A DNA stretch of 64,000 nucleotides. Origin: Pyrobaculum sp. WP30. Its GTDB lineage: Archaea; Thermoproteota; Thermoprotei; Thermoproteales; Thermoproteaceae. The DNA lies in assembly GCA_001189275.1 (NCBI GenBank), contig CP012158.1, positions 620,001 to 684,000 on the forward strand. Direction: 5' to 3'. The position numbers and the translations under genes were made by a program. A model generated the notes under the pieces. The model did no database searches, was not told the DNA's origin, and saw nothing but the letters and a program-made list of their open reading frames with translations. Positions 1 through 64,000 of the stretch are shown here, in pieces; within the stretch, counting starts at the first letter, position 1; each line of letters begins with the position of its first letter.

Positions 1-1
1 A

Positions 2-433
2 CTGTTAAACCACCTGCTACAGAGGGCCCAGCCCATGAGGGTGTACACAGTATATGGCGATCAAGACGAGATTGCAAGAGAGTTGGGCATGACTAGACAA
101 GCCTTAGCGATACATCTAAAGCGACTTAAGGAGCTTGGCCTTGTCAGGACTGGCCGCGAGTTTGTGGACATCACCGAAAAGGCCGTGAGGCTTCTGAAGG
201 GTCAGTCCAGCGACGTTATTATACTGGTGAAGATCGAGCCGAAGTACCGAGACAAGGTATACGACGCGACTAAGAAACTGCCCATCGAGAAGGCGCTTAG
301 GCTCGCCGGCGACTACGACCTGGCAATCATTACGCAGGAGACTGTGTTAGATAAGGTACTTGATTCTGTGAACAACATGGAGGGCGTGAAGGAAACCAAG
401 ACCTTCATCTCCATAGGCGCCGTCAAAGAATAG
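2..433 (+). CDS. Lrp/AsnC-family transcriptional regulator, 5' end outside window
   Basis: The product reads as a helix-turn-helix DNA-binding domain followed by an Lrp/AsnC ligand-binding (RAM) domain. The HTH is recognisable as IARELGMTRQALAIHLKRL, and the RAM fold as the stretch from VIILVKIEP to the C-terminal SIGAVKE. An ATG at 35 would cut off the first helix of the HTH. The same frame stays open to base 2 and encodes a plausible helix (LLNHLLQRAQ), so I infer that the true start lies upstream of the window. Family members sense amino acids or related metabolites as oligomers and regulate nearby or metabolic genes; the ligand here is unknown. It ends in a T-rich tract. Confidence 0.75.
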   Translation: MLNHLLQRAQPMRVYTVYGDQDEIARELGMTRQALAIHLKRLKELGLVRTGREFVDITEKAVRLLKGQSSDVIILVKIEPKYRDKVYDATKKLPIEKALRLAGDYDLAIITQETVLDKVLDSVNNMEGVKETKTFISIGAVKE

Positions 434-438
434 CCTCC

Positions 439-444
439 TTTTTT
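439..444 (+). terminator. T6 tract after the Lrp-like gene
   Basis: A run of six T residues begins six bases after the stop codon at 431-433, immediately before the end of the convergent gene. This fits the oligo-T termination signals of archaeal RNA polymerase. No stem-loop precedes it. Confidence 0.4.
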
Positions 445-446
445 CT

Positions 447-1133
447 CTAAACTGAACTTGCCGAGGTGTTTAAGACAGCGTAGAAGGCCGGGGTCACGTA
501 TCTTAGCGTCTTCAGTCTCTCGACATCTGGAGGTATCCACACGTCGGCCGCAACGGCTTTTCCCTCCTCTGTCAACCTGTAGCGTTCTCCCTCTTTCGTC
601 ACATATCCTCGCTTCTCCATCTCAGCCAATATAGCGCCGAGTATCACGTTGTCTCTTACTGTCTCAAGCGGCGGCAACAACCTACCTCTGCTTGCCACCA
701 TCTGCCAAACAGCGGCTAGGAAGTCGGGCGACGCCTCGCCAACAGCCTTCAAGAGCCCCGCCACCGTGGGGATTATGCGCTCTAGGTCTATCTTGCCCGT
801 GAGTATTCCAAGCTCAGCTGGCATTACGCCCTTCTCCACGTAGCTCCTAACCGTCGTGAGGGCAGCGTCGCCGCGCTCGACGTCGTATAGCGCGAGGGAT
901 AGTATGAGGGGGGTCTCGCCGGGACGCAGATATTTAGCTACGTCGTAGCTGTAGAGCTTGTAGAAGGCGAGTTCGCAGAATCTCCTGTCTTTCTTGTCGC
1001 ACCACTTAGCCGCCATGGCTCTTGCATATAGTTGCTTTATGTCCGGCAACTTCGCAACATTTCTGATCCCCAACACATAGAGTAGCCATGCTATGTTGTA
1101 CGCTATTTTTGCCTTGAGCTCCCTTGTCATCAT
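447..1133 (-). CDS. conserved hypothetical protein with C-terminal winged-helix-like segment
   Basis: I do not recognise the family. The protein is mostly helical, and its C-terminal third (ILAEMEKRGYVTKEGERYRLTEEG) looks like a winged-helix unit with a wing hairpin. The frame extends to a GTG at 1193, but that codon sits inside the TATA-like region serving the divergent gene at 1220. The ATG pair at 1133/1130 lies about 35 nt downstream of another A/T-rich box (1163-1175), so I place the start there. It is transcribed divergently from the M1 aminopeptidase and convergently with the Lrp-like gene. A regulatory role is possible but unproven. Confidence 0.6.
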   Translation of the reverse strand: MMTRELKAKIAYNIAWLLYVLGIRNVAKLPDIKQLYARAMAAKWCDKKDRRFCELAFYKLYSYDVAKYLRPGETPLILSLALYDVERGDAALTTVRSYVEKGVMPAELGILTGKIDLERIIPTVAGLLKAVGEASPDFLAAVWQMVASRGRLLPPLETVRDNVILGAILAEMEKRGYVTKEGERYRLTEEGKAVAADVWIPPDVERLKTLRYVTPAFYAVLNTSASSV

Positions 1134-1219
1134 ACCTTCCGCCCAGGTGTCCACGTATCTTGGGATTAAAGTTTTGCGGTTTCTGAGCAACACTTTTAAA
1201 CCGCATCCCCTAGGGGGCC

Positions 1220-3694
1220 ATGAAGCACCTTGTGGGGAGGGACTTCGCGTTCCCGGAATACCTGCCCCGGTACCCCAGGTCGTATGACTTCGACGTGGTG
1301 CACATGCGGCTGGACGTAGACATAGACGTTGAGGGCGGCGCCGTTGAGGGGGCGGTGAGGTACCGGGTGAAGGCCAAGAAAGACGGCGCGAAGGTCTTGC
1401 TCGACGCTGTGGAGATGGAGGTTCTTGACGTAAGCCATGACTATTACTACGACGGTGAGAAGATAGAGGTAAGGCCCCAGTGGAGGGCCGGGGAGGAGGC
1501 GGAGGTGGTGGTTAGGTACCGCGCCAGGCCTAGGACCGGCATGTACTTTGTGAAGCCTGATATGCGGCAGAGGAGAACTATATATGTGTGGACCCAGGGC
1601 GAGAGCGAGTACAACCGCTATTGGGTGCCTATTCCAGACTCCCCTAATATAAAGTTCCCCTGGACAGTCGCCGTGACTGTGCCCAAGCCGTTTGTGGCCG
1701 GTAGCAATGGCGTGTTGGTTGAGATAAGGGACAGAGGGGAGAGGCAGACGTATGTGTGGGATATGAGGCATCCCATGTCGCCTTACCTCCTCGCTATCGC
1801 CGTAGGTGACTTCGAGGTTCATAGGGAGAAATGCGGTGAGGTCCTCCTCGAGTACTACGTGCCTAAGTACGTGGGTGATGCTTGGCGTTTCTCCTTCTAC
1901 AACACCTGCAGAATTATGGAGTTCTTCTCTGAGTACCTCGGCGTGTCGTATCCCTACGAGCGGTATGCCCAGGTGGTGGTGCCGGAGTTCATCTACGGCG
2001 GTATGGAAAACACCACCTTCACCATCTTGACCGACTGGACTATCCATGATAAACACGCCCACTGTCCCTACGCCGGGTTCCCCTGCCCGGAGCACGAGGA
2101 TTTCAGCTCCGACCCTCTGGTGGCCCACGAGATGGCCCACATGTGGTTCGGCGACTTGGTCACTGCCAAGGACTGGGGCCACATAGCCATCAACGAGTCC
2201 TTCGCCACGTTTGTGGAGGCTCTGTGGACGGAGAGGTTTAAGGGCCGCGACGAGTACCTCTACGAGATCTACACAAACTTCAAGACGTATCTCGGCGAGT
2301 ACTCCAGGCGGTACTCCAGGCCCATAGTGACCAACCTCTACAAGATTCCCGACGAGGTGTTTGACCGCCACGCCTACGAGAAGGGCTCCGTCGTGCTCCA
2401 CATGTTGCGTAACCTCCTAGGCGAGGGGACATTTAGGAAGGGGCTCAGGCTCTTTCTGGAGAGGTATAGGTACAAGGCGGTGGACATGGAGGATCTGCGG
2501 AAGGCCATGGAGGAGGCCTCGGGGCAGGACTTGGAGTGGTTCTGGAAGCAGTTCTTCTACTCCGCCGGGCACCCCGTGTTGAAGGCGTCGTGGAGCTACT
2601 CAGACGGCGTCCTGAAGCTTCAGATAAAACAGGTGCAGGGCGAGGACAGCTACCCTGTGTATACACTACCGCTTGAGGTCAAGGTGGTGTATGAAGACGG
2701 GCGTAGGGAGCGGAAGGAGGTCGCGCTTAATGAGAAAGAGGCGACTCTGCATCTGTCAGGAGGGAAGCCCAGATACGTCTGCGTGGACCCCGCCTTTAGG
2801 ATCATGAAGGCGCTTGACCTCCAGTACCCGTTGGAATCCGCCGTTGCGATGCTGGAGGATGAGGACATGTACTGCCGCCTCCAGGCAATCGACGTGCTTA
2901 AGAAAAACGGTAGCTCCAGAGCCGTCGACGCACTTGCGAAGGCGCTTCAGGACAAGTTCTGGGGCGTGGCCGCTGAGGCGGCCAGAGCACTGGGGGAGGT
3001 AGGCACCGCCGAGGCCGTGTCGAGACTCATCGAGGCATACGGCAAGGTGATGCATCCACGGGTGAGGAGGGCTATCGTGGAGGCATTGGGCGCCACGAGG
3101 AGGAGGGAGGCGGCGGAGTTCCTGGACAAGGTCCTCCACGATCCAAACGAGAGCTACTACGTAAGATCTGAGGCGGCTAGGTCGCTCGGGAAGATCAAGT
3201 GGGATTTCGCGGAGCACAGCCTTAGAAAGGCCCTTGAGTACCCCAGCCACCTCGACGTGATTAAGAGGGGCGCGTTGGAGGGACTGGCAGAGCTGGGCAC
3301 CGAGGACGTCTTGAAGATCGTGCTCCGCCACACGGAGCCCGACGTATCTACTCCAGTCAGGATGACCGCAGTCCAGGCGCTGGGCAAGTTCGGAGCTCGT
3401 AGGGAGGTGTTGGAGGTGGTTAAGAGAGCTATGAGGGATGAGAACTTCAGGGTGAGATACGCCGCGGTGACCGCGGCGCTTGAGCTGTTGGACCCGCGGC
3501 TCCTGCCGGATCTTCAGGAGCGCGCAGAGCAGGATATCGACGGCCGCATTAGACGCATGGCAAGGGAGGTCGCCGATAAGATAAAGAAGTTCATGGATAG
3601 AGGCACGGAGTATCAGAAGCTAAGGGAGGAGGTGGAGAAACTAAGAGAGGAGTATAGAAAAGTGCTTGACAGAGTCAGCCGCCTGGAGCGTTGA
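1220..3694 (+). CDS. M1-family zinc aminopeptidase with C-terminal HEAT repeats
   Basis: This is a cytoplasmic metallopeptidase expected to remove N-terminal residues from peptides. The GGMEN exopeptidase motif is at residues 260-264, the zinc motif HEMAH at 303-307, and the third ligand Glu follows 18 residues later in NESFATF. From about residue 535 the chain changes to helical HEAT/armadillo-like repeats (for example [20 protein letters not shown]). It ends in a short heptad coiled coil ([19 protein letters not shown]). The length, 824 aa, is normal for M1 enzymes with an added repeat domain. A TATA-like box lies at 1191-1200. The stop overlaps the upp start by one base, so the two are probably co-transcribed. 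The HEAT region may bind protein partners. Confidence 0.93.
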
Positions 3695-4329
3695 TGCCCG
3701 TCAAAATCATCGACCACGTCTATGCCCAGCACCTCCTCACGCGTCTTCGCGACAAGTCTACCGCCAGTGTCGACTTCCGTAAGGGCTTGGTGAGGCTGGG
3801 GCGTATAGTTGGTTACGAACTTGTGAAGACCTTCCCCGTGAGAGGGGTCGACGTAGAGACGCCGCTGGGTGCGGCGAGGGGCGTGGAGATAGTGGGGCTT
3901 GACAAGGTGGTGATAGTACAGGTCCTCCGCGCGGCCATGCCGTTTGTGGAGGGGTTGCTAAAGGCTTTTCCTCAAGCTAGACTAGGCGTTGTGGCCGCCC
4001 GAAGGAGAGAGGAGGGAGGAGAGATAGACGTGGACATCTTTTATTCTAAAATCCCGCCTATTTCACAAGACGACGCTGTGATTGTCGCAGATCCCATGCT
4101 GGCTACCGGCATGACTATGACCAAAGTGATTGAGGAGGTGTACCGAGCCGGGACGCCCGGCAGGCTCGTCGTCGTGTCTGTAATAGCGACGCCTGTCGGC
4201 ATTGGACGCGTGCTTTCGAGGTTTCCAGAGGTTGAGATATATACAGTGGCTATAGACCCTGTTCTAAACGACAAGGGCTTCATAGTGCCTGGGCTTGGAG
4301 ACGCAGGCGATAGGGCTTTTTCAACTTAG
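3694..4329 (+). CDS. upp: uracil phosphoribosyltransferase
   Basis: Pyrimidine salvage enzyme converting uracil and PRPP to UMP. The PRPP-binding loop is visible as [13 protein letters not shown], and the C-terminal uracil-binding region as [14 protein letters not shown]. The length of 211 aa matches the family. The ATG at 3694 shares a base with the aminopeptidase stop (TGATG), which indicates translational coupling; a TTG at 3691 is the only nearby alternative. Its last nine bases overlap the convergent prepilin-peptidase-like gene. Confidence 0.95.
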
Positions 4330-4902
4330 CAATAGAAGGACGTAGGCCCAGTAGCCTAGTGTGAGGGAGAGGAGGTAGGGGAAGCCGTATTTCGCCTTGA
4401 CCCAGCCCTGCACCTCCACCTTTGCGGGGTCGTACCGCTCCATGTCTTTTACATCGCCTACGATGAACTTGAGGGGGTTCTCCGCGAACTCCTCCCGGGA
4501 TACACATATGTGCGTCAGCCTCTCCAGCGTCTTCATCTTGCAGGGGCGGCCGCGGTTTTTTAGGTAGAGCCACAGCATTGTTGCGGGGAGAAGCAGGGAA
4601 CCGGCCATGACAGCTATGAAGGGCGCCGGGAGGAAGGCCAGGGGCGGCGCCGTGCTGATCAACGCCAGAGCGAGCGAGTCCGCGTAGCCTGAGCCGAGCA
4701 ACCGCGTCAAGAGGGCCAAGACAGCACCCACGGCTAGAGAGAAGAGGTAAAGCGGGCTGTGCCAGTTTAGGCTGATAAGCACGGCGGCTGGCACGGCGGC
4801 CGCGGCGAAGATTTTGACGTCGATTTCGCGCGTCTTTACGTCTTGCCAAGCGGCGAGGCTCAGCAAGGCCCCTATCGCCAATATAGCCGCCTCCTGTATC
4901 AT
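4321..4902 (-). CDS. type IV prepilin/preflagellin peptidase-like membrane protein (A24)
   Basis: Multi-spanning membrane protein with about six hydrophobic segments. The two aspartates expected of A24 aspartyl peptidases are present. The first is in QDVKTREID, just after the first membrane helix; the second is in [10 protein letters not shown], which stands in for the family GxGD/GGAD motif. Such enzymes cleave class III signal peptides of archaellin and pilins at the membrane. The C-terminal part carries an amphipathic cytosolic segment ([14 protein letters not shown]). Its ATG overlaps the stop of the upstream PGI/PMI gene as ATGA, so it is the second gene of that operon, although no functional link is obvious. 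No pilin gene is next to it. Confidence 0.72.
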
Positions 4903-5810
4903 TGCTGGAGGCGGCGCTTCAAGGCGTCTATACGCGGCGTCGCCAGCGGGTTTACCCCCCTCGCTTCTGCTAGTTTAATAGAGGCAATGCCTACCTCCCT
5001 CAGGAAGGTGAGTATTCCGCGGGGATGCATCTCCACTGTGTATTGGGTGCCGCCTAGAATCTCCAGCGTTGCCTTTACTCTTTCTTGGTGTTCAGGCGGT
5101 ATGTGGGGGCTCGCGAGGGCCACCACGGGTTTCTCGGCCCCCTCTATCCAGTTGTGGTGAGCCTCGGGCAGTATCTCCACGGAGGGTTCTATCTTGCTGT
5201 TTTCGTTAAATTCGTTCTTGACGCGGAACGCCACGCCTCTCATGCTCTCCGGCGCAACAACCGTGGGTCTCCTCTGGAAGTCCTCCACCAGCCTCTGGAC
5301 GATGCCTTCGTTTACAGGCTCCAGCGTGGTTGGTACCTCCACGTCGATGCCGTAGATCTTCTTGACCACATGAAGAGCGGCTGTGAAGAGTTGCGGCAAC
5401 GCGGCCCGCGGGGCGCTGGACTTCGGCACAATTACGGCGGGGATCCCCATCTGCGCCAGCTTGCCGCCCGTCGTTATCGCAACTGCGGGCATCCTCCTCC
5501 TCTTGGCGTACTCCACAGTGTGCAACGTCTCCGCCGTGTTGCCGGAGTAAGACACCGCTATCAACAGCCCGTCACTGGACCTTAGGAAGTAGTCCTTGAC
5601 TGGTATCACCTCCATGTCCCAGCCCCACACAAGGGAGAGGTCCCTCAGCAGATCCCCCACGACGCCGGAGCCGCCCATACCGCTGACGTATAGCCTAGGC
5701 CTCGGGGTTATTTCCACAATTTCGCCGTCTATGGTGTAGGTGGTCGGCACCTCCACGTGTCTGAGGAGGTGCCTCTCCCAGTTTAGGTAATCGTTCAACA
5801 TGGCGCTCAT
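4899..5810 (-). CDS. bifunctional phosphoglucose/phosphomannose isomerase (SIS family)
   Basis: Interconverts fructose-6-phosphate with glucose-6-phosphate and mannose-6-phosphate in the cytoplasm. The first SIS sugar-phosphate loop is SGMGGSGVVGDL and the second is AVSYSGNTAET. The catalytic region NEFNENSKIEPSVEILPEAHHN is the signature of the crenarchaeal PGI/PMI enzymes, which are about 302 aa. The frame opens at 5825, but the TATA-like box around 5830-5839 points to the ATG at 5810 (MSAMLNDYL), giving 303 aa as in the family. Followed by the A24 peptidase with a 4-nt overlap. Confidence 0.95.
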   Translation of the reverse strand: MSAMLNDYLNWERHLLRHVEVPTTYTIDGEIVEITPRPRLYVSGMGGSGVVGDLLRDLSLVWGWDMEVIPVKDYFLRSSDGLLIAVSYSGNTAETLHTVEYAKRRRMPAVAITTGGKLAQMGIPAVIVPKSSAPRAALPQLFTAALHVVKKIYGIDVEVPTTLEPVNEGIVQRLVEDFQRRPTVVAPESMRGVAFRVKNEFNENSKIEPSVEILPEAHHNWIEGAEKPVVALASPHIPPEHQERVKATLEILGGTQYTVEMHPRGILTFLREVGIASIKLAEARGVNPLATPRIDALKRRLQQ

Positions 5811-5829
5811 GGTATGATGTGCCATACTG

Positions 5830-5839
5830 CTTTTAAATT
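5830..5839. promoter_or_regulatory. shared TATA-like box between PGI/PMI and XPB helicase
   Basis: The sequence cttttaaatt holds a self-complementary TTTAAA core. Its centre is about 25 nt from the ATG of the leftward PGI/PMI gene and 10-20 nt from the candidate starts of the rightward helicase. The two genes are divergent with no other A/T-rich box between them, so one palindromic element may serve both directions. Confidence 0.5.
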
Positions 5840-5847
5840 ATGCAGTG

Positions 5848-7815
5848 ATGAGTAACGTGCCTCGTTTCAGCGTGGTGATAAACGGCGTTGAGGTCGTCAG
5901 AGAGTGGGGGTGGGACAGGGTCTTTGAAGTTAAGGAGGAGCTGAAGCGTCTGGGGTTTCGTTGGGATGGGGCCTCTTGGCGCGGCAAGACGCGTGACGTC
6001 GGCGTCTTGGCTAGGCTTAGGGAATTGCTGGGGCTGACCGACGAGGAGTACATGAGGATATTCTCCACTCTTGTCCACGACTCCTCAGGCGGCGTCGTAG
6101 CGGTCATGGGCCAGCTACCGGAGGAGCTGAAAGAACACGTCCTCTCTAGTGATGGAAACATCCATCTGGTCTCTCTTTCGGGCTTCCTGCGGAGGTTTGT
6201 TGCGAAGGATGCAGGAGTTGCCAGAGCCGCCTCTTTCGAGGAGTTTGTAGAAATGGGCGTGGAGAGGTTGCGAGGGCTGTTGAGGGGGGTTCAGGTCCTG
6301 GGCGATCTAGACACAGCGCTGAGGAGCGCCCGGGAGTTCGTCTTGGCGTCGGATAGGCTACGGGAGCTTTTTGAGAGGAGGAGGAGCTGGAGGGCGGCTG
6401 TGGTGGGCCCTAACTACGCCAGGCTCAACTTCTTGGCGTCAGGCCTTCTGAGGCGGCTGGCCGAATTTAGGCTGAAGTACAACGTCGTAACTAGGGAGGG
6501 GGAGCTGGAGCAACGTGATCTAAGGCTGGTGGCCGTGGCCCAGGAGGGGGGCACATACGTGGTGAGGTTTCCTGTGTTTGTGAGGAGCCGCGTGGTTGAG
6601 TTGCTGAGAGGGTTGGGGTATGTGGTTGCGGAGGAGGGTGGGGAGTACCCACGGGTAGCTTACAAGAGGCAGTTTACCCTCTTTCCGTTTCAAGCAGAGG
6701 CTGTGGAGAACTGGGTCGCGCATGGGATGAGGGGGTCCGTCGTGATCCCGACAGGCGGGGGGAAGACGTTTATAGGCCTTGAGGCGATGTATAGGGCGGG
6801 CGTCTCTGCGCTTGTTTTGGTGGTGACGCGCGAGCTGGCTCTTCAGTGGGTGGAGCGCATAAGGAAGTTCCTCGGCGTGTCGCCCGGCATGTTGGGCGGC
6901 GGGGAGAAAGACGTGAGAGACGTCACAGTGGCTATTTACAACTCCGCTGTGAAGTACCTAGACGAGTTGGTCGGCAGGTTTGGACTAGTGGTGTTTGACG
7001 AGGCGCATCACGTACCTGCTGAGACCTTTAAGGAGGTGGCGCTGGGCCTCGACTCGCCTTATAGGCTGGCCCTCTCCGCCACCCCCGAGAGGGAGGACCG
7101 GAACGAGCACTTGATCTACGAGGCGGTGGGGCCGCCTGTGTACAGAGCCTCATACCGATCGATGGTGGAGGCGGGCTTGGTGGTGCCGGTGGAGCACTAC
7201 AGGATCTACGTGAAGATGAGCAACGAGGAAGCCGCTACATATGGATCTCTGCCTAGCGACAACGCCATTGTTTTGAGAAACGTAGCCGCCAAGAGCACGC
7301 GGAAGATACCCGTGGCCGTGCGCATAGTGACGAGGGAGGTGGCGCTGGGGTCTAAGGTCTTGGTCTTTACGCAGTTTATAGACCAGGCGGAGGAGCTTTA
7401 CAAGAGGCTACGGGAGGCGGGCGTGGCGGCGGAGCTCATAACCTCCGAGGAGGGGAATAGGGAGGTAGCGTTGAGGAGGTTCGGCGTCGGGGCCAGCAGG
7501 GCGGTTGTGACGACCACAGTTCTAGACGAAGGCGTCGATGTGCCCGACGCTGAGGTTGCCGTGATTGTGAGCGGAACCGGCTCCAAGAGGCAGATGATAC
7601 AGAGGGTGGGCCGCGTGGTGAGGGCGACCCCAGGTAAGAGGGCTGCGCGGGTGTACGAAATCGTGACGCGCGGCACCATTGAGGAGGCGCTTTCTGAGGC
7701 TAGGCACTTCGACGAGGTAGTGGAGGAGGCGGTGTGTAGAAGAGTTACCGAGTCGGATTTAGAATCTCTTCTGGGGAAGGCGGCGCCGCTGACGGCTTGG
7801 TTAAAAAGAGATTAA
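5848..7815 (+). CDS. XPB/Rad25-like superfamily 2 DNA helicase
   Basis: ATP-dependent DNA helicase or translocase of the archaeal XPB type, implicated in repair and promoter opening. Motif Q/I is visible as FPFQAEAV and VIPTGGGKT (about residue 300), motif II as the DEAH box in VVFDEAHHV (384), motif III as LSATPERED, and motifs V-VI as GVDVPDAEVAV and QRVGRVVRATPG. A region of about 270 aa precedes the helicase core, longer than in many archaeal XPBs; its fold is unclear to me. GTG at 5845 is an alternative start, and a GTG at 5857 would fit TATA spacing better. The Bax1 nuclease that often accompanies archaeal XPB is not next to it. The gene end overlaps the convergent gene by 4 nt. Confidence 0.88.
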   Translation: MSNVPRFSVVINGVEVVREWGWDRVFEVKEELKRLGFRWDGASWRGKTRDVGVLARLRELLGLTDEEYMRIFSTLVHDSSGGVVAVMGQLPEELKEHVLSSDGNIHLVSLSGFLRRFVAKDAGVARAASFEEFVEMGVERLRGLLRGVQVLGDLDTALRSAREFVLASDRLRELFERRRSWRAAVVGPNYARLNFLASGLLRRLAEFRLKYNVVTREGELEQRDLRLVAVAQEGGTYVVRFPVFVRSRVVELLRGLGYVVAEEGGEYPRVAYKRQFTLFPFQAEAVENWVAHGMRGSVVIPTGGGKTFIGLEAMYRAGVSALVLVVTRELALQWVERIRKFLGVSPGMLGGGEKDVRDVTVAIYNSAVKYLDELVGRFGLVVFDEAHHVPAETFKEVALGLDSPYRLALSATPEREDRNEHLIYEAVGPPVYRASYRSMVEAGLVVPVEHYRIYVKMSNEEAATYGSLPSDNAIVLRNVAAKSTRKIPVAVRIVTREVALGSKVLVFTQFIDQAEELYKRLREAGVAAELITSEEGNREVALRRFGVGASRAVVTTTVLDEGVDVPDAEVAVIVSGTGSKRQMIQRVGRVVRATPGKRAARVYEIVTRGTIEEALSEARHFDEVVEEAVCRRVTESDLESLLGKAAPLTAWLKRD

Positions 7816-8381
7816 TGTGACAAGTAGGTCTCGTACTTCTTTACGAGCTCGGGCGCGTCTTGCTCCTCTGGCGCGAGCAAGATAAACTCGGCGTCTCCTT
7901 CGCCGTATCTGTAGCTCTTCCAGTATCTGAATTTCAGTTCTTTCGGCAGGTAGAGCATTGCGAGTTTCCTGTCGCCGAACGCGTGTCTCATCCGGCAGTT
8001 GCATCCCTCTATCGGCTGGTCAGTGATGATGTAGTACCCCACGTCGCAGTCGCAGAGCCAATACTCCTTGTTTTTTACGTGAGTAAATATGAAGGTGTCT
8101 ACTCTATCCTCCACCTTCCTGTAGATCGGCTCTATCACACCTTCGATATAGAGCACAGGCTCTATAGTTAGGTGCAACGGCGCAACTGCCACATAGCCAG
8201 ACGCGAGGCGCCAGTAGTACTTCCGGTTCTTCTTGAACGGCTCCACAACGCCTTCGAAATACAGCTTGTTTAGGGTCTTCAGCACTCTGTGCCGCGGCTG
8301 TTTAAGGAGCGTAACCAACTCGGAGGTCGTCAGCTCGCCTCTTTCGCGCAGTAGGCGCAGTATCTCGTCTCTAAGCTCCAT
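7812..8381 (-). CDS. winged-helix protein with Cys-rich segment, function unknown
   Basis: The N-terminal 60 residues form a clear winged helix (LRERGELTTSELVTLLKQ, then RVLKTLNKLYFEGVVEPF). A domain of about 130 aa follows, carrying a cysteine cluster WLCDCDVGYY and EGCNCRMRHA that could hold a metal. The open frame extends far upstream to 8675, but the TATA-like box at 8398-8408 (tatatataaa) fixes the start at the ATG at 8381, giving 189 aa. I infer a DNA-binding regulator, perhaps metal- or redox-sensing. It sits convergently against the XPB helicase. Confidence 0.7.
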   Translation of the reverse strand: MELRDEILRLLRERGELTTSELVTLLKQPRHRVLKTLNKLYFEGVVEPFKKNRKYYWRLASGYVAVAPLHLTIEPVLYIEGVIEPIYRKVEDRVDTFIFTHVKNKEYWLCDCDVGYYIITDQPIEGCNCRMRHAFGDRKLAMLYLPKELKFRYWKSYRYGEGDAEFILLAPEEQDAPELVKKYETYLSH

Positions 8382-8484
8382 ACGTATTTCTGAATATCTA
8401 TATATAAATTTTTTGTGGTGAAATAATACACCGGTCCTATGAGCGCGGATTCGCCACCATATAAGCTGTGAGTTTTCTCCTACC

Positions 8485-9168
8485 GTGGTGGTTACAGTCC
8501 AGCGCTCGATTACGTTTCCGCCGATTAAGTTGAAGAGAATAGATGAGTACGTATTGTACGTAGCTAGGAACAACGCCTCTTTAGAGGAGTTAAGGGAGAG
8601 GGGGCTTGAGATCGGGCGGGGGAGGGGCGATATTTCAAGATTCCTGGAGCGGCTGAAGGTGGTGGAGGTGGTCAACGGCGTTGTGGCGTTAACCCCCCTA
8701 GGGAGGGCTCTGGTCTCTCTTAGAGAGCTATTAGGGCCGGCCGTGTACCATGCGTTGTTTTACCAGGGGGTGCCGCAGTACCGGCTGTTAATAGACGCGG
8801 TGAGGGACGCAGGGAATATCGGCGTTGAGGAGCTACACGTTGCAGTTAACGACCGCCTCTCGAAGATTTCTCCGACCGCGTGGCTCAACAGAGTGGCGTT
8901 TAAGACTCTTCTTCAAATAGCCGAGGACCTAGGCGCCGTGAAGAGGCTAAACGGGCTATACAGCTTCTCAGGCGACCCCGTCGCCAAGGCGGTTTTGGAG
9001 CACTATGCTAAACATGGCGTAAGGATAGGCCAAAGCTTTTACATACAGCGAGATAGGGTGGTGGTTAGGGAATGCGGAAGGGAGGAGCCCCCGCATAATC
9101 TCTATAAGGTAGACGTAGACTGCGTAGTTTCAAAGATATATAACATGCTAACTAGCGACGGGCGATGA
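8485..9168 (+). CDS. hypothetical protein with winged-helix-like domains
   Basis: I do not recognise the family. The N-terminal part (IDEYVLYVARNNASLEELRERG, then ISRFLERLKVVEVVNGVVALTPLG) is arranged like a winged helix with a wing. The middle part (AWLNRVAFKTLLQIAEDLGAVKRLNGLYSF) suggests a second one. The start is GTG at 8485 (or 8488). The stop overlaps the ATG of the next gene as ATGA, so the two form a coupled pair. Proximity to XPB and to a protein with a PCNA-binding-like motif hints at DNA transactions, but that is inference. Confidence 0.62.
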   Translation: MVVTVQRSITFPPIKLKRIDEYVLYVARNNASLEELRERGLEIGRGRGDISRFLERLKVVEVVNGVVALTPLGRALVSLRELLGPAVYHALFYQGVPQYRLLIDAVRDAGNIGVEELHVAVNDRLSKISPTAWLNRVAFKTLLQIAEDLGAVKRLNGLYSFSGDPVAKAVLEHYAKHGVRIGQSFYIQRDRVVVRECGREEPPHNLYKVDVDCVVSKIYNMLTSDGR

Positions 9169-9461
9169 GGAAGAAGGAGGAAAGGCGGGGCCCCACGCTG
9201 TTTGACTTCATACAACAAGACAGGAAACAGGAGGAGGAGAGGCCTACGAAGACAGAGGGCGGAAAAGACGTGTCAGACGAGCTGTTTGACCTGATCAAGA
9301 GCAGGGGAAGAATCACCAAAGAGGAGGCAACCCGCTGGGCGAAGGAAAGAGGCGTCTCCACTGCCGACCTCATCAGGGCTGTGGGGAGGCTAGTCGCCGA
9401 GAAGAAGATCCGCAAAAAGCTAGACGACGAGGGGAACCTGGTCTATGAGGTATATGGATAA
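9165..9461 (+). CDS. small winged-helix protein with N-terminal PCNA-binding-like motif
   Basis: A 98-aa protein in two parts. Residues 11-16, TLFDFI, after a basic tail closely resemble the PIP box used by archaeal replication proteins to bind PCNA (the Thermococcales RFC large-subunit type TLFDFL). A charged linker follows, then a winged helix from about residue 37 (DELFDLIKSRGRITKEEA to the wing near LDDEGNLVYEVYG). I infer a PCNA-tethered DNA-binding protein. It is translationally coupled to the gene upstream (ATGA). Its last 19 bases overlap the convergent microprotein gene. The family is otherwise unknown to me. Confidence 0.65.
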   Translation: MRKKEERRGPTLFDFIQQDRKQEEERPTKTEGGKDVSDELFDLIKSRGRITKEEATRWAKERGVSTADLIRAVGRLVAEKKIRKKLDDEGNLVYEVYG

Positions 9462-9694
9462 TCCCCCGTTATGTTATAGACCTCAACGACGAAAGCCCCG
9501 TTAAAATAAAGACGTATGCAGGTGGAAAGCACAAGAGACCCAGGGGAATTTGAGGAATTGCAGTTGCTGTGACGCGTAGCTTCGAATACATACTTCAGCT
9601 TCGTCAGCTCGACGGTCAAGTAACCCACGTATAAAGACAGAACCACGGCCAAGGCGAAAAGCGCCGCCGCTAGAAGAACCTCGAGGAAATTCAC
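9443..9694 (-). CDS. small single-helix membrane protein, third gene of microprotein operon
   Basis: An 83-aa product with one strong membrane helix at residues 4-27 (LEVLLAAALFALAVVLSLYV). A polar C-terminal domain follows with two cysteines (SNCNSS and LSTCIRLYF) and a predicted beta-rich end (GAFVVEVYNITG), plausibly outside the cell. The GTG start at 9694 overlaps the stop of the 36-aa ORF upstream as GTGA. I do not recognise it. Confidence 0.6.
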   Translation of the reverse strand: MNFLEVLLAAALFALAVVLSLYVGYLTVELTKLKYVFEATRHSNCNSSNSPGSLVLSTCIRLYFNGAFVVEVYNITGDYPYTS

Positions 9695-9801
9695 GGCAGG
9701 AACGCTCTATACAACACGTCTATGTAGTGAAACGCCGTGGAGGCCACGTAAAGCAACGCCGTGGCTAAAACCACCATAAACAGGTGATACAGGAACCTCA
9801 T
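9691..9801 (-). CDS. 36-aa membrane microprotein, second gene of microprotein operon
   Basis: Reading the minus strand from the ATG at 9801 gives MRFLYHLFMVVLATALL followed by YVASTAFHYIDVLYRAFLP. This is one hydrophobic helix with an aromatic C-terminus. The ATG overlaps the stop of the upstream gene (ATGA), and its own TGA overlaps the start of the downstream gene (GTGA). A tiny ORF linked by 4-nt overlaps on both sides is unlikely to be chance. No family recognised. Confidence 0.55.
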   Translation of the reverse strand: MRFLYHLFMVVLATALLYVASTAFHYIDVLYRAFLP

Positions 9802-9962
9802 AGCTCCCGGATAAACGCTGTCATGTATTCAAGGTCTTTCAAAACCGCCTCTAAAACAGCATGGAACTTATCGGCAGGAAACTCCGCCGCTATAAACAGC
9901 AACAAGACAGACACCACAACAGCCACGACGACTGAGTAGAGGGAATCTTCGACTACTTTCAC
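9798..9962 (-). CDS. small single-helix membrane protein, first gene of microprotein operon
   Basis: The ORF is open from a TTG at 9995. A TATA-like box (ctttaaac, near 9979-9986) makes the GTG at 9962 the likelier start, giving 54 aa (65 aa if TTG is used). It has one membrane helix (YSVVVAVVVSVLLLFIAAEF) followed by an amphipathic helix (ADKFHAVLEAVLKDLEYM). Its TGA overlaps the ATG of the 36-aa ORF. The operon diverges from ileS. Function unknown. Confidence 0.55.
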   Translation of the reverse strand: MKVVEDSLYSVVVAVVVSVLLLFIAAEFPADKFHAVLEAVLKDLEYMTAFIREL

Positions 9963-10028
9963 GATATATTGAGCCGGTTTAAAGCCAGCTGACAAAAGAG
10001 ATTAAAACTTTAATAATCACGCCCTCCG

Positions 10029-12962
10029 ATGGACGATGGGGATTTTAAGAGCTTAACCGTATACAATCCGCAAACGGTAGAGGCAAAGGTTTCTGAATAC
10101 TGGCGACGGAACAAGGTATTTGAGAAGTGGAAGGCGCGGAGCAACGGCCCCATATTTGCGTTTCTTGAAGGTCCTCCAACGACAAACGGGATGCCCCACG
10201 TGGGGCACGTAAGGGGGCGCACCTATAAAGACGTCGTGCTGAGGTTCCACCGCCTTCTGGGCTACGACGTGTGGGTTCAGGGCGGGTGGGATATGCAGGG
10301 GATGCCCGTGGAGTGGGAGGTGGAGAAGAGGCTCAAGCTTCGAAGCAAGAAAGATATTGAGCAGTACGGCCTTGAGAAGTTTGCGCTTGCCTGCAACGCG
10401 CTTGTGGACGAGTACCTAGTCCACTGGAGGGAGTGGGGCACCAGGAAGCTGGGGCTTTGGCTTGACCTAGAAAACGCCTACGAGACTAGACAGCCAAAGT
10501 ACCTAGAGTACGCCTGGCGCGTGGTTAAGAAGGCGCATGAACAGGGACTACTGGCCGAGGACTACCGGGTGCTTTGGTTCTGCCCGCGTTGCGAGACCTC
10601 GCTGAGCGACCACGAGGTGGCCCTCGGCTACGATGAGAGGGAGGACCCCTCTATATATGTCAAGTTTAGGGTGGAGGGCCCCGCTAACGAATTTCTCGTT
10701 ATCTGGACAACGACGCCTTGGACCTTGGTGGACAACGAGGCGGTGGCCGTCCACCCCGACCACACATATGCCAAGGTCGAGGTCGAGGGCGGGGAGTTTT
10801 GGTGGGTGGCCGAGGCGCTGGCGTCTGCGTTAATGCAGAAATTCGGCGTTAAATCTTGGCGTATAGCGGAGACAAAGAGAGGCTCCGAGCTGGCCGGCTT
10901 GCGCTACGTCCATCCGCTTGTGGAAGAAGTGCCCGAGAGAGCGTCGAGACCCCACGTGGTTGTCGCGGCGGAGTTCGTGACGCTGGAGCAGGGAACAGGG
11001 CTTGTCCACATCGCGCCGGGTCACGGGCCTGAGGACTTCGAGGTGGCTAAGAAATACGGCCTCGCAGTTACAAACAGCGTGGAGATAAACGGCATATACA
11101 ACGAGGTGGGGGGCAGATACAAGGGTAAACACGTCTACGACGTAGATAAGGAGGTGATAAGGGACCTCCGGGCAAAGAGGCTCCTCGTCTACGAGGAGAA
11201 GATACGGCACGAGTACCCGCACTGCTGGCGTTGCGGGTCTAAGCTGATCCTCCGCGCAGATAGGCAGTGGTTCATCGCGATTTCGCGCATCCGCGAGAGG
11301 ATGTACGCAGAGCTACAGAGAGTAAACGTCGTGCCTGCAAAGCTCAGAGACAGATTCGACGTGTTTGTGCAAAACGCAAAGGACTGGAACATCTCGAGGA
11401 GCAGGATATGGGGGACCCCGTTGCCTGTGTGGAGGTGTAAGAAAGACGGGAGGATACTTGTCGTGGGGTCGCTGGAGGAGCTGAAGAAACTGGCAAGGGA
11501 GCTCCCGCCGGAGGACGACTTCAAGCTTGTCCACAGACCGTGGATAGACCAGGTCAAGATCTCGACGCCGGACTGCGACGAATGGGTCAGAGAGCCCTAC
11601 GTCATGGACGTGTGGCTAGACAGCGGGGTGGCCTGGATAGCCGCCGTAGACGGCGAGAGGAACAAGGAGCTTTGGGGGAGGCTCTTTCCCTACGACTTCG
11701 TGACCGAGGGCATCGACCAGACGAGGGGCTGGTTCTACTCCCTCCTAGCCACCTCCGTCCTCTACACAGGAAGGGCGCCCTACAAGACTGTGTTGATACA
11801 AGGTCTTATCTTGGACAAACACGGGCAGAAGATGTCTAAAAGCAGGGGCAACGTGGTGTGGGCCAAAGACCTCTTCGAGAAATACGGCGCTGACCCCGTC
11901 AGGCTTTACATACTCTCAAAGGCGGCGCCCTGGGAGGATCTCTCCTTCGACCCAGATGAGGTTAAACACGTGACCGGCGACCTCAACATACTGTGGAACG
12001 TGGTGAAGTTCGCCGACACCTACATGTCGCTGGACGGCTTCTCAGCCGAGAAGCACCCGCTGGAGAGGTGGCTAGACAAGGCCCTCGACGAAGACAGGTG
12101 GTTGCTCTCGGAGCTCAACCTCCTCATCGAAAACTTCACGAAACACATGAAGAGCTTTGAGTTCCACAAAGCCGCAAACCTCTGGCGGGAGTTCGTAGTG
12201 GAGACCTTGAGCCACCGCTACATAAGACTCCTCCGCAGACGCGTCTGGTCCGACGAGCCGACCCCCGACAAATATGCTGCCTACGCCGTGTTGCACCACG
12301 TCCTTAAAAACGTGCTGATCCTCGGCTCGCCGCTTGTGCCGTTTATAACTGAGTACCTCTGGCAGACATACGTAAAGAAGTATGAGAAGGACGCGCCGGA
12401 GTCTGTGCACTTGGCCCAATACCCTGCCGCGGGGCCTGTGGACGAGGAGCTACTTGAGACGTTCCGCGAGCTTTTCACGGCCTTCTCAGCCCTGGCAGAG
12501 GCCAGGAACAGGGCCGGAATAAAGCTCAGGTGGCCAATACGGGAGGCCTACGTGAGAGGCGCTAACCACGTCTGGAAATATAGAGAGCTTCTGCAGTATC
12601 TAGGCAACGTTAAGGAGGTAAAGGCGGGTGACTGCCCCACCGACTACGTAAAAGCCGCGGAGGGAGGCATAGAGGCTTGTATACCGGGCAAGCTGGAGCC
12701 CGAGCTGTACTACGAGGCCCTAGCCAGGGAGCTTGTACGCAGGGTACAAGTGATGCGCAAGGAGGCAGGTCTCGAAATAACCGACGCCATACGGGTTGAG
12801 ATAGGCACATCGTCGGAAGACGTGAAGAAGGCCGTGGAGACCTTCCGTGATTACTTGCTTAGGGAGACCCGCGCGGTGGAGATCGCCGTGGGGAACGCGG
12901 CAAACGGGAGGGAGTGGGATATCGCAGGCGAGAAGGTCCGCATAGCGATAAGCAAGGCATAG
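10029..12962 (+). CDS. ileS: isoleucyl-tRNA synthetase
   Basis: Class Ia synthetase that charges tRNA-Ile. The HIGH-type signature is HVGH at residues 57-60. The KMSKS loop is KMSKSRGN at about 601-608. Between them lies the CP1 editing domain (VIWTTTPWTLVDNEAVAVHP, then VTLEQGTGLVHIAPGHG), which hydrolyses Val-tRNA-Ile. The length of 977 aa matches archaeal IleRS. The ATG at 10029 is 26 nt from the A/T box at 10001-10010, so the message is probably leaderless. Single gene, divergent from the microprotein operon. Confidence 0.98.
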   Translation: MDDGDFKSLTVYNPQTVEAKVSEYWRRNKVFEKWKARSNGPIFAFLEGPPTTNGMPHVGHVRGRTYKDVVLRFHRLLGYDVWVQGGWDMQGMPVEWEVEKRLKLRSKKDIEQYGLEKFALACNALVDEYLVHWREWGTRKLGLWLDLENAYETRQPKYLEYAWRVVKKAHEQGLLAEDYRVLWFCPRCETSLSDHEVALGYDEREDPSIYVKFRVEGPANEFLVIWTTTPWTLVDNEAVAVHPDHTYAKVEVEGGEFWWVAEALASALMQKFGVKSWRIAETKRGSELAGLRYVHPLVEEVPERASRPHVVVAAEFVTLEQGTGLVHIAPGHGPEDFEVAKKYGLAVTNSVEINGIYNEVGGRYKGKHVYDVDKEVIRDLRAKRLLVYEEKIRHEYPHCWRCGSKLILRADRQWFIAISRIRERMYAELQRVNVVPAKLRDRFDVFVQNAKDWNISRSRIWGTPLPVWRCKKDGRILVVGSLEELKKLARELPPEDDFKLVHRPWIDQVKISTPDCDEWVREPYVMDVWLDSGVAWIAAVDGERNKELWGRLFPYDFVTEGIDQTRGWFYSLLATSVLYTGRAPYKTVLIQGLILDKHGQKMSKSRGNVVWAKDLFEKYGADPVRLYILSKAAPWEDLSFDPDEVKHVTGDLNILWNVVKFADTYMSLDGFSAEKHPLERWLDKALDEDRWLLSELNLLIENFTKHMKSFEFHKAANLWREFVVETLSHRYIRLLRRRVWSDEPTPDKYAAYAVLHHVLKNVLILGSPLVPFITEYLWQTYVKKYEKDAPESVHLAQYPAAGPVDEELLETFRELFTAFSALAEARNRAGIKLRWPIREAYVRGANHVWKYRELLQYLGNVKEVKAGDCPTDYVKAAEGGIEACIPGKLEPELYYEALARELVRRVQVMRKEAGLEITDAIRVEIGTSSEDVKKAVETFRDYLLRETRAVEIAVGNAANGREWDIAGEKVRIAISKA

Positions 12963-13039
12963 TCAGCTGGGTAGGGGCGTCGTCACAGCTCCACGAAGAA
13001 CCACCACATCACCTTTATTATCTCCGCCACATTTTAAAT

Positions 13040-13092
13040 CTGTGATGACAACGACCGCTCACGAGAGGTGAGTGAGGTATGCAGCGCTGAGC
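13040..13092 (+). ncRNA. candidate C/D-box guide sRNA
   Basis: A perfect box C (GTGATGA, 13042-13048) and a perfect box D (CTGA, 13087-13090) lie 38 nt apart, the size of Pyrobaculum C/D sRNAs. Between them is a C'-like GTGAGTGA, preceded by a weak D' (ACGA). Guide-sized spacers of about 11 nt precede D' and D. A TATA-like stretch (ctttattatc, 13012-13021) is at promoter distance. It lies in a 473-nt gap after ileS. Not confirmed: no target was searched. Confidence 0.42.
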
Positions 13093-13145
13093 CAACGTCG
13101 TTTTTCTAAAGACATATTTTGTTAATCCGTCATAGGAAAAGGCGG

Positions 13146-13352
13146 TTAAAGCAGTCTTACATCTCTCCACGCTGTGACATAGACCGGCAAGCCCTTTGGA
13201 CTGTACGCCTCTCTCACCTCGCCCTCATATACATAGTAGACCGACTACTCGACAGGTAGACCGGCGGCGACTGCGAGGACCACGCTGGCCACAAGCTCAG
13301 CGACGGCAGTCAACACAAACCCAAAGCGGCACCCATAATACTGAGCCAGACG
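13146..13352 (-). pseudogene. decayed C-terminal gene fragment
   Basis: Read on the minus strand, this stretch gives 35 sensible codons (RLAQYYGCRFGFVLTAV onward), an in-frame TAG at 13245-13247, then 31 more (SVYYVYEGEVREAYSPK onward) and a TAA at 13146. The composition is that of a real Pyrobaculum protein, with a hydrophobic helix near the start. A further coding-like scrap (QFVVNWTTDSGG, 13396-13434) lies upstream in another frame. I infer a degraded gene, possibly secreted or membrane-bound. It fills most of the gap between ileS and the MFS-like gene. Confidence 0.4.
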
Positions 13353-13435
13353 CTAAGGGGGTGGGCGCGCATATGCCGGTGGGGCTATCCGCCGCTGTCG
13401 GTCGTCCAGTTAACGACGAACTGCAAAAGATATGT

Positions 13436-14584
13436 CTATTTAACACTTATATTATTCAAATAAATAATTAAAAACATGTTTATAAATAATATTAATGATG
13501 AAAATATCATTAAAAATGAAATATAACTAGATAGTACGCCGGCTATAAATAGAGTGACTACGCTTGTAATATTTGATATTATACTTAATGTAGCAAATAC
13601 CATAGCTGTGTTATCTATAAATATATTTTGTATTTTTGTAGCTAAGTAGATTGTCAACATAGAGTTGGAAAATCCGTTAAACACCGAGGTGACCAAAAAG
13701 CCCCATTGCACGACATTTAACTGAGTGAGTAAATAGAGGAAAATGGTAATGGGATATAGAGATAGAAGTAAGCAACTGGGCAACGCCAGACGAGGCAATA
13801 CGGAACGCCTTACGCCTACTAGAATACTTGCAAGGGCAGAGCCTAAACCAATTAATGTATTGATCAGAGCAAAGTTCGCTATGAATATTTCTGTTAAATA
13901 AAATTTATGTGCCACTTGAATTATTGCTAGATTAACTAAACTACCAGCGGACGTTAATATAAGATATACTAAGGAAACTAGGCGAAAAGATTTATTTAGA
14001 AATATTTTTCTTGATGCAGATAGAAAACTGTACGTACTCCTGGACGGCTTGTATTCAACTTTCTTGCTCATATTAAAAAATATAAGAAGCGATGCCAACG
14101 GTAGCAACGGGGCGATGTACATCGCCTTCATGAGGAGAAGCGAGAGAAGTGGCCCGAGGACCATCAATATGGCGTAGGAAAGTTCGTAGACGGCATTTAT
14201 CCGTTCAAATACGGTCGTGATCTTTGGAACCAGCGAATACTTTAAAACATCATAGAGTGTATGTGCCATATTAAAAATAGCTAAAATAATATATATTAAA
14301 AACAAATTATCATACTTTATGAAAGATTGATAAAGTAGAATAAGAAACATCATAGAAAGAGTCAGACCTATGAATTTATTCAGATGGCCTTTATCAGAAA
14401 AGTAGCCGATAACAATAGATGCCGTCGATGAAAATAAAGGATTAAATATATAGATAAATGCATAATATATCAATTCCTCAGTAAACATATTAACAAAATT
14501 AACTGCGTTAAGAAAAACATACCAAGCAGAAATACCTGCCAGAAAATCGATCAAGAAAATATTAACTAGTATTCCCTTGTTCAT
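13436..14584 (-). CDS. MFS-like multi-spanning transporter, A/T-rich and probably foreign
   Basis: A 382-aa integral membrane protein with about 10-12 hydrophobic segments and the MFS-type loop after helix 2 (GYFSDKGHLNKFIG). It resembles drug or solute efflux permeases of the major facilitator superfamily; the substrate cannot be told. Base composition differs sharply from the flanks: long A/T runs, and many Ile, Phe, Asn and Lys codons ending in A or T. That suggests acquisition by transfer. Its ATG overlaps the stop of a 36-codon ORF upstream (ATGA), so it may be the distal gene of a truncated operon. Confidence 0.72.
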   Translation of the reverse strand: MNKGILVNIFLIDFLAGISAWYVFLNAVNFVNMFTEELIYYAFIYIFNPLFSSTASIVIGYFSDKGHLNKFIGLTLSMMFLILLYQSFIKYDNLFLIYIILAIFNMAHTLYDVLKYSLVPKITTVFERINAVYELSYAILMVLGPLLSLLLMKAMYIAPLLPLASLLIFFNMSKKVEYKPSRSTYSFLSASRKIFLNKSFRLVSLVYLILTSAGSLVNLAIIQVAHKFYLTEIFIANFALINTLIGLGSALASILVGVRRSVLPRLALPSCLLLSLYPITIFLYLLTQLNVVQWGFLVTSVFNGFSNSMLTIYLATKIQNIFIDNTAMVFATLSIISNITSVVTLFIAGVLSSYISFLMIFSSLILFINMFLIIYLNNISVK

Positions 14585-14691
14585 GTATTAACTCTACAAC
14601 CTATCCCTGAATCAAACGCCTTAGCCATTGCCACTACCTTTATGATGTTGTCTAAATATCTTCCGCCGGCGTGCATGCCTATGAGATGCAC
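14581..14691 (-). CDS. 36-aa ORF coupled to the MFS-like gene, possibly the tail of a truncated gene
   Basis: From the GTG at 14691 the minus strand encodes VHLIGMHAGGRYLDNIIK followed by VVAMAKAFDSGIGCRVNT, and its TGA overlaps the transporter ATG. The composition is protein-like and the 4-nt overlap is typical of operons here. An in-frame TGA lies three codons upstream. The ORF is therefore either a real small protein (a TATA-like cttaag is near 14703-14712) or the surviving C-terminus of a larger gene deleted upstream. I do not recognise the family. Confidence 0.4.
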   Translation of the reverse strand: MHLIGMHAGGRYLDNIIKVVAMAKAFDSGIGCRVNT

Positions 14692-14834
14692 AGTAGCTCA
14701 ATACACTTAAGGTTCTCTCTATAGCTGGGTACCTATGCGTCTCTATCTGCACAGGCGGCGTGCACATAGAGACCTCATATGCGTTCAGGTCCTACGGCGC
14801 TGAGCCTTTTTTAACTAAACAAAACAGCTCTCCA

Positions 14835-15989
14835 ATGAGATACAGCCATGTGGCTTTAGTCTTGATCATGGCGTTGTTTATATATCTCTCTTACTCCGTG
14901 GCCTCGCTTCCAGGCTCCGACGGTTTGCCGGGAGGCAACGGCTACATCTCCGATGAGGTGTGGTACGTCACGTCTGCTCGCAACATCCTCCACGACTTCT
15001 TCGGCGTGTCGGCCAACTCGCCGTATTACACTACCACGAAGACTTGTTTAACAAACGAGAGCAAGGTTGTGAAGGAATACGTCAATATAGACGCCGTCAC
15101 TGTAGAAGGCGACGTGACTTGTTACATTAGGAGGGGCTTTCCGTATCCGGACAAAGAGGGAATTTTGAGCTACTACAACTTGGAACACCCGCCGCTGGCT
15201 AAATACGTGATCGCCGCCGTGGAGGCGGTTAGGGACGAGCCAATCTTTTGGAGACTACCCTCAATGGCTCTAGGCGCCGCCACGTTGCTCCTCGTCTTCC
15301 TCACTGCCAGAAAGCTGGCGGGAGAGCTGTGGGCGCTCGCCGCGACAGCGCTTATGCTTTTCGACAACACCTTCAGAGCCATGTTGGGGATCGCCATGCT
15401 TGACGTATATCTCGGCTTCTTTACAGCCCTCCTCGCCTATCTCCACCTCTCGGGGCGGCTCCTCGGCACAGGTGCCGCGCTGGGCCTCGCCGCATCGGTG
15501 AAGTACTCAGGGGCATTCCCTGTCTTCGGCCTAGCGTACCTCTACGCGCGACGTAGCTTTAGAGAACTCGCCGCAGTCCTTCTCATGGCCATGTCGACCT
15601 TCCTACTTGTAAATATGCCTATAGCTGGACATCTGGGAGTAGAGAGGTGGATCCATGAAATCGTCTCTGCGCTTTCGTGGCATACCACCTCTAGGCCTCC
15701 GGGGCCTACCGCCTCCACGCCCCTTGACTGGTTGTTTATGCAAAACAGCTTCGCGATTTACATAAACCCCGACGTGTACGCCAGCGGGACCCCCGCCTAC
15801 CTAGTAGCGCTTGCATACGCCCTCTACAAAAGAGACGACGTGTCAGCCCTCTACCTCTCAACATACGGCGGGTATTGGCTGGTGTATCTGGCAGGCAACC
15901 ACACGCTCTATAGTTTCTACACTGCCCAATTTTCGCCGCTGGCGCACATACTGGTGGCCGGCCTATTTGCCAGTCTATCTAGGAGGTAG
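14835..15989 (+). CDS. GT-C fold protein O-mannosyltransferase-like membrane enzyme
   Basis: Multi-spanning membrane enzyme of the PMT/ArnT-like glycosyltransferase group, which use polyprenyl-phosphate sugars on the outer face of the membrane. The diagnostic first-loop acidic motif is YISDEVWYVTSARNIL. A conserved EHPPLAKYVIA precedes the second helix. Numerous transmembrane helices follow, with a C-terminal luminal segment (WHTTSRPPGPTASTPLDW). The frame opens at 14760, but the ATG at 14835 starts directly before the first hydrophobic helix and is 23-26 nt from a T-rich TATA-like element (14808-14817). Donor and acceptor are unknown. The end overlaps the convergent zinc-ribbon gene. Confidence 0.8.
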   Translation: MRYSHVALVLIMALFIYLSYSVASLPGSDGLPGGNGYISDEVWYVTSARNILHDFFGVSANSPYYTTTKTCLTNESKVVKEYVNIDAVTVEGDVTCYIRRGFPYPDKEGILSYYNLEHPPLAKYVIAAVEAVRDEPIFWRLPSMALGAATLLLVFLTARKLAGELWALAATALMLFDNTFRAMLGIAMLDVYLGFFTALLAYLHLSGRLLGTGAALGLAASVKYSGAFPVFGLAYLYARRSFRELAAVLLMAMSTFLLVNMPIAGHLGVERWIHEIVSALSWHTTSRPPGPTASTPLDWLFMQNSFAIYINPDVYASGTPAYLVALAYALYKRDDVSALYLSTYGGYWLVYLAGNHTLYSFYTAQFSPLAHILVAGLFASLSRR

Positions 15990-16344
15990 CCTTGGCGGTT
16001 TCCACGTGGACGCGGCTGAGGCGTTCGTAGATGTCCAGTAGAAGCGACATGGAGCGTAGGTGGTCTATCATTTCTGATGCCGATAGCCTCTCCAGCTCTT
16101 TTCCCAGCTGGAGTATCTTGTCGAATATTATCTTCCTCACCTCCCGTAGCTCTATCACCTCCAGCGCCTGTTGGGCCTCCTCCTCCGTCTTGACTAGGAC
16201 AACCGTCCGCTCGCAGTTGGCGCAGTACAGCTCGCCGGTCTTGAGCCGCACTAGCACCGTGCCGCATGCGGGACATGTGTAAGAGGTGAGGGTAGCTCCT
16301 GCCCTGACCAGCTGCGCTATTTTCTTTACCACGTCTTTCTCCAC
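15979..16344 (-). CDS. zinc-ribbon protein of the Sjogren's/scleroderma autoantigen 1 family
   Basis: A 121-aa protein with an N-terminal helix (KKIAQLVRAGATLTS), then a C4 zinc ribbon (CPAC at about 24-27, CANC at about 41-44), then a helical tail. This order is typical of the autoantigen-1/p27 family found in archaea and eukaryotes; the molecular function is not established. The start is GTG at 16344. The gene is divergent from the kinase-like gene at 16392, with an intervening TATA-like gtataaaaac at 16365-16374. Confidence 0.8.
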   Translation of the reverse strand: MEKDVVKKIAQLVRAGATLTSYTCPACGTVLVRLKTGELYCANCERTVVLVKTEEEAQQALEVIELREVRKIIFDKILQLGKELERLSASEMIDHLRSMSLLLDIYERLSRVHVETAKATS

Positions 16345-16391
16345 GCTCCGCCGTAGGGAGGAGGTATAAAAACATAGGCGCCAACAGACGA

Positions 16392-17063
16392 GTGTTAAAG
16401 ATCCTCCTCTTGACTCTAGGCGGCGGCGTGCAACACGCCATACGTGTGTATCGACAATTAGCCGAACTCAGACTCGAGGTTGTGGAGGGCGGCGGGTTGT
16501 TGATAAACGGTGTTTCCGTGGTCGGGAAGGGCACAAACAGCGTTGTCTTTAGGTGTAGACCCGCCGCAGGACAGATGGAGCTGGCTTGTAAACTTAGACG
16601 CGGCGACGCAACGAGGGACAGCCTAGCCGCCGAGGGGCAGTTGCTACATCTGGCAAACGCGGCAGGGGTTGGGCCGAGGATCTACGTCTACGCCCGTGAC
16701 GTGGTGGCCTACCGCTACGTAGACGGGGTTCACGTAGACAAATGGTGGAAGGCCGCCGACGCCGAGAAAAAACGCGTATTCGTGAAGGAGCTCCTTGACC
16801 AAGCCTTCAGACTAGACAGAGTAGGTATCTCCCACAACGAGCTGGCTAGGCTCGAGAGACACGTGTTGGTGGAGAGGGACCTCCCCGTGATAATCGATTT
16901 CGAGTCTGCGACTGTCGGCGGCGTCAGTAACGTGACCCAGGTCGCCAACGGGCTCTCCAGGCTTGGCCTCAAGCTTCCCCTAGGGGCGTTACGTGGATAC
17001 AGGAGGTGCCTATGTGAAGACGCCTTTAGAGAGGTCCTACGTTTTTTCCTTGACCAGCTCTAG
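16392..17063 (+). CDS. predicted archaeal serine/threonine protein kinase (RIO/COG2112-like)
   Basis: A small kinase-fold protein. A glycine-rich ATP loop (VGKGTNSVVF, 44-53) is followed by the lysine in ELACKL (67) and an acidic residue in AAEGQLL. A catalytic-loop equivalent (GISHNELARLERHVLV, about 145-160) and a metal-binding DFE (169-171, in place of DFG) come next. The catalytic Asp of HRD is replaced by a HNE arrangement, as seen in this archaeal group. The GTG start lies 26 nt from the TATA-like box at 16365-16374. Substrate unknown. The 3' end overlaps the convergent PUA gene by 27 nt. Confidence 0.75.
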   Translation: MLKILLLTLGGGVQHAIRVYRQLAELRLEVVEGGGLLINGVSVVGKGTNSVVFRCRPAAGQMELACKLRRGDATRDSLAAEGQLLHLANAAGVGPRIYVYARDVVAYRYVDGVHVDKWWKAADAEKKRVFVKELLDQAFRLDRVGISHNELARLERHVLVERDLPVIIDFESATVGGVSNVTQVANGLSRLGLKLPLGALRGYRRCLCEDAFREVLRFFLDQL

Positions 17064-17552
17064 CGACGCCTGCCATATCTTGTCGCCGAGGTGGTGTAGG
17101 TTTATCAACACCTTGCCCTTCTGCATCTGCTCCATCTCCTGCCTTGAATATAGGGCAACCGCGACGGCTATCACACGTCCCTTCTCGTCTGTTACAAACA
17201 CCACGTCGTCCTTGCCGAAGTCGCCTAAGAACTCCTTTATGCCGGGCCGCATGACGTCGGCCCCGTTGATTATCGGCTTTACGGCGCCGGCGTCAACCAC
17301 CACCTTGGGATACGGCGGAAGCGACTTCCCTTTTGCAGACTTGTGTATGAGGAAAAGCGTCGGCACTAAGTACTCCCCCACATTATGGATTATCTTTAGG
17401 AAAAGCGCCTCCCCGTCAACTAAGTATAGGTGTTCTCTCTCCGACAGCGGCGCAATCTCCACCACGTCGGCCCCCTCCAGAACCGGCGCCATGAATCTAT
17501 TCGCCTCGCGTAGCTCCCTTATTTCTCTGTTGCTGAGCCTAATGCGCTTCAC
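17037..17552 (-). CDS. PUA-domain RNA-binding protein (MCT-1-like, DUF1947-PUA)
   Basis: The N-terminal 75 residues match the small domain that precedes PUA in archaeal MCT-1/Tma20-like proteins (LSNREIRELREANRF to LYLVDGEALFLKII). The C-terminal PUA domain starts near PPYPKVVVDAGAVKPIINGADVM and contains the conserved FVTDEKGRVIAVAVALYS. Such proteins bind structured RNA; eukaryotic relatives act in translation initiation and recycling. The GTG at 17552 is about 25 nt from the TATA-like tttatatgg (17573-17581). Confidence 0.85.
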   Translation of the reverse strand: MKRIRLSNREIRELREANRFMAPVLEGADVVEIAPLSEREHLYLVDGEALFLKIIHNVGEYLVPTLFLIHKSAKGKSLPPYPKVVVDAGAVKPIINGADVMRPGIKEFLGDFGKDDVVFVTDEKGRVIAVAVALYSRQEMEQMQKGKVLINLHHLGDKIWQASLELVKEKT

Positions 17553-17584
17553 GTGAAGGAGGATTCCAGTGCCATATAAACTTA

Positions 17585-17637
17585 GTCAGCGCATGAAGTG
17601 ATTCGTCATCTGTAGGCCTTGCCAGGTCTCTTCACCG
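17585..17637 (-). ncRNA. candidate C/D-box guide sRNA (minus strand)
   Basis: On the minus strand a near-consensus box C (GTGAAGA, 17635-17629) and a consensus box D (CTGA, 17589-17586) enclose a C'-like ATGACGA. The putative guides are 12-13 nt, and the total is about 50 nt. The A/T-rich box at 17655-17665 is about 26 nt upstream of box C. It lies in the intergenic space between the PUA gene and the HTH regulator. One mismatch each in C and C' and a poor D' keep this tentative. Confidence 0.35.
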
Positions 17638-17690
17638 TTATGACAGATATAACCGTTTTAATTTTTTAAGCTGGATAATATGGACTTTTA

Positions 17691-18440
17691 GTGGAGAAGC
17701 TTCTGCAGGCGACGCTTAACATAGTTAGGAGCCGTGGGGAGCAGTTGTTCATAGACGTCAGCAGGCCCTACGCCTACACCTTAGTGGCGAGGTTCGACGA
17801 CAAGAAGTATCTGCTGAAGGTGGCTGCCGACGCGGAGGACGTCCCAAACAGCGCGTTAAAGGACCTGAAGCTGATAAGCAAATACGCCGACGTGTCAAGC
17901 ATATGCGTTGTCTCCGGCGTCAGGAGGCAGATACTTCAAAGAGGCGTGGTCTACGTGAAAGACGACGTTGTGTTCATGTCGCTTTCAACGTTTACAGATA
18001 TCCTAAACGGGGAGGAGCCCACGTTTAGAGTAAGCCGCGGCGCAGTTACCGCAATGGTAGACGGAGGAAAACTCAGGGAGCGGAGGGAACAGGCGGGGAT
18101 GAGCCTAGGCGCGCTGGCGGAGGAGTTGGGGGTCGCCAGAGAGACCGTATACCGCTACGAACGGGGGGAGATAGAGGCCCCGTTGAGGGTGGCTGAGAAG
18201 CTAATCCGCATGTTCGGCCCAGATGTTATACGCAGAGTCAACATCTCGAAGCGCCCAGAGCTAGCCCAGGAAGAGCTGAGGAGCAGGCAGGTGGCTGAGG
18301 ACACGTATAGGCTGGTGGAGAGCCACCCCGACGCCATTAGAATAGAGAGACGAGTCGTCTTCGTATCGGCCGGCGGTGAAAAGTACAGAAAAACAGTAGA
18401 ACTCGCCAACGTCCTCGACGCCGAGGTGGACAAGACGTGA
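17691..18440 (+). CDS. archaeal HTH-type transcriptional regulator (COG1395-like)
   Basis: The first 120 residues resemble the archaeal domain that precedes an XRE-type helix-turn-helix in these putative regulators. The HTH is LRERREQAGMSLGALAEELGVARETVYRYERGE (about 127-160). The C-terminal part (LVESHPDAIRIERRVVFVSAGGEKYRKTVELA) may be a sensor. The GTG start sits 26 nt from the T/A-rich element at 17653-17668. Its stop overlaps the trm1 start (GTGA), so it is co-transcribed with that gene. Target genes unknown. Confidence 0.8.
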   Translation: MEKLLQATLNIVRSRGEQLFIDVSRPYAYTLVARFDDKKYLLKVAADAEDVPNSALKDLKLISKYADVSSICVVSGVRRQILQRGVVYVKDDVVFMSLSTFTDILNGEEPTFRVSRGAVTAMVDGGKLRERREQAGMSLGALAEELGVARETVYRYERGEIEAPLRVAEKLIRMFGPDVIRRVNISKRPELAQEELRSRQVAEDTYRLVESHPDAIRIERRVVFVSAGGEKYRKTVELANVLDAEVDKT

Positions 18441-19504
18441 ACCACCTAATTCTAAGGCAGGAAGGCGCGGTGAGGTTTTACGCGCCTGACCCAGAAAAGT
18501 ACGGAAACATATACTCAGCGCCGGTGTTTTACAATCCAGCAATGGAACGAAACAGGACGCTGTCTGTCCTGGTTTTGAGGAGCTTCGGGACTGGGTTGAC
18601 CGTATGCGAGCCGCTGAGCGGGTCCGGCGTGCGGGGCCTCAGATACGCCGTAGAGAGCGGGTCCGTGGGGAGGCTTATACTAAACGACGTATCTAAAGAG
18701 GCGGTTGCTGTGATAAAGAAAAACCTGGAGCTCAACGGCGTAGATGCCGATGTTTATAACGAAGACGCCAACGTCCTTCTCCACAGGCTCAAAAGCGCCT
18801 GCGACGTCGTAGACGTAGACCCCTTCGGCTCCCCCGCGCCCTTTCTCCATGCCGCCTTTAGAGCGCTCAGGGAGGAGGGGCTGCTCTGCGCCACAGCCAC
18901 TGACACCGCCGTGCTTGTGGGGCGGTACCCCAGGAAATGCCTCCGCCGCTACGGCTCCGTCGTGAGGAAAACCCCGTTTTACATCGAGCTCGGCCTGAGG
19001 AACTTGTTGGGCTACATAGCCAGGGTGGCGGCCTCTGAAGATTTCTACATCCAGCCGCTTCTTTCCTACTGGGAGAGACACTACTTCAGAATATGTGTCT
19101 ACTCCGTGAAAGGCGCCAGAGACGCCGACGACGTGTTCCGCCACATAGGCCACGTCATGTACCACAGAAAAGAGAGAAGAGTGGCGCAGTTCCCAAGCCA
19201 ACACACGTCAGGACCCCTCTGGGTAGGCCCACTGGGGGACCCCCTATTTATACACAGAATGTCCACCTTTGACAGATACAGCGAGTTTCTTCAGCTGTTG
19301 GAACTGGAGTACTCAGTCCACGCCCCGTGGTTCTACAGACTTCCCGAGTTCGCAGTTGACGGGAAAAGTCCAACTCTTAGAGAGGCGCTTGCCATGCTGA
19401 AGGAGGCGGGCATCTACGCAACGGCCACACACATGGCGAGCGACGGCATAAAGACGGAGGAGGGCTACGGCGAAGTGAGGAGGGTACTAGCCGGAGCGAC
19501 ATAA
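18437..19504 (+). CDS. trm1: tRNA (guanine-26 N2)-dimethyltransferase
   Basis: SAM-dependent enzyme forming m2,2G at position 26 of tRNA. The N-terminal EGAVRFYAPDPEKYG and VFYNPAMERNRTLSVLVLR are characteristic of Trm1. The SAM-binding loop is VCEPLSGSGVRGLRYA, and the catalytic DPFG-type motif is VDVDPFGSPAPF. The C-terminal Trm1-specific domain is present (HYFRICVYSVKGARDADD). The length of 355 aa matches archaeal Trm1. The GTG start overlaps the upstream regulator by 4 nt. Confidence 0.95.
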   Translation: MNHLILRQEGAVRFYAPDPEKYGNIYSAPVFYNPAMERNRTLSVLVLRSFGTGLTVCEPLSGSGVRGLRYAVESGSVGRLILNDVSKEAVAVIKKNLELNGVDADVYNEDANVLLHRLKSACDVVDVDPFGSPAPFLHAAFRALREEGLLCATATDTAVLVGRYPRKCLRRYGSVVRKTPFYIELGLRNLLGYIARVAASEDFYIQPLLSYWERHYFRICVYSVKGARDADDVFRHIGHVMYHRKERRVAQFPSQHTSGPLWVGPLGDPLFIHRMSTFDRYSEFLQLLELEYSVHAPWFYRLPEFAVDGKSPTLREALAMLKEAGIYATATHMASDGIKTEEGYGEVRRVLAGAT

Positions 19505-19534
19505 TTTAAATTACCCGGTGAGGTTGTGGTCGCC

Positions 19535-20047
19535 ATGTCGAGAGTTATCGCAGTGGCTGGGTTGCCGGGCTCCGGCAAAACAACCATAGCGAAGATCATC
19601 GAAAGGCGAGGATACGACTACTACAGCTTGGGGGACGTGGTTAGGGCTGAGGCGCAGAGAGCCGGAACGTCGCCAGACAGAGCCGCCGTAGCTCTAAGAC
19701 TAGAAAAGGGGAAGAGGGCGGTGGCCCACGCACTCTTAAAAAACGTGCAAACAAACACGAAAATAGTAATCGACGGAGTAAGAAGCCTTGAGGAGGTGGA
19801 GGCTCTAGAGGAGGTCTTCGGCAACGTGACGTTGATATACGTCGTGGCCTCGCGGAGGACTAGGTACCGAAGGCTGGCGGGCCGAGGCAGGGGCGACGAC
19901 CCCGCCACCTACTCCCAGTTCTTGATGCGAGACATCAGGGAGCTACGGTTTGGATTAGCCGACCTCCTGGCGCGCGCTGACTACATCCTGGTAAACGAGG
20001 AAAAACCCATGGAGGAGCTAGAGAAGGAGGTTGACAAGATCACATGA
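19535..20047 (+). CDS. P-loop nucleotide kinase-like protein (UPF0200)
   Basis: A cytoplasmic P-loop NTPase resembling adenylate or dephospho-CoA kinases. Walker A is GLPGSGKTT (9-17), and the LID-like arginine-rich region is RRTRYRRLAGRGRGDDP. The substrate of the UPF0200 family is not settled. I chose the ATG at 19535 over the GTG at 19526 because the TATA-like taatttaaat at 19502-19511 predicts initiation there. Its stop overlaps the next gene (ATGA). UPF0200 and UPF0201 are fused in some archaea, which supports a joint role. Confidence 0.87.
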   Translation: MSRVIAVAGLPGSGKTTIAKIIERRGYDYYSLGDVVRAEAQRAGTSPDRAAVALRLEKGKRAVAHALLKNVQTNTKIVIDGVRSLEEVEALEEVFGNVTLIYVVASRRTRYRRLAGRGRGDDPATYSQFLMRDIRELRFGLADLLARADYILVNEEKPMEELEKEVDKIT

Positions 20048-20475
20048 AGGTTGAGGCGGTTGTTGAGGTTAGGTACACAGAAGATAGGGAGAAGGTGCTA
20101 AAGGCGCTGGAAAACGTCTTCACCCCTGTGTCGATGCAGGAGAAACCCAGCGAAGCCGGCGTTGTCATAATGGCCACCTGCGAGGGGGCTAGGTGCCTGG
20201 AGAAGTTGCGCGGAGCCATATGGCGTCAGGGCATACAAGACGCCGCCAGAAACGTGATTTCGCGAGGCATAGTGTCTGAGGATACATTAATCTTCTCGAT
20301 AAATAAACAAGCCGCCTACGTGGGCGTGGTGAGCTTCGTCACGGAGCTGGGCGAGTCGCCGCTCGGCCCCATTACGTTCACTGTGAAAACCAGCAACACA
20401 AGACAGTTCATCGACTGGCTAGCCCCACGCACCTACAAAGGCAGGGTCTACTACGAGGCGCCGCCCCCCGACTAA
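20044..20475 (+). CDS. UPF0201 family protein, partner of UPF0200
   Basis: A 143-aa conserved archaeal protein with the family core VEVRYTEDREKVLKALENVF near the N-terminus and SPLGPITFTV in the second half. The domain has been described as resembling ribosomal protein L5-like RNA-binding folds; its role is unknown. It is coupled to the kinase-like gene by a 4-nt overlap. The end overlaps the convergent methyltransferase gene by 4 nt. Confidence 0.85.
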   Translation: MKVEAVVEVRYTEDREKVLKALENVFTPVSMQEKPSEAGVVIMATCEGARCLEKLRGAIWRQGIQDAARNVISRGIVSEDTLIFSINKQAAYVGVVSFVTELGESPLGPITFTVKTSNTRQFIDWLAPRTYKGRVYYEAPPPD

Positions 20476-21149
20476 ACCTTCATGACGTAGACCACCCTGT
20501 AGAGACCCCCATGCAGAAACATCATACAGCTCTTTACGAAGGGGAGATCCACATATACTGGCGATGCGAAAACCAAGTAACCCCCCTTCTTCACGTGTAG
20601 AGAGGCAACCTCTACAAAGGACAGGAGGAGGGGCCTCACGTCTATTGAGGACGTTGAGAGGCGGCCATACGGCGGGTCGCCGACGGCCGCGTCGAGACGG
20701 CCCCGTAGTGGGGGGTGCAGGGCGTCCCACAAGACGATATCTCCGCTTGTGTTGCGCCTTGCTAATCTCAATGCGCTCTCGTCCAGATCTCCTCCTACGA
20801 CGTATCCGCCCGCTCTCTCAACTTCGTAAGCCACGGCTCCTGTGCCCAGAAACGGCTCCCACACCTTGCTCCCCCGCACCACGCGGGCCAGGTTCACCAT
20901 GAGGCGGGCAGTTATTGCGTCTAGGGTCTTTACGCTCCTCTCTATCGTAGGTCTTTCCTTCCTAATTCTCTCACCGTTAACCGATTTGGCAAGGGCGCAC
21001 CTCTTAAACGCGTCGCACGACGGGCAGTCAAAGGTAATTCGCCCCTCCTCGCGGCTCACCACTACACAGCCAGCCACTTCTCCCACTGCAATGGCCTCCT
21101 CGGCGGAGAGACATGGAAAACGCAGGTTGAGCTCTACGCGGCAGAGCAC
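20472..21149 (-). CDS. tRNA guanine-10 N2-methyltransferase-like (Trm-G10/Trm11), short form
   Basis: SAM-dependent RNA methyltransferase of the amino-methylating type. The SAM loop is WEPFLGTGAVAYEVE, the acidic ribose-binding motif is VVGGDLDESAL, and the catalytic motif is GDPPYGR (consensus DPPY). Proteins of this group normally carry a full THUMP domain and exceed 320 aa. Here only about 85 residues precede the catalytic part, including CPSCDAFKRC, so the RNA-binding domain looks reduced. The GTG start lies one base from the stop of the DUF373 gene, in a four-gene leftward run. Confidence 0.78.
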   Translation of the reverse strand: MLCRVELNLRFPCLSAEEAIAVGEVAGCVVVSREEGRITFDCPSCDAFKRCALAKSVNGERIRKERPTIERSVKTLDAITARLMVNLARVVRGSKVWEPFLGTGAVAYEVERAGGYVVGGDLDESALRLARRNTSGDIVLWDALHPPLRGRLDAAVGDPPYGRLSTSSIDVRPLLLSFVEVASLHVKKGGYLVFASPVYVDLPFVKSCMMFLHGGLYRVVYVMKV

Positions 21150-21150
21150 C

Positions 21151-22158
21151 TTAACGCCGCGTCAAAATCCTCACAAAGTAAGTGGCTAGTATCACCGCGA
21201 AGGTCGAGGCTAAAAAGAGAGCCACTGCGAAAAGGACCTCTGCAAAGCCTCTATTTTCTACGAGTACAGGTAGTAGAAAGTAGAAAAATGAAAACGAAGT
21301 ACCGCCCGCCACGATGCCTCCGTATTTAACTTTCCTCGTCGCTAGATACCCCTCCGCGACGTAGGATATAAACGGCAAAGTAGACACAGCCACCACCACG
21401 AGACGTTGCGGAATATACTCAGGCATCAAACTGACCTTAAGAATTATTTGGGCTATGTAAATAACAAGTACAAATAGAGACACAATAGTAATTATAAACG
21501 TAACCTCAAACTTCTTTAATATTTCTCTCAAGAAGTCGTATATCCCAAACCCATACAGCATGACGAAAAAAGCCAAGAATAGAAACGCCACATTTAGAAC
21601 TTGCCACACCACCACCTGGTTAAAAACCGCACCCAGCAACAGTATAAACACAAGAAGGGCAGGAACGCCGACGGTGTACCGCCTATACTCCGGCTCCCTC
21701 ACCGCCTTGTTGAGGTAGTGTCTAAACAACGTCACAGTCTCCTCCACCCCCCTTGCCTGCTTCACCACCACCCGGTGCACAGAAACCACGGGTCTCTTCG
21801 TCTGGATCGCAGGAATCGCGGCCTCGTCGCTGGGGCCGTCTGAGACGAAGTATATAGCGTCTGCGTCAAATACTGCAAAAATCTGCCCCAATTCTTTCAA
21901 CACCGCGAAATCCGCCACGGCGGGGTCGGCGGATCCGCTTACAATAGCCACGTTTACGTTCTCCGCGCCGTATTCAGCAACCAGCTTATCGTAGATCTTA
22001 ACGGCGGCAAATACAGCATTTGCGTCGGAGTCGTCTGGGTTCTTTAGGATGTATTTAATGCCTGCTCTCAGAACCTCGTCTCTGCCTATGATAGGCGTTT
22101 CTAAGCCTTGGCTCTTTAGGTCTCCATCCCTATCGACGTAGAGTACAAGGACACGCAC
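21151..22158 (-). CDS. DUF373 family membrane protein
   Basis: The N-terminal half is a cytosolic Rossmann-like domain (LVLYVDRDGDL, VNVAIVSGSADPAVADF, FVSDGPSDEAAIPAI). The C-terminal half has about six membrane helices, starting near VGVPALLVFILLLGAVF. This matches the archaeal DUF373 family, whose function is unknown. The GTG start shares a base with the stop of the upstream coiled-coil gene. That tight pairing suggests that the two act together at the membrane. Confidence 0.85.
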   Translation of the reverse strand: MRVLVLYVDRDGDLKSQGLETPIIGRDEVLRAGIKYILKNPDDSDANAVFAAVKIYDKLVAEYGAENVNVAIVSGSADPAVADFAVLKELGQIFAVFDADAIYFVSDGPSDEAAIPAIQTKRPVVSVHRVVVKQARGVEETVTLFRHYLNKAVREPEYRRYTVGVPALLVFILLLGAVFNQVVVWQVLNVAFLFLAFFVMLYGFGIYDFLREILKKFEVTFIITIVSLFVLVIYIAQIILKVSLMPEYIPQRLVVVAVSTLPFISYVAEGYLATRKVKYGGIVAGGTSFSFFYFLLPVLVENRGFAEVLFAVALFLASTFAVILATYFVRILTRR

Positions 22159-23147
22159 TACTCCTCAGGCAGATAGCCAGCTTCTATCAAAATCTTTATC
22201 TCCTCGTGAGTTAACCGCTCGCCGTTTAGCAACTTGTTGTAAATGACATCTGCCTTCTCCTTGAGACTCTGCGCCGTCGCCGCCTTGGCTTGGGCACGTG
22301 CCTTATTCTTCTCCGAAAGCTCCAACGCCTTCAGCAACACGTTGTACTTCTCGAGTTCCTCCTCCACCGCCCTCCTCTTTTCCCTCAGCTCCTTGCGCCT
22401 CAGCGCCAGTTGCAGAACCTCGGCCTTAATCTCCTCACGGCGTTTCTTCAACTCCTCTCTTTTCTCCTTCAGCCCAGCAAGCTCCTTGTAAATATCCTCT
22501 CTCCCCATCTTCAGCTGCGTGAGCTCCTGCTTCACCGTGTTGAGGTCTTGTACCAGCCGCGCAATTTCGCTACGGATGGCCTCACGCTTGTTTTTATACT
22601 CGTCTTCTTGTTTTTTGAGCTCCGCTATGTGTGACTTTATCTTCTCCATGGAGTCGACCAGATTAAGCTCCTTCTCTATCTGGCTGATGTATTTGATAAA
22701 CTGGCGCTCCCACTCAGGGTTCGTCGGCGAGGTTTCAAAGAAGTATTCAAGTTGCTCAATAATACGCTTGAGCTTTTCCTTCTCCAGCACCTTACCCCCT
22801 ACGTATTCGTTAAGAGTCGACAGCAGGTTTCTATACACCACCAGCTTCTCTCTGTATTTCTGCAACGCTATATTGATCTGAATAAGCTCGTTCCGCAGAG
22901 ATCTAATCTGGTTTATTATCTGGCTTTTCCTCTCGACCAACGAGCCTATCAACTCCCTCGTCCTCTGAAGCTGTTGACGCTTCCCCTCAATAAGAGACCT
23001 GACCTCTGCCAGCTGTTTACGGATCTCCTCAAGCAAGGCCTTTCGGGCATTTATCTCATTAGTAACCGCGTCAATCTGCCTCTGGATCTCGTCGATTTGA
23101 GAATTCACCTCGCGAAGCTTTTCAAGCAGTTCCTCTCTACTAAGCAC
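22158..23147 (-). CDS. long coiled-coil protein (COG1340-like)
   Basis: A 329-aa protein made almost entirely of heptad repeats rich in Glu, Lys, Arg and Leu, with one break near residues 140-150 (FFETSPTNPEWERQF). It ends in a small globular tail (LLNGERLTHEEIKILIEAGYLPEE). This architecture is that of the archaeal COG1340 coiled-coil family. No enzymatic motif is visible. It is the first gene of the leftward run with DUF373, and its TATA-like agatttaaat (23164-23173) is correctly spaced for the GTG start. Confidence 0.8.
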   Translation of the reverse strand: MLSREELLEKLREVNSQIDEIQRQIDAVTNEINARKALLEEIRKQLAEVRSLIEGKRQQLQRTRELIGSLVERKSQIINQIRSLRNELIQINIALQKYREKLVVYRNLLSTLNEYVGGKVLEKEKLKRIIEQLEYFFETSPTNPEWERQFIKYISQIEKELNLVDSMEKIKSHIAELKKQEDEYKNKREAIRSEIARLVQDLNTVKQELTQLKMGREDIYKELAGLKEKREELKKRREEIKAEVLQLALRRKELREKRRAVEEELEKYNVLLKALELSEKNKARAQAKAATAQSLKEKADVIYNKLLNGERLTHEEIKILIEAGYLPEE

Positions 23148-23261
23148 GCTTCTAGAAAACCCCCAATTTAAATCTTATATTCCCCATCTCAACCCCAGGT
23201 CGCCATCGACAACTCTTGTTAGCCAAAACGTAAAAACTTAAATGCGCGTTGTGTAAGTCAC

Positions 23262-23975
23262 ATGATGAGTCACCAACATGTTGGAATTCATATAGCTGGC
23301 GATATTATAATGTCGGACAACCCCGGCGAGGCCATAAAGAAGTGGAGGCTCATATTCGGCCTGACACAAACCGCCATAGCAACCAAGCTGAATACATCCC
23401 CCAGCGTGATAAGCGACTACGAGTCCGGGCGGCGGAAGTTCCCCGGCTCCCGCTTCGTCAAGAAATTCGTACAAGCCTTGATAGATACAGACCTAGAGCG
23501 TGGGGGGTTGGTGATAAATCTGCTGGAGAGGCAACTTCTGAAGGAGAAGTTCTGGCTTGCCGTGCTCGACATGAGGGAGTTCAGCGAGCCCGTGCCTGTC
23601 TCCGCTTTTCTCCAGGCCATAGAGGCGGAGGTGCTTGTACGTCCTCCCTCTGGTCTTGACGTGCACGGATACACCGTCGTTGACAGCGTTAAGCTCGTGT
23701 TAGAGGTCCCGCCTGTTGAATACGTGAGGCTCTACGGAAGCACAACGCAACGTGCAGCCATATTTACCAAGGTGTCCACGGGGAGATCCCCAATGATAGC
23801 CATCAAGTCTATGTCTTCTGTCTTGAGCATAAAACCTGCGGTGGTTGTGCTTCACGGCATTAAACCAGAGGCCGTGGATCCTTTGGCCGTCGAGATCGCA
23901 AAAAGAAGTTACATACCGCTCGCTGTTACAAGCTTACCCATAGAGAAACTAATAGAAAACCTTAGACAGTTATAG
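23262..23975 (+). CDS. XRE-type HTH transcriptional regulator (COG1709-like)
   Basis: The HTH lies at about residues 25-55 (WRLIFGLTQTAIATKLNTSPSVISDYESG). A larger domain of about 160 aa follows, with conserved hydrophobic strands (GYTVVDSVKLVLEVP, AAIFTKVSTGRSPMIAIKS, PAVVVLHGIKPEAVD). This two-domain plan is that of the archaeal regulators in COG1709; effector and targets are unknown. The ATG at 23262 fits the box aacttaaatg (23235-23244). The gene abuts the convergent L13e gene. Confidence 0.82.
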   Translation: MMSHQHVGIHIAGDIIMSDNPGEAIKKWRLIFGLTQTAIATKLNTSPSVISDYESGRRKFPGSRFVKKFVQALIDTDLERGGLVINLLERQLLKEKFWLAVLDMREFSEPVPVSAFLQAIEAEVLVRPPSGLDVHGYTVVDSVKLVLEVPPVEYVRLYGSTTQRAAIFTKVSTGRSPMIAIKSMSSVLSIKPAVVVLHGIKPEAVDPLAVEIAKRSYIPLAVTSLPIEKLIENLRQL

Positions 23976-24455
23976 CTACTTCTTCCGGGCGTTAATAATC
24001 CTTGATATCCTCAACACGTTGCCAAGGCCCTTAGTGGCCTCGTGCCTCTTCTTAAGCCTCCTCTCCTTGGCCTTCTTCTTGAACTTGTAGTTGTGAGTCT
24101 CTTTGTATTTGGTGGAGACCAGGCCGCGCGACTTTCTGCCGGCCGCGGTGAGGCCTCTAAACGCCCTGCCCCTCTTGGGCTTAACCCTAACAGCCTTGGG
24201 GAGCGAGGGCTCAGGCGGCGTAATTCTCCCCTCAAGAACGTCGAGTAGCCACTTCCTCAACATTTCTACGTTCTGTGGCCACGAGGTGTCCCTCCTCTCG
24301 TCAACTGGTATGCCGAGAAGCCTTGCTTGTTCAACGTTTAGGCCTACCGCCTTTATCTCCGCAATGGAGAAGCCTCTCCCAGTCTTCCACCTAACTAATC
24401 CGCCGCTAGTTATGCGGACTGGGGCCTTAACAAGCGGTTTAGGCGCAGTAGTCAT
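23976..24455 (-). CDS. rpl13e: ribosomal protein L13e
   Basis: Large-subunit ribosomal protein found in some Thermoproteota and eukaryotes. The signature is at residues 23-62 ([33 protein letters not shown]). A basic C-terminal tail of about 60 residues ([15 protein letters not shown]) would contact rRNA. The ATG at 24455 is about 25 nt from tttataaac (24475-24483). Confidence 0.88.
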
Positions 24456-24529
24456 CGACTCTAGGGATTAAACTGTTTATAAATTTTAGCCTGCGGCAAG
24501 CTTATTTACCACAGCTTTAACACCAATAG

Positions 24530-24838
24530 ATGCACAGAGCACTTGCCACGGCGGCCATGTTTAAGCTGTTCGTGTCTCTCGTCGTATTCTTCACAACCCA
24601 AAGGTTTGACCCTGTGCTGTTGGTTAGCTGCATCCTCATGGCTATCTCTGCCTTGCTTATACGGATGATACAAGAGGGGGAGGTGGGGTTCGTGCTAGTT
24701 GGACTCATACTCCTAATAGACTCCATAGGGCTTCTGCTGTCTTTTACAACGCTTTCTATTATCCCCGTGGTCTCGTATATGTTCTTTGTAATATGGGATA
24801 CACAAATTTTAATGATATTTAGACAAATACAGACTTAA
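24530..24838 (+). CDS. small membrane protein of unknown function
   Basis: A 102-aa protein with three hydrophobic stretches (MFKLFVSLVVFF, LLVSCILMAISALL, VGFVLVGLILLIDSIGLLL) plus a possible fourth at the C-terminus. The ATG fits a TATA-like cttattt near 24500-24507. No family recognised. It abuts the convergent hypothetical gene with no spacer. Confidence 0.55.
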   Translation: MHRALATAAMFKLFVSLVVFFTTQRFDPVLLVSCILMAISALLIRMIQEGEVGFVLVGLILLIDSIGLLLSFTTLSIIPVVSYMFFVIWDTQILMIFRQIQT

Positions 24839-25177
24839 TTAATCTATAATCTTTATAGCACGCTCTACTTTATAGAAGTCAAGATATCCCCAAGCGCTAA
24901 GAGATATGACAACCTCTCCAGGTCCCGAAGCAACCCTAATTACGTGATCCACAGACTCCACGTTGACGTTCCCCCTAGTCTCTATTTTATACTTAAAGTT
25001 TTGTATAAATATATACAATTTTTCAAGATCTATTATGCCACCCACCTTTAACGTCGGTGGAATCGGATAATTCTTAAAAATCTTAATTAGTCTATAATCA
25101 TGTTGCATCTTCTGTATCAAGTACACACCCAACGTGGCGACTACAAGAGCACCTAAGATCTCAAGCGTCAAGTTCAT
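24839..25177 (-). CDS. hypothetical membrane-anchored protein
   Basis: A 112-aa product with one N-terminal membrane helix (LEILGALVVATLGVYLI). A cytosolic alpha/beta-like domain (VGGIIDLEKLYIFIQNFKYK to VVISLSAWGYLDFYKVERA) follows. The codons are more A/T-rich than those of the tfb and rfcS neighbours. Its ATG overlaps the stop of the degenerate HIT gene by 4 nt (25174-25177), so the two form a pair. Unrecognised family. Confidence 0.6.
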   Translation of the reverse strand: MNLTLEILGALVVATLGVYLIQKMQHDYRLIKIFKNYPIPPTLKVGGIIDLEKLYIFIQNFKYKIETRGNVNVESVDHVIRVASGPGEVVISLSAWGYLDFYKVERAIKIID

Positions 25178-25485
25178 AGCAACTCTTCCACATCCCTTAT
25201 TATTTCCTCGACGTACTCCTTGGATACAGGAATCACTTTAATGTCGCCGAAAAACGCCACGTTTATATCGCCGCACCAACGGGGCACTAGGTGCACATCG
25301 CTATTAGAGAAGTAGATGTTAAACCCCTCTGGCTTTAATTTCCGTTTCTCAACAGCTATCAACTTGTCTAGAATTCTTTTCAAAGCAACTATCTCTTTTT
25401 CTTCCATATCAAAAACAGGCCTATCCGCCTTTATGACTAGGTGACCCCCGTTAAACGGCGTGTCTGGCACTTCAATTGAGACCAC
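25174..25485 (-). CDS. degenerate HIT-domain protein lacking the catalytic histidine
   Basis: The sequence follows the HIT fold. PFNGGHLVIKADRPV (10-24) matches the family's substrate-binding strand (YNNGHLLVVPxRHV). NSDVHLVPRWCGD (61-73) with FFGDIKVIPV matches the HxHxH-VPRW-GD region of Ap4A-phosphorylase-type HIT enzymes. In the HxHxH triad the first two histidines, including the middle nucleophile, are Asn61 and Asp63; only His65 remains. The domain is also short (103 aa), missing the usual N-terminal strand and Cys motif. A nucleotide-binding but non-catalytic role is my inference. It is coupled to the membrane protein downstream. Confidence 0.62.
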   Translation of the reverse strand: MVSIEVPDTPFNGGHLVIKADRPVFDMEEKEIVALKRILDKLIAVEKRKLKPEGFNIYFSNSDVHLVPRWCGDINVAFFGDIKVIPVSKEYVEEIIRDVEELL

Positions 25486-25508
25486 ATCTTAGGAAAAACT
25501 TCGGTTAA

Positions 25509-26510
25509 TTACTTTACCGGGACCTTTATGTTCAGGGCTTTTGCAAGCTCTTTGTATCTGTTGCGGACCGTAACCTCTGTGACGCCGGCGGCTACTGCGA
25601 AGTCTTTCTGAGTCCTGTTATCGCCGTGCATTAGGGAGGCTATGTAGACAGCTGCGGCGGCGAGGCCGGCGGGGTCTTTTCCTGCCGTTATCCCAGCCCT
25701 CTTCGCCCTCTGCAAGATTTCAATTGCCGTCTTCACAACCTCGCCGCTTAGCTTCAGCTGCTCGGCTATTCTGGAGATGTACAACACGGGATCGCTTATT
25801 GGCACCTTGACGTTTAGCTCTCGGAGGAGCAGACGGTAGCAACGGGCCACCTCTCTTCTAGACGCCTTGGTGTACCGCACAAGTTCGTCTAATGGCCTCG
25901 GCATTTTCATCATGCGGCAAGCCATGTAAAGCGCCGCGGCGGCCATGGCCTCTACAGATCTGCCCCTTACAAGCTCCTTCTCCAGCGCTTGTCTGTAGAT
26001 CTCTAGGGCCTGTTCTATACACGGCCTGGGTATGCCCATGGCGCTTCTCAGCCTCTCCAACTCCTGTGCCGCCTGGATGAAGTTTCTCTCGTATGACGTC
26101 TGGACGCGGGCTCTAGTCTGCCACTTCCTCAGCCTAATAACCTCCAGCTTGCGTTTTATGTCCAGCTCCTTGCCCGAGACGTCCTTATCCCTCCAATCAA
26201 TCACCGTAGTAAGCGCCTCCGAGATGAGGCGCGTGAGAGGTGCGCCGGTGCGCGCCCTCTGGCCCTTCTCCTCAGAAGTAAAAGCCCTCCACTCAGGTCC
26301 GAGGTCTAGCAACTGCTCCTGCACTACCGCGCCGCATACTATACAGACAACCTCTCCTCTTTCGTAGTTGTAGACGAACCTATCGTTGCCACAGATGGGG
26401 CATCGATAAACTTCGCCGGTGTCGGTAACAAGGCTTAAATATCCCTCACTATCCCTATTGATACGGAGCTTCAGCGGCTTTCCCGAGGAAGGTGGGTTGC
26501 CCGCAGACAT
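25509..26510 (-). CDS. tfb: transcription initiation factor IIB (TFB)
   Basis: Recruits RNA polymerase to the TBP-DNA complex. The zinc ribbon has Cys37, Cys40, Cys56 and Cys59. A B-finger/linker region follows (GPEWRAFTSEEKGQRARTG), then two cyclin-like repeats, the second ending in a recognition helix (FAVAAGVTEVTVRNRYKELA) that contacts the BRE. The length of 333 aa is normal. The ATG at 26510 is 26 nt from gtttatataac (26533-26543). It is transcribed alone, downstream of rfcS. Confidence 0.96.
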   Translation of the reverse strand: MSAGNPPSSGKPLKLRINRDSEGYLSLVTDTGEVYRCPICGNDRFVYNYERGEVVCIVCGAVVQEQLLDLGPEWRAFTSEEKGQRARTGAPLTRLISEALTTVIDWRDKDVSGKELDIKRKLEVIRLRKWQTRARVQTSYERNFIQAAQELERLRSAMGIPRPCIEQALEIYRQALEKELVRGRSVEAMAAAALYMACRMMKMPRPLDELVRYTKASRREVARCYRLLLRELNVKVPISDPVLYISRIAEQLKLSGEVVKTAIEILQRAKRAGITAGKDPAGLAAAAVYIASLMHGDNRTQKDFAVAAGVTEVTVRNRYKELAKALNIKVPVK

Positions 26511-26574
26511 GGCGAGTATTTAAATTTTTCTTAGTTATATAAACTTTTCGTTTATCTTAAAAACAACTTATCGG

Positions 26575-27537
26575 CTAAAGCCCAGCCTTTAGAAGTTGCT
26601 TGATCTTCGCAAGCGCGCCGTATATCTGTATAAGTCCCCTGGCTCCCCGCAATGTGGCGTAATGTGCCTCGGCAATTATATATGCAAGGTCGGGCTTCAC
26701 GTATTCAGGCACGTCTAGCCTCAACACCTCGCGGTGGATTTGTTTTATAATCTCCAGCTCTCCGACGCCTCCGTCTACCACAAAGCCATAGATCTGCGTA
26801 ATCGCCTTCGCGAAACTACCATTAACAGCCTCGTGAAGGGCTTCACGTATCAGCCTAGGGCTTACCATGCCAAGAGCTTTGGCCACCACCTCTTCAGTTA
26901 CTTCCTTATTCACAGCCGCGGCGATCTGAAGGGCGTTTATCGCCCGCCTCATATCGCCTTGAGTAAACTCGTAGATAGCTTCCAACGCATCGTTTGTGAT
27001 CTTAACGCCCTCGTTCTCTGCGATGTATCTCAGCCTCGCAATTACGGCGTCTTTTGGAAGCGGGTTAAATCTAAACATAACCACGCGGGATTGGATAGGC
27101 TCAATAATGCCGCTTACGTAGTTTGCTAGTAGTATGAATCTTGTGTTTTGGGCGTATATTTCCATTATGCGCCTCAGCGCTTGTTGGGCGTCGCTGGTCA
27201 TGTTGTCTGCTTCGTCGAGTATTACAAGTTTGAAGGGGGCTTTGCCCACGGGCGCCGTTCTGGCGAACTCCTTAACACGTTCTCTAATTACGTTTATCCC
27301 CCTCTCGTCAGAGGCGTTAAGCTCAAGAGTATTCTCCCGCCAATACTCCCCATAAAGCTCCCTAGCTAACACAAGCGCCATAGTAGTCTTGCCAGTGCCA
27401 GGCGGGCCGTAGAAAAGCAAATGCGGCATATTACCCCCCTTAACAAACTCCCTAAGCCTAACCTTAACCTCCTCCAAATCCACCACCTCATCAAACGAAC
27501 GAGGACGATACTTCTCAAACCAAAATAATTCACTCAT
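26575..27537 (-). CDS. rfcS: replication factor C small subunit
   Basis: AAA+ subunit of the clamp loader that opens PCNA and places it on primed DNA. The RFC boxes are present: [13 protein letters not shown] (box II), GPPGTGKTT (Walker A, 44-52), LDEADNMT (Walker B), and the SRC-like [11 protein letters not shown] (box VII). The length is 320 aa. The large subunit is not in this window. It is coupled to the upstream 145-aa gene by ATGA. Confidence 0.96.
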
Positions 27538-27971
27538 ATGTAGAATTCCTCCGCCAAATCGGTTTTTATGTATTGACCGCCCTTGAGCAGGACGTAGCCC
27601 AGGCGGTTTAGTATCTGGAGTAGTTCGTAGTCGCGTTCAGGCAATTTCTCCGCGTCTTCGACAGACATGGGCAACTTATCTAGGAGTTGGCGTGCCGCCT
27701 CTTTTAACACCACAACATCCCTATTTGCCCCCTCGTCGCGCATCACTAAGACAAGTCCTCTTTCCATGGCCTGCCGCAGGGCCTGTCTAGACTTGATGTC
27801 GGTCAATGGCATAAACCTCCTGTCTCTAAGCACCTCGATGAACGACTTGGGGCCTTCTTTCGGTTGCGGCCTCGTCTTTTTCAGCTCCCGCACCTCTTCA
27901 AGAATTGTGTTGAGAAGTATCTCCAACTCGTCCAGTCTCTCTAGTATTCTCTTAGCATCTTCACAAGACAT
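27534..27971 (-). CDS. hypothetical protein coupled to rfcS (coiled coil plus winged-helix-like)
   Basis: A 145-aa protein with an N-terminal helical hairpin or coiled coil ([30 protein letters not shown]). A flexible Pro/Lys linker follows, then a C-terminal winged-helix-like part ([30 protein letters not shown]). It is first in the operon with rfcS, overlapping by 4 nt. A link to replication is suggested by context only. The ATG at 27971 fits the T-rich box tagtttttaag on the minus strand (27988-27999). Confidence 0.62.
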
Positions 27972-28254
27972 TCAAACATCACAACGGGTAGGCTTAAAAA
28001 CTAAGCGTATGTACTACAGCCCCGTACCTCCGGCATCTACGAGATAGACACGGTGCCGAACCCGACATAGAGGACGGTCAAAGAGCTGTATAGGTAAAGC
28101 TCTTGCTGACCCCCCAAGCACCAACCCATCAAAAGACGGGGCCTTTCGCAGAAGAGCTCGTCTAAACCACGACACGGCCGCCGCGGCTAGCAGAGGCGTT
28201 AGGCCGACGAGGCGACGCAGAGGCGCTTTCTGCGCAAAGGAGAGAAGGCTAGAC
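27972..28254. other. intergenic region of 283 nt, contents
   Basis: It holds the promoter of the 145-aa gene at its left end and a strong stem-loop (28076-28111, listed separately). A shorter hairpin (cgcaga/tctgcg, near 28215-28233) is also present. A minus-strand frame stays open from 28274 to 28014 (86 codons), but it overlaps the end of the DRG-like gene. A second frame in the same stretch looks equally protein-like, so I regard this as possible gene decay, not a gene. Confidence 0.4.
28076..28111. ncRNA. strong stem-loop, candidate structured RNA or terminator
   Basis: GGTCA AAGAGCT (28076-28087) pairs perfectly with AGCTCTT (28098-28104) and TGACC (28107-28111). That is 12 base pairs interrupted only by a two-base bulge, around a 10-nt loop. 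It is positioned downstream of the leftward DRG-like gene and upstream of the leftward 145-aa gene. It could be a processed small RNA, part of an H/ACA-like hairpin, or a 3' end structure. No T-tract follows on either strand. Confidence 0.35.
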
Positions 28255-29421
28255 CTAGGCGTGTATCTCCACAACGTCGTTGTCGGACAAAACGTAGTCT
28301 CGCCCCACGCGCTTGGGGCGTTGTGGATAGGTTTCTCTTCGCCACACTACGGCGTATTTAAATGTCTCCAGCAGAGACGAGTGTATCTGCGCCGCGACGT
28401 CTCCCACCGTGGAACCTGCCTTCATCACAATAGGTTTGTCTATGTACATCTTTGAATGTACTGGTTTGGTAAATACCCTAATCCTTCCGGTGGTCCGTAG
28501 AAGATCCTCTAGAAGTTTCCTTTTCTCAATTTTACACTCTCTCAGATCTGTCATGTGATAAACGACGTCGTGCTTCGTCAAAAACCCCAGCACCTCTTCC
28601 CTAGGCGTGTATACATCGCCCATGGAGAAGATGACCACGGTGGGTTTGTACTGCCTCTCTACGTAGAGAGCCTCCTCTACCTCGTCTAGAGTTACCGATC
28701 CTCTGATGTGCACCACGGCGTGGTAGATCCCGTATTCATTCAGCAACTTCTTTACGTCGTTTAAAGTCCCGCCCAATATATGCCCGGATCCCACCACCTG
28801 AATCCCGCCGAGGCCCTTCCTTTCAATCTTTACATAGTTCTTGGGTGGATATAGGTATACGCCCTCGTCCTCGAAAAACTTGAAAATCTTCTCCACAGTC
28901 TCTACGTCGGTGTTCCCGCTTACCACCAGCACCACGGCGTCTGCGTTTCTCACCGTGGCGAGCGTAATGCTGTTGAGGTCGCTGGACCGGTCCAGGACTA
29001 GGCTGGGCGTTTTCACAAGCTGGATATATACGCCGTCTTCCACAAACATAGACGGCGTAGGCTCCACCGTGGAGAAGGGTATGTCGTCGGGCCTCAGCGT
29101 GGTGTTTGTCAAGCAACACAACAACGAGGTCTTCCCAGAACTCGGGGGGCCAACCACGGCGACCTGTAAATCGCCTTCCTTCGCGATATATAGGCGGGCG
29201 CCGCCGCCGCGCAGACTACGCTCCTTCTCCCGCCTCTCCTGCATTTCTCTCTTTAGCTCAGCCATCCTACGCCTTATGTGCTTAATAAGCTTCTCCGTAC
29301 CCTTGTGCTTAGGCACCGACGACAGGAACTCCTCCATAGCTCTTATCTTCTCCTCGGGGGTCTTTGCCTCCATGACCTTCAGCCAAGCCGCCTTGGCCTC
29401 CGCAGGCAGATTAGCAGGCAC
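28255..29421 (-). CDS. DRG/OBG-family GTPase with TGS domain, degenerate G motifs
   Basis: The architecture is that of the Drg branch of OBG GTPases: an N-terminal helical region (IRRRMAELKREMQERREK), a G domain, and a C-terminal TGS domain (VMKAGSTVGDVAAQIHSSL to DNDVVEIHA). The P-loop GPPSSGKTSLL (91-101) and switch I (PFSTVEPTPSM) are intact. G3, normally DTPG, reads KTPS (137-140). G4, normally NKxD, reads SMGD (266-269). The family binds ribosomes; base specificity and hydrolysis are doubtful here. The GTG start is 26 nt from actaaaaaat on the minus strand (29443-29452). Confidence 0.83.
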   Translation of the reverse strand: MPANLPAEAKAAWLKVMEAKTPEEKIRAMEEFLSSVPKHKGTEKLIKHIRRRMAELKREMQERREKERSLRGGGARLYIAKEGDLQVAVVGPPSSGKTSLLCCLTNTTLRPDDIPFSTVEPTPSMFVEDGVYIQLVKTPSLVLDRSSDLNSITLATVRNADAVVLVVSGNTDVETVEKIFKFFEDEGVYLYPPKNYVKIERKGLGGIQVVGSGHILGGTLNDVKKLLNEYGIYHAVVHIRGSVTLDEVEEALYVERQYKPTVVIFSMGDVYTPREEVLGFLTKHDVVYHMTDLRECKIEKRKLLEDLLRTTGRIRVFTKPVHSKMYIDKPIVMKAGSTVGDVAAQIHSSLLETFKYAVVWRRETYPQRPKRVGRDYVLSDNDVVEIHA

Positions 29422-29457
29422 AAGAGACAGCCGCCAAGAGATTTTTTAGTTTTCGCG

Positions 29458-30132
29458 CTACCTGCCAAGGAACTTCCTAATGCGGCCCCGGGTCTCCTCT
29501 CTGGTGCCTACCTCAGCCAGCTTGTAGAGATACGGAACGGCGTCGTCCACCACGGCGCCTAGCCAATGCCTTGGTCTGACGAAACCCAGCAGATGCGGCG
29601 GAGGTTTGAAGAGCTTTTCCAGCTCCAGCCGCCCTATCTGCGAGACGATGCCGAAATGAGATGCCTCTTTGGCGTCGAACTCTCTGCTCAGCATAACCCT
29701 CAGATGCCCGTGGCTGAAGAGACGCCTCCCAATGGCGATAGTATACGGCGGAAACACCCCGAAGTTGACCCCCTGCAACGAGAATTTTATGTTTTCCCTC
29801 TGCGCCACGACGTAGTCGGCGAAGTACAGAAACTCCACGCCGAATCCATACACGTCCCCCGACACGTGAACCACGACGCGGCCCCCACAGCTGATAAACC
29901 TCTTCACGAGTCTGTGCACGCTGAATAGGTACTCCAGCACCGCGTCTTTGCTCTGTAGAAAAACAGACAGGTCTAAACCAGCGGAGAATACCGGCCCCTC
30001 GTTGGTGATCACCAGGTCCTTGTCGCAATCCACTTCGGAGAGGCGCTCTATTAATTGACGAGAAAACGCGTTTCTCCTCTCCCCTAGGAGCACAACTCTA
30101 TTGTATTCGCCAAACGTCTCAATTCTTATCAT
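29458..30132 (-). CDS. enoyl-CoA hydratase/isomerase-family protein (crotonase fold)
   Basis: A crotonase-superfamily protein acting on acyl-CoA thioesters; the exact reaction is unclear. The first oxyanion-hole segment is VFSAGLDLSVF, and the second is HVSGDVYGFGVEFLYFADYVVA. A single acidic residue occupies the catalytic position (GVEFLY). At about 224 aa it is shorter than the usual 255-260. The ATG at 30132 (MIRIETF) is 26 nt from the box tttaatatg on the minus strand (30154-30162), so I prefer it to the ORF start at 30153. Divergent from icd. Confidence 0.78.
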   Translation of the reverse strand: MIRIETFGEYNRVVLLGERRNAFSRQLIERLSEVDCDKDLVITNEGPVFSAGLDLSVFLQSKDAVLEYLFSVHRLVKRFISCGGRVVVHVSGDVYGFGVEFLYFADYVVAQRENIKFSLQGVNFGVFPPYTIAIGRRLFSHGHLRVMLSREFDAKEASHFGIVSQIGRLELEKLFKPPPHLLGFVRPRHWLGAVVDDAVPYLYKLAEVGTREETRGRIRKFLGR

Positions 30133-30178
30133 GGTATAGTCTAATAAAGACATATTAAACTATGCGCCCGCATCGGCC

Positions 30179-31498
30179 ATGTCGGTAGACATAGAAAAGA
30201 TTAAACAAGGCATTCCGAACCTGGTGCCATACGCCGGGAAATACGTCGATCCGCCTGAGGGCAACTACGTTAAATACACAGGGCCTGGACAGCTTCAGGT
30301 GCCGGACAAGGTCGTGATTGGCTACATTGAGGGTGACGGCATCGGACCCGAGGTGGCATACGCTACGATAAAGGTGGCAAACGCCGCCGTGGAGAAGGCA
30401 TACGGCAGGTCGAGGAAGGTGATCTGGTACGAGGTGGTGGTGGGCGAGAAGGCCGAGAAGATATTCGGCAACAGACTCCCCGACCAAAGCGTAGAGGTGT
30501 TGAAGAAAGTAAGGGTCTTTCTCAAGGCCCCTCTGGAGACCCCCGTGGGCGGGGGCTTTAGAAGCATCAACGTGACTCTGCGCCAGCTCTTTGATCTATA
30601 TGCCAACATCAGGCCTGTGAAGTACTTCCCCGGCCTGCCCTCCCCCCTGAAGAGGCCGGAGGTGGTGGATCTGGTCATCTTCAGAGAAAACACGGAGGAT
30701 GTCTACGCCGGCATCGAGTGGCCGTACAACAGCGCAGAAGCGGCGAAGCTGAGGGAGATTCTAAGGAAGGAGTTCGGCGTCAACTTAAGGGACGACGCCG
30801 GCATAGGGATAAAGCCGATAAGCAAATTCGGGACACAGAGGATTGCACGCCTAGCGCTTAAATTCGCCGTGGAGAACAAAAGACGTGTCGTGACTGTGAT
30901 GCATAAGGGCAACATCCAGAAGTACACAGAAGGCGCCTTTAAGGACTGGGCCTTCGAAGTGGCGAGGAACGAGTTCAGAGACCACGTGGTGTTTGAGGAC
31001 GAACTGGGGCAATACGGCGGCAAGGCGCCGGAGGGCAAGGTGCTGGTCAACGACAGAATCGCCGACAATATGCTCCAGCAACTACTCACCCGCACCGGCG
31101 AATACGACGTAATCCTGGCGCCGAACTTAAACGGGGACTACGTCTCAGACGAGGCCGCCGGGCTGGTGGGAGGACTCGGCGTGGCGCCCGGCCTCGACGT
31201 AGGAGACTGGGGCATGATGGCCGAGCCCGTACACGGCACAGCGCCAAAATACAAAGGAAAAAATTATGTGAACCCGACTGCCACGATGCTCGCCTTGGAG
31301 CTCCTCTTCAGGTTCCTCGGCTGGAGGGAGGCGGCGAATTTAATAATGAAGGGAGTAGAGACGGCGTATAGAGAGGGCTACTTCACCGGAGACCTGGCGA
31401 GGCAGATGGACGAGGAGGAGCGGAGACAGAGAGTAAAGGAGGTGCTAGGCACACAAGAATTTGCAGATAAGGTTGTGGAAATTATAAAAGAGCTTTAA
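30179..31498 (+). CDS. icd: isocitrate dehydrogenase (NADP-type)
   Basis: TCA-cycle enzyme oxidising isocitrate to 2-oxoglutarate. Visible signatures are the N-terminal YIEGDGIGPEV, the substrate loop SINVTLRQLFDLYANIRPV, IFRENTEDVYAGIEW, the catalytic lysine region VVTVMHKGNIQKYTEG, and the nucleotide-binding NLNGDYVSDEAAGLVGG with EPVHGTAPKY. At 439 aa it matches the archaeal homodimeric type. With citrate synthase and malic enzyme, also in this window, it supports an active citric-acid pathway. Confidence 0.96.
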   Translation: MSVDIEKIKQGIPNLVPYAGKYVDPPEGNYVKYTGPGQLQVPDKVVIGYIEGDGIGPEVAYATIKVANAAVEKAYGRSRKVIWYEVVVGEKAEKIFGNRLPDQSVEVLKKVRVFLKAPLETPVGGGFRSINVTLRQLFDLYANIRPVKYFPGLPSPLKRPEVVDLVIFRENTEDVYAGIEWPYNSAEAAKLREILRKEFGVNLRDDAGIGIKPISKFGTQRIARLALKFAVENKRRVVTVMHKGNIQKYTEGAFKDWAFEVARNEFRDHVVFEDELGQYGGKAPEGKVLVNDRIADNMLQQLLTRTGEYDVILAPNLNGDYVSDEAAGLVGGLGVAPGLDVGDWGMMAEPVHGTAPKYKGKNYVNPTATMLALELLFRFLGWREAANLIMKGVETAYREGYFTGDLARQMDEEERRQRVKEVLGTQEFADKVVEIIKEL

Positions 31499-31499
31499 A

Positions 31500-31973
31500 T
31501 TAAACCTCTTTTGCGAATAGATACTCCACCGGCCTAAATCCCATCTTTTTATAGAAGTTTATAGCTATCTCGTTCAAGGCGGGGAAAGACGCCATTATGA
31601 CCTCTGCGCCCTTCTTCCGCAACATTTCAACTCCCTCAATCATTAGCCTCTTTCCAATGCCCTTCCGCCGGTATTCTGGCAATATGTAAAACTCTCTTAT
31701 CACGCCTGCGTACTTAGGCCTGTAGAATATTCTATCTTCAACATCGCCTTTTAAAAGACCAACCACCTTGGTCCCCTCCACCGCCACCAGGAGAATCGAG
31801 GTGGGGCTGGAGATTGCAGTTTCGAGATACTTCCTAGCCGCCTGTTCTATGTCAGGAGCTACTTCAAGCAGGGGATCGAACTCGGCATTTAGGCGCTTAA
31901 GTCTTATGACCAACTGCGTAGCGGCGTCAAGGTCTTCCTTCGTCGCCGGTCTGATTACAATACTTGGATACAT
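31500..31973 (-). CDS. GNAT-family N-acetyltransferase
   Basis: A 157-aa acetyl-CoA-dependent acetyltransferase. The acetyl-CoA loop is LPEYRRKGIGKRLM (Q/RxxGxG/A type) at about 105-118, preceded by a beta strand ending in VIREFYILPEY. The acceptor is unknown. ATG at 31973, with the A/T box atatttaaaaa at 31989-32001 upstream. It abuts icd convergently. Confidence 0.85.
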   Translation of the reverse strand: MYPSIVIRPATKEDLDAATQLVIRLKRLNAEFDPLLEVAPDIEQAARKYLETAISSPTSILLVAVEGTKVVGLLKGDVEDRIFYRPKYAGVIREFYILPEYRRKGIGKRLMIEGVEMLRKKGAEVIMASFPALNEIAINFYKKMGFRPVEYLFAKEV

Positions 31974-32124
31974 AAGCTAAATGGAATAACATATTTTTAA
32001 ATATTGACAAAACTAAAAAAGAGAAAAAATACTTAATAGTATTAATTACAATAAGTAGAAATCTACGGCTAAATAAGATAAAGACTAGATAGAGATTAGT
32101 TCGAAATTATATATCATGAAGATA

Positions 32125-32985
32125 TTACTCTTCGATAAGTATTGGATTGATATTTAACAACTCAGAAATAGTTAATTGTTTATATTTTTTAGAATTTATA
32201 TCTTGTACATTAATAAATTTATTATTGATACTTATAACCATCATCTCACCCTCCTTGGTTTTTATCAAGTCCCCAGATTTGTACGTAATGACGCGCACAG
32301 AGTAAGTCATGTGGTAAATTTTTCTACCGTCTTTAATCCCCGCGACTTTCGCCGTCTCAATTATGTGGCTGGGGAGCTGGCTGTGTACGGCATACGCCAG
32401 ATGCCGCGCCAGGTTCGCCGAAGTTGTGTATATGTCGAACCCGCTTTTCAATTGTTTAACATTACTTATAAATCCTACTTTTTTATCCTTTAGTTTAAAT
32501 ATTTCTTGTTCTATAATGTTTAGAATCTTTTTCTTGGTTAAATCGTCCAACGCCCTGGGGGTAGACCTTATCTGAACCAAAGCAACCTCCCTCCTGCTTA
32601 GCAACTCTCTACAAGATGTACACACGTCGTATATGTACTCTACAGCCACTTCGTATGCGATGCTCCTCGGCGCTATTAACTGATGCGGCGACCCTCTCAC
32701 GGTGACTTGAGCAACCGCGCCCTCTTCCCTCTCGTCCAGTTCGACCTTTTCAATAACCCCATTTACGGACCCCTTTTCCATCAGAAACTTAACAAGCAGC
32801 TCCGCGGGGTTTTTACTCTTCATCCATTTCCCTCTTAGGAACCAAGCGCCACAGTATTTACACCTCAGCACTTTTCTTTCCTTCAACGCAACCAGGGGAT
32901 GTCTCTCTACGTAGCAGTCTTCACACATACCCTCTATAAGCCTATCGACTAGTCGACCGCAGTAGGGGCAGGGCGTCTTCGCCAC
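32125..32985 (-). CDS. nmd3: archaeal NMD3 homologue, A/T-rich C-terminus
   Basis: Homologue of the eukaryotic 60S export adaptor NMD3; in archaea it probably acts in large-subunit maturation or translation. The N-terminal zinc-binding part shows CPYCGRL (6-12), CEDCYVERHP (20-29), RCKYCGAWF and a later CTSC. The middle has the beta/helical NMD3 core (QVTVRGSPHQL, DIYTTSANLARHLAY). From about residue 230 the DNA becomes strikingly A/T-rich, through to the end and into the 150-nt spacer. It lies 4 nt downstream of the methyltransferase gene and is probably co-transcribed with it. Confidence 0.88.
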   Translation of the reverse strand: MAKTPCPYCGRLVDRLIEGMCEDCYVERHPLVALKERKVLRCKYCGAWFLRGKWMKSKNPAELLVKFLMEKGSVNGVIEKVELDEREEGAVAQVTVRGSPHQLIAPRSIAYEVAVEYIYDVCTSCRELLSRREVALVQIRSTPRALDDLTKKKILNIIEQEIFKLKDKKVGFISNVKQLKSGFDIYTTSANLARHLAYAVHSQLPSHIIETAKVAGIKDGRKIYHMTYSVRVITYKSGDLIKTKEGEMMVISINNKFINVQDINSKKYKQLTISELLNINPILIEE

Positions 32986-32989
32986 AGCT

Positions 32990-33943
32990 CTACCTGGGCC
33001 TCTCTAAATACTTTTTCACCTGAGCCGCTATTGCATACGCCAGAGGCGGCGGCACGCTTTCGCCTACCTGGTTGTATTGTGAGTCCTTTGAGCCGTAGAA
33101 GACGTAGTGGTCGGGGTACCCCATGAGGCGCGCCTGTTCTCTCACTGTCAGAACCCTGTGTTCCTCCGGGTGCACAAACCGTCTCGATCCCATCACAGTA
33201 GGCGCCACGTCGTCCCACGTAAGCCTTATGTAGTTTTCGTAAAACCCGCCGGCGCCTCTGTATCTCATCAACGCCTCCCCAGGCCTCAGCCTAGATATCC
33301 TCTCAAGCTTCTTGGGGCTGAGGGTTGCGGTTTCGTGGTTAGGCAGGTAGCCGCTGTCTGGAGGGGGGAGGTCCGCCAGCGCCTCCCTAACAGTGACGCG
33401 GCGGCTCTTAGGCGGCTTGATCTCCATGTTGGATATAAAAACGCGGCGGCGTCTGCTGGGGACCCCGTAATCCTCCGCGTGTAGGACGTTGAAGTAGACC
33501 TCGTAGCCGATCCTTCTAAACTCCCTCTCTAGGTACGTCCTTAGAGGCTCCTCCGCCAGCGCCGCCACGTTTTCCATCACAAAAACCTCAGGCCCCAGCT
33601 CCCCCACCAGCCTTATGAACTCCAGGGTAAGTTGGCCCGCTGGATCTACATATAGCCTATCTGCCGGGTCCTCCATCCTGTTGGGGTTTGCGGCGGTAAA
33701 TGGCTCGCAGGGAGGGCTCCCGATGACGACTTGGATATCCCCCGCGTATTTCCTCAAGTCTGTGTAGTCTACATTCCTCACGTCTTCTTGAAGCACCACG
33801 GTGCCCCAGTGGTTAGCGCTGTAGGTGCGGGCGGCGTCTCTGTCGATTTCCACGGCTACTCTTATTTTAAACCCCGCCATGGCAAACCCAAGCCCGAAGC
33901 CTCCTCCGCCAGAGAAAACATCGACCACATTCATGTTATACAC
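32990..33943 (-). CDS. DNA (cytosine-5) methyltransferase
   Basis: SAM-dependent DNA C5-methyltransferase. Motif I is DVFSGGGGFGLGF (8-20), motif IV GSPPCEPF with nucleophile Cys79, motif VI VMENV (122-126), motif VIII SRRRRVFI, and motif X QVGESVPPPLAYAIA. The usual PCQ is PCE. The variable region between VIII and IX is short. The start is GTG at 33943 or ATG at 33934. It is divergent from a PD-(D/E)xK-like protein across a palindromic promoter, which suggests a restriction-modification pair, though the specificity is unknown. NMD3 follows after 4 nt. Confidence 0.93.
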   Translation of the reverse strand: MYNMNVVDVFSGGGGFGLGFAMAGFKIRVAVEIDRDAARTYSANHWGTVVLQEDVRNVDYTDLRKYAGDIQVVIGSPPCEPFTAANPNRMEDPADRLYVDPAGQLTLEFIRLVGELGPEVFVMENVAALAEEPLRTYLEREFRRIGYEVYFNVLHAEDYGVPSRRRRVFISNMEIKPPKSRRVTVREALADLPPPDSGYLPNHETATLSPKKLERISRLRPGEALMRYRGAGGFYENYIRLTWDDVAPTVMGSRRFVHPEEHRVLTVREQARLMGYPDHYVFYGSKDSQYNQVGESVPPPLAYAIAAQVKKYLERPR

Positions 33944-33973
33944 TTACTTATAGTAAGTAAAGTATTTAAATAC
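33944..33973. promoter_or_regulatory. operator-like inverted repeat beside a palindromic bidirectional TATA box
   Basis: TTACTTA-TAG-TAAGTAA (33944-33960) is a perfect 7-bp inverted repeat. It is followed at 33962-33973 by gtatttaaatac, a perfect 12-bp palindrome. The TATA palindrome is centred about 25 nt from the GTG of the methyltransferase and 22 nt from the ATG of the nuclease-like gene. The first repeat lies over the methyltransferase start region. This layout suits joint and possibly autoregulated expression of both genes. Confidence 0.55.
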
Positions 33974-33989
33974 AGACCCCGCGGTGTAT

Positions 33990-34577
33990 ATGGACTTCGC
34001 CAAGAGGCTGAAGGTGCGTATAAGCGACATAGTTAGACTTGAGAAGCCCGATGCCTTGAGCTCGCGCTATGGTAAGGCCTTTGAGAAGGCGGTGCTTGTT
34101 TTGTTGAAGGCTAGGGACGCCGTTGCTGCGATCCGCACCTTTATTGAGCACTACGGCGAGCCTCACACGGGAGCCTTCGCGAAGCTGATGAAGCTAACGC
34201 CGTGGGCCAAGAAAGTCGTGGAGGTCGAGCCTGCGCCGCCGGTTGCGTTCCAGATAGACGGAGTCACAGTAACAGCGCAGGCAGATTTCGTGGTGAAGTA
34301 CGTCGACGGCAAGAAGGAGCTGGTGGAGCTGAAGAGCCACATCCTCAGAAAGGAGGAGTGGAAGACGAAGGCGGAGTGGTCCCTCGCAACGAAGATAATG
34401 CGGATGCTGTACAGAAAAGCCGGCTACGACTACCCCCTGCGTTTGATATATTTCGTGGAGAGAGACGGCGCTGTGACGCCGGAGGAGGAGGTCTTTATAT
34501 ACCCCAAAGACGAGAAGGACGACGAGACTCTGCTTAATGTCCTGCGGGAAAGGATTAGGAAGTCTGTAGGCAGGTAA
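33990..34577 (+). CDS. putative PD-(D/E)xK-superfamily nuclease
   Basis: A 195-aa protein. The central sequence TAQADFVVKYVDG followed by ELVELKSH gives Asp99, then Glu113-x-Lys115, with hydrophobic strands on each side. This is the PD-(D/E)xK nuclease active-site arrangement. An N-terminal helix with a conserved-looking Glu (RYGKAFEKAVLVLL) fits the RecB/Cas4-like and restriction-enzyme members. The GTG at 33984 is a possible start; the ATG at 33990 is preferred by TATA spacing. It is divergent from the C5-methyltransferase, so a restriction endonuclease is the first hypothesis. Its 3' end overlaps the convergent 100-aa gene. Confidence 0.65.
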   Translation: MDFAKRLKVRISDIVRLEKPDALSSRYGKAFEKAVLVLLKARDAVAAIRTFIEHYGEPHTGAFAKLMKLTPWAKKVVEVEPAPPVAFQIDGVTVTAQADFVVKYVDGKKELVELKSHILRKEEWKTKAEWSLATKIMRMLYRKAGYDYPLRLIYFVERDGAVTPEEEVFIYPKDEKDDETLLNVLRERIRKSVGR

Positions 34578-34857
34578 AGCGCTGGCGCGCCAGCTCGTAA
34601 GCCGCTTTCACGATGGAGGTTGCGGCGTCTAGCTTGTCTAGGTGCCGGGGCTGTATCACCGCGTTTTCGTCGCCGATCATAAACTCTATTGTGCAGTCCT
34701 CGTCTGACCAGGAAAACACTACAAATACGTAGAGGTCTTCCTTTAGCTGTATCTGGGCAAGCGCCTCGTATTGCCGCCACTCCACCGTGAAGGCCTCTAT
34801 GTCTCTGTCTATCTTCTCCTCTAGTTCTCTAAAAAACTGCTCCACCTTTTGACGCAT
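34555..34857 (-). CDS. hypothetical acidic protein
   Basis: A 100-aa product with an N-terminal amphipathic helix (KVEQFFRELEEKIDRDIEAF), a beta-rich centre (EDLYVFVVFSWSDEDCTIEFMI) and a C-terminal helix. ATG at 34857, with the minus-strand box attttaaag (34877-34885). No family recognised. It overlaps the nuclease-like gene by 23 nt tail to tail and diverges from pheT. Confidence 0.6.
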   Translation of the reverse strand: MRQKVEQFFRELEEKIDRDIEAFTVEWRQYEALAQIQLKEDLYVFVVFSWSDEDCTIEFMIGDENAVIQPRHLDKLDAATSIVKAAYELARQRFTCLQTS

Positions 34858-34903
34858 GTGCTATTTTGTGATGTCACTTTAAAATATTTGACTTTCCACT
34901 GAC

Positions 34904-36451
34904 GTGCCTGTAATCGAAGTTGCGAAGCACGACCTGGAGAGGTTGACCCACGTGAGATTCGAGGAATTGGTGAAACTCCTGGAGCATGTGAAGTGCGAGG
35001 TGGAGGAGGAGCTGGGGGATCGGGTTAAGCTTGAGGTTACTCACGACCGTCCGGACCACTTCTCCGCGGAGGGTCTCGCCAGGACGTTAAAGGGCGTGGC
35101 CGATGTAGAGGTCGGGCTACCGCCTATAAAAACGATGCGTTCCTCCCTTGAGTTAAACGCGGAGACCATAGAGGAGAGACCCTACATCTCCATGGCCGTT
35201 GTCCGCGGTGTGAAGCTTGACGACGAGGCGGTGAAGCAACTTATCCAGTTGCAGGAAAAACTGCATGAGACATACGGGAGGGGTAGGCGGAAAATCGCCA
35301 TAGGATATTACGATGTTTCAAAGATAAAGCCTCCGATATTTTACACCAGGGTGTCGCAAGACGACGAATACGTCCCGCTGGGTTTCGACAAGCCCGTAAA
35401 GATACGTGAAATGTACGAACTCACAGAACAGGGGCGCAGATACTCGCACCTAATAAATCGCGAAAGACCGCCTGCGTTGGTAGACGGCGCGGGGCAGATA
35501 ATGGTCATAATTCCTGTGCTGGGTTCTGAGTGTTGTAAAATTACGGAAGAGACAAGGGACGTCTTGATTGACGTAACCGGCACCGACCCCCGCGCAGTCC
35601 ACAACATGCTATCTGTGCTCATCTACGCCCTTCTAGAGCGGAGTAGCAACAAGGAGGTAGAAATCGTACATGGAGGCGCCACCTACACCCATAGGCATAT
35701 GGAGATAGAGGTAGACGCCGAGGCTGTGAGTGATCTACTCGGCGTTTCGTTAAGCCCGGCCGAGTTCGAAAGGCTCGTCAATAAGGCGCGTCTTGGCTAC
35801 AGAGGCGGTAAAGTGGTGGCGCCCCCCTATAGGATAAACGTTCTTACGTGGGTCGACGTGGCGGAAGACGTAGCCGTCATGATGGGCTACAACCGCCTGC
35901 CTAGGGAGGCGCCGAAGGTCGTGACCGGCGGCCGGCGGCACGGGACGGAGATCTTCGCGGGGGAGGTGCGGAGGGCGCTTATGGCCATGGGGTTTGTGGA
36001 GGTAAGCAATTACGTCTTAACCGATAGAGCTGTGGAGAGCTTGTGTAAGGCTGTCTACGTGGCCAATCCCATCTCCGAGCTCTACAACGCCGTACGTTGT
36101 TCCCTAGTTACTCAGCTGATTGCAACCGCCTCTACGATGAGGCGGAGAGAAGTCAAGCTCTTCGAGGTTGGCGAAGTCGTAAGAGAGGGAAGGACCTTGA
36201 AAGTTGCGGCGTTTTTAATTAGCCGAGACGGCGTAACTCTAACCGACGGGCTCTCAGTTGCGAAGACTTTGTGCAACCGCCTAGGGCTCAACTGCAAAGC
36301 GTCGGCCACAGAGGTTGGATGGGCTCTGCAGAACAGAGCGGCGAGAATTGAGGGAGACGTCAGCGGATACGTCGCTGAGGCGAACCCAGATCTCTTGACT
36401 ATACTTGGGCACCTGATCCCCACGGTGGTGGGAGAACTCGTGCTTGGCTAA
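34904..36451 (+). CDS. pheT: phenylalanyl-tRNA synthetase beta subunit
   Basis: Structural and editing subunit of the heterotetrameric PheRS. Recognisable parts are the N-terminal CEVEEELGDRVKLEVTHDRPD, the B3/B4 editing region (ERPPALVDGAGQIMVIIPVLGSE), the B5 domain (GLAYRG-like LGYRGGKVVAPPYRINV) and the core EDVAVMMGYNRLP. At 515 aa it matches the compact archaeal form. The start is GTG. The alpha subunit gene is not adjacent. Confidence 0.95.
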   Translation: MPVIEVAKHDLERLTHVRFEELVKLLEHVKCEVEEELGDRVKLEVTHDRPDHFSAEGLARTLKGVADVEVGLPPIKTMRSSLELNAETIEERPYISMAVVRGVKLDDEAVKQLIQLQEKLHETYGRGRRKIAIGYYDVSKIKPPIFYTRVSQDDEYVPLGFDKPVKIREMYELTEQGRRYSHLINRERPPALVDGAGQIMVIIPVLGSECCKITEETRDVLIDVTGTDPRAVHNMLSVLIYALLERSSNKEVEIVHGGATYTHRHMEIEVDAEAVSDLLGVSLSPAEFERLVNKARLGYRGGKVVAPPYRINVLTWVDVAEDVAVMMGYNRLPREAPKVVTGGRRHGTEIFAGEVRRALMAMGFVEVSNYVLTDRAVESLCKAVYVANPISELYNAVRCSLVTQLIATASTMRRREVKLFEVGEVVREGRTLKVAAFLISRDGVTLTDGLSVAKTLCNRLGLNCKASATEVGWALQNRAARIEGDVSGYVAEANPDLLTILGHLIPTVVGELVLG

Positions 36452-36482
36452 ACCTTAAATAGAACAATACACATCTCCGTCT

Positions 36483-36845
36483 ATGTCAGACGACATCGAT
36501 GCCCTCCTCCGCCGTAAGGCGTTGGAGCTCGTGAAGACAAAAATGAAGGAAACCACGCCGCCGCCTAGAAAACAGCTGACAGACGAAGAAGCTATACAAC
36601 TGGTGCGGAGCATAACTAAGGGGGAGAAGGCCGGCGAGATTATCGACAACGCCTTAGCCCTCTATAGACCTTACGTACTCGCCGTCTTTCGCAAAATCGC
36701 TGACCTACACATGCAGGGGGTCATCAAGGAGCTGATGGACCACGAGCTGTATGAAATACTCCTACGCGCCGGGTTCAAGGTTCCGGTGAAGACCGAGATC
36801 AAGATCGTGAGACACGGAAGAGAGTACAAGCTAGGCGAGTCTTAG
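36483..36845 (+). CDS. conserved hypothetical helical protein
   Basis: A 120-aa, mostly helical and charged protein. It starts with a basic helix (LLRRKALELVKTKMKE), passes a proline-rich turn, and ends in a beta-like tail (VPVKTEIKIVRHGREYKL). The N-terminal basic helix loosely recalls archaeal PDCD5-type DNA-binding proteins, but the match is weak and I do not assign a function. ATG at 36483, preceded by ccttaaatag. The end overlaps the convergent zinc-ribbon gene by 4 nt. Confidence 0.6.
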   Translation: MSDDIDALLRRKALELVKTKMKETTPPPRKQLTDEEAIQLVRSITKGEKAGEIIDNALALYRPYVLAVFRKIADLHMQGVIKELMDHELYEILLRAGFKVPVKTEIKIVRHGREYKLGES

Positions 36846-37066
36846 GTCTTTACGTAGAGCTGATACAGCTCAGCCATCATGCCGCTCCAGTTAAACCTCT
36901 TCTCTCTGTAGTCCACATGTCTCTTCACAACCTCCCTCTTATCCCTCTTGACATATCTCATGCATCGCCTACATCCAAACCAGACGGAGGACTCGTCCTC
37001 CACCAGCTCTAAAACGCCCCCGCAGAAGGGACAGACGTTCACTGTCTCCACCGTGACCAAGCCCAT
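36842..37066 (-). CDS. small zinc-ribbon protein
   Basis: A 74-aa protein with a four-cysteine zinc ribbon (CPFCGG at 12-17 and CRRC at 32-35), followed by a basic helical tail. This is typical of archaeal nucleic-acid-associated mini zinc proteins; the target is unknown. ATG at 37066, with the minus-strand box atttttaaat at 37083-37092. Confidence 0.72.
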   Translation of the reverse strand: MGLVTVETVNVCPFCGGVLELVEDESSVWFGCRRCMRYVKRDKREVVKRHVDYREKRFNWSGMMAELYQLYVKT

Positions 37067-37145
37067 GAACCTCCGACACGCTTATTTAAAAATAGCCTAC
37101 ACATAATTTGAACACTGCCTTTTTACCTGCGGCGCCTAAACTTAC

Positions 37146-37229
37146 ATGCTGAAACTCCTGCTCAGGTTAGTCAGCGGCGAGAAGAAGAAACTTATAGAAC
37201 AGTTGAAAGACGACATCGAGGTGATTTAG
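37146..37229 (+). CDS. possible 27-aa microprotein
   Basis: The ATG at 37146 opens a frame encoding MLKLLLRLVSGEKKKLIEQ then LKDDIEVI, ending at a TAG that overlaps the convergent gene by 4 nt. The peptide is an amphipathic helix with a basic, then acidic, face. A weak T-rich element (ctttttacc) near 37117-37125 is at promoter distance. It could also be chance. Confidence 0.35.
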   Translation: MLKLLLRLVSGEKKKLIEQLKDDIEVI

Positions 37230-37501
37230 CATAGGCGGAACTCCTCCATCTCTACACCCACTTCCCTGAGGTCCTGCGACGCCTCCAGGTAAAACCTCTT
37301 AGCCTCCGCGCATCGGCTCCTCCAAAAGGCGTCGTCGTCTCTCTCGGCTTCTAGAATCTGGACAACTGCCCTAGCCACGTATTCGAGGCGTTTATAGAAG
37401 TCCTCAGGCGGCTGGGGGAGAGATACGCCAACCTCCCATGCGTAGTTCATAATCAACGCCGGCCGCCTAACCGCCTCCCACAAGAAGTCGTAAAAGGTCA
37501 C
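37226..37501 (-). CDS. hypothetical protein in archease/YbaK operon
   Basis: A 91-aa all-helical acidic protein (FYKRLEYVARAVVQILEAERDDD; AKRFYLEASQDLREVGVEM). It is coupled to the YbaK-like gene by a 4-nt overlap (37498-37501) and is the last gene of a three-gene leftward operon. Family not recognised. Confidence 0.6.
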   Translation of the reverse strand: MTFYDFLWEAVRRPALIMNYAWEVGVSLPQPPEDFYKRLEYVARAVVQILEAERDDDAFWRSRCAEAKRFYLEASQDLREVGVEMEEFRLC

Positions 37502-37923
37502 AAGTCGACGGGCTCGGCGAGGCCCTTCTCAACCAAGTCACGCGGTCTGAACCTCAGAAGGCTGTGGTCATCGCCGCCTCCGCCGTAGACGTAGTCTTCG
37601 CTCAGAAGCTCCTCGTCTATAAACACCGGGATGTCCAACACCGGAGGCACGCCGCCCACCGGGTAACCAGTTACCGACAACACCTCCTCAGGCGTGGCGA
37701 GGCGGCAACCAAGCGATTTGACGTCAAGTCTCTTGGTGCCGCGCAGGATGTACGCCCTAAACTCGCCTCCACAGTTCACAACAATTGTCTTGATTATTTT
37801 ATCCTCGCCGACGCCCACGGCGCGGGCCGCCTCTCTTACTGTGCGCACAGGCACCTCAAGCTTAACGACCTCGCCCACGTCCTCCAACCTCACAGCCGAA
37901 GGAATCTGTTTAAGTAAAAACAT
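37498..37923 (-). CDS. YbaK/ProX-type aminoacyl-tRNA deacylase domain protein
   Basis: A free-standing editing-domain protein that would hydrolyse mischarged aminoacyl-tRNAs. The conserved core is IIKTIVVNCGGEFRAYILRGTKRLDVKSL, followed by GYPVGGVPPV, which is the substrate-pocket GxxPP-type turn. The C-terminal part (VYGGGGDDHSLLRFRPRDLV) is also typical. The exact amino acid is unknown. It lies 6 nt downstream of archease. Confidence 0.85.
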   Translation of the reverse strand: MFLLKQIPSAVRLEDVGEVVKLEVPVRTVREAARAVGVGEDKIIKTIVVNCGGEFRAYILRGTKRLDVKSLGCRLATPEEVLSVTGYPVGGVPPVLDIPVFIDEELLSEDYVYGGGGDDHSLLRFRPRDLVEKGLAEPVDL

Positions 37924-37929
37924 TCCGCC

Positions 37930-38373
37930 CTAGATATCTACTACATATTGAACCACCCAGTAGTCGTCTATCTGTTTAATCTCCAACATGTGGAAGGTCA
38001 TGGCCTTCACGATCAGGCCGGTGAACCCATGTTTAACTTGGTCGTAAGGCTCGCCGTAGAGCAAGGCGTCGATCCGGTATCCCTCACCTTTTTTAATCGA
38101 CAGTTCTATTCTTCGGCTCAGGGCAAACTTCTCGGCGTCGAATAGATACAACAGCTCATCTATCCAGCTAAATAGGAGGCCCTCTAAGTCGTCGTACTCC
38201 ACGGCGACTTTTCTCTCAACTCTCGGCTGGACTCTCTGAGTGAAGTAGGTAAGGTCCCCCAACGCAATTGCGGCGTTTTTAAACGCCTCTTCCAGCGTGC
38301 AGCCGTAGGCTTGGATTAGGACGTCTGCCGTATGTTCTCCACGTTTATAGTCGGCAGGCTTGCGGCATGTCAT
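37930..38373 (-). CDS. archease
   Basis: Small chaperone-like protein of the RtcB RNA-ligase system and of tRNA methylation; it activates partner enzymes in the cytoplasm. Hallmarks are [13 protein letters not shown] near the N-terminus, [28 protein letters not shown], and [10 protein letters not shown] near the C-terminus. The frame runs to a GTG at 38379, but the ATG at 38373 matches the TATA-like atttaaagc on the minus strand (38394-38402). Heads an operon with the YbaK-like gene and a hypothetical. Confidence 0.92.
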
Positions 38374-38421
38374 GGACACAACTTAAGTTAACAGCTTTAA
38401 ATGATTAGTATTGGCAACGCC

Positions 38422-39078
38422 ATGAAGATCCAAGTGGCCCTGGATCTCACCGATCTGAGACGTGCCGTTGAGTTGACGAGAGAGCTGTGCAAGGCGGGGC
38501 TTGAGCTGGTGGAGGCGGGGACCCCGCTTATAAAGATGTTCGGTCTGCCGGTCGTCAGCGCAATCAAGACCGCGTGTCCCAGCGCGGAAGTCGTCGCAGA
38601 TTTAAAGACGGCAGACGTCGGGGCTCTTGAAGCGCGTCTCGCTAGGGAGTTCGGGGCAGACTGGAGCACCGTGCTAGGCGCCACCAATATAGAGACCATA
38701 GAGGAGTTTGTAAATGAGGCAAGGACGCTGGGGCTGAAAGCCGCCGTAGACCTCATCGGGTTGCCCGACGCCCTGGAAAGAGCCCGGGAGATCAAACAGA
38801 GGGTCGTGCCGGACCTCTTTATTTTACACCTCGGCATAGATGTGCAGAAGAAGACGGGGCTTAGGTTTGAAGAACTTATCGAGGCGGCGTCTAGGCTGAG
38901 GGCAGAAGGCGTTGGCGTCGGCATCGCGGGGGGAATAACAGAGCGTGAAATTAAAATATTAGTTGAAAGCAGAAAGAAGGTGGATGTTGTTATCGTCGGG
39001 AGGGCGGTAGTAAATGATCCCTCACCTTTTTCGAAATTTATCATGATGAACAATATTTTAAAACAGATCGATACCTAA
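38422..39078 (+). CDS. hps: 3-hexulose-6-phosphate synthase (HUMPS/OMPDC superfamily)
   Basis: TIM-barrel enzyme. In archaea it cleaves hexulose-6-phosphate to ribulose-5-phosphate and formaldehyde, supplying pentose phosphates in the absence of an oxidative pentose pathway. Motifs include VALDLTDL (strand 1), LVEAGTPLIKMFG, the catalytic VVADLKTADVG (DxKxxD type), AAVDLIG and the phosphate-binding GIAGGITE and VVIVGRAVV. The ATG at 38422 is 26 nt from ctttaaatg (38393-38401). Orotidine-phosphate decarboxylase is a relative, but the EAGTPLIK motif favours HPS. No hexulose isomerase (phi) gene is adjacent. Confidence 0.85.
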   Translation: MKIQVALDLTDLRRAVELTRELCKAGLELVEAGTPLIKMFGLPVVSAIKTACPSAEVVADLKTADVGALEARLAREFGADWSTVLGATNIETIEEFVNEARTLGLKAAVDLIGLPDALERAREIKQRVVPDLFILHLGIDVQKKTGLRFEELIEAASRLRAEGVGVGIAGGITEREIKILVESRKKVDVVIVGRAVVNDPSPFSKFIMMNNILKQIDT

Positions 39079-39084
39079 ATTCTA

Positions 39085-39681
39085 ATGAAAATTGTACTTG
39101 TCGCGCTTTCAGGTAGCGGAAAGACTACAATTATGAACTTCGTAAGGCAACGGCTTCCCGACGTCCAAATTGTAAACTATGGAGATGTGATGCTGGAAAT
39201 AGCGAAGCGGAAATTTGGGATTCAGCATAGAGACGAAATGAGGAAGAAGATCCCGGTGGACGAATACAGAAAAATCCAGGAGGAGGCGGCTGAATACATA
39301 GCCTCGTTGCCCGGCGATGTGATCGTCGATACCCACGCCTCCATTAAGATAATGGGCGGCTACTACCCCGGGCTACCAGACAGGGTAATCTCCAGGCTGA
39401 AACCAGACGTCATCTTGCTACTTGAGTACGACCCCAGGGACATTGTCGAAAGGCGGAAAAAAGACCCCGATAGATTCAGAGACGTGGAGACCGAGGAAGA
39501 GATAGATATGCATCAGCAAGCAAACAGATACTATGCGTTTGCCGCCGCCAACGCAGGTGAAAGCACAGTCCACATATTAAACTTCAGGGGAAAACCCCAG
39601 AGCAGACCTTTTGAACATGCTGAAATGGCCGCGGAATACATCGCGAACCTAATACTTCGGGCAAGGCAGCAGAAGTCTTAA
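39085..39681 (+). CDS. adkA: archaeal adenylate kinase
   Basis: Converts AMP and ATP to two ADP. The P-loop is LSGSGKTT (8-15). An archaeal AdkA-type AMP-binding region (NYGDVMLEIAKRKFGIQHRDEMRK) and DVIVDTHASIKI follow, and the LID is the short ERRKKDPDRFRD. The length of 198 aa matches archaeal AdkA. The TATA-like attttaaaac inside the end of hps (39055-39064) could drive it independently, with only 6 nt between the genes. Confidence 0.93.
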   Translation: MKIVLVALSGSGKTTIMNFVRQRLPDVQIVNYGDVMLEIAKRKFGIQHRDEMRKKIPVDEYRKIQEEAAEYIASLPGDVIVDTHASIKIMGGYYPGLPDRVISRLKPDVILLLEYDPRDIVERRKKDPDRFRDVETEEEIDMHQQANRYYAFAAANAGESTVHILNFRGKPQSRPFEHAEMAAEYIANLILRARQQKS

Positions 39682-39703
39682 ATAGCCTCTTGTTGTGGGG
39701 GGC

Positions 39704-41268
<1,565 letters not shown>

Positions 41269-41288
41269 ATAGCCCCAGAGATACTGCC

Positions 41289-41343
41289 TTAGTGATTGAG
41301 AGGTTTCCGGAGCGATAGGTGAGCGGGCCGAAGAAGCTGATTA
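41289..41343 (+). ncRNA. candidate C/D-box-like sRNA
   Basis: The 72-nt gap after egsA has a TATA-like gatttaaata (41262-41271). About 26 nt further is GTGATTGA, box C with one extra T (41292-41299). About 45 nt after that is AGCTGA, containing box D CTGA (41337-41340). Internal boxes are weak (CGAT, then GGTGAGC). Size and promoter spacing fit a guide RNA. The sequence match is imperfect. Confidence 0.3.
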
Positions 41344-41637
41344 GTAGAAATCTTTCACATCTACGTCTAGCAACTGTGTGATCGGTGCATTAATGGGGAT
41401 GAAATACGCAGTGCGCCCAGGTATCTTAGCGCTGGCGGCCACCCCAGTTTTGCCCAGCAACACAACGCCTATTGCCAACTTGTATGTTGGGAAGAATAGC
41501 CAACCCGCGGCGTTTAATTCTCTGTTGATTTTTATCCTTGTACCCACAATCTCTAGTATTGACACTCGTTTAACGTCTTTTGACGCCGTAAGCCTACGTA
41601 TGTAGATTTTTATCTTACTCTTAGGTAGGCTCTTCAT
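41341..41637 (-). CDS. hypothetical protein
   Basis: The minus-strand frame runs to 41748, but its first 37 codons are A/T-rich, lysine-laden and overlap the promoter region of the malic enzyme gene. From the ATG at 41637 the 98-aa product is better balanced ([41 protein letters not shown]). It looks like a small beta-rich protein. Unrecognised. Divergent from the malic enzyme gene. Confidence 0.5.
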
Positions 41638-41788
41638 AATTGTTTTTCTATATTTTCTAGCTTTGATTAATACTAGTTTCCTATTTAAATTTCTTTTATT
41701 TCTATATATTTCAATCTTAATAATGGTTCGTCTACTTTTCTTTTCCATGTCTTTCGAAATATTTAATTATATATCCTTTACTAGCTAC

Positions 41789-43093
41789 GTGACAGAAAAG
41801 TGGTATCAGCTCGCGGTTGAAATCCACAAAAAATATGGCGGCAAAATCTCAGTACTTCTAAAGGTCCCTATTAGGTCAATGGAGGACTTTGCCGTATATT
41901 ATACGCCAGGTATTGCAGAAGTGTCGAGGCGCATACACAAAAACCCAGAACTAGCGTTTGAACTCACCTCGCGGTGGAACCTTATAGGCGTTGTAACAGA
42001 CGGCACCAGGGTGCTCGGGCTTGGGAACATCGGGCCTGAGGCGGCGTATCCGGTTATGGAGGGCAAGGCGCTGATCTTCAAATATCTGGGCGGCGTCGAT
42101 GCAATCCCTATCCCAATTAGGGTGAAGACGCCTGAGGAGTTTATATTTGTCGCCAAGGCGCTGGAGCCTGCGCTTGGCGGCGTCAACCTCGAAGACATAG
42201 AATCGCCGAAGTGTTTCCGCCTGCTTGAAAAATTGAGGGAGGAGCTGAAGATACCTGTGTGGCATGACGACCAGCAGGGCACGGCGACTGCGACTCTTGC
42301 GGGTCTAATAAACGCCCTCAAGCTCGTCGGCAAGAAAATCAGCGACGTAACCATAGCCCTGATAGGGGCAGGCGCCTCCAATATATACACGGCGAGGGTG
42401 TTGATTAAATACGGCGCTAAGCCCGGCAACCTCATCCTAGTAGACAGCAAAGGCATCCTGCATCCGGAGCGCGACGACATAGACAAGATGATGGTTGAAA
42501 ACCCCTGGAAGTATAAATACGCCATTGAGACAAACGCCGAGAGACGCAAAGGCGGGATCCAGGAGGCGATGAAGGGCATTGACGTGGTCATAGCGGCGTC
42601 TAGGCCGGGCCCCGGCGTGATCAAGAAGGAGTGGGTTACTGAAATGAACAAAGACGCCATAGTTTTCGCGTTGGCGAACCCGGTACCTGAGATCTGGCCT
42701 TGGGAGGCTAAGGAGGCAGGTGCAAAAATCGTCGCAACTGGTAGAAGCGACTTCCCCAACCAGGTAAACAACTCCCTGATCTTCCCCGCGGTCTTCAGAG
42801 GCGCCCTAGACGTACGCGCCACCACTATCACCGACGAGATGTTGCTAGCAGCGGCTGAGGAGGTGGCGAAGTTTGCAGAGGAGAAAGGCATACACGAAGA
42901 ATACATAATCCCGCGCATGACAGAGTGGGAGGTGTATATAAGAGAGGCTGCGGCCGTCGCGGCGGCCGCCTCTGCCCAAGGCATAGCGAGAATACCGAGG
43001 TCCTACAAAGAGGAGCTCGAAGTCGCTCGTTCAATCATTGAGAAAAGCATTAAGACTCTTGAGCTTTTGATGAGAGAAAAAATTATAGAATAA
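41789..43093 (+). CDS. malic enzyme (malate dehydrogenase, decarboxylating)
   Basis: Oxidatively decarboxylates malate to pyruvate. Signatures are the N-terminal [63 protein letters not shown] and the nucleotide fold [16 protein letters not shown], then [15 protein letters not shown] and [20 protein letters not shown]. The frame is open from 41663 through an A/T-rich, hydrophobic leader that has no counterpart in the family. GTG at 41789 gives the usual N-terminus and about 434 aa, and tttaattatatatcc upstream fits as its TATA. NAD versus NADP use cannot be told. Confidence 0.93.
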
Positions 43094-43099
43094 TTTTTT
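43094..43099 (+). terminator. T6 tract between malic enzyme and citrate synthase
   Basis: Six consecutive T residues directly follow the malic enzyme stop, at the meeting point of two convergent genes. This is a likely archaeal oligo-T terminator for the rightward gene. Confidence 0.4.
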
Positions 43100-44327
43100 A
43101 TCTTTGTTCAATTGATATATACTGCAAGTCGTGTGGACCTATGTAGCATGCACGTGGTCTGAATATTCTGTTGTTCTCCCAATACTCCAAGATGTGTGCG
43201 ACCCAGCCAACCACCCTCGACACCGCGAATATTGGCGTGAAGTATTCGTAAGGCACACCCATATAATAGAACGCTATGCCTGACCAGAAGTCAACGTTGG
43301 GATAAAGCTTTCTCTGCTGGAAGTACGGATGGCTAAGGATTTCCTGCTCTATGGCGCTGGCTATCGCATATAGGTTCTTCGGATCGCCGAACTTACTTAC
43401 GTAGTCCCAAGAGAAGTCCTTGAATATCTTAGCCCTGGGGTCATACGCCTTGTACACCCTGTGACCAACGCCCATTAGTTTCGGGCCGCCGGGCTTCGTG
43501 GCCGCCTCCACCAGTTCCTTTGCCTTCGATGGGTCGCCTATTTCTAGGTAGTTCCTAACGGCCATTTCGTTGGCTCCGCCGTGTAGAGGCCCCTTCAACG
43601 CGCCCACGGCGGCGGCCACCGCCGAGTACATATCGCTGAGCGTAGACGCCACGACGTGTGCGGTGAACGTGCTGGCCGGGACCTCGTGGTCGGCGTGTAG
43701 GATTAGGTAGAGATCTATGCCCTTTGCGGCCAACGGATCCGGCTCCTTCCCAAACATCATGTAGAGGAAGTTCGCGGCATGTGACAAGTCGCGCCTAGGC
43801 TTAACGATTTCTAGGCCGCGGGAGAATCTGTAGTGATACGCGACGACGGTCGGCATCTTCGCCACAAGCTTCTCGGCGACTCTATAGGCGAGCTCCTTCT
43901 CCTCAGCTTTATACCTCCCCACTCTCAGCGCCTCAGCGAGTTTTAAGTTGTCCTCATCGAAGGCGCCTTCAGTAGCCACCGCGGCCTCAATGGCAAACAT
44001 GGGATGCGCCTTGGCCAAGCTCCTTACTACTTCTGCCGTTGCTGGGTGGAGGTCTCTATGCGTCTTTAGCCGCTCTGCAAATTCAGCGAGCTCCTTCTTA
44101 TTTGGGAGCTTGCCGTATAGGATTAGGTACGAGACTTCTTCGTAGTTAGAGTACTTAGCAAGGTCCTCTATTCTGTATCCCCTGTACCACAGGATGCCTT
44201 TTTCACCATCTATGTCGCTGATGGAGGTGTTTTTTATCAAGACATCCTCCAAGCCGTGAATAATTGATCCACACGGCGACTGCAACACCTTACCAGAAGT
44301 CCTTATTTGTACAGCCTGCTCACTCAT
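43098..44327 (-). CDS. gltA: citrate synthase
   Basis: Condenses acetyl-CoA and oxaloacetate. Hallmarks are ILWYRGYRIEDLA, YLILYGKLPN, the first catalytic His in LILHADHEVPASTFTAHVVAST, GALKGPLHGGANE, and MGVGHRVYKAYDPRAKIF with the second His. The catalytic Asp is in NVDFWSGIAFY. The length of 409 aa matches the Pyrobaculum enzyme. The prpB and prpD genes about 9 kb away raise the possibility that this or another synthase also makes 2-methylcitrate. Confidence 0.96.
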   Translation of the reverse strand: MSEQAVQIRTSGKVLQSPCGSIIHGLEDVLIKNTSISDIDGEKGILWYRGYRIEDLAKYSNYEEVSYLILYGKLPNKKELAEFAERLKTHRDLHPATAEVVRSLAKAHPMFAIEAAVATEGAFDEDNLKLAEALRVGRYKAEEKELAYRVAEKLVAKMPTVVAYHYRFSRGLEIVKPRRDLSHAANFLYMMFGKEPDPLAAKGIDLYLILHADHEVPASTFTAHVVASTLSDMYSAVAAAVGALKGPLHGGANEMAVRNYLEIGDPSKAKELVEAATKPGGPKLMGVGHRVYKAYDPRAKIFKDFSWDYVSKFGDPKNLYAIASAIEQEILSHPYFQQRKLYPNVDFWSGIAFYYMGVPYEYFTPIFAVSRVVGWVAHILEYWENNRIFRPRACYIGPHDLQYISIEQR

Positions 44328-44442
44328 AGAACGAACATTTCAGATTCCCAATTATTGTTTATGTTTGATTACCCAAGTAAACTAATTAGCCAATTCAGAT
44401 AGGATGCCGCCTGTCACAAATCCGCCGGGTTCTAATCATCAT

Positions 44443-44499
44443 TTATAAACTAAGGGATTGGTGGCATTTAAGTTCTATTAGCCCCAGCGCGTCTGCATC
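44443..44499 (-). pseudogene. 3' remnant of a paralogue of the 187-aa HTH-like gene
   Basis: The minus strand reads DDADALGLIELKCHQSLSL and a TAA. The end of the intact gene at 46803 reads SDALGVIELKCSKALFI and a TAA. Length after the shared ELKC and the stop position agree, and the DNA of the shared part is 28/30 identical. It lies directly after the PaRep2b stop. It is either a leftover paralogue or a duplicated target of the PaRep2 block. Confidence 0.55.
44464..44493. repeat. 30-bp direct repeat, left copy
   Basis: Matches 46824-46853 at 28 of 30 positions in the same orientation (core gcatttaag, ctatta, ccccagcgcgtc). With its partner it brackets the PaRep2b/PaRep2a/205-codon block. Confidence 0.85.
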
Positions 44500-44500
44500 A

Positions 44501-45799
44501 TCATGTGTTAAGGAGCCACTTCTTTATGGCGTCCGCTAGCTCGGCGTAGCGAGCAAAGCCTTCTAGGTGCTCCCTGCTACACACTATTATTATAGCGCCG
44601 TTCTTCATGTGGTATATCCTCGGCTTCACGCCCGTCAGAGCCTCTACCAACGCTGAGAGCCTCTCGGCGTCTGCCTCCCCGTCGTCGGAGGCGCCAGCCC
44701 TCGCCACGGCGAAGCCCCTGGTTGCGTTGTCGGCTCCATACCTGCCGTAGGTAATCATGTAGTTGCGCCTTACGCCGTCCACCTCTGCCGTTATCTTAAT
44801 CCTCAGCAACTTCTTGCCGCCCCTGCCCTCATCAAACTCGGCTCCTCCGTCTATTACCTTCACCTTGTGTTTCCTGCCGTCCACTTCGACCTCCTTCTCA
44901 AAGCCCTTCAGCGTTAGAGTGCCCCTCAATTCGCGCTCATCTATGACCTCTCTGGCTCTATCGTAAACCTCTTTACCAGCCTTCTCCGCCCTTTGGAGTA
45001 TGTAGTTCACGAACTCCGCCGCCAGCTTCCGCTGTTCTTCGGAGCCGTGTACGGAGAGCCAGGCGGCATGGGCCAAACCCTCCCTACGGATATACACGTA
45101 GCCCGCCTTATTGCCGCCCTCCGGCATCTTCACCGAGAAGTGAACCCCCTCCTCAAGACCCATCTCCCTAAAACGTTGCGCCTCCCGCTGTATATTGTTG
45201 GGGTTGGTGGATTGGTATTTGACCTCAAACGCGCCGCTACTAGACAGCCTCACGAGATACTTCGGCCATCCCTCCTTCAATATGCGGCCCTCCTCCAGCT
45301 TCTCCAACCACCCCTCAGCCTTGCCGGCGTCTATCCAGCCGTTCTCCACAGCCCTCCTAACGATCTCGGCGAGGGCTTTTCTGAGTTTCTCATGTCCAGC
45401 CGCAAGCATGTCGGTAGCGGCTTTGATGTACCAGACGTCTCTACCTTCCCTCTTCTTCACCTCTGCGCCGATGCCCGCATGCCTTAGTAGGCGGGCCGCA
45501 TGCTCCACGCGGCTACGGTCAGTCGATTGGAATTCGAGCTCAATCGCTTTGTCGCGCAGATACACGTTGTATTTGATGGTGATGTTGGCCTCCGATATGG
45601 TCAAATCAGCGGCGACGCCGCTTTTAGTCAGCCTTATGTTGTCGAACCGCACCTCCACCTTGGACGCCTTCACGAATTCATTGAACTTTTCGCTTAAATA
45701 CTCCCCGCCGGCGGAGGGCGCTGTCACGGCAAGGAGGCGCATAAACCGCGCCGCGTTCTCGCCGCTTGCGGTTATGTTGTAATACCTACCCTCCTTCAC
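44501..45799 (-). CDS. PaRep2b-family Pyrobaculum repeat protein, probably truncated by a stop
   Basis: The sequence agrees with the PaRep2b family as I recall it: RFMRLLAVTAPSAGGEYLSEKF, LRKALAEIVRRAVENGWID, LKEGWPKYLVRLSSSGAF, GLEEGVHFSVKMPEGG, AEFDEGRGGKKLLRIKIT and a C-terminal LEGFARYAELADAI. Function unknown; the family is multicopy in Pyrobaculum. Thirteen family-like codons precede the GTG (LLPDELKFGIRTY). They run without interruption up to a TAG that is also the stop of PaRep2a, in the same frame. The GTG start may therefore be non-native, and the gene may be the 3' half of a longer one. Confidence 0.75.
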   Translation of the reverse strand: MKEGRYYNITASGENAARFMRLLAVTAPSAGGEYLSEKFNEFVKASKVEVRFDNIRLTKSGVAADLTISEANITIKYNVYLRDKAIELEFQSTDRSRVEHAARLLRHAGIGAEVKKREGRDVWYIKAATDMLAAGHEKLRKALAEIVRRAVENGWIDAGKAEGWLEKLEEGRILKEGWPKYLVRLSSSGAFEVKYQSTNPNNIQREAQRFREMGLEEGVHFSVKMPEGGNKAGYVYIRREGLAHAAWLSVHGSEEQRKLAAEFVNYILQRAEKAGKEVYDRAREVIDERELRGTLTLKGFEKEVEVDGRKHKVKVIDGGAEFDEGRGGKKLLRIKITAEVDGVRRNYMITYGRYGADNATRGFAVARAGASDDGEADAERLSALVEALTGVKPRIYHMKNGAIIIVCSREHLEGFARYAELADAIKKWLLNT

Positions 45800-45838
45800 G
45801 TACGTCCGTATGCCGAACTTCAGCTCGTCGGGCAGAAG

Positions 45839-46216
45839 CTAGTTAAGCAGATGCAACGCGGCTAGGCGCAGTAGCGCGGCGCCGCCGCCCAGCTCCCCAC
45901 CGACGACCAACACGACACTCCTCCGCCCCACTATGCCGTCCCCCGCCACCGCAGTTGCGTACATCTCGCCGAAGATGAGCCGGGCCTCCTCTATGTCGAA
46001 TTTTCCACTAAGCGCCTTGACCAGCATGACCAGCTCAAGGGCGGGCTCCACAAACTTCCTAAACACCTCATCCCTAGCGCAGTACCTGACGAGGCAGTAT
46101 ACATAGGGATCATCGCCGCTGTAAACACGTTCAGGCTTGATGCTCTTTGGGAGTTGTCTGACCGTTTTGACGTGGGTATGTGGTATGAGTATGTAAGGGT
46201 GGGTACGTGGTCGCAC
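45839..46216 (-). CDS. PaRep2a-family protein, same frame as PaRep2b
   Basis: A 125-aa product resembling PaRep2a: YILIPHTHVKTVRQLPKSIKPERVYSGDDPYVYCLVRYCARDEVF, then a helical region and VVGGELGGGAALLRLAALHLLN. Its TAG at 45839-45841 is in frame with PaRep2b downstream, so a single base change to a sense codon would fuse the two. Its 5' end overlaps the divergent 46178 gene. Function unknown. Confidence 0.65.
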   Translation of the reverse strand: MRPRTHPYILIPHTHVKTVRQLPKSIKPERVYSGDDPYVYCLVRYCARDEVFRKFVEPALELVMLVKALSGKFDIEEARLIFGEMYATAVAGDGIVGRRSVVLVVGGELGGGAALLRLAALHLLN

Positions 46217-46771
46217 CAGCTTGACGTCTTCTGTGGCGTTGTTGTGGATGGGGTGAGGCTGGATCAGCCCTACTGCCGCACGGTGGATGAGTGTGTTGAG
46301 GAGATGCTAAGAGACTACAGGCGGGAGCTGGAGAGGCTTAGGGAGCCGCCTGAGCTTGCTTTAGTTATCAAGATTGACCCTATGGAGGAACTTCTGAAGG
46401 AGTACCCGGAGTTGCAAGCCTTAGGCGTAGCGTGGGTTAGGAAGTGGCTGGATCTCAGGGAGAGGTTGATCGAGATTGCCAAGGTTATGCGTAGATTTCC
46501 GTGGATGGTTGATGTGGTAAAACAAAGGCCCATGAGCATTCTCCACCCCTACGCGGTGGAGACCTACGTGGCAAGAGATGGCTCTGATGTGTGTATCTCC
46601 CTCACCTCGTCGAAGGCGTACTGCACCCAAAACGGCTCGGTGAAGGAGGTCAAGCTGGAGCTAGCCTTCAGCAGATACGAGACATACGAAAACAAGATGA
46701 GAGAGGTATACAGACCAAAGGGGCTACTGGCCTACGCCACGGCGGCGAGAGAATACATGAGGATACTCTAG
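46178..46771 (+). CDS. hypothetical protein next to PaRep2
   Basis: About 198 aa from ATG 46178 (205 from TTG 46154). It has a beta-rich N-terminus (WYEYVRVGTWSHQLDVFCGVVVDGV), a long helical middle (VEEMLRDYRRELERLREPP; LRERLIEIAKVMRRF) and a C-terminal beta/helix part. Its 5' end overlaps the PaRep2a start head to head, and I see no TATA-like box at the usual distance. It may depend on another promoter or be a passenger of the repeat block. Unrecognised. Confidence 0.5.
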   Translation: MWYEYVRVGTWSHQLDVFCGVVVDGVRLDQPYCRTVDECVEEMLRDYRRELERLREPPELALVIKIDPMEELLKEYPELQALGVAWVRKWLDLRERLIEIAKVMRRFPWMVDVVKQRPMSILHPYAVETYVARDGSDVCISLTSSKAYCTQNGSVKEVKLELAFSRYETYENKMREVYRPKGLLAYATAAREYMRIL

Positions 46772-46802
46772 GCGACCAGACGAAACACCGTAGCCTTCAT
46801 CA

Positions 46803-47366
46803 TTATATGAACAGGGCCTTGGAGCATTTAAGCTCTATTACCCCCAGCGCGTCGGAATATGTGTCCCCGCATGCGATGACTATCGTGGCGTTGTGACCGA
46901 CGTGTGTCTTCAGCGTCTCGGCCAGCTGGGGGCTGTATTTTTCAAGGGGTTCTTCCAGAGGGGGGAGCAGAAATGTGTCTCCTCTGCGTTCAACTATCAA
47001 GGCGCCGCATGCGCCGAGTCTGACTAAGCTGTCGCGCGTAGCCACCACGTCTCGTACAGACTCCCCCATTACATGGGCGACGCATCTCTTGCCGCACAGT
47101 AGCTTCCTCGCCTCCTCTACCGTAAATATGTCCGCAATTCCGCAGAGGCCCAGAGCCTCTCTTAGGAAGGTCTGCCCTGTGTCGGTTATCTTCACGCCTC
47201 CTTTCAGCACCGCGACGTGGCCTAGATCTCTGCCGCCCTCCAGCAGGGTCCTCACTATGCCTTCGCCGATTTTCAATTCCTCGGCTAAGTTCTTCCTCCC
47301 CCGTGGGGTGTTGGAGTTGTGGAGAATTGCCAGCAATTGTAAATACGCCACCTCCCTGGTTTTCAT
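46803..47366 (-). CDS. HTH-containing protein of unknown function (possibly DUF4443-like)
   Basis: The N-terminal part is a winged helix (VAYLQLLAILHNSNTPRGRKNLAEELKIGEGIVRTLL). A Cys-containing middle (KLLCGKRCVAHVMGESVRDVVATRDSLVRLGACGAL) and a C-terminal alpha/beta end (ATIVIACGDTYSDALGVIELKC) follow. I believe this plan matches a Thermoproteales family annotated DUF4443, but I am unsure. The ATG at 47366 fits the minus-strand box aactttataag. Its 3' end carries the right copy of the 30-bp repeat. Divergent from the RuvB-like gene. Confidence 0.65.
   Translation of the reverse strand: MKTREVAYLQLLAILHNSNTPRGRKNLAEELKIGEGIVRTLLEGGRDLGHVAVLKGGVKITDTGQTFLREALGLCGIADIFTVEEARKLLCGKRCVAHVMGESVRDVVATRDSLVRLGACGALIVERRGDTFLLPPLEEPLEKYSPQLAETLKTHVGHNATIVIACGDTYSDALGVIELKCSKALFI
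46824..46853. repeat. 30-bp direct repeat, right copy
   Basis: Same-orientation partner of 44464-44493 (28/30 identical). It lies inside the 3' end of the 187-aa HTH-like gene, so it is under coding constraint here, whereas the left copy is not. Confidence 0.85.
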
Positions 47367-47423
47367 TAAGTATGTGGTTTGTCTGGCTTATAAAGTTTTT
47401 AAATGGGATACTATGGGGCGTAT

Positions 47424-48779
47424 ATGGCCGCCGTGAGGATAGAAGAGGTTAAACCTCAGGTTGAGCGTTTTGCCGCCCACAGCCACATAAAGGGACTCGG
47501 CGTGAGAGAGGGAAAGGTGGAATTTGTGGCTGACGGGTTTGTGGGTCAGGTGGAGGCGAGGGAGGCGGCTTATATAGTTGTTAAGATGATTAGAGAGGGC
47601 AAATTCGCCGGTAAAGGCGTCCTAATCGTAGGCCCCCCGGGCACCGGCAAGACGGCCCTTGCGCTTGGCATCGCAAGGGAGCTAGGCCCGGAGACCCCCT
47701 TCGTGGCGCTGTCTGGCGGGGAGGTGTATTCGCTTGAAGTCAAGAAGTCGGAGTTTCTAATGAGAGCCCTGAGGAGGGCTATAGGCATTAAGGTACGTGA
47801 GTGGAGGAAGGTCTACGAAGGCGAGGTGAGGGGGCTGGAGCTTAGGTACGGCAGACACCCGTACAACCCCTATCTACAGAGGGTGCTGGGGGCTACTGTT
47901 AAACTGCGGACAAGAGACGAGGAGAAGACGCTACGCGTGCCTGCGGAGATCGCTCAGCAGTTTATTGAGCTCGGCGTTGAGGAGGGTGATGTAATAATGA
48001 TCGATGAAGAAACCGGCGTCGTCACGGTGTTGGGGAGAGGCGAGGGAGGCGAGCAATATGATGTAGCTGTGAAGAAGAGGGCCGAGTTGCCTAAGGGGCC
48101 TGTGTACAAGGAAAAGGAGATCGTCCGTTTCTTCACGCTTCACGACGTAGATGTGTCGCTGGCTAGGCAGAGGGGGCTAATATCAGCCATGATATTCGGG
48201 TTTGCAGAAGAGATCAAAGAGATTCCAGACGAGATAAGAAGGCAGACCGACGAAATTGTGAAGAAGACCGTGGAGGAGGGGAAGGCTGAGCTCGTCCCTG
48301 GGGTGTTGTTTATAGATGACGCACATCTTTTAGACATCGAGACGTTTTCCTTCCTAATGAGGGCTATGGAGACTGAATTCGCACCTATAATAATCATGGC
48401 GACTAATAGAGGGATTGCCAAGATAAGAGGTACAGATATAGAGTCGCCGCATGGGATTCCACAAGATCTACTTGACCGGCTTGTGATAATCCGCACCAGA
48501 CCTTACACCGCTGAGGAGATTAAAGAGATCATACAGATAAAGGCACGGGAACAGAACATATCTCTTAGCGACGACGCACTTAAACTCTTGACTGATATAG
48601 GCGTTGATCACTCGCTTAGATACGCCTTACAACTGTTAGTGCCGGCATATATAACTGCAAAAGAAAGAGGCAAATCAGCGGTTACAAAAGAAGAAGTGGA
48701 ATACGTCGGGAAGCACTTCGTCTCTGTGAAGGAGTCTGTGGAATACGTCAAGACGCTGGAGGAGAAGTTCTTAAAGTAG
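47424..48779 (+). CDS. RuvB-like AAA+ ATPase (TIP49/reptin-pontin homologue)
   Basis: Archaeal relative of RuvBL1/RuvBL2, hexameric ATPases of chromatin-remodelling and assembly complexes; the archaeal role is unsettled. The N-terminal HSHIKGLGV is diagnostic. Walker A is GPPGTGKT (70-77), an OB-like insertion follows (LRTRDEEKTLRVPAEI), Walker B is LFIDDAHLLD (eukaryotic DEVH is DDAH here), then MATNRGIAKIRGTD and an ending with TKEEVEYVGKHF. The ATG at 47424 is 26 nt from gtttttaaat; the frame begins at 47403. Confidence 0.93.
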   Translation: MAAVRIEEVKPQVERFAAHSHIKGLGVREGKVEFVADGFVGQVEAREAAYIVVKMIREGKFAGKGVLIVGPPGTGKTALALGIARELGPETPFVALSGGEVYSLEVKKSEFLMRALRRAIGIKVREWRKVYEGEVRGLELRYGRHPYNPYLQRVLGATVKLRTRDEEKTLRVPAEIAQQFIELGVEEGDVIMIDEETGVVTVLGRGEGGEQYDVAVKKRAELPKGPVYKEKEIVRFFTLHDVDVSLARQRGLISAMIFGFAEEIKEIPDEIRRQTDEIVKKTVEEGKAELVPGVLFIDDAHLLDIETFSFLMRAMETEFAPIIIMATNRGIAKIRGTDIESPHGIPQDLLDRLVIIRTRPYTAEEIKEIIQIKAREQNISLSDDALKLLTDIGVDHSLRYALQLLVPAYITAKERGKSAVTKEEVEYVGKHFVSVKESVEYVKTLEEKFLK

Positions 48780-49244
48780 CGCCTTTTTCCCGCGCTCAAC
48801 TAGATAAATGTTGTATACTGCATATGCCATCAATACCTGCCCTATGTCTAGATACCACTGCTCGGCCCCCTTCACGTTGATGACGTAAAACAATGGGTAT
48901 ATCGATACGCCGTAGCCCGGCGGAGAAGACGTAAAGAGGAGGGTGAGGTAGTGGAACACCGCGGTGACGATAGACAAGGCGGCGAGAGTCCGCCGGATCC
49001 TTGCGTTTGGCTTCACAAAGAAGGTGGCCACTATTGCTGCAAATAACAAAATTGTCATCACTACCGTAACCCTCCACGTATAGAGCCACATGGGCGTCCC
49101 CGCCACGGTCTTGACCCCCTCAGGCGTCAAGACCTTATCTGGCTGAGGCCTAAACGCGTCTGAGACGAAATATTCAACTGGTAGATAGGCGGATACAAGC
49201 ACAATTATTGCCATCAGAGCAACTACGTAGATTATCGACTTCAT
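48771..49244 (-). CDS. four-helix membrane protein, partner of the site-2 protease
   Basis: A 157-aa protein with an N-terminal helix (IIYVVALMAIIVLVSAYL), an extracytoplasmic loop, and three further helices (VVMTILLFAAIVATFF; TLAALSIVTAVFHYLTLLF; QVLMAYAVYNIYLV). No enzyme motif. Its ATG overlaps the stop of the M50 protease gene by 4 nt, so the two are probably made together. Function unknown. Confidence 0.68.
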   Translation of the reverse strand: MKSIIYVVALMAIIVLVSAYLPVEYFVSDAFRPQPDKVLTPEGVKTVAGTPMWLYTWRVTVVMTILLFAAIVATFFVKPNARIRRTLAALSIVTAVFHYLTLLFTSSPPGYGVSIYPLFYVINVKGAEQWYLDIGQVLMAYAVYNIYLVERGKKALL

Positions 49245-50749
49245 CTTATTGACTGAAGAACTTTATACTGTTCTCCTAACACCCCAAGCGCTATATTAAA
49301 CACCAGTATAGCAACAAACGCCCAGGTAATGACGTCGATAACAACCTTGCCATTTTTTTCGCCTAATTTCCTCTGCACAAGCGCTGCGACCAGCTGTCCG
49401 CCGTCTAATGGATAGATGGGCAAGGCGTTAAGCACGGCGAGGCCGTAATTCACAACAATGAGCCAAAACACCAGCTTTGTAAAGTCTGTGTTGTAGAGCT
49501 GTTCTCTCCTAATAGGCCCCTCGTCGTAACCCAACAACGGTAAACTGCCGGGGCCGAGGCCGAAATACACCTTTCCGCTCCGCTCCACCAATGACATGTT
49601 TAGCGTCATTAATGTGCCGTTTCGCTCGACTACAACCTTAACGACGTCGCCCGCCTTACAATTATCTCTTATCTCCCGCAGAACTGAAAGGAGGTGGCCG
49701 CCTGACCATATGTCTGTAGCTACGCCGCATCCCTCTATCCTCTTCACCACGTCGCCTGGCCTAACGCCGGCGAGGTAAAGAGAGCCGTCGGTGTAGAGCC
49801 AAAGGATCTTCGGCGACGTGGTGAATTCGGAGTAGTTCACCTCAACTGTATATCTACTGAACCAGCTACCTACCTCTAACGTCACCTTGTCCTCAGGCTT
49901 GCAATCTACAACCTTGTCTATGCCCATGAGGGGCCCCATGCCCGCCAGCACGTTTATCTTGGTCAAAAAGTCGTCTGGCGTGTATACTTTCTCCTGCATT
50001 CCACAACCCCAGATCCCCAACACTCTGTCGCCCGGCTTGACGCCATATGCCTCTACGCCGAAGACGGCGCCTTGTAGTCCCAGCGACGCCCCTAACACCC
50101 CCAGCAACATAGCCGACAAGGCCAGCACCACGTTTATAGCGACGCCGCTGGCCAACACAGCGACCTTAGCCTCTGTGCCGGCTTTCTTGAAGCTCTCCTC
50201 GTCGGGCTCCACAAAGGCGCCGCTCAAGACGTAGAGAAAGGAGAAGACGCCCACGGACTTGACGGGGATCCCGTATCTCAGCGCCGCGTAGCCATGCATA
50301 AGCTCGTGTAGCACTACAGCAGTGGCTACGGCCACTGCAAAATATGGTAACTGATCCCACGGCAGAGTTACGCCTGGTATTATCGGAGTCACTCCAGCAG
50401 ACTGCGCAGCGGCCTCGCCCACGGAGGCGCCGCCCAGCAGTTTTTTGACCGCGTTGACCGTGCCGCCTACCAACATATAGACGAAGCCTTGCAACCACTG
50501 TACATGGCCATCTGGCCTTATAAACGGGATTACAAGAAATACCGGGGCTAGAAACAACAGCAACGCCACGGCCGTATAGGCCTTAAGCGGAATAAAGCTG
50601 AGTTTTTCGGCGAACTTCTTGACGTAGACGACCAGCCTCTCGCTTTTCCAGTAGATCGCTAAGAAGTACTTCACCGCCTGTCTATTCAATAGGTAGACTA
50701 GCCCAACCAGCACGAACCAGCTCGCCAGGAATATAACCAGCGCGTCCAC
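49241..50749 (-). CDS. site-2-protease-like membrane metalloprotease (M50) with PDZ domain
   Basis: Intramembrane zinc protease that cleaves membrane-bound regulators or signal-peptide remnants. The zinc motif HELMH is at residues 148-152 inside a membrane helix, and the third-ligand motif is ALPIYPLDGGQL near the C-terminus. A PDZ-like region lies between them (LYLAGVRPGDVVKRIEGCGV). There are about six or more membrane helices in 502 aa. The GTG start is about 24 nt from attaaaatacc on the minus strand (50766-50776). Followed by the four-helix protein gene. Confidence 0.9.
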   Translation of the reverse strand: MDALVIFLASWFVLVGLVYLLNRQAVKYFLAIYWKSERLVVYVKKFAEKLSFIPLKAYTAVALLLFLAPVFLVIPFIRPDGHVQWLQGFVYMLVGGTVNAVKKLLGGASVGEAAAQSAGVTPIIPGVTLPWDQLPYFAVAVATAVVLHELMHGYAALRYGIPVKSVGVFSFLYVLSGAFVEPDEESFKKAGTEAKVAVLASGVAINVVLALSAMLLGVLGASLGLQGAVFGVEAYGVKPGDRVLGIWGCGMQEKVYTPDDFLTKINVLAGMGPLMGIDKVVDCKPEDKVTLEVGSWFSRYTVEVNYSEFTTSPKILWLYTDGSLYLAGVRPGDVVKRIEGCGVATDIWSGGHLLSVLREIRDNCKAGDVVKVVVERNGTLMTLNMSLVERSGKVYFGLGPGSLPLLGYDEGPIRREQLYNTDFTKLVFWLIVVNYGLAVLNALPIYPLDGGQLVAALVQRKLGEKNGKVVIDVITWAFVAILVFNIALGVLGEQYKVLQSIR

Positions 50750-50776
50750 AGGCCCCAGAAGATTGGTATTTTAATA

Positions 50777-51349
50777 CTAAAGCTCCAGCGTTGACCCAGC
50801 GCCCAGCCTGTAGACGTTGAGGCGCTTCTCAAGTTCTTTAACTAACTGCGGCGCCGTGTGCAACGCAACTACGCACCTGACGCCCAGGAGGCGGAGCTCT
50901 GCAAGTATCCGGGGGAGGAGGTAGGGATTGTGGGCAGTCCCGCCGAGACCGCCTACCACACACCTAGCCTTTACCCCTCTCTGAGATAGCTTGTGGTACG
51001 GAATCGTGTAGAGACCACACGGCGAAATCACAACGCCGTCTACATATAGGACGTTCTCGCGGCTTTCCCTAAACACCCGATACTCCACGCCGCGTATTCT
51101 CAGCGCAACGTCCGACGTGGGCCGCACGACGGGAATCCTGAAGAGGGTGAAACCCCCCACGTGGTGCGGATTGTCGGGAACCCCCACAACGCCGACGAGG
51201 GGCTTGACCTGCCGCCTAGCCACAAACCTAGACGCGGCATCTACGGCACAACCGTCAAAGAGGACATGCCCGTTGACCAACACGCCGAATCCGTGGCTGG
51301 GCTCCAGCTCTCCTGGATGCTCTGAACACAATGCCGTTATCTTAACCAC
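50777..51349 (-). CDS. degenerate metallo-beta-lactamase-fold-like protein
   Basis: The order of elements recalls the MBL superfamily (COG1237-like): an N-terminal ALCSEHPGELEPSHGFGVLV, then VLFDGCA, and a C-terminal VVGGLGG-NPYLLPRILAELRLLGVRCVVALHTAP. The metal motif HxHxDH expected after the FDxG strand is absent; the region reads GVPDNPHHVGG. If the family assignment is right it is catalytically inactive. The frame opens at 51478, but GTG at 51349 fits the TATA shared with the divergent 51399 gene and avoids overlapping it. Confidence 0.55.
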   Translation of the reverse strand: MVKITALCSEHPGELEPSHGFGVLVNGHVLFDGCAVDAASRFVARRQVKPLVGVVGVPDNPHHVGGFTLFRIPVVRPTSDVALRIRGVEYRVFRESRENVLYVDGVVISPCGLYTIPYHKLSQRGVKARCVVGGLGGTAHNPYLLPRILAELRLLGVRCVVALHTAPQLVKELEKRLNVYRLGAGSTLEL

Positions 51350-51398
51350 ACCCCCTCTGTAGTTTAAATTTATAAACCAACCCAGCGCGGAGAGAGCC

Positions 51399-52085
51399 AT
51401 GAGAAGAGTCGTCATAAGCATCTTGTCGGCTTTAGCATTTGCGGCGGTTCTGGCGTTTTTCCCTGACCAGTACTTCACCGCGGTGTTGCTCTACTTCTTG
51501 CTCTTCTTCGGCATAAGTATTTTTCTCAGTCTCCGTACGTATAGGCAAGGCGCGGCCTCGGCGCGAGAGATAGCCAAAGGAAAACCTCTACTTGAAATCG
51601 ACGAAAAAGAAGTTAATAAATTATTAGAAAAAGATAAAGAGCTTATTAATGAGTATAAAAAATTTGCAAGAGCCTCATTTATGCCGTTGCTAACGCTTCC
51701 GATCTACCTGCTCCTCTTCACGATTCTCTTTCCCACCTTGCCGCACCTGGCAGAGTCAGTACTAGGGCCCTATATAGGGGCCTACTTAGCTAGGTTCTTA
51801 GGCTACGCCGCGATGTTCATGTTATTTGCGGCAATTTCTCTAGCCACCTTTAAGCCCCAGGTAATGCCGAGAATAGTAAGGAGCCTCCGCGTGTACGAGG
51901 CCGGTCTGGTTATAGACAGGGCCTTGGGTTTAAAAAGCCCCATCGAAGTCAGCGAGTACAAAGTCGATGAGGAGCGAAAATTTGTAGAGTTTAGGCTGAA
52001 TAATCAGATATTTAGAGTATATTACAAAGACATAAAAGAGTTAGATGCTGTTTTGTCCAGGTTGCTGAAGCCCTTAAAACAGTGA
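51399..52085 (+). CDS. DUF2208-like membrane protein
   Basis: A 228-aa protein. It has two membrane helices at the N-terminus ([37 protein letters not shown]), a charged cytosolic loop ([25 protein letters not shown]), two more helices, and a cytosolic beta-rich tail ([23 protein letters not shown]). This agrees with the archaeal DUF2208 family as I recall it; function unknown. ATG at 51399 with tttaaattta upstream. Confidence 0.68.
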
Positions 52086-52400
52086 GGCCAGCGAGCCTGC
52101 GATCTCCTCCTCGCTCGGCCCCTTCTTCTCCTCCTCCGCCTTCTTCTCCTCTGCCTTGGCCGCGGGGGTTGCTGCGGCGGGTGCGGCGGTTGTTGCGGCC
52201 GCGGGGGCGGCGGCCACAGGCGCAAATGCGGCGGACTTAATGGCCTCCTCGATGTTTACTTCTTTCAACGCGGCTACGAGGGTCTTGATCCTGACCTCGT
52301 CTGGGGATAGCCCGGCGGCTTGCAACACCTTCGCCAGGTTTTCCTCGTTTATTTCTTGTTTTGCATAGTGTAGCAACAGGGCACCGTAGATGTACTCCAT
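52074..52400 (-). CDS. rpl12: ribosomal protein P1 (archaeal L12)
   Basis: Stalk protein of the large subunit that recruits translational GTPases. The N-terminal dimerisation domain ([34 protein letters not shown]) is followed by an Ala/Pro-rich hinge and the acidic C-terminal tail ([17 protein letters not shown]), which contacts the factors. The 3' end overlaps the convergent membrane gene by 12 nt. L10 (P0) is not adjacent. Confidence 0.95.
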
Positions 52401-52433
52401 GAGAAGCGTTGAGAAGGAGACCTTTAAAAATTT

Positions 52434-52637
52434 TTAGACCTCCTCCACCTTTATGTTCTTCGCCTTGAGCTCGGCGATGACCTGCTCCGCCTTGTCGGGC
52501 GGCAGTTTTATCGTGTAGAGATACCCGGCAAGCCTTGCCTTCAGCTTTACGTACTCAGGATACCTCTTTACGCGGATCTCCTCAGCCTTCTCGCCGTATT
52601 TCCTCCATAGCTCGAGCAAAAAGAGCTCCTTAGGCAT
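52434..52637 (-). CDS. rpl38e: ribosomal protein L38e
   Basis: The product beginning MPKELFLLELWRKYGEKAEE aligns with L38e of eukaryotes and Thermoproteota. The shared core is VKLKARLAGYLYTIKLPPDKAEQVIAEL (eukaryotic [25 protein letters not shown]), and the VEEV end matches VKEL. The open frame extends to 52703, but the TATA-like attttatata on the minus strand (52662-52671) and the family length of about 67-70 aa both point to the ATG at 52637. Transcribed upstream of rpl12 in the same direction. Confidence 0.82.
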   Translation of the reverse strand: MPKELFLLELWRKYGEKAEEIRVKRYPEYVKLKARLAGYLYTIKLPPDKAEQVIAELKAKNIKVEEV

Positions 52638-52761
52638 AGCCTCCCAAGAAAACTCGGTATATAAAATTTTAGGGATTTGGCCGGGGTAACCCACCAGGCT
52701 CATACGCCCCCCTACGGGGGTGTTGCCTAGGGCATCTACAACTACTCAACCACTTATAAAC

Positions 52762-53289
52762 TTATCTGACGTCTCTGTGGCGGTATTTTATGTGGGGAAG
52801 CGTCCTCATGACCTCGAAGGCTAGGTTGGAGAGCTGGTTGAGGAGCTTGGCGGCCGCGGCCTCCTCCAGCGTCACCGTGCGCCTCTCAGCCCACCTGATC
52901 CACACCCTGGCCTCGTCTACGGCGGAACACTCCGGTGAGGCGCAGGCCACCCAGCTCCGGAGGGGCTCCTCGGGCGCGGCGGCGTAGGCCAGCTTAAGCG
53001 CTCTGCGGTAGAGCGCGTGCGCCGTGTCGAGGTACTCCGCCCTCCCCGTCGCCAGGTAGAAGCCCAGCTCCATAAGCGAGAAGGCGATGAGGCGCATTAT
53101 CCGCCCCTGCGGCCTCGGCAGAACGTTGGCGGCTTTGTGGGCGTAGGCAACCGCCGTGTCTAAGGCGCCGAACAGCTTGACAACTGCGTCGTCCTTCTTG
53201 GCCTGCCTGGCAACTCCCTTCCAATACACCGCGGTGTCGCCCCCGTCCCCGGGGCAGGAGAACAGCATTAAACACGGCTTAGTGAGCAC
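52762..53289 (-). CDS. hypothetical helical protein
   Basis: A 175-aa, alanine-rich, all-helical protein with repeated helical hairpins (AVAYAHKAANVLPRP; LIAFSLMELGFYLATGRAEYLDTAHALYRRALKLAY), suggestive of a TPR-like or four-helix fold. Two cysteines lie close together (ACASPECSAVD). The GTG start at 53289 is 26 nt from the bidirectional A/T box at 53307-53318. Unrecognised. Confidence 0.58.
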   Translation of the reverse strand: MLTKPCLMLFSCPGDGGDTAVYWKGVARQAKKDDAVVKLFGALDTAVAYAHKAANVLPRPQGRIMRLIAFSLMELGFYLATGRAEYLDTAHALYRRALKLAYAAAPEEPLRSWVACASPECSAVDEARVWIRWAERRTVTLEEAAAAKLLNQLSNLAFEVMRTLPHIKYRHRDVR

Positions 53290-53333
53290 TCCCCATACCT
53301 CAAAACTATAATATATATCCTACACGTAAAATG

Positions 53334-53389
53334 CGGTGATGACTCCGCTGAGCGTGGAGCCGTGACGCCGTTTTCAGCCGGCTGAGCGG
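53334..53389 (+). ncRNA. candidate C/D-box guide sRNA
   Basis: A perfect box C (GTGATGA, 53336-53342) lies about 24 nt downstream of the box ataatatatat (53309-53319). A D'-like CTGA follows, then a C'-like GTGACG and a terminal box D (CTGA, 53382-53385), with short GC flanks able to form a terminal stem. The first guide would be only 5 nt, so just the D guide (12 nt) looks usable. The region also contains a 12-bp palindrome (TCAGCCGGCTGA), which offers another explanation. Confidence 0.38.
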
Positions 53390-53440
53390 CAGGCCTCCAC
53401 GCATGGCTCAACAGTTTAATAGAGCCTTTACTGTGTGGAT

Positions 53441-54376
53441 ATGCTGTTTAGGGAGAGGAGGGGCGACGGAGCCAGGGCGTTGCGCGAGGAGTTGCGTAGG
53501 CCCGGCGTGGTTCTGGTTCCGGGGGTTTTCAACGCCTTGACAGCGCTTATGGCGCAGAGCCTTGGGTTCAAGGCGGTCTACGTGTCGGGGGCGGCCGTAA
53601 CCGCCTCCATGGCCTTACCCGACCTAGGCCTCATAACCATGGACGAGATGGTGAAGACTGTAAAATACATAGTAGACGCCGTGGATATCCCCGTCATCGT
53701 GGACATAGATACCGGCTACGGGGAGGCCCTCAACGTCATGAGGGCCGTTAGGGAGTTCGAGGCGGTGGGGGCGGCGGGGGTGCAGATAGAGGACCAAGTG
53801 ATGCCGAAGAAGTGCGGACACCTCAGCGGCAAGGCTTTGATCCCGCCTGACGAGATGGCGAAGAAGATAAGAGCCGCTGTGGAAGCCAGGAGGAACCCCG
53901 ACTTCGTCATCATAGCGAGGACAGACGCCGTGGGGGTGACAGGGTTTGAAGACGCCGTGGAGAGGGCACAGCTGTACCTAGAGGTGGGGGCTGACGTCAT
54001 ATTCCCAGAGGCCCTCCGGAGCGAGGAGGAGTTTAGGGAGTTTGCCAGCAGGATAAAGGCTCCGCTTTTGGCCAACATGACGGAGTTTGGAGTGTCTCCG
54101 CTTATACCGGCGAAGAAGCTGGAGGAGTGGGGCTACAAGTTCGTGATATTCCCCGTCACCGCGTTGAGGGTTGCCATGTATGCAGTCAGGGAGGTCTTCA
54201 GGACTATACTGGAGGAGGGCACCCAAGCCGTCTGGCTTGACAGGATGTTTACGCGTCGAGAGCTCTATGAACTGATTAGGTATTACGACTATGAAAAGCT
54301 AGATTCCGAAATTGCAAAAGCCGTGGACAATACTTATAATAAGCTTAAAGAGGGGGGCCGTGGACCGCGTAACTAA
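53441..54376 (+). CDS. prpB: 2-methylisocitrate lyase (isocitrate lyase/PEP mutase family)
   Basis: Cleaves 2-methylisocitrate to pyruvate and succinate in propionate degradation. Evidence: GVFNALTALMAQSLGFKAVYVSGAAV, the Mg-binding VIVDIDTGYGE, the active-site QVMPKKCGHLSGK with the catalytic Cys in KKCGH, and the C-terminal FPVTALRVAMYAVREVF. The ATG at 53441 is 26 nt from agtttaatag (53412-53421); GTG at 53435 is an alternative. It overlaps prpD by 17 nt, forming an operon. Confidence 0.93.
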   Translation: MLFRERRGDGARALREELRRPGVVLVPGVFNALTALMAQSLGFKAVYVSGAAVTASMALPDLGLITMDEMVKTVKYIVDAVDIPVIVDIDTGYGEALNVMRAVREFEAVGAAGVQIEDQVMPKKCGHLSGKALIPPDEMAKKIRAAVEARRNPDFVIIARTDAVGVTGFEDAVERAQLYLEVGADVIFPEALRSEEEFREFASRIKAPLLANMTEFGVSPLIPAKKLEEWGYKFVIFPVTALRVAMYAVREVFRTILEEGTQAVWLDRMFTRRELYELIRYYDYEKLDSEIAKAVDNTYNKLKEGGRGPRN

Positions 54377-55721
54377 GGTCTTAGCCGAATATACAAATGC
54401 CATAGACTTCTCCAAGGTCCCCGCCGAGACTCGGCACGAGGTTAAACGCAGAGTCATAGACTCGGTCGCGGTGGCCTTCGCCGCCTACACCGCAGAGCCT
54501 GTGGCGATTGCCAGGCGCGTTGCGTCTAGGTTTTCCCTCTCCGAGGGGGCACGTATAATGGGGACGCGTTACAGAGTGGCGCCGGACTGGGCCACGTTTG
54601 TAAACGGCCTCATGATCAGATACCACGACTACAACGACACATACCTGTCGAAAGAGCCGCTTCACCCAAGCGACTTGATCGCGGCCGCACTGTCTGCGGG
54701 CGAGTACGCAGACGCCAGGGGTACAGACCTTATTACGGCGATAGCTATTGGATACGAGGCTTCCGTCACTTTCTGCGACGGCGGCACCCTCAGGAGGAGG
54801 GGGTGGGACCACGTGAATTTCTTGGGCATAGGTAGCACGCTGGCCGCCGCCAAGCTTATGGGCCTAGACGTCGTTAAGACGCAACATGCCCTCGCCCTGT
54901 ACGCAGTGCCGCACGCCGCGATGCGCCAGACGAGAGTAGGCGAGTTGAGCATGTGGAAGGGCGCGGCAGCGGCAAACGCGAGCAGAAACGCCGTATTCGC
55001 CGCCCTGCTTGCGCGCGACGGATTCACCGGGCCCTACAAGCCTTTTGAAGGGGAGATGGGGTTCATCAGACAGCTGTTGCAGGGCGACCTCGACCTCTCA
55101 GTGCTGAGAAGCCTAGAGGAGCATAGGCCGCCGCGGCGCGTATTAGACACCTACATAAAGCCCTACCCCGTGGAGTACCACGCCCAGACCGCCGTGGAGG
55201 CCGCCTTGAAGCTGAGGGAAAAGGTAAGACTAGAGGAGATCGAGAAGATTAGGATAGACACCTACGAGGCTGCCTATACGATCATAGGGCCTAAAGACCC
55301 CGAGAAGTGGAACCCACACACAAAAGAAACCGCCGACCATTCGATTATGTGGGTAACCGCCGCCGCCTTTGTGTGGGGGCCCATAAAGATCCAGCACTAC
55401 AAAGACGTCAGAAACCCCGCCGTCTTGTCGCTTATGAAGAAGATGGAGGTGAACCTAGACCCGGAGCTCGACAAGCTGTACCCCCAAGCCTTCCCCACCG
55501 TTATTACAATAACCACGAGGAGCGGCGCCAAATACACGGAGAGAGTGGACTACGCCAGGGGCCACCCCAGGAACCCCATGACAGATAGAGAGCTGGAAGA
55601 CAAGTTTGAAGAGCTAACCAGAGACGCGTTGCCGGAGGAGACGAGGAAAAAGACGCTACAGATGCTCTGGAACCTAGAGAACTACGATGCCTCAGATGTG
55701 CTAGATACCTTAGCTCTGTAG
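54360..55721 (+). CDS. prpD: 2-methylcitrate dehydratase
   Basis: MmgE/PrpD-family dehydratase of the methylcitrate cycle. Signatures are RVIDSVAVAFAAY near the N-terminus, FVNGLMIRYHDYNDTYLSKEPLHPSDLIAAALSAGEYADARG, DHVNFLGIGSTLAAAKLMGLD and the C-terminal RNPMTDRELEDKFEEL. The frame opens at 54312, but the GTG at 54360 (VDRVTKVLAEY) gives the normal N-terminus, 453 aa. Second gene of the prpBD operon. The expected product of the pathway is pyruvate plus succinate. Confidence 0.93.
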   Translation: MDRVTKVLAEYTNAIDFSKVPAETRHEVKRRVIDSVAVAFAAYTAEPVAIARRVASRFSLSEGARIMGTRYRVAPDWATFVNGLMIRYHDYNDTYLSKEPLHPSDLIAAALSAGEYADARGTDLITAIAIGYEASVTFCDGGTLRRRGWDHVNFLGIGSTLAAAKLMGLDVVKTQHALALYAVPHAAMRQTRVGELSMWKGAAAANASRNAVFAALLARDGFTGPYKPFEGEMGFIRQLLQGDLDLSVLRSLEEHRPPRRVLDTYIKPYPVEYHAQTAVEAALKLREKVRLEEIEKIRIDTYEAAYTIIGPKDPEKWNPHTKETADHSIMWVTAAAFVWGPIKIQHYKDVRNPAVLSLMKKMEVNLDPELDKLYPQAFPTVITITTRSGAKYTERVDYARGHPRNPMTDRELEDKFEELTRDALPEETRKKTLQMLWNLENYDASDVLDTLAL

Positions 55722-56690
55722 TTACTTCTTTGCCTCAGCTTTCCAGTCCACGAGGGATGCGACAGGCTTCCCCTTCATTTTCATTACATACGCCGTTGCG
55801 GATAGGGCGGCCGCCACCCCCATCGCCGCTGATATGACTGCTTGTTTGTAGGGATACGCCACTATGTCCCCCGCGGCGAAGACGCCTGGCGTCTTGGTTT
55901 TCCCCTCCCAGTCTGCAATAATCTCGCCGCGTTCGTTCAAGTCCACCAGGTGGCGCACGAAGCCGCTTCTAGTCACGTAGCCAACCTCGACAAACACCGC
56001 CGCGACGGGAAGCTCCTGCACCTCTCCAGTCTTCTTGTTCCTCACCACCACGGCCTTGACCTTCGCGTCGCCTTTTATCTCCACCACCTCGCTGTTTGGC
56101 ATAAACACGGCCTTCCCCACTCGTTTGGCTTGTTCAATAAACTCCTCGTCGTGGATCGGCTTGTCGGAGGGGAATATCCAGTAAAACTTGTTGGCCACTG
56201 AAGACAGGATGGTAACTGGCTCTCTGGCTAAGTCGCCCCAGCTGACCAACGCCACGTCTTGGCCTTTGAAAAACGGCGCGTCGCATATGGTGCAGTAAGA
56301 CACGCCCCTGTTTTTGAACTTGGCCTCGCCAGGGACGTTGAGCTCCTTGGGAGTTTTCCCAAAGGCGAGGATCACGGCGAGGCTTCTGTACTCGTCGCCT
56401 CCTTCAGTCTTGACTACAAATACATCGCCTTCTTTCTCTATGGTCTTCACTTCGTCGAATATGATCTCGGCGCCGAACGTCTTTGCCTGTTGTTCCACGC
56501 GCTTGGCGAGCTCAGGCCCGGAAATCTTGGCGATGGCGGGGTAGTTCTCGATAAGAGTCGTCATGTTGAGCTGTCCCCCCAGGTCTTTGCTTATTACCAG
56601 AGTCTTGAGCCGTTGTCTCGCGGCGTAAAGCGCCGCCGAAAGTCCGGCGATGCCTGCACCTATTATTACCACGTCGTAATCGACTTGCAT
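55722..56690 (-). CDS. thioredoxin-reductase-like flavoprotein with altered NAD(P) site
   Basis: Two-domain FAD disulfide oxidoreductase. The FAD site is IIGAGIAGLSAALYAAR (9-25). The redox motif CTIC is at 133-136 (YCTICDAPFF), and the second FAD motif is TPGVFAAGDI. The NAD(P)-binding loop, normally GGGDSAxE, reads VSWGDLARE (149-157), and the following basic HRRxxFR motif is missing. Electron supply may therefore not be NADPH, as in some other archaeal members. The ATG at 56690 fits the minus-strand box aattaaaaata. Confidence 0.85.
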   Translation of the reverse strand: MQVDYDVVIIGAGIAGLSAALYAARQRLKTLVISKDLGGQLNMTTLIENYPAIAKISGPELAKRVEQQAKTFGAEIIFDEVKTIEKEGDVFVVKTEGGDEYRSLAVILAFGKTPKELNVPGEAKFKNRGVSYCTICDAPFFKGQDVALVSWGDLAREPVTILSSVANKFYWIFPSDKPIHDEEFIEQAKRVGKAVFMPNSEVVEIKGDAKVKAVVVRNKKTGEVQELPVAAVFVEVGYVTRSGFVRHLVDLNERGEIIADWEGKTKTPGVFAAGDIVAYPYKQAVISAAMGVAAALSATAYVMKMKGKPVASLVDWKAEAKK

Positions 56691-56825
56691 GGCAACCGCA
56701 GCGATGGTTATTTTTAATTTTTCAAGCGCCAAAGAGGTTGCGGCGGCTCTGGCGCGTGTCGTCGCCTGGCGGTAGCCGCATAATGTCAGATAAAAGCTTT
56801 TAAACAGTATTAATAAGCCGCATCA

Positions 56826-57302
56826 ATGTCTTCAAAGGAGCAAGAGGCGCAGAAGGGGAAGCAGGGGTGGATTACGCCTGCTGTCATCCCGCCGGAGGAG
56901 TGGGGCACCTTTAGATACCGAGGAAAAACCCTGGAGGAGTTGCTGAATATGTCGATGGATGAGTTTATTAAACTCCTCCCAGCACGCCAGAGGAGGAGTT
57001 TGAAACGAGGCTTGAAGCCTGAACATAGAAAGCTGTTGGAGAAAATCAGGAAGGCGAAGCGTTTGGCCGCCCAGGGGAAGAAGGTGACGATTAAGACCCA
57101 CAGCAGAGACATGATAATACTCCCTGAGATGGTGGGCCTCACGATCCAGGTCTACAACGGGATTACGTATATACCTGTGTTCGTATCGCCTTGGCACATA
57201 GGGCACTACCTCGGCGAATTCGTCCTCACTACAAAGGTCGTGCAACACGGCGAGCCCGGCCTTAAGGCAACAAGATCCTCACTACACATAGCCGCGAAGT
57301 GA
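56826..57302 (+). CDS. rps19: ribosomal protein S19
   Basis: Small-subunit protein binding the 16S rRNA head. The core [56 protein letters not shown] is characteristic. An archaeal N-terminal extension includes [17 protein letters not shown]. 158 aa. It lies outside the usual S10/spc cluster and is followed immediately by S17. Confidence 0.96.
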
Positions 57303-57303
57303 T

Positions 57304-57741
57304 ATGACGGTCGTAAAGCTCCAGTCAAGGCCTAAAACCGGCGACGTCATCGCTCTGCCGCAGGGGAAGAAGATCCGTGTGAGAGACGTCGGCATCCCCT
57401 ACGTCTTGCCTCCAGCCGCCGTGTGCGACGACCCTCTGTGTCCCTGGCATGGGCATCTTAAGGTGAGGCTCAAGCTGTTGGAGGTCACGGTGGAGAAGGT
57501 GAGGATGCATAAAGCCGCCGTGGTGACACACGAGTGGGTTCAGTACATATCTAAGTACAACCGTTACGAGCGCCGCCGCAGGAGGATGAGAGTTAGGGTA
57601 CCTGAGTGCATAGAGGTGAAGCCGGGCGACAAGGTCATAATCGCGGAGACGAGACCTCTCTCGAAAACCATAGCGTGGGTGGTCGTAGGGAGGAAGGAAG
57701 ACGTAACGGAGTGGAAAGCCAAACACGAAACCCTTCAGTAA
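57304..57741 (+). CDS. rps17: ribosomal protein S17
   Basis: OB-fold small-subunit protein. The sequence shows DDPLCPWHGHLKVRLKLLEVTVEKVRMHKAAVVTHEWVQYI and CIEVKPGDKVIIAETRPLSKTIAWVVV. Crenarchaeal-type extensions bring it to 145 aa. One base separates it from rps19, and the xpf start follows its stop directly, so all three form an operon. Confidence 0.95.
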   Translation: MTVVKLQSRPKTGDVIALPQGKKIRVRDVGIPYVLPPAAVCDDPLCPWHGHLKVRLKLLEVTVEKVRMHKAAVVTHEWVQYISKYNRYERRRRRMRVRVPECIEVKPGDKVIIAETRPLSKTIAWVVVGRKEDVTEWKAKHETLQ

Positions 57742-58386
57742 GTGCAACCAGTAGTCCTCGTCGATACTAGGGAACACGCAGAGGAGGTTACACGCCACAT
57801 CAAGGAATCGGGTTGCGGGGTCGTAAAGACGAGGCTGGAGGTGGGCGACTACGTAGCCGGCAGATTCGTCTTCGAGAGGAAGAGCGCACGGGACTTCGTA
57901 AACTCGATTATAGACGGGCGACTCTTCGACCAGGCCGCGCGCCTCCGAGGAGCCGGGCTGAGACCCGTCATGGTGGTTGAGGGCAATTTGTGGGAAGAAC
58001 TCCGGTTTAGAAAGATCTCGCCCAACGCCGTCTTAGGCGCGCAACTTGCTCTCCACGGGATGGAGATAGGGGTCCTCTACACCGAGGACAAGGCACAGAC
58101 CGGGGCTCTCCTCTGTCTAGCCGCTAAAAAGGAGACAAAAAGCGGCGTCAAGACCCCCACTGTTAAGAAGAGGGGTGATATCAAGAGTCTCCAGATTGCG
58201 CTCCTGGCGTCGCTCCCCGGCATCGGCCCTAAACGCGCCGAGGAGCTTCTGAGAAAATACGGAACTCCGCTAAATGCGTTGCTCAACTACAAGTCGTGGG
58301 ATGTCGACGAGAAACGCCACGCCGTAATTAAGCGTGTACTCGAGACCCCCTTCGGCGCCTCCTCTTCGCTAGACGACTTCATGTAA
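57742..58386 (+). CDS. xpf: XPF/ERCC4-type structure-specific endonuclease (short form)
   Basis: Cuts branched DNA on the 3' side of flaps and bubbles. The nuclease domain has the metal motif GDYVAGRFVFERKSARDF (GDxxx-ERKxxxD) and VVEGN. A helix-hairpin-helix pair follows (LLASLPGIGPKRAEELLRKYGTPLNAL). The helicase domain of eukaryotic XPF is absent, as in Crenarchaeota, whose enzyme depends on PCNA. The C-terminal SSLDDFM has the look of a weak PIP box. The start is GTG, adjacent to the S17 stop. Confidence 0.93.
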   Translation: MQPVVLVDTREHAEEVTRHIKESGCGVVKTRLEVGDYVAGRFVFERKSARDFVNSIIDGRLFDQAARLRGAGLRPVMVVEGNLWEELRFRKISPNAVLGAQLALHGMEIGVLYTEDKAQTGALLCLAAKKETKSGVKTPTVKKRGDIKSLQIALLASLPGIGPKRAEELLRKYGTPLNALLNYKSWDVDEKRHAVIKRVLETPFGASSSLDDFM

Positions 58387-59449
58387 GCCAACGCCACTCC
58401 AGGCCGAGGTCCACCTCGTCTAGAACACAACGCGGCGGGTTTTCCAGCGTGGTCCTGAACACCTTGGCCAGCGGCGTGATGACCCGCCTCGTCCCCAGCA
58501 CATCCACAAGGGCGAAGAAGGGCTGGTAGCCCAGCCCCCACTCGTATCCATGCAGAAAACTCCACCAGATGGCGGCTGTCGCATTCGCCTCCTTCAACAC
58601 GGAGGCCATGGCGCATAGATATCGGTATCTCAGCTCCTCGTTTCTCGTCGCTATTCCGAACTCCGTCACGGCCAGCGGTGTCGGCGCCTTCACCTCCAGC
58701 AGACCCCGCGGCCTCAGCACAAACCTAAGCGCAAAGTCGTCATATCTCCCCACCACGTAGAAATTCACCGCGGTGTAGTCCATCTCCTTAAACATATCCA
58801 TATATTTCGAATTTTGCCTATTTAGAAAATAGAGCGCCGGCCTAATCAATATGTTCTTCGTTTCAAATCTAGTATATGAGTAGGTGAATGAGGCCTGCAG
58901 TCCATACGACTTCAACACGTCTCTTGCGGCCAGTATCGCCTCGTCTATTACCTGCGACGCCCTCTGCATGTGTCTCAGCGATAGAAACCCGAAGGGGGGC
59001 AGATCGCCCTTTACGTAAGCTAAAAACGTGTACATATTCGGCTCGTTGAAGACCAGCGCCACGTCTATCAAATCCCCGAGTTCCCTCGCCACGTATTCCA
59101 CGTAGGCGAGAAAACGCCTCCCCACCTCCCTAGACTCCCAGCCGCCGTATTTCCAGACCCACCTCGGGTTTGTGAAATGGTGGAGAGTAACCCAGCTCCC
59201 AAGCCCCCTCCGCCTTATGGAAGAGAGGTAATCGCGAAAAAGCCGAAGGGCTTCCTTGTCGTAGCGGCCCTCCGCCGGCTCTATCAACGCCCACTCTACC
59301 CCAGTCCGAAAGACGTCTAGCCCAATTCCTCTCGCTACGTCGAGGTCCTCTTCGTAAAAAAGCAGGTGGTAGGCCCCCGGCTCGTCCGGCATATCACACT
59401 TACAAAAACCGAAGTGTTGATAAGGCGATACCGCAGCGCCGATCTTCAC
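58379..59449 (-). CDS. short GH1-family beta-glycosidase
   Basis: TIM-barrel glycosidase related to archaeal beta-glucosidases/galactosidases. The acid/base Glu is in VFNEPNMY (about residue 136). The nucleophile Glu is in AVTEFGIAT, where most GH1 enzymes have TENG. LHHFTNPRW, with the conserved His, is also present. At about 356 aa it is far below the usual 480, so substrate-pocket insertions are missing. GTG at 59449 fits the minus-strand box ttattttta (59470-59478); GTG 59458 is the longer alternative. The end overlaps xpf by 8 nt. Confidence 0.83.
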   Translation of the reverse strand: MKIGAAVSPYQHFGFCKCDMPDEPGAYHLLFYEEDLDVARGIGLDVFRTGVEWALIEPAEGRYDKEALRLFRDYLSSIRRRGLGSWVTLHHFTNPRWVWKYGGWESREVGRRFLAYVEYVARELGDLIDVALVFNEPNMYTFLAYVKGDLPPFGFLSLRHMQRASQVIDEAILAARDVLKSYGLQASFTYSYTRFETKNILIRPALYFLNRQNSKYMDMFKEMDYTAVNFYVVGRYDDFALRFVLRPRGLLEVKAPTPLAVTEFGIATRNEELRYRYLCAMASVLKEANATAAIWWSFLHGYEWGLGYQPFFALVDVLGTRRVITPLAKVFRTTLENPPRCVLDEVDLGLEWRWLT

Positions 59450-59458
59450 ACTCCTCAC

Positions 59459-59682
59459 CAGCCACAGTCTAAAAATAATTTCCCACGAAGCTTATCGGCA
59501 CCTTCGTTTGGATACGCCTCTGAGCCCACACTGTGCAGGCGGGTCCTGCGGCTGAGCTTAGGAGGTTATGCGCCTCAGATATGCCTCGAGCCCTCAGTCT
59601 CCATTTCTTGGGGTGAGTTGGTACAGCCCGTTACAGCGGCGTAGTGGTCCTACTCTACGAGGTGTCCGTAAACTGAAGCCTT
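59459..59682. other. intergenic region of 224 nt, contents
   Basis: It contains the promoter of the GH1 gene at its left edge and short GC hairpins (gcagg/cctgc near 59535, ctgag/ctcag near 59550-59577). I see no convincing coding frame, guide-RNA boxes or tRNA. It may include the 3' untranslated end of the pgk-gap-usp transcript. Confidence 0.35.
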
Positions 59683-60108
59683 TTATCGCAGTATCAGGAC
59701 TGAGGTGTTGGCGGCAAGCGCTACGGCTACTGACGTGCTGTTATACAGCAAGGCAGAAGCGCCGTAGTAGCCGCGTGAGAGCAGAATCACCATGTCGTAA
59801 CTGTTTTCAGACAGCTCCTTTACGATTTCAGAAGCCACGGTCTCCCCCTCCCCAAGCTTCCTCACCTTGAAGGCATGTTTAACGCCTTTTCTACCCATGT
59901 ATTCCTCTACGGCGTTTTTCAGCTGCTCTGTGACAGGTTCGTTTTCGCTTGATGCAACATAGAGAAAGACTATGTCGGCGCCGTATCTCTCGCCGAAGTC
60001 CGCCGCGACGTTTAACAACTCCCTTAATCTCGCTGGGTTCATAGGGGATACGGGCACTAATATGCGGCGGAATTTATAAGCCAGCTCGTAGTAGGGCTCG
60101 TCAGGCAT
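59683..60108 (-). CDS. universal stress protein (UspA family)
   Basis: A 141-aa alpha/beta protein. It has the first strand [14 protein letters not shown], the second [14 protein letters not shown], and an altered ATP-binding-type C-terminus ([35 protein letters not shown]). The G2xG9xG(S/T) nucleotide motif is only partly kept (RGYYGAS, then NSTS). Third gene of the pgk-gap operon, overlapping gap by 8 nt. Confidence 0.83.
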
Positions 60109-61135
60109 ACACCTTACCGTCTGTGGATAATTTAAGTGTCTTGTCGGTCTTCTCGATAGACGTCCACTTGGGCAACGTCCCGAAGATTGCCCTTATGGCG
60201 TCTACGTTCTCCGGAACGACTATGCTTTCTTGGTGGACGCCGTACATCAAATAAAGCTCGTTGCCCCTAACAGTTACAGAGTCTCGGAAAAGTGCAACCT
60301 CGGGGAAGTCCGCCCTAGGCCTGCCGAGGTCTCTGGCGTACTCAATTATCTGCGCGAGGCTCTGGAAGCCGGCGCCGACGTCTGCCAGGTAGATGCGTGG
60401 GGTCTTGGCGAAGGCCTCTAACACGGCGTCTCTCGTATATGTGGAGTCCAGCTCTAGATATGCCATGTGCATGTGCATGATGGTGACCGGCACCGCCACC
60501 GCCATCGTCACTATGTCTATGTTCCTGAGTATGGTCTGGACGTCTGGGCCGTGGTGGCTGGGCACAGTCGCTGGGTTGGGCACCACGTCGTTTATAGGCC
60601 CCTTCTTATGCTCCTTCGGGTCGGCCCCCCTTCTCGCGATGAATACCCTGGCCTTTTTCACCCCCACGCCGTTTAGCAGAAGCGCCGAGAGGACTCTGGT
60701 TATGCCCGTGGTATTGCAACTGACGACCCTCACGTAGCGCCTCCCCCTAGCCTCTTCGTAGTTGGCGAGGGCGTTGAAGCTGACCTCGGCGACGTCGGCC
60801 TCCTCGCCGCCTTGGAAAATTACAGGTTTGTCAAACCTCTGGTAGTGCCTCTCCTTGTTCTCGCGCCCCACGTCCTCCGGCGTCGCGTCGATTATGATGT
60901 CTGAGATTTTCACCAAGTCCTCTATGGTGCCCGCGGGCTCTATGCCCGCCTTCTTGAACTTGTCTAACTTGTCCGGCAACGTGTAGACCGCGTAGCCGCG
61001 CGCTAGGGCCACCTTGGCCTCGTAATCCGGCGTTGTTTTCAGCACCCCCACTACCTTCATGTCGTCTTGGGCCGCCACAGCGTCGGCGATGCGCTTGCCG
61101 ATGGTGCCGTATCCTACTACGCCTACCCTTATCAT
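60101..61135 (-). CDS. gap: glyceraldehyde-3-phosphate dehydrogenase, archaeal type II
   Basis: Phosphorylating GAPDH, used mainly in gluconeogenesis in these organisms. The N-terminal Rossmann motif is [17 protein letters not shown]. The catalytic Cys is in [13 protein letters not shown]. Archaeal-specific segments include [35 protein letters not shown]. 344 aa. Coupled to pgk by a 4-nt overlap. Confidence 0.97.
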
Positions 61136-62358
61136 GTCCAGAACTTCTTCGCGGATGTTAATAACACTTTTACCGCGGGCATCTCCTCGCCTCCTATCGT
61201 CTGGATGAAGGCGCGTCCGCCTGTCGACACGTGGTAGGCCTTGTCTATGACGCCGGCCTTCTCGGCCGCGAGTATGGTGTGCCCGCCGCCGAGTATGAGC
61301 CGTTTGTTCGCGGCTGATCTGAGCAACTCCGCGGTGCCCACTGCAAACTTGTCGTCTTCTATGTAGCCCATGGGCCCGCTGAAGATAACGATCTCGCTAT
61401 GTTCAATAACCTCTCTAAACAGCAGAACAGTGGACCTCCCGATGTCAAGCGGCGCTTGCGTGAGCGAGTACACATCTACGTCGATTCTGCCGTTTTGATT
61501 TACGGCGAAGTCTATCGGCGTTTGTACCTGCGACCCGTATTTACTCAGTATCTGCCGTGCCCTTTCTATATACGGCAAGTAACCACCCTTCTCTATCACC
61601 TGTTTCAAGGGGGCGCTCACTATGCCGTATTTCGCCACGGCAAAGACGAAGCCTACCAAGCCCCCCACCGCCGCCCTCTCCACAAGGCCGTTTTTCAGGA
61701 GTTGCTCCATGGCCTTCAAAGTGTCGGGGATCTTGGCGCCGCCAGCCACAAGCGTCACCCCCTTCCCCCGTTTCTCAAACACAGTGCTCAAGGCCCGGAG
61801 CTCCTTCTCAAAGACGGGGCCCATACACGACGGCATCACCGGTGGGAACCCCACGACGCTGGGCTGTGACCGGTGGGCCACCGCGAATCCGTCGAAGACG
61901 AAGTAGTCCCCAAGCGGCGCCAGCTTGCGGACTAGGAAGGTCTCGGCCTGCGCCTCCGGCACCCTCTCTATCACCTCCTCCGACAGCATCCTCACGTTTT
62001 CCAGCAGGAGTATCTCCCCGCCGCGTAGTTCCTTTATCTGCCTCCTCGCCTCAGGACCTGCTACGTCATCGACAAATTTAACGGGTCTCTCCAGGTGCTT
62101 CTCGAGGTAGGGCTTGTGTAACTCCAGCGACGTGAAGTCGTCTTGTCCAGGTCTGCCCTGGTGCGCAAGGACCACGGCGCGGGCACCTGCGTCTGAAACT
62201 AGGCGCAACGTGAAGGCATGGGCTCTTATTCTAAAATCATCAACTATTTTTCCATTTACAATAGGTGAATTTATGTCGATACGTATAAACAGTGTTTTAT
62301 CTTTTTTCAAGCATCTTTCTATGTTAACCAGCTGATCGATTACATCATTAAGTAACAT
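61132..62358 (-). CDS. pgk: phosphoglycerate kinase
   Basis: Interconverts 3-phosphoglycerate and 1,3-bisphosphoglycerate. Motifs are [24 protein letters not shown] (substrate), [24 protein letters not shown], the hinge [19 protein letters not shown], and nucleotide regions [31 protein letters not shown] and LILGGGHT. 408 aa. First gene of the operon; the ATG at 62358 is about 26 nt from the minus-strand box acttattaacc (62379-62389). Confidence 0.96.
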
Positions 62359-62473
62359 GTATTATCGTTTAACTGGGGTTAATAAGTGTTACTGACTACA
62401 CTCAGAATATAGACATATATATTCTATGTAGATAGAGCCCTCAACTGTTATTAAGACGACCCATGTGGGGGAC

Positions 62474-63049
62474 ATGCAACTTGACAAATACAAACACGCC
62501 CTGCGGCGGGTTTCTGAGGAGCTTAACAAACGAGGAGTGGACCACGTCCTCGTCGGTAGCGCGGTTCTTCCGCTGGTATATAATATCAAATACGACCCCA
62601 GAGATGTCGATCTCTTTATCCTCAACAAGTCCACCGTGCTGGACTACGAGCTTTTTGAGGAGATAGCTAAGGAGAACGACTGGGACATGGGGACCTCGGA
62701 CCACGGCACGATATACTACGAGTTGATTGTTGGGGGGGACGCCGTGAGGGTTGACCTGTTGGAGAACATCCTCGACATCTACATCCCCCTTGACTTTTTC
62801 TCAAGCCTCAAGGAGGTTGATCTAGGCGGCGTGAAGATGAAGGCCGTGGGTCTTGAGGAGCTTCTGGTGCTTAAGGCAAAGATAGCGACGAAGGAAGCCG
62901 AGGAGTTCATAAACGAAGTCGCCAGGCTCGTGCTTGAGTACGACATAAGACTTGACTACAACAAGATCAAGAAGTACGCGTCTCTGTATCCAGAGGACGC
63001 GGAGGGTATTTTAAAGCGCTTAAGGAGAAACGGCATCTACGTGGAATAA
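62474..63049 (+). CDS. nucleotidyltransferase-fold protein (MNT/AbiEii-like)
   Basis: A pol-beta-superfamily fold: VLVGSAVLPLVYN followed by DPRDVDLFILNK gives the GS...DxD catalytic signature. A third acidic residue lies in DAVRVDLLENI. The C-terminal half is helical. Such proteins occur as antitoxin/toxin nucleotidyltransferases or as antibiotic-type modifiers; no HEPN or other toxin partner is adjacent here. Frames open at 62465 (GTG), but the ATG at 62474 is 26 nt from ctgttattaag. Confidence 0.78.
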   Translation: MQLDKYKHALRRVSEELNKRGVDHVLVGSAVLPLVYNIKYDPRDVDLFILNKSTVLDYELFEEIAKENDWDMGTSDHGTIYYELIVGGDAVRVDLLENILDIYIPLDFFSSLKEVDLGGVKMKAVGLEELLVLKAKIATKEAEEFINEVARLVLEYDIRLDYNKIKKYASLYPEDAEGILKRLRRNGIYVE

Positions 63050-63076
63050 TATTTATAGGCAGGGCAAACTCCGCCC

Positions 63077-64000
63077 ATGCGCGTTTTGTACATACACGCC
63101 GAGCACTTCAGCTGGGAAGTGAAAGACCCGGCGCTTGATATCAAAGACGAGCCGACTCCGGGCCGCGCCGAGAACGCCTTGGTGGTTTTCGTCACTGTCG
63201 AGAGGGGCGACGCGGCAGATGAGGATTTCTTGCGCCAGGTGGCGCGCGACGTCGTAGACGTCGCCAGGAGGGTCAAGGCGTCTTCCATAGTCATATATCC
63301 CTACGCCCACCTTTCTAACGAGCTCGCCAGGCCCTACACGGCGAGGGAGGTGGTGAACCGGCTATACGAGGTTGTGAGGTCCGAGTTCGGCGGCGATGTC
63401 CACAAGGCGCCTTTTGGGTATTACAAGGCGTTTGAGCTCAAGTGTCTGGGGCACCCCCTCTCGGAGCTCAGCAGGACCTTCAAGCCGGAGCAGGCGAGGC
63501 AGGGGAAGAGGGAGGAGGAGAGGCGTGACTTCTACGTGGTGCTCACGCCTGCGGGCGAGGAGTACGACCCGGCCAAGTTCGACTACGGCGGCTACGAGGA
63601 TCTGCGGATCTTGGTGGAGAAGGAGGTGTTTAAGAAGGAGCTGGGCGGAGGGGCCGAGCCTAGGTATTTGGAATACCTCAGGAAGTTCGGCTTCGAGTGG
63701 GAGCCCATGTCTGACGTGGGCCATATGCGCTACGCACCTGAGGCCACGGTGATGATGGAGCTTGTGGAGGACTACGCGTACATGGCCGCCAAGTCCCTCG
63801 GAATACCTGTGTTCAAGATCAGGGGGACTAACATGTTTAAACTCGCCGAATCCGCCATCGAGACGCACGCAAAGCTGTTCGGCGAGAGGCTTTACGTGGT
63901 TGAGTCAGATACTGACCTGATACTCCGCTACGCGGCCTGCTTCCAACAGTTCGCGATGGCTAAGGACTGGGTGATAAGCTACCGGCACCTGCCCTTCGGC
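63077..64000 (+). CDS. thrS: threonyl-tRNA synthetase, N-terminal part (runs off the window)
   Basis: The 308 codons present start with the archaea-specific D-aminoacyl-tRNA-deacylase-like editing domain (MRVLYIHAEHFSWEV; SSIVIYPYAHLSNELA; VHKAPFGYYKAFELKCLGHPLSELSR). The catalytic domain then begins (PMSDVGHMRYAPEATVMMELVEDYA). The ATG at 63077 is 26 nt from aatatttatagg (63046-63057). The last bases encode YRHLPFG, part of the class II motif 2 region, and the rest lies beyond the right edge. Confidence 0.93.
   Translation, partial: MRVLYIHAEHFSWEVKDPALDIKDEPTPGRAENALVVFVTVERGDAADEDFLRQVARDVVDVARRVKASSIVIYPYAHLSNELARPYTAREVVNRLYEVVRSEFGGDVHKAPFGYYKAFELKCLGHPLSELSRTFKPEQARQGKREEERRDFYVVLTPAGEEYDPAKFDYGGYEDLRILVEKEVFKKELGGGAEPRYLEYLRKFGFEWEPMSDVGHMRYAPEATVMMELVEDYAYMAAKSLGIPVFKIRGTNMFKLAESAIETHAKLFGERLYVVESDTDLILRYAACFQQFAMAKDWVISYRHLPFG

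Follow-up and report, generated by a model that had tools for sequence, protein, structure and literature searches.

Organization of the Locus

Whether a methyltransferase gene and the divergent gene beside it act together as a restriction-modification unit is the question raised by a locus of Pyrobaculum sp. WP30 (genome G000, 1.99 Mb), in which a C5-cytosine methyltransferase stands back to back with a nuclease-like protein of 195 aa, referred to here as NUC. The window analyzed is a stretch of 64,000 nucleotides of this genome. The genera containing the Pyrobaculum and the Thermoproteus records are designated g1 and g2, respectively. G027, G028 and G030 were taken as P. aerophilum, P. calidifontis and P. 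islandicum, G041 and G042 as T. tenax and T. uzoniensis, and G116 as S. acidocaldarius (DSM639), all of them presumed identities.

Both open reading frames of the divergent pair described in the original prediction were confirmed, with their starts 46 bp apart (Table 1). The main C5 methyltransferase motifs that had been read in the first of them were also present (Cys79 in GSPPCEPF, ENV and GESVPPP), and the protein matched the Pfam profile PF00145 with an E-value of 4.4e-56. Its GTG start is backed by a conserved GTG/ATG-TAT-AAC reading across the orthologs.

The spacer between the two genes measures about 46 bp in most Pyrobaculum and Thermoproteus genomes, and is larger in G027 and G040. 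The AT-rich palindrome TATTTAAATA is located midway in it, 17 nt from the ATG of NUC and 19 nt from the GTG of the methyltransferase, and a similar AT-rich element was observed in the middle of the spacer of most Pyrobaculum genomes when the intergenic regions were aligned. This palindrome is a candidate TATA box and could serve both directions.

Table 1. Features of the methyltransferase and NUC locus, in window positions.
Feature	Position	Strand	Basis
C5-cytosine DNA methyltransferase, 317 aa, GTG start 33943, HG2 ortholog	32990..33943	-	PF00145, orthologs
Catalytic Cys79 codon in GSPPCEPF (motif IV)	33707..33709	-	Sequence; kept in family alignments
Intergenic region of 46 bp, with the facing starts of the methyltransferase and NUC	33944..33989		Sequence
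AT-rich palindrome TATTTAAATA, candidate TATA box	33963..33972		Sequence and alignment of Pyrobaculum intergenic regions
NUC, predicted RecB/Cas4-like PD-(D/E)xK nuclease, 195 aa, ATG 33990, stop ends 34577	33990..34577	+	AlphaFold, Foldseek, 17 orthologs, dN/dS
NUC Glu32 codon, invariant helix glutamate	34083..34085	+	Ortholog alignment
NUC Asp99 codon, predicted metal ligand	34284..34286	+	Alignment and AlphaFold
NUC Glu113-x-Lys115 codons (E-L-K), predicted strand at residues 109-119	34326..34334	+	Alignment and AlphaFold

Distribution and Family of the Methyltransferase

Orthologs of the methyltransferase were detected in 43 of the 45 genomes of the order, nearly always as a single copy, in 40 of the 43 good genomes of the class, and in other crenarchaeal families. 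They are 49-89% identical to it over the full length, mostly with one match per genome. This distribution and the match with its single-copy counterpart in G116 assign the enzyme to HG2, a persistent group of orphan m5C methyltransferases that 99 of 100 Crenarchaeota carry (Anton and Roberts, 2023, PMC10609329). Expression in E. coli showed that two members of the group, M.SuaII and M.Asp7I, methylate CCWGG (PMC10609329). HG2 was proposed to be silent under most conditions (Anton and Roberts, PMC10609329), and no m5C was detected by antibody in S. acidocaldarius itself (PMC5809426).

The window enzyme resembles M.SuaII and M.Asp7I in being a single-copy, full-length ortholog with the PCE and GE[S/A]VP motifs. 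HG2 enzymes have been described as orphans with a CCWGG target, whereas this one has a nuclease as its neighbor and clade-specific changes in its target-recognition region, and the genome statistics point to GCWGC. In these statistics, the only evidence used for this comparison, CCWGG was found at 0.67 of expectation and its C-to-T product at 1.42 (wobble C, g1 and g2), the effect at GCWGC being far stronger.

The substitution of PCE for PCQ, along with a short target-recognition region, had been taken as a sign that the recognition site could be unusual. The substitution is true, but PCE and GE[S/A]VP are common to the whole aligned family, including the G116 ortholog, and therefore are no mark of an unusual enzyme. 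A further signature of the methyltransferase, WD[DE]..HPEE, was confined to the NUC-bearing genomes among those aligned. By sequence comparison, the window methyltransferase is a vertically inherited HG2 core gene and not a mobile restriction gene, and it persists without NUC in most crenarchaea.

Fold and Conservation of NUC

NUC was found in 17 of the 45 genomes of the order, all of them belonging to g1 and g2, and a profile search of 300 genomes of the phylum detected it in no other genus. Relatives in viral contigs and plasmids were not found, nor were degenerate copies beside the methyltransferase in the nuclease-free genomes. The window protein is 58-88% identical to its orthologs in the 16 other genomes. 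The Asp99...Glu113-x-Lys115 motif that had been predicted from the letters was confirmed, these three residues and Glu32 being invariant in the 17 orthologs, and dN/dS was approximately 0.03-0.10 in five diverged pairs. NUC is a real gene under strong purifying selection.

Sequence comparison gave only distant relationships. The matches to PF12705 (PDDEXK_1) were weak, with an E-value of 0.00022 for the best family member; single-sequence and profile searches against the PDB sequences returned chance matches only; and the PHROGs yielded only weak Holliday-junction-resolvase and endonuclease matches. An AlphaFold model was obtained with a pLDDT of 84.6 and a pTM of 0.80 (two of the five models above 80), and its comparison with the PDB by Foldseek retrieved Cas4 SSO0001 (E 4.8e-7), as well as the Cas4-like ACE1, RecE, a DinG, AdnAB, RecBCD, AddAB, Exo5 and MGME1. 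All 32 PDB matches with an E-value below 0.001 were RecB/Cas4/RecE/MGME1-like, and no match to a non-nuclease fold appeared. The TM-scores were moderate (0.40-0.61), as is expected of distant relatives. In the model, the core fold carries D...E-x-K on the strands expected of a PD-(D/E)xK enzyme. NUC is thus predicted to be a RecB/Cas4-like PD-(D/E)xK nuclease, and the nuclease assignment of the original prediction was right at the level of the fold.

The likeness to a known Type II enzyme did not hold, NUC being RecB/Cas4-like instead: neither a Type II restriction enzyme nor a Vsr protein was present among the 50 best structural matches. In the CCWGG restriction systems EcoRII and PspGI, an m5C methyltransferase of the CWG type is paired with a PD-(D/E)xK enzyme, but no enzyme of this kind was among those 50 matches, and the avoidance of CCWGG is mild. 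NUC shares with the RecB/Cas4-like nucleases (Cas4 SSO0001, ACE1, RecE, MGME1 and Exo5) the predicted fold, the D...ExK residues and the weak PDDEXK_1 match, but its sequence is too distant for assignment to a family. It differs from Cas4 in lying outside CRISPR loci and in having no cysteines, hence no Fe-S cluster, and the GxxxH and QxxxY motifs are altered (G28-K-A-F-E32; M137..Y141). Therefore, the window protein is RecB/Cas4-like, yet not a Cas4. Nucleases of the RecB/Cas4 kind mostly act from DNA ends without sequence specificity.

Depletion of GCWGC in the Host Genomes

The pentamer GCWGC was not a prior hypothesis, but arose when all 16 4-mer palindromes and 32 classes of 5-mer palindromes were surveyed. 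In host DNA sampled at 120-204 kb per genome, it was the most depleted pentamer or palindrome of the window genome (O/E 0.23), and it reached 0.22 of the expectation (z -16) when shuffled synonymous codons were used as the null. Depletion (0.22-0.65) extended to every one of the eight Pyrobaculum and Thermoproteus genomes that were well sampled; these are related within both genera and do not represent eight independent events. Genus g3 and most other crenarchaea showed no depletion of GCWGC, and GCSGC was normal.

Where the inner C is the wobble base, GTWGC was present at 2.53 times the expected number in the eight g1/g2 genomes and at 0.90 in eight other methyltransferase-bearing genomes. 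For the outer C of GCWGC, the product stood at 1.15 in the same eight g1/g2 genomes, and GTSGC stood at 0.51 (wobble C). An excess of GTWGC is to be expected if m5C has deaminated at G(m5C)WGC. When 244 wobble-C contexts were scanned in the pooled set, GCAGC ranked first and GCTGC second. Both the synonymous-shuffle and the wobble tests used the same genomes as the motif survey. Lineages without NUC exhibited no comparable scar at CCWGG, and under a Markov null no avoidance of CCWGG tied to NUC was seen.

G028, G030 and each of the six Thermoproteus genomes have HG2 as their only C5 methyltransferase. Five of these genomes are complete (G028, G030, G040, G041 and G042); in them, GCAGC ranked first and GCTGC fifth, and the contexts NCAGG and NCCTG scored nearly as high as GCWGC; therefore, the signal is less isolated there than in the pooled set. 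G033 and G036 carry the methyltransferase, NUC and the signature, yet GCWGC was found at 1.21 and 1.24 in them, in samples of only 16-19 kb.

In a separate observation on the sampled Thermoproteus loci of G040-G042, C was depleted and T enriched at wobble positions that precede AGG or stand in NCCTG contexts, a strong bias exemplified by CCCTG (0.32, with its product at 2.66). CTAG was also considered as a Vsr-like signature and rejected: it stood at 0.79 in the NUC genomes versus 0.94, but phylogeny confounds this difference and CTWGG does not follow it.

GCWGC in Viral Genomes

The viral genomes were obtained after GCWGC had emerged from the host survey, and served as an independent check of the motif. 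In the genes of the Pyrobaculum and Thermoproteus viruses PSV, PSV2, TTSV1 and TSPV1, GCWGC occurred 5 times versus 119 expected, three of the four viruses having none, and its C-to-T product was not in excess. Selection against a restricted site would leave just such a near-absence without an excess of the C-to-T product. GATC was avoided as strongly in the same four globuloviruses (14 versus 156 expected), and these viruses must therefore face at least one other restriction system. TCGA was low in their genes too (59/181).

No avoidance of GCWGC was detected in the Sulfolobus virus STSV1. In the Acidianus two-tailed virus ATV (first 49 kb), it was the most avoided palindrome, with 2 occurrences versus approximately 33-34 expected. 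Neither NUC nor a methyltransferase similar to M.ApeKI was found in the sampled Sulfolobales, and since NUC was not found outside g1 and g2, other GCWGC systems exist. The Aeropyrum provirus APOV1 showed no avoidance of GCWGC, though its host has ApeKI. In the genes of this provirus, CCGG occurred 0 times versus 38 expected.

The virus data likely point to a GCWGC-restricting activity among the hosts, without singling out a gene for it. Because of the scar and the virus statistics, both m5C at GCWGC in vivo and restriction activity at this site are likely in the Pyrobaculum and Thermoproteus clade; the restriction role originally proposed for the pair is suggested, indirectly, by the depletion in hosts and the near-absence in viruses. 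Hyperthermophiles are expected to avoid m5C, since heat deaminates it, but the C-to-T scar indicates that m5C was probably made at GCWGC in vivo for long enough to reshape these genomes.

Possible Function of the Pair

The reading preferred here, at a probability of roughly 0.4, is that the two genes constitute a vertically inherited restriction-modification unit of Pyrobaculum and Thermoproteus, built on the core methyltransferase. HG2 in the g1/g2 lineage would methylate GCWGC at its inner C, and perhaps CCWGG as well; a single promoter region would drive both genes, and NUC would destroy DNA without the GCWGC mark. This destruction of unmarked DNA would select viruses without the site and keep the methyltransferase active, the price being the deamination of m5C at high temperature. 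The role of HG2 as the maker of the mark rests on elimination, as it is the only C5 methyltransferase in several depleted genomes, and that of NUC as the enforcer rests on the linkage and on the clade-specific signature of the methyltransferase. Confidence was held at this level because of G033 and G036, which lack the depletion, and because of the end-processing character of RecB/Cas4-like nucleases. Of the compact restriction-modification module of the original prediction, the C5 methyltransferase, the divergent linked pair and the nuclease fold stood, but the methyltransferase is a core gene present without NUC in most crenarchaea, and the pair is not mobile.

A more specific history is conceivable, if rather doubtful: in Pyrobaculum and Thermoproteus, the core m5C methyltransferase may have moved from CCWGG to GCWGC or extended its target to the latter, and a RecB/Cas4-like nuclease, newly recruited as its restriction enzyme, may have locked it on, the cost being an erosion of m5C throughout the genome at high temperatures of growth. 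Should HG2 set the mark and NUC enforce it, a near-universal orphan methyltransferase would have a function in one clade that can be tested, and restriction would be added to the end processing for which this clade of nucleases is mainly known.

The linkage of the two genes bears on an alternative that is unlikely but survives best, namely that they are co-inherited and functionally separate, HG2 being an orphan epigenetic methyltransferase and NUC a lineage-specific nuclease for the processing of DNA ends or flaps, kept as neighbors by an old syntenic locus. The methyltransferase was beside NUC, and divergent from it, in all 17 NUC genomes, as the original prediction would have it; because the methyltransferase is near-universal, this strict co-occurrence is weak evidence. 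The whole ICDH-GNAT-NMD3-methyltransferase-NUC block is syntenic in both genera, and adjacency alone is therefore weak evidence as well. Separate functions would also agree with a methyltransferase that manages without NUC in most crenarchaea, with the uniform RecB/Cas4/RecE/MGME1 type of the best structural matches (32 of 32), and with the Thermoproteus genome G040, the only one in which an ORF of 237 aa with a hydrophobic N-terminus (L166 7510-8223) lies between the two genes and parts their promoters. However, the pair remains intact where the flanks are interrupted or rearranged (G027 and G033), the promoter region is short and symmetric, NUC coincides with the methyltransferase signature, and GCWGC restriction in Thermoproteus would be left without a gene. 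Across genome pairs, the identity of one protein is correlated with that of the other (r 0.85), as vertical co-inheritance predicts, and the pair is vertically inherited, not mobile.

Another source of the mark was considered in the ApeKI system. M.ApeKI of Aeropyrum pernix methylates the second C of GCWGC at C5 (PMC8557920), so that the site and methylated base inferred for the window enzyme are the same, also in a hyperthermophilic archaeon; M.ApeKI has PCQ and 56.4 kDa as expressed, whereas the window enzyme has PCE and 317 aa and belongs to HG2. A patchy family of C5 methyltransferases of approximately 440-500 aa, which agrees with M.ApeKI as described, was detected in the four Pyrobaculum genomes G000, G027, G029 and G031. 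The member in G000 (444 aa, PCQ; L001 398-3562, approximately 919.1-922.2 kb) is unrelated to HG2 and adjoins the gene of an HhH-GPD DNA glycosylase (PF00730, E 1e-10), and a convergent ORF of 357 aa without a Pfam family is found at the same locus, which looks like a true restriction-modification plus T:G-repair module of the ApeKI/MIG kind. Such a methyltransferase can explain the scar in the four genomes that carry it. That a mobile system of this kind, moving through the hosts, left both the scar and the virus avoidance, with HG2 and NUC unrelated to GCWGC, would also fit ATV, which shows a GCWGC system outside the clade, but is distinctly improbable. No methyltransferase of this family was found in the six Thermoproteus genomes, G028 or G030, yet the depletion or scar extends to G028, G030 and G037-G042 (0.22-0.65, with small samples for G037-G039); such a methyltransferase could account for the scar there only through repeated losses in recent times.

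Finally, it is very improbable that NUC is a Vsr-like repair nuclease fixing the T:G mismatches that arise from deaminated m5C of the methyltransferase: the arrangement resembles Dcm/Vsr of E. coli in that an m5C methyltransferase adjoins a small nuclease of the PD-(D/E)xK superfamily, HG2 orthologs share the Dcm target CCWGG (PMC10609329), the genomes bear signs of deamination pressure and the Vsr family (PF03852) is absent from the 45 genomes of the order, but NUC has no Vsr homology and no Vsr structure among its 50 best matches, most NUC genomes show heavy C-to-T loss at GCWGC and not over-correction of the Vsr type, CTWGG is not depleted, and most NUC genomes already carry a gene of the NucS/EndoMS type, a known T:G mismatch nuclease.

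Two further genes adjoin the pair. On the NUC side, a protein of 100 aa without a Pfam or NCBIfam family is encoded at 34555-34857, convergent with NUC and overlapping its end; it is kept in Pyrobaculum, but no copy was detected next to the NUC gene of Thermoproteus. On the methyltransferase side, the NMD3-like gene (32125-32985) has an AT-rich 3' end and evolves much faster than its neighbors, its product being 34-61% identical to most of its orthologs in both genera, where the identity of the methyltransferase is 62-85%.
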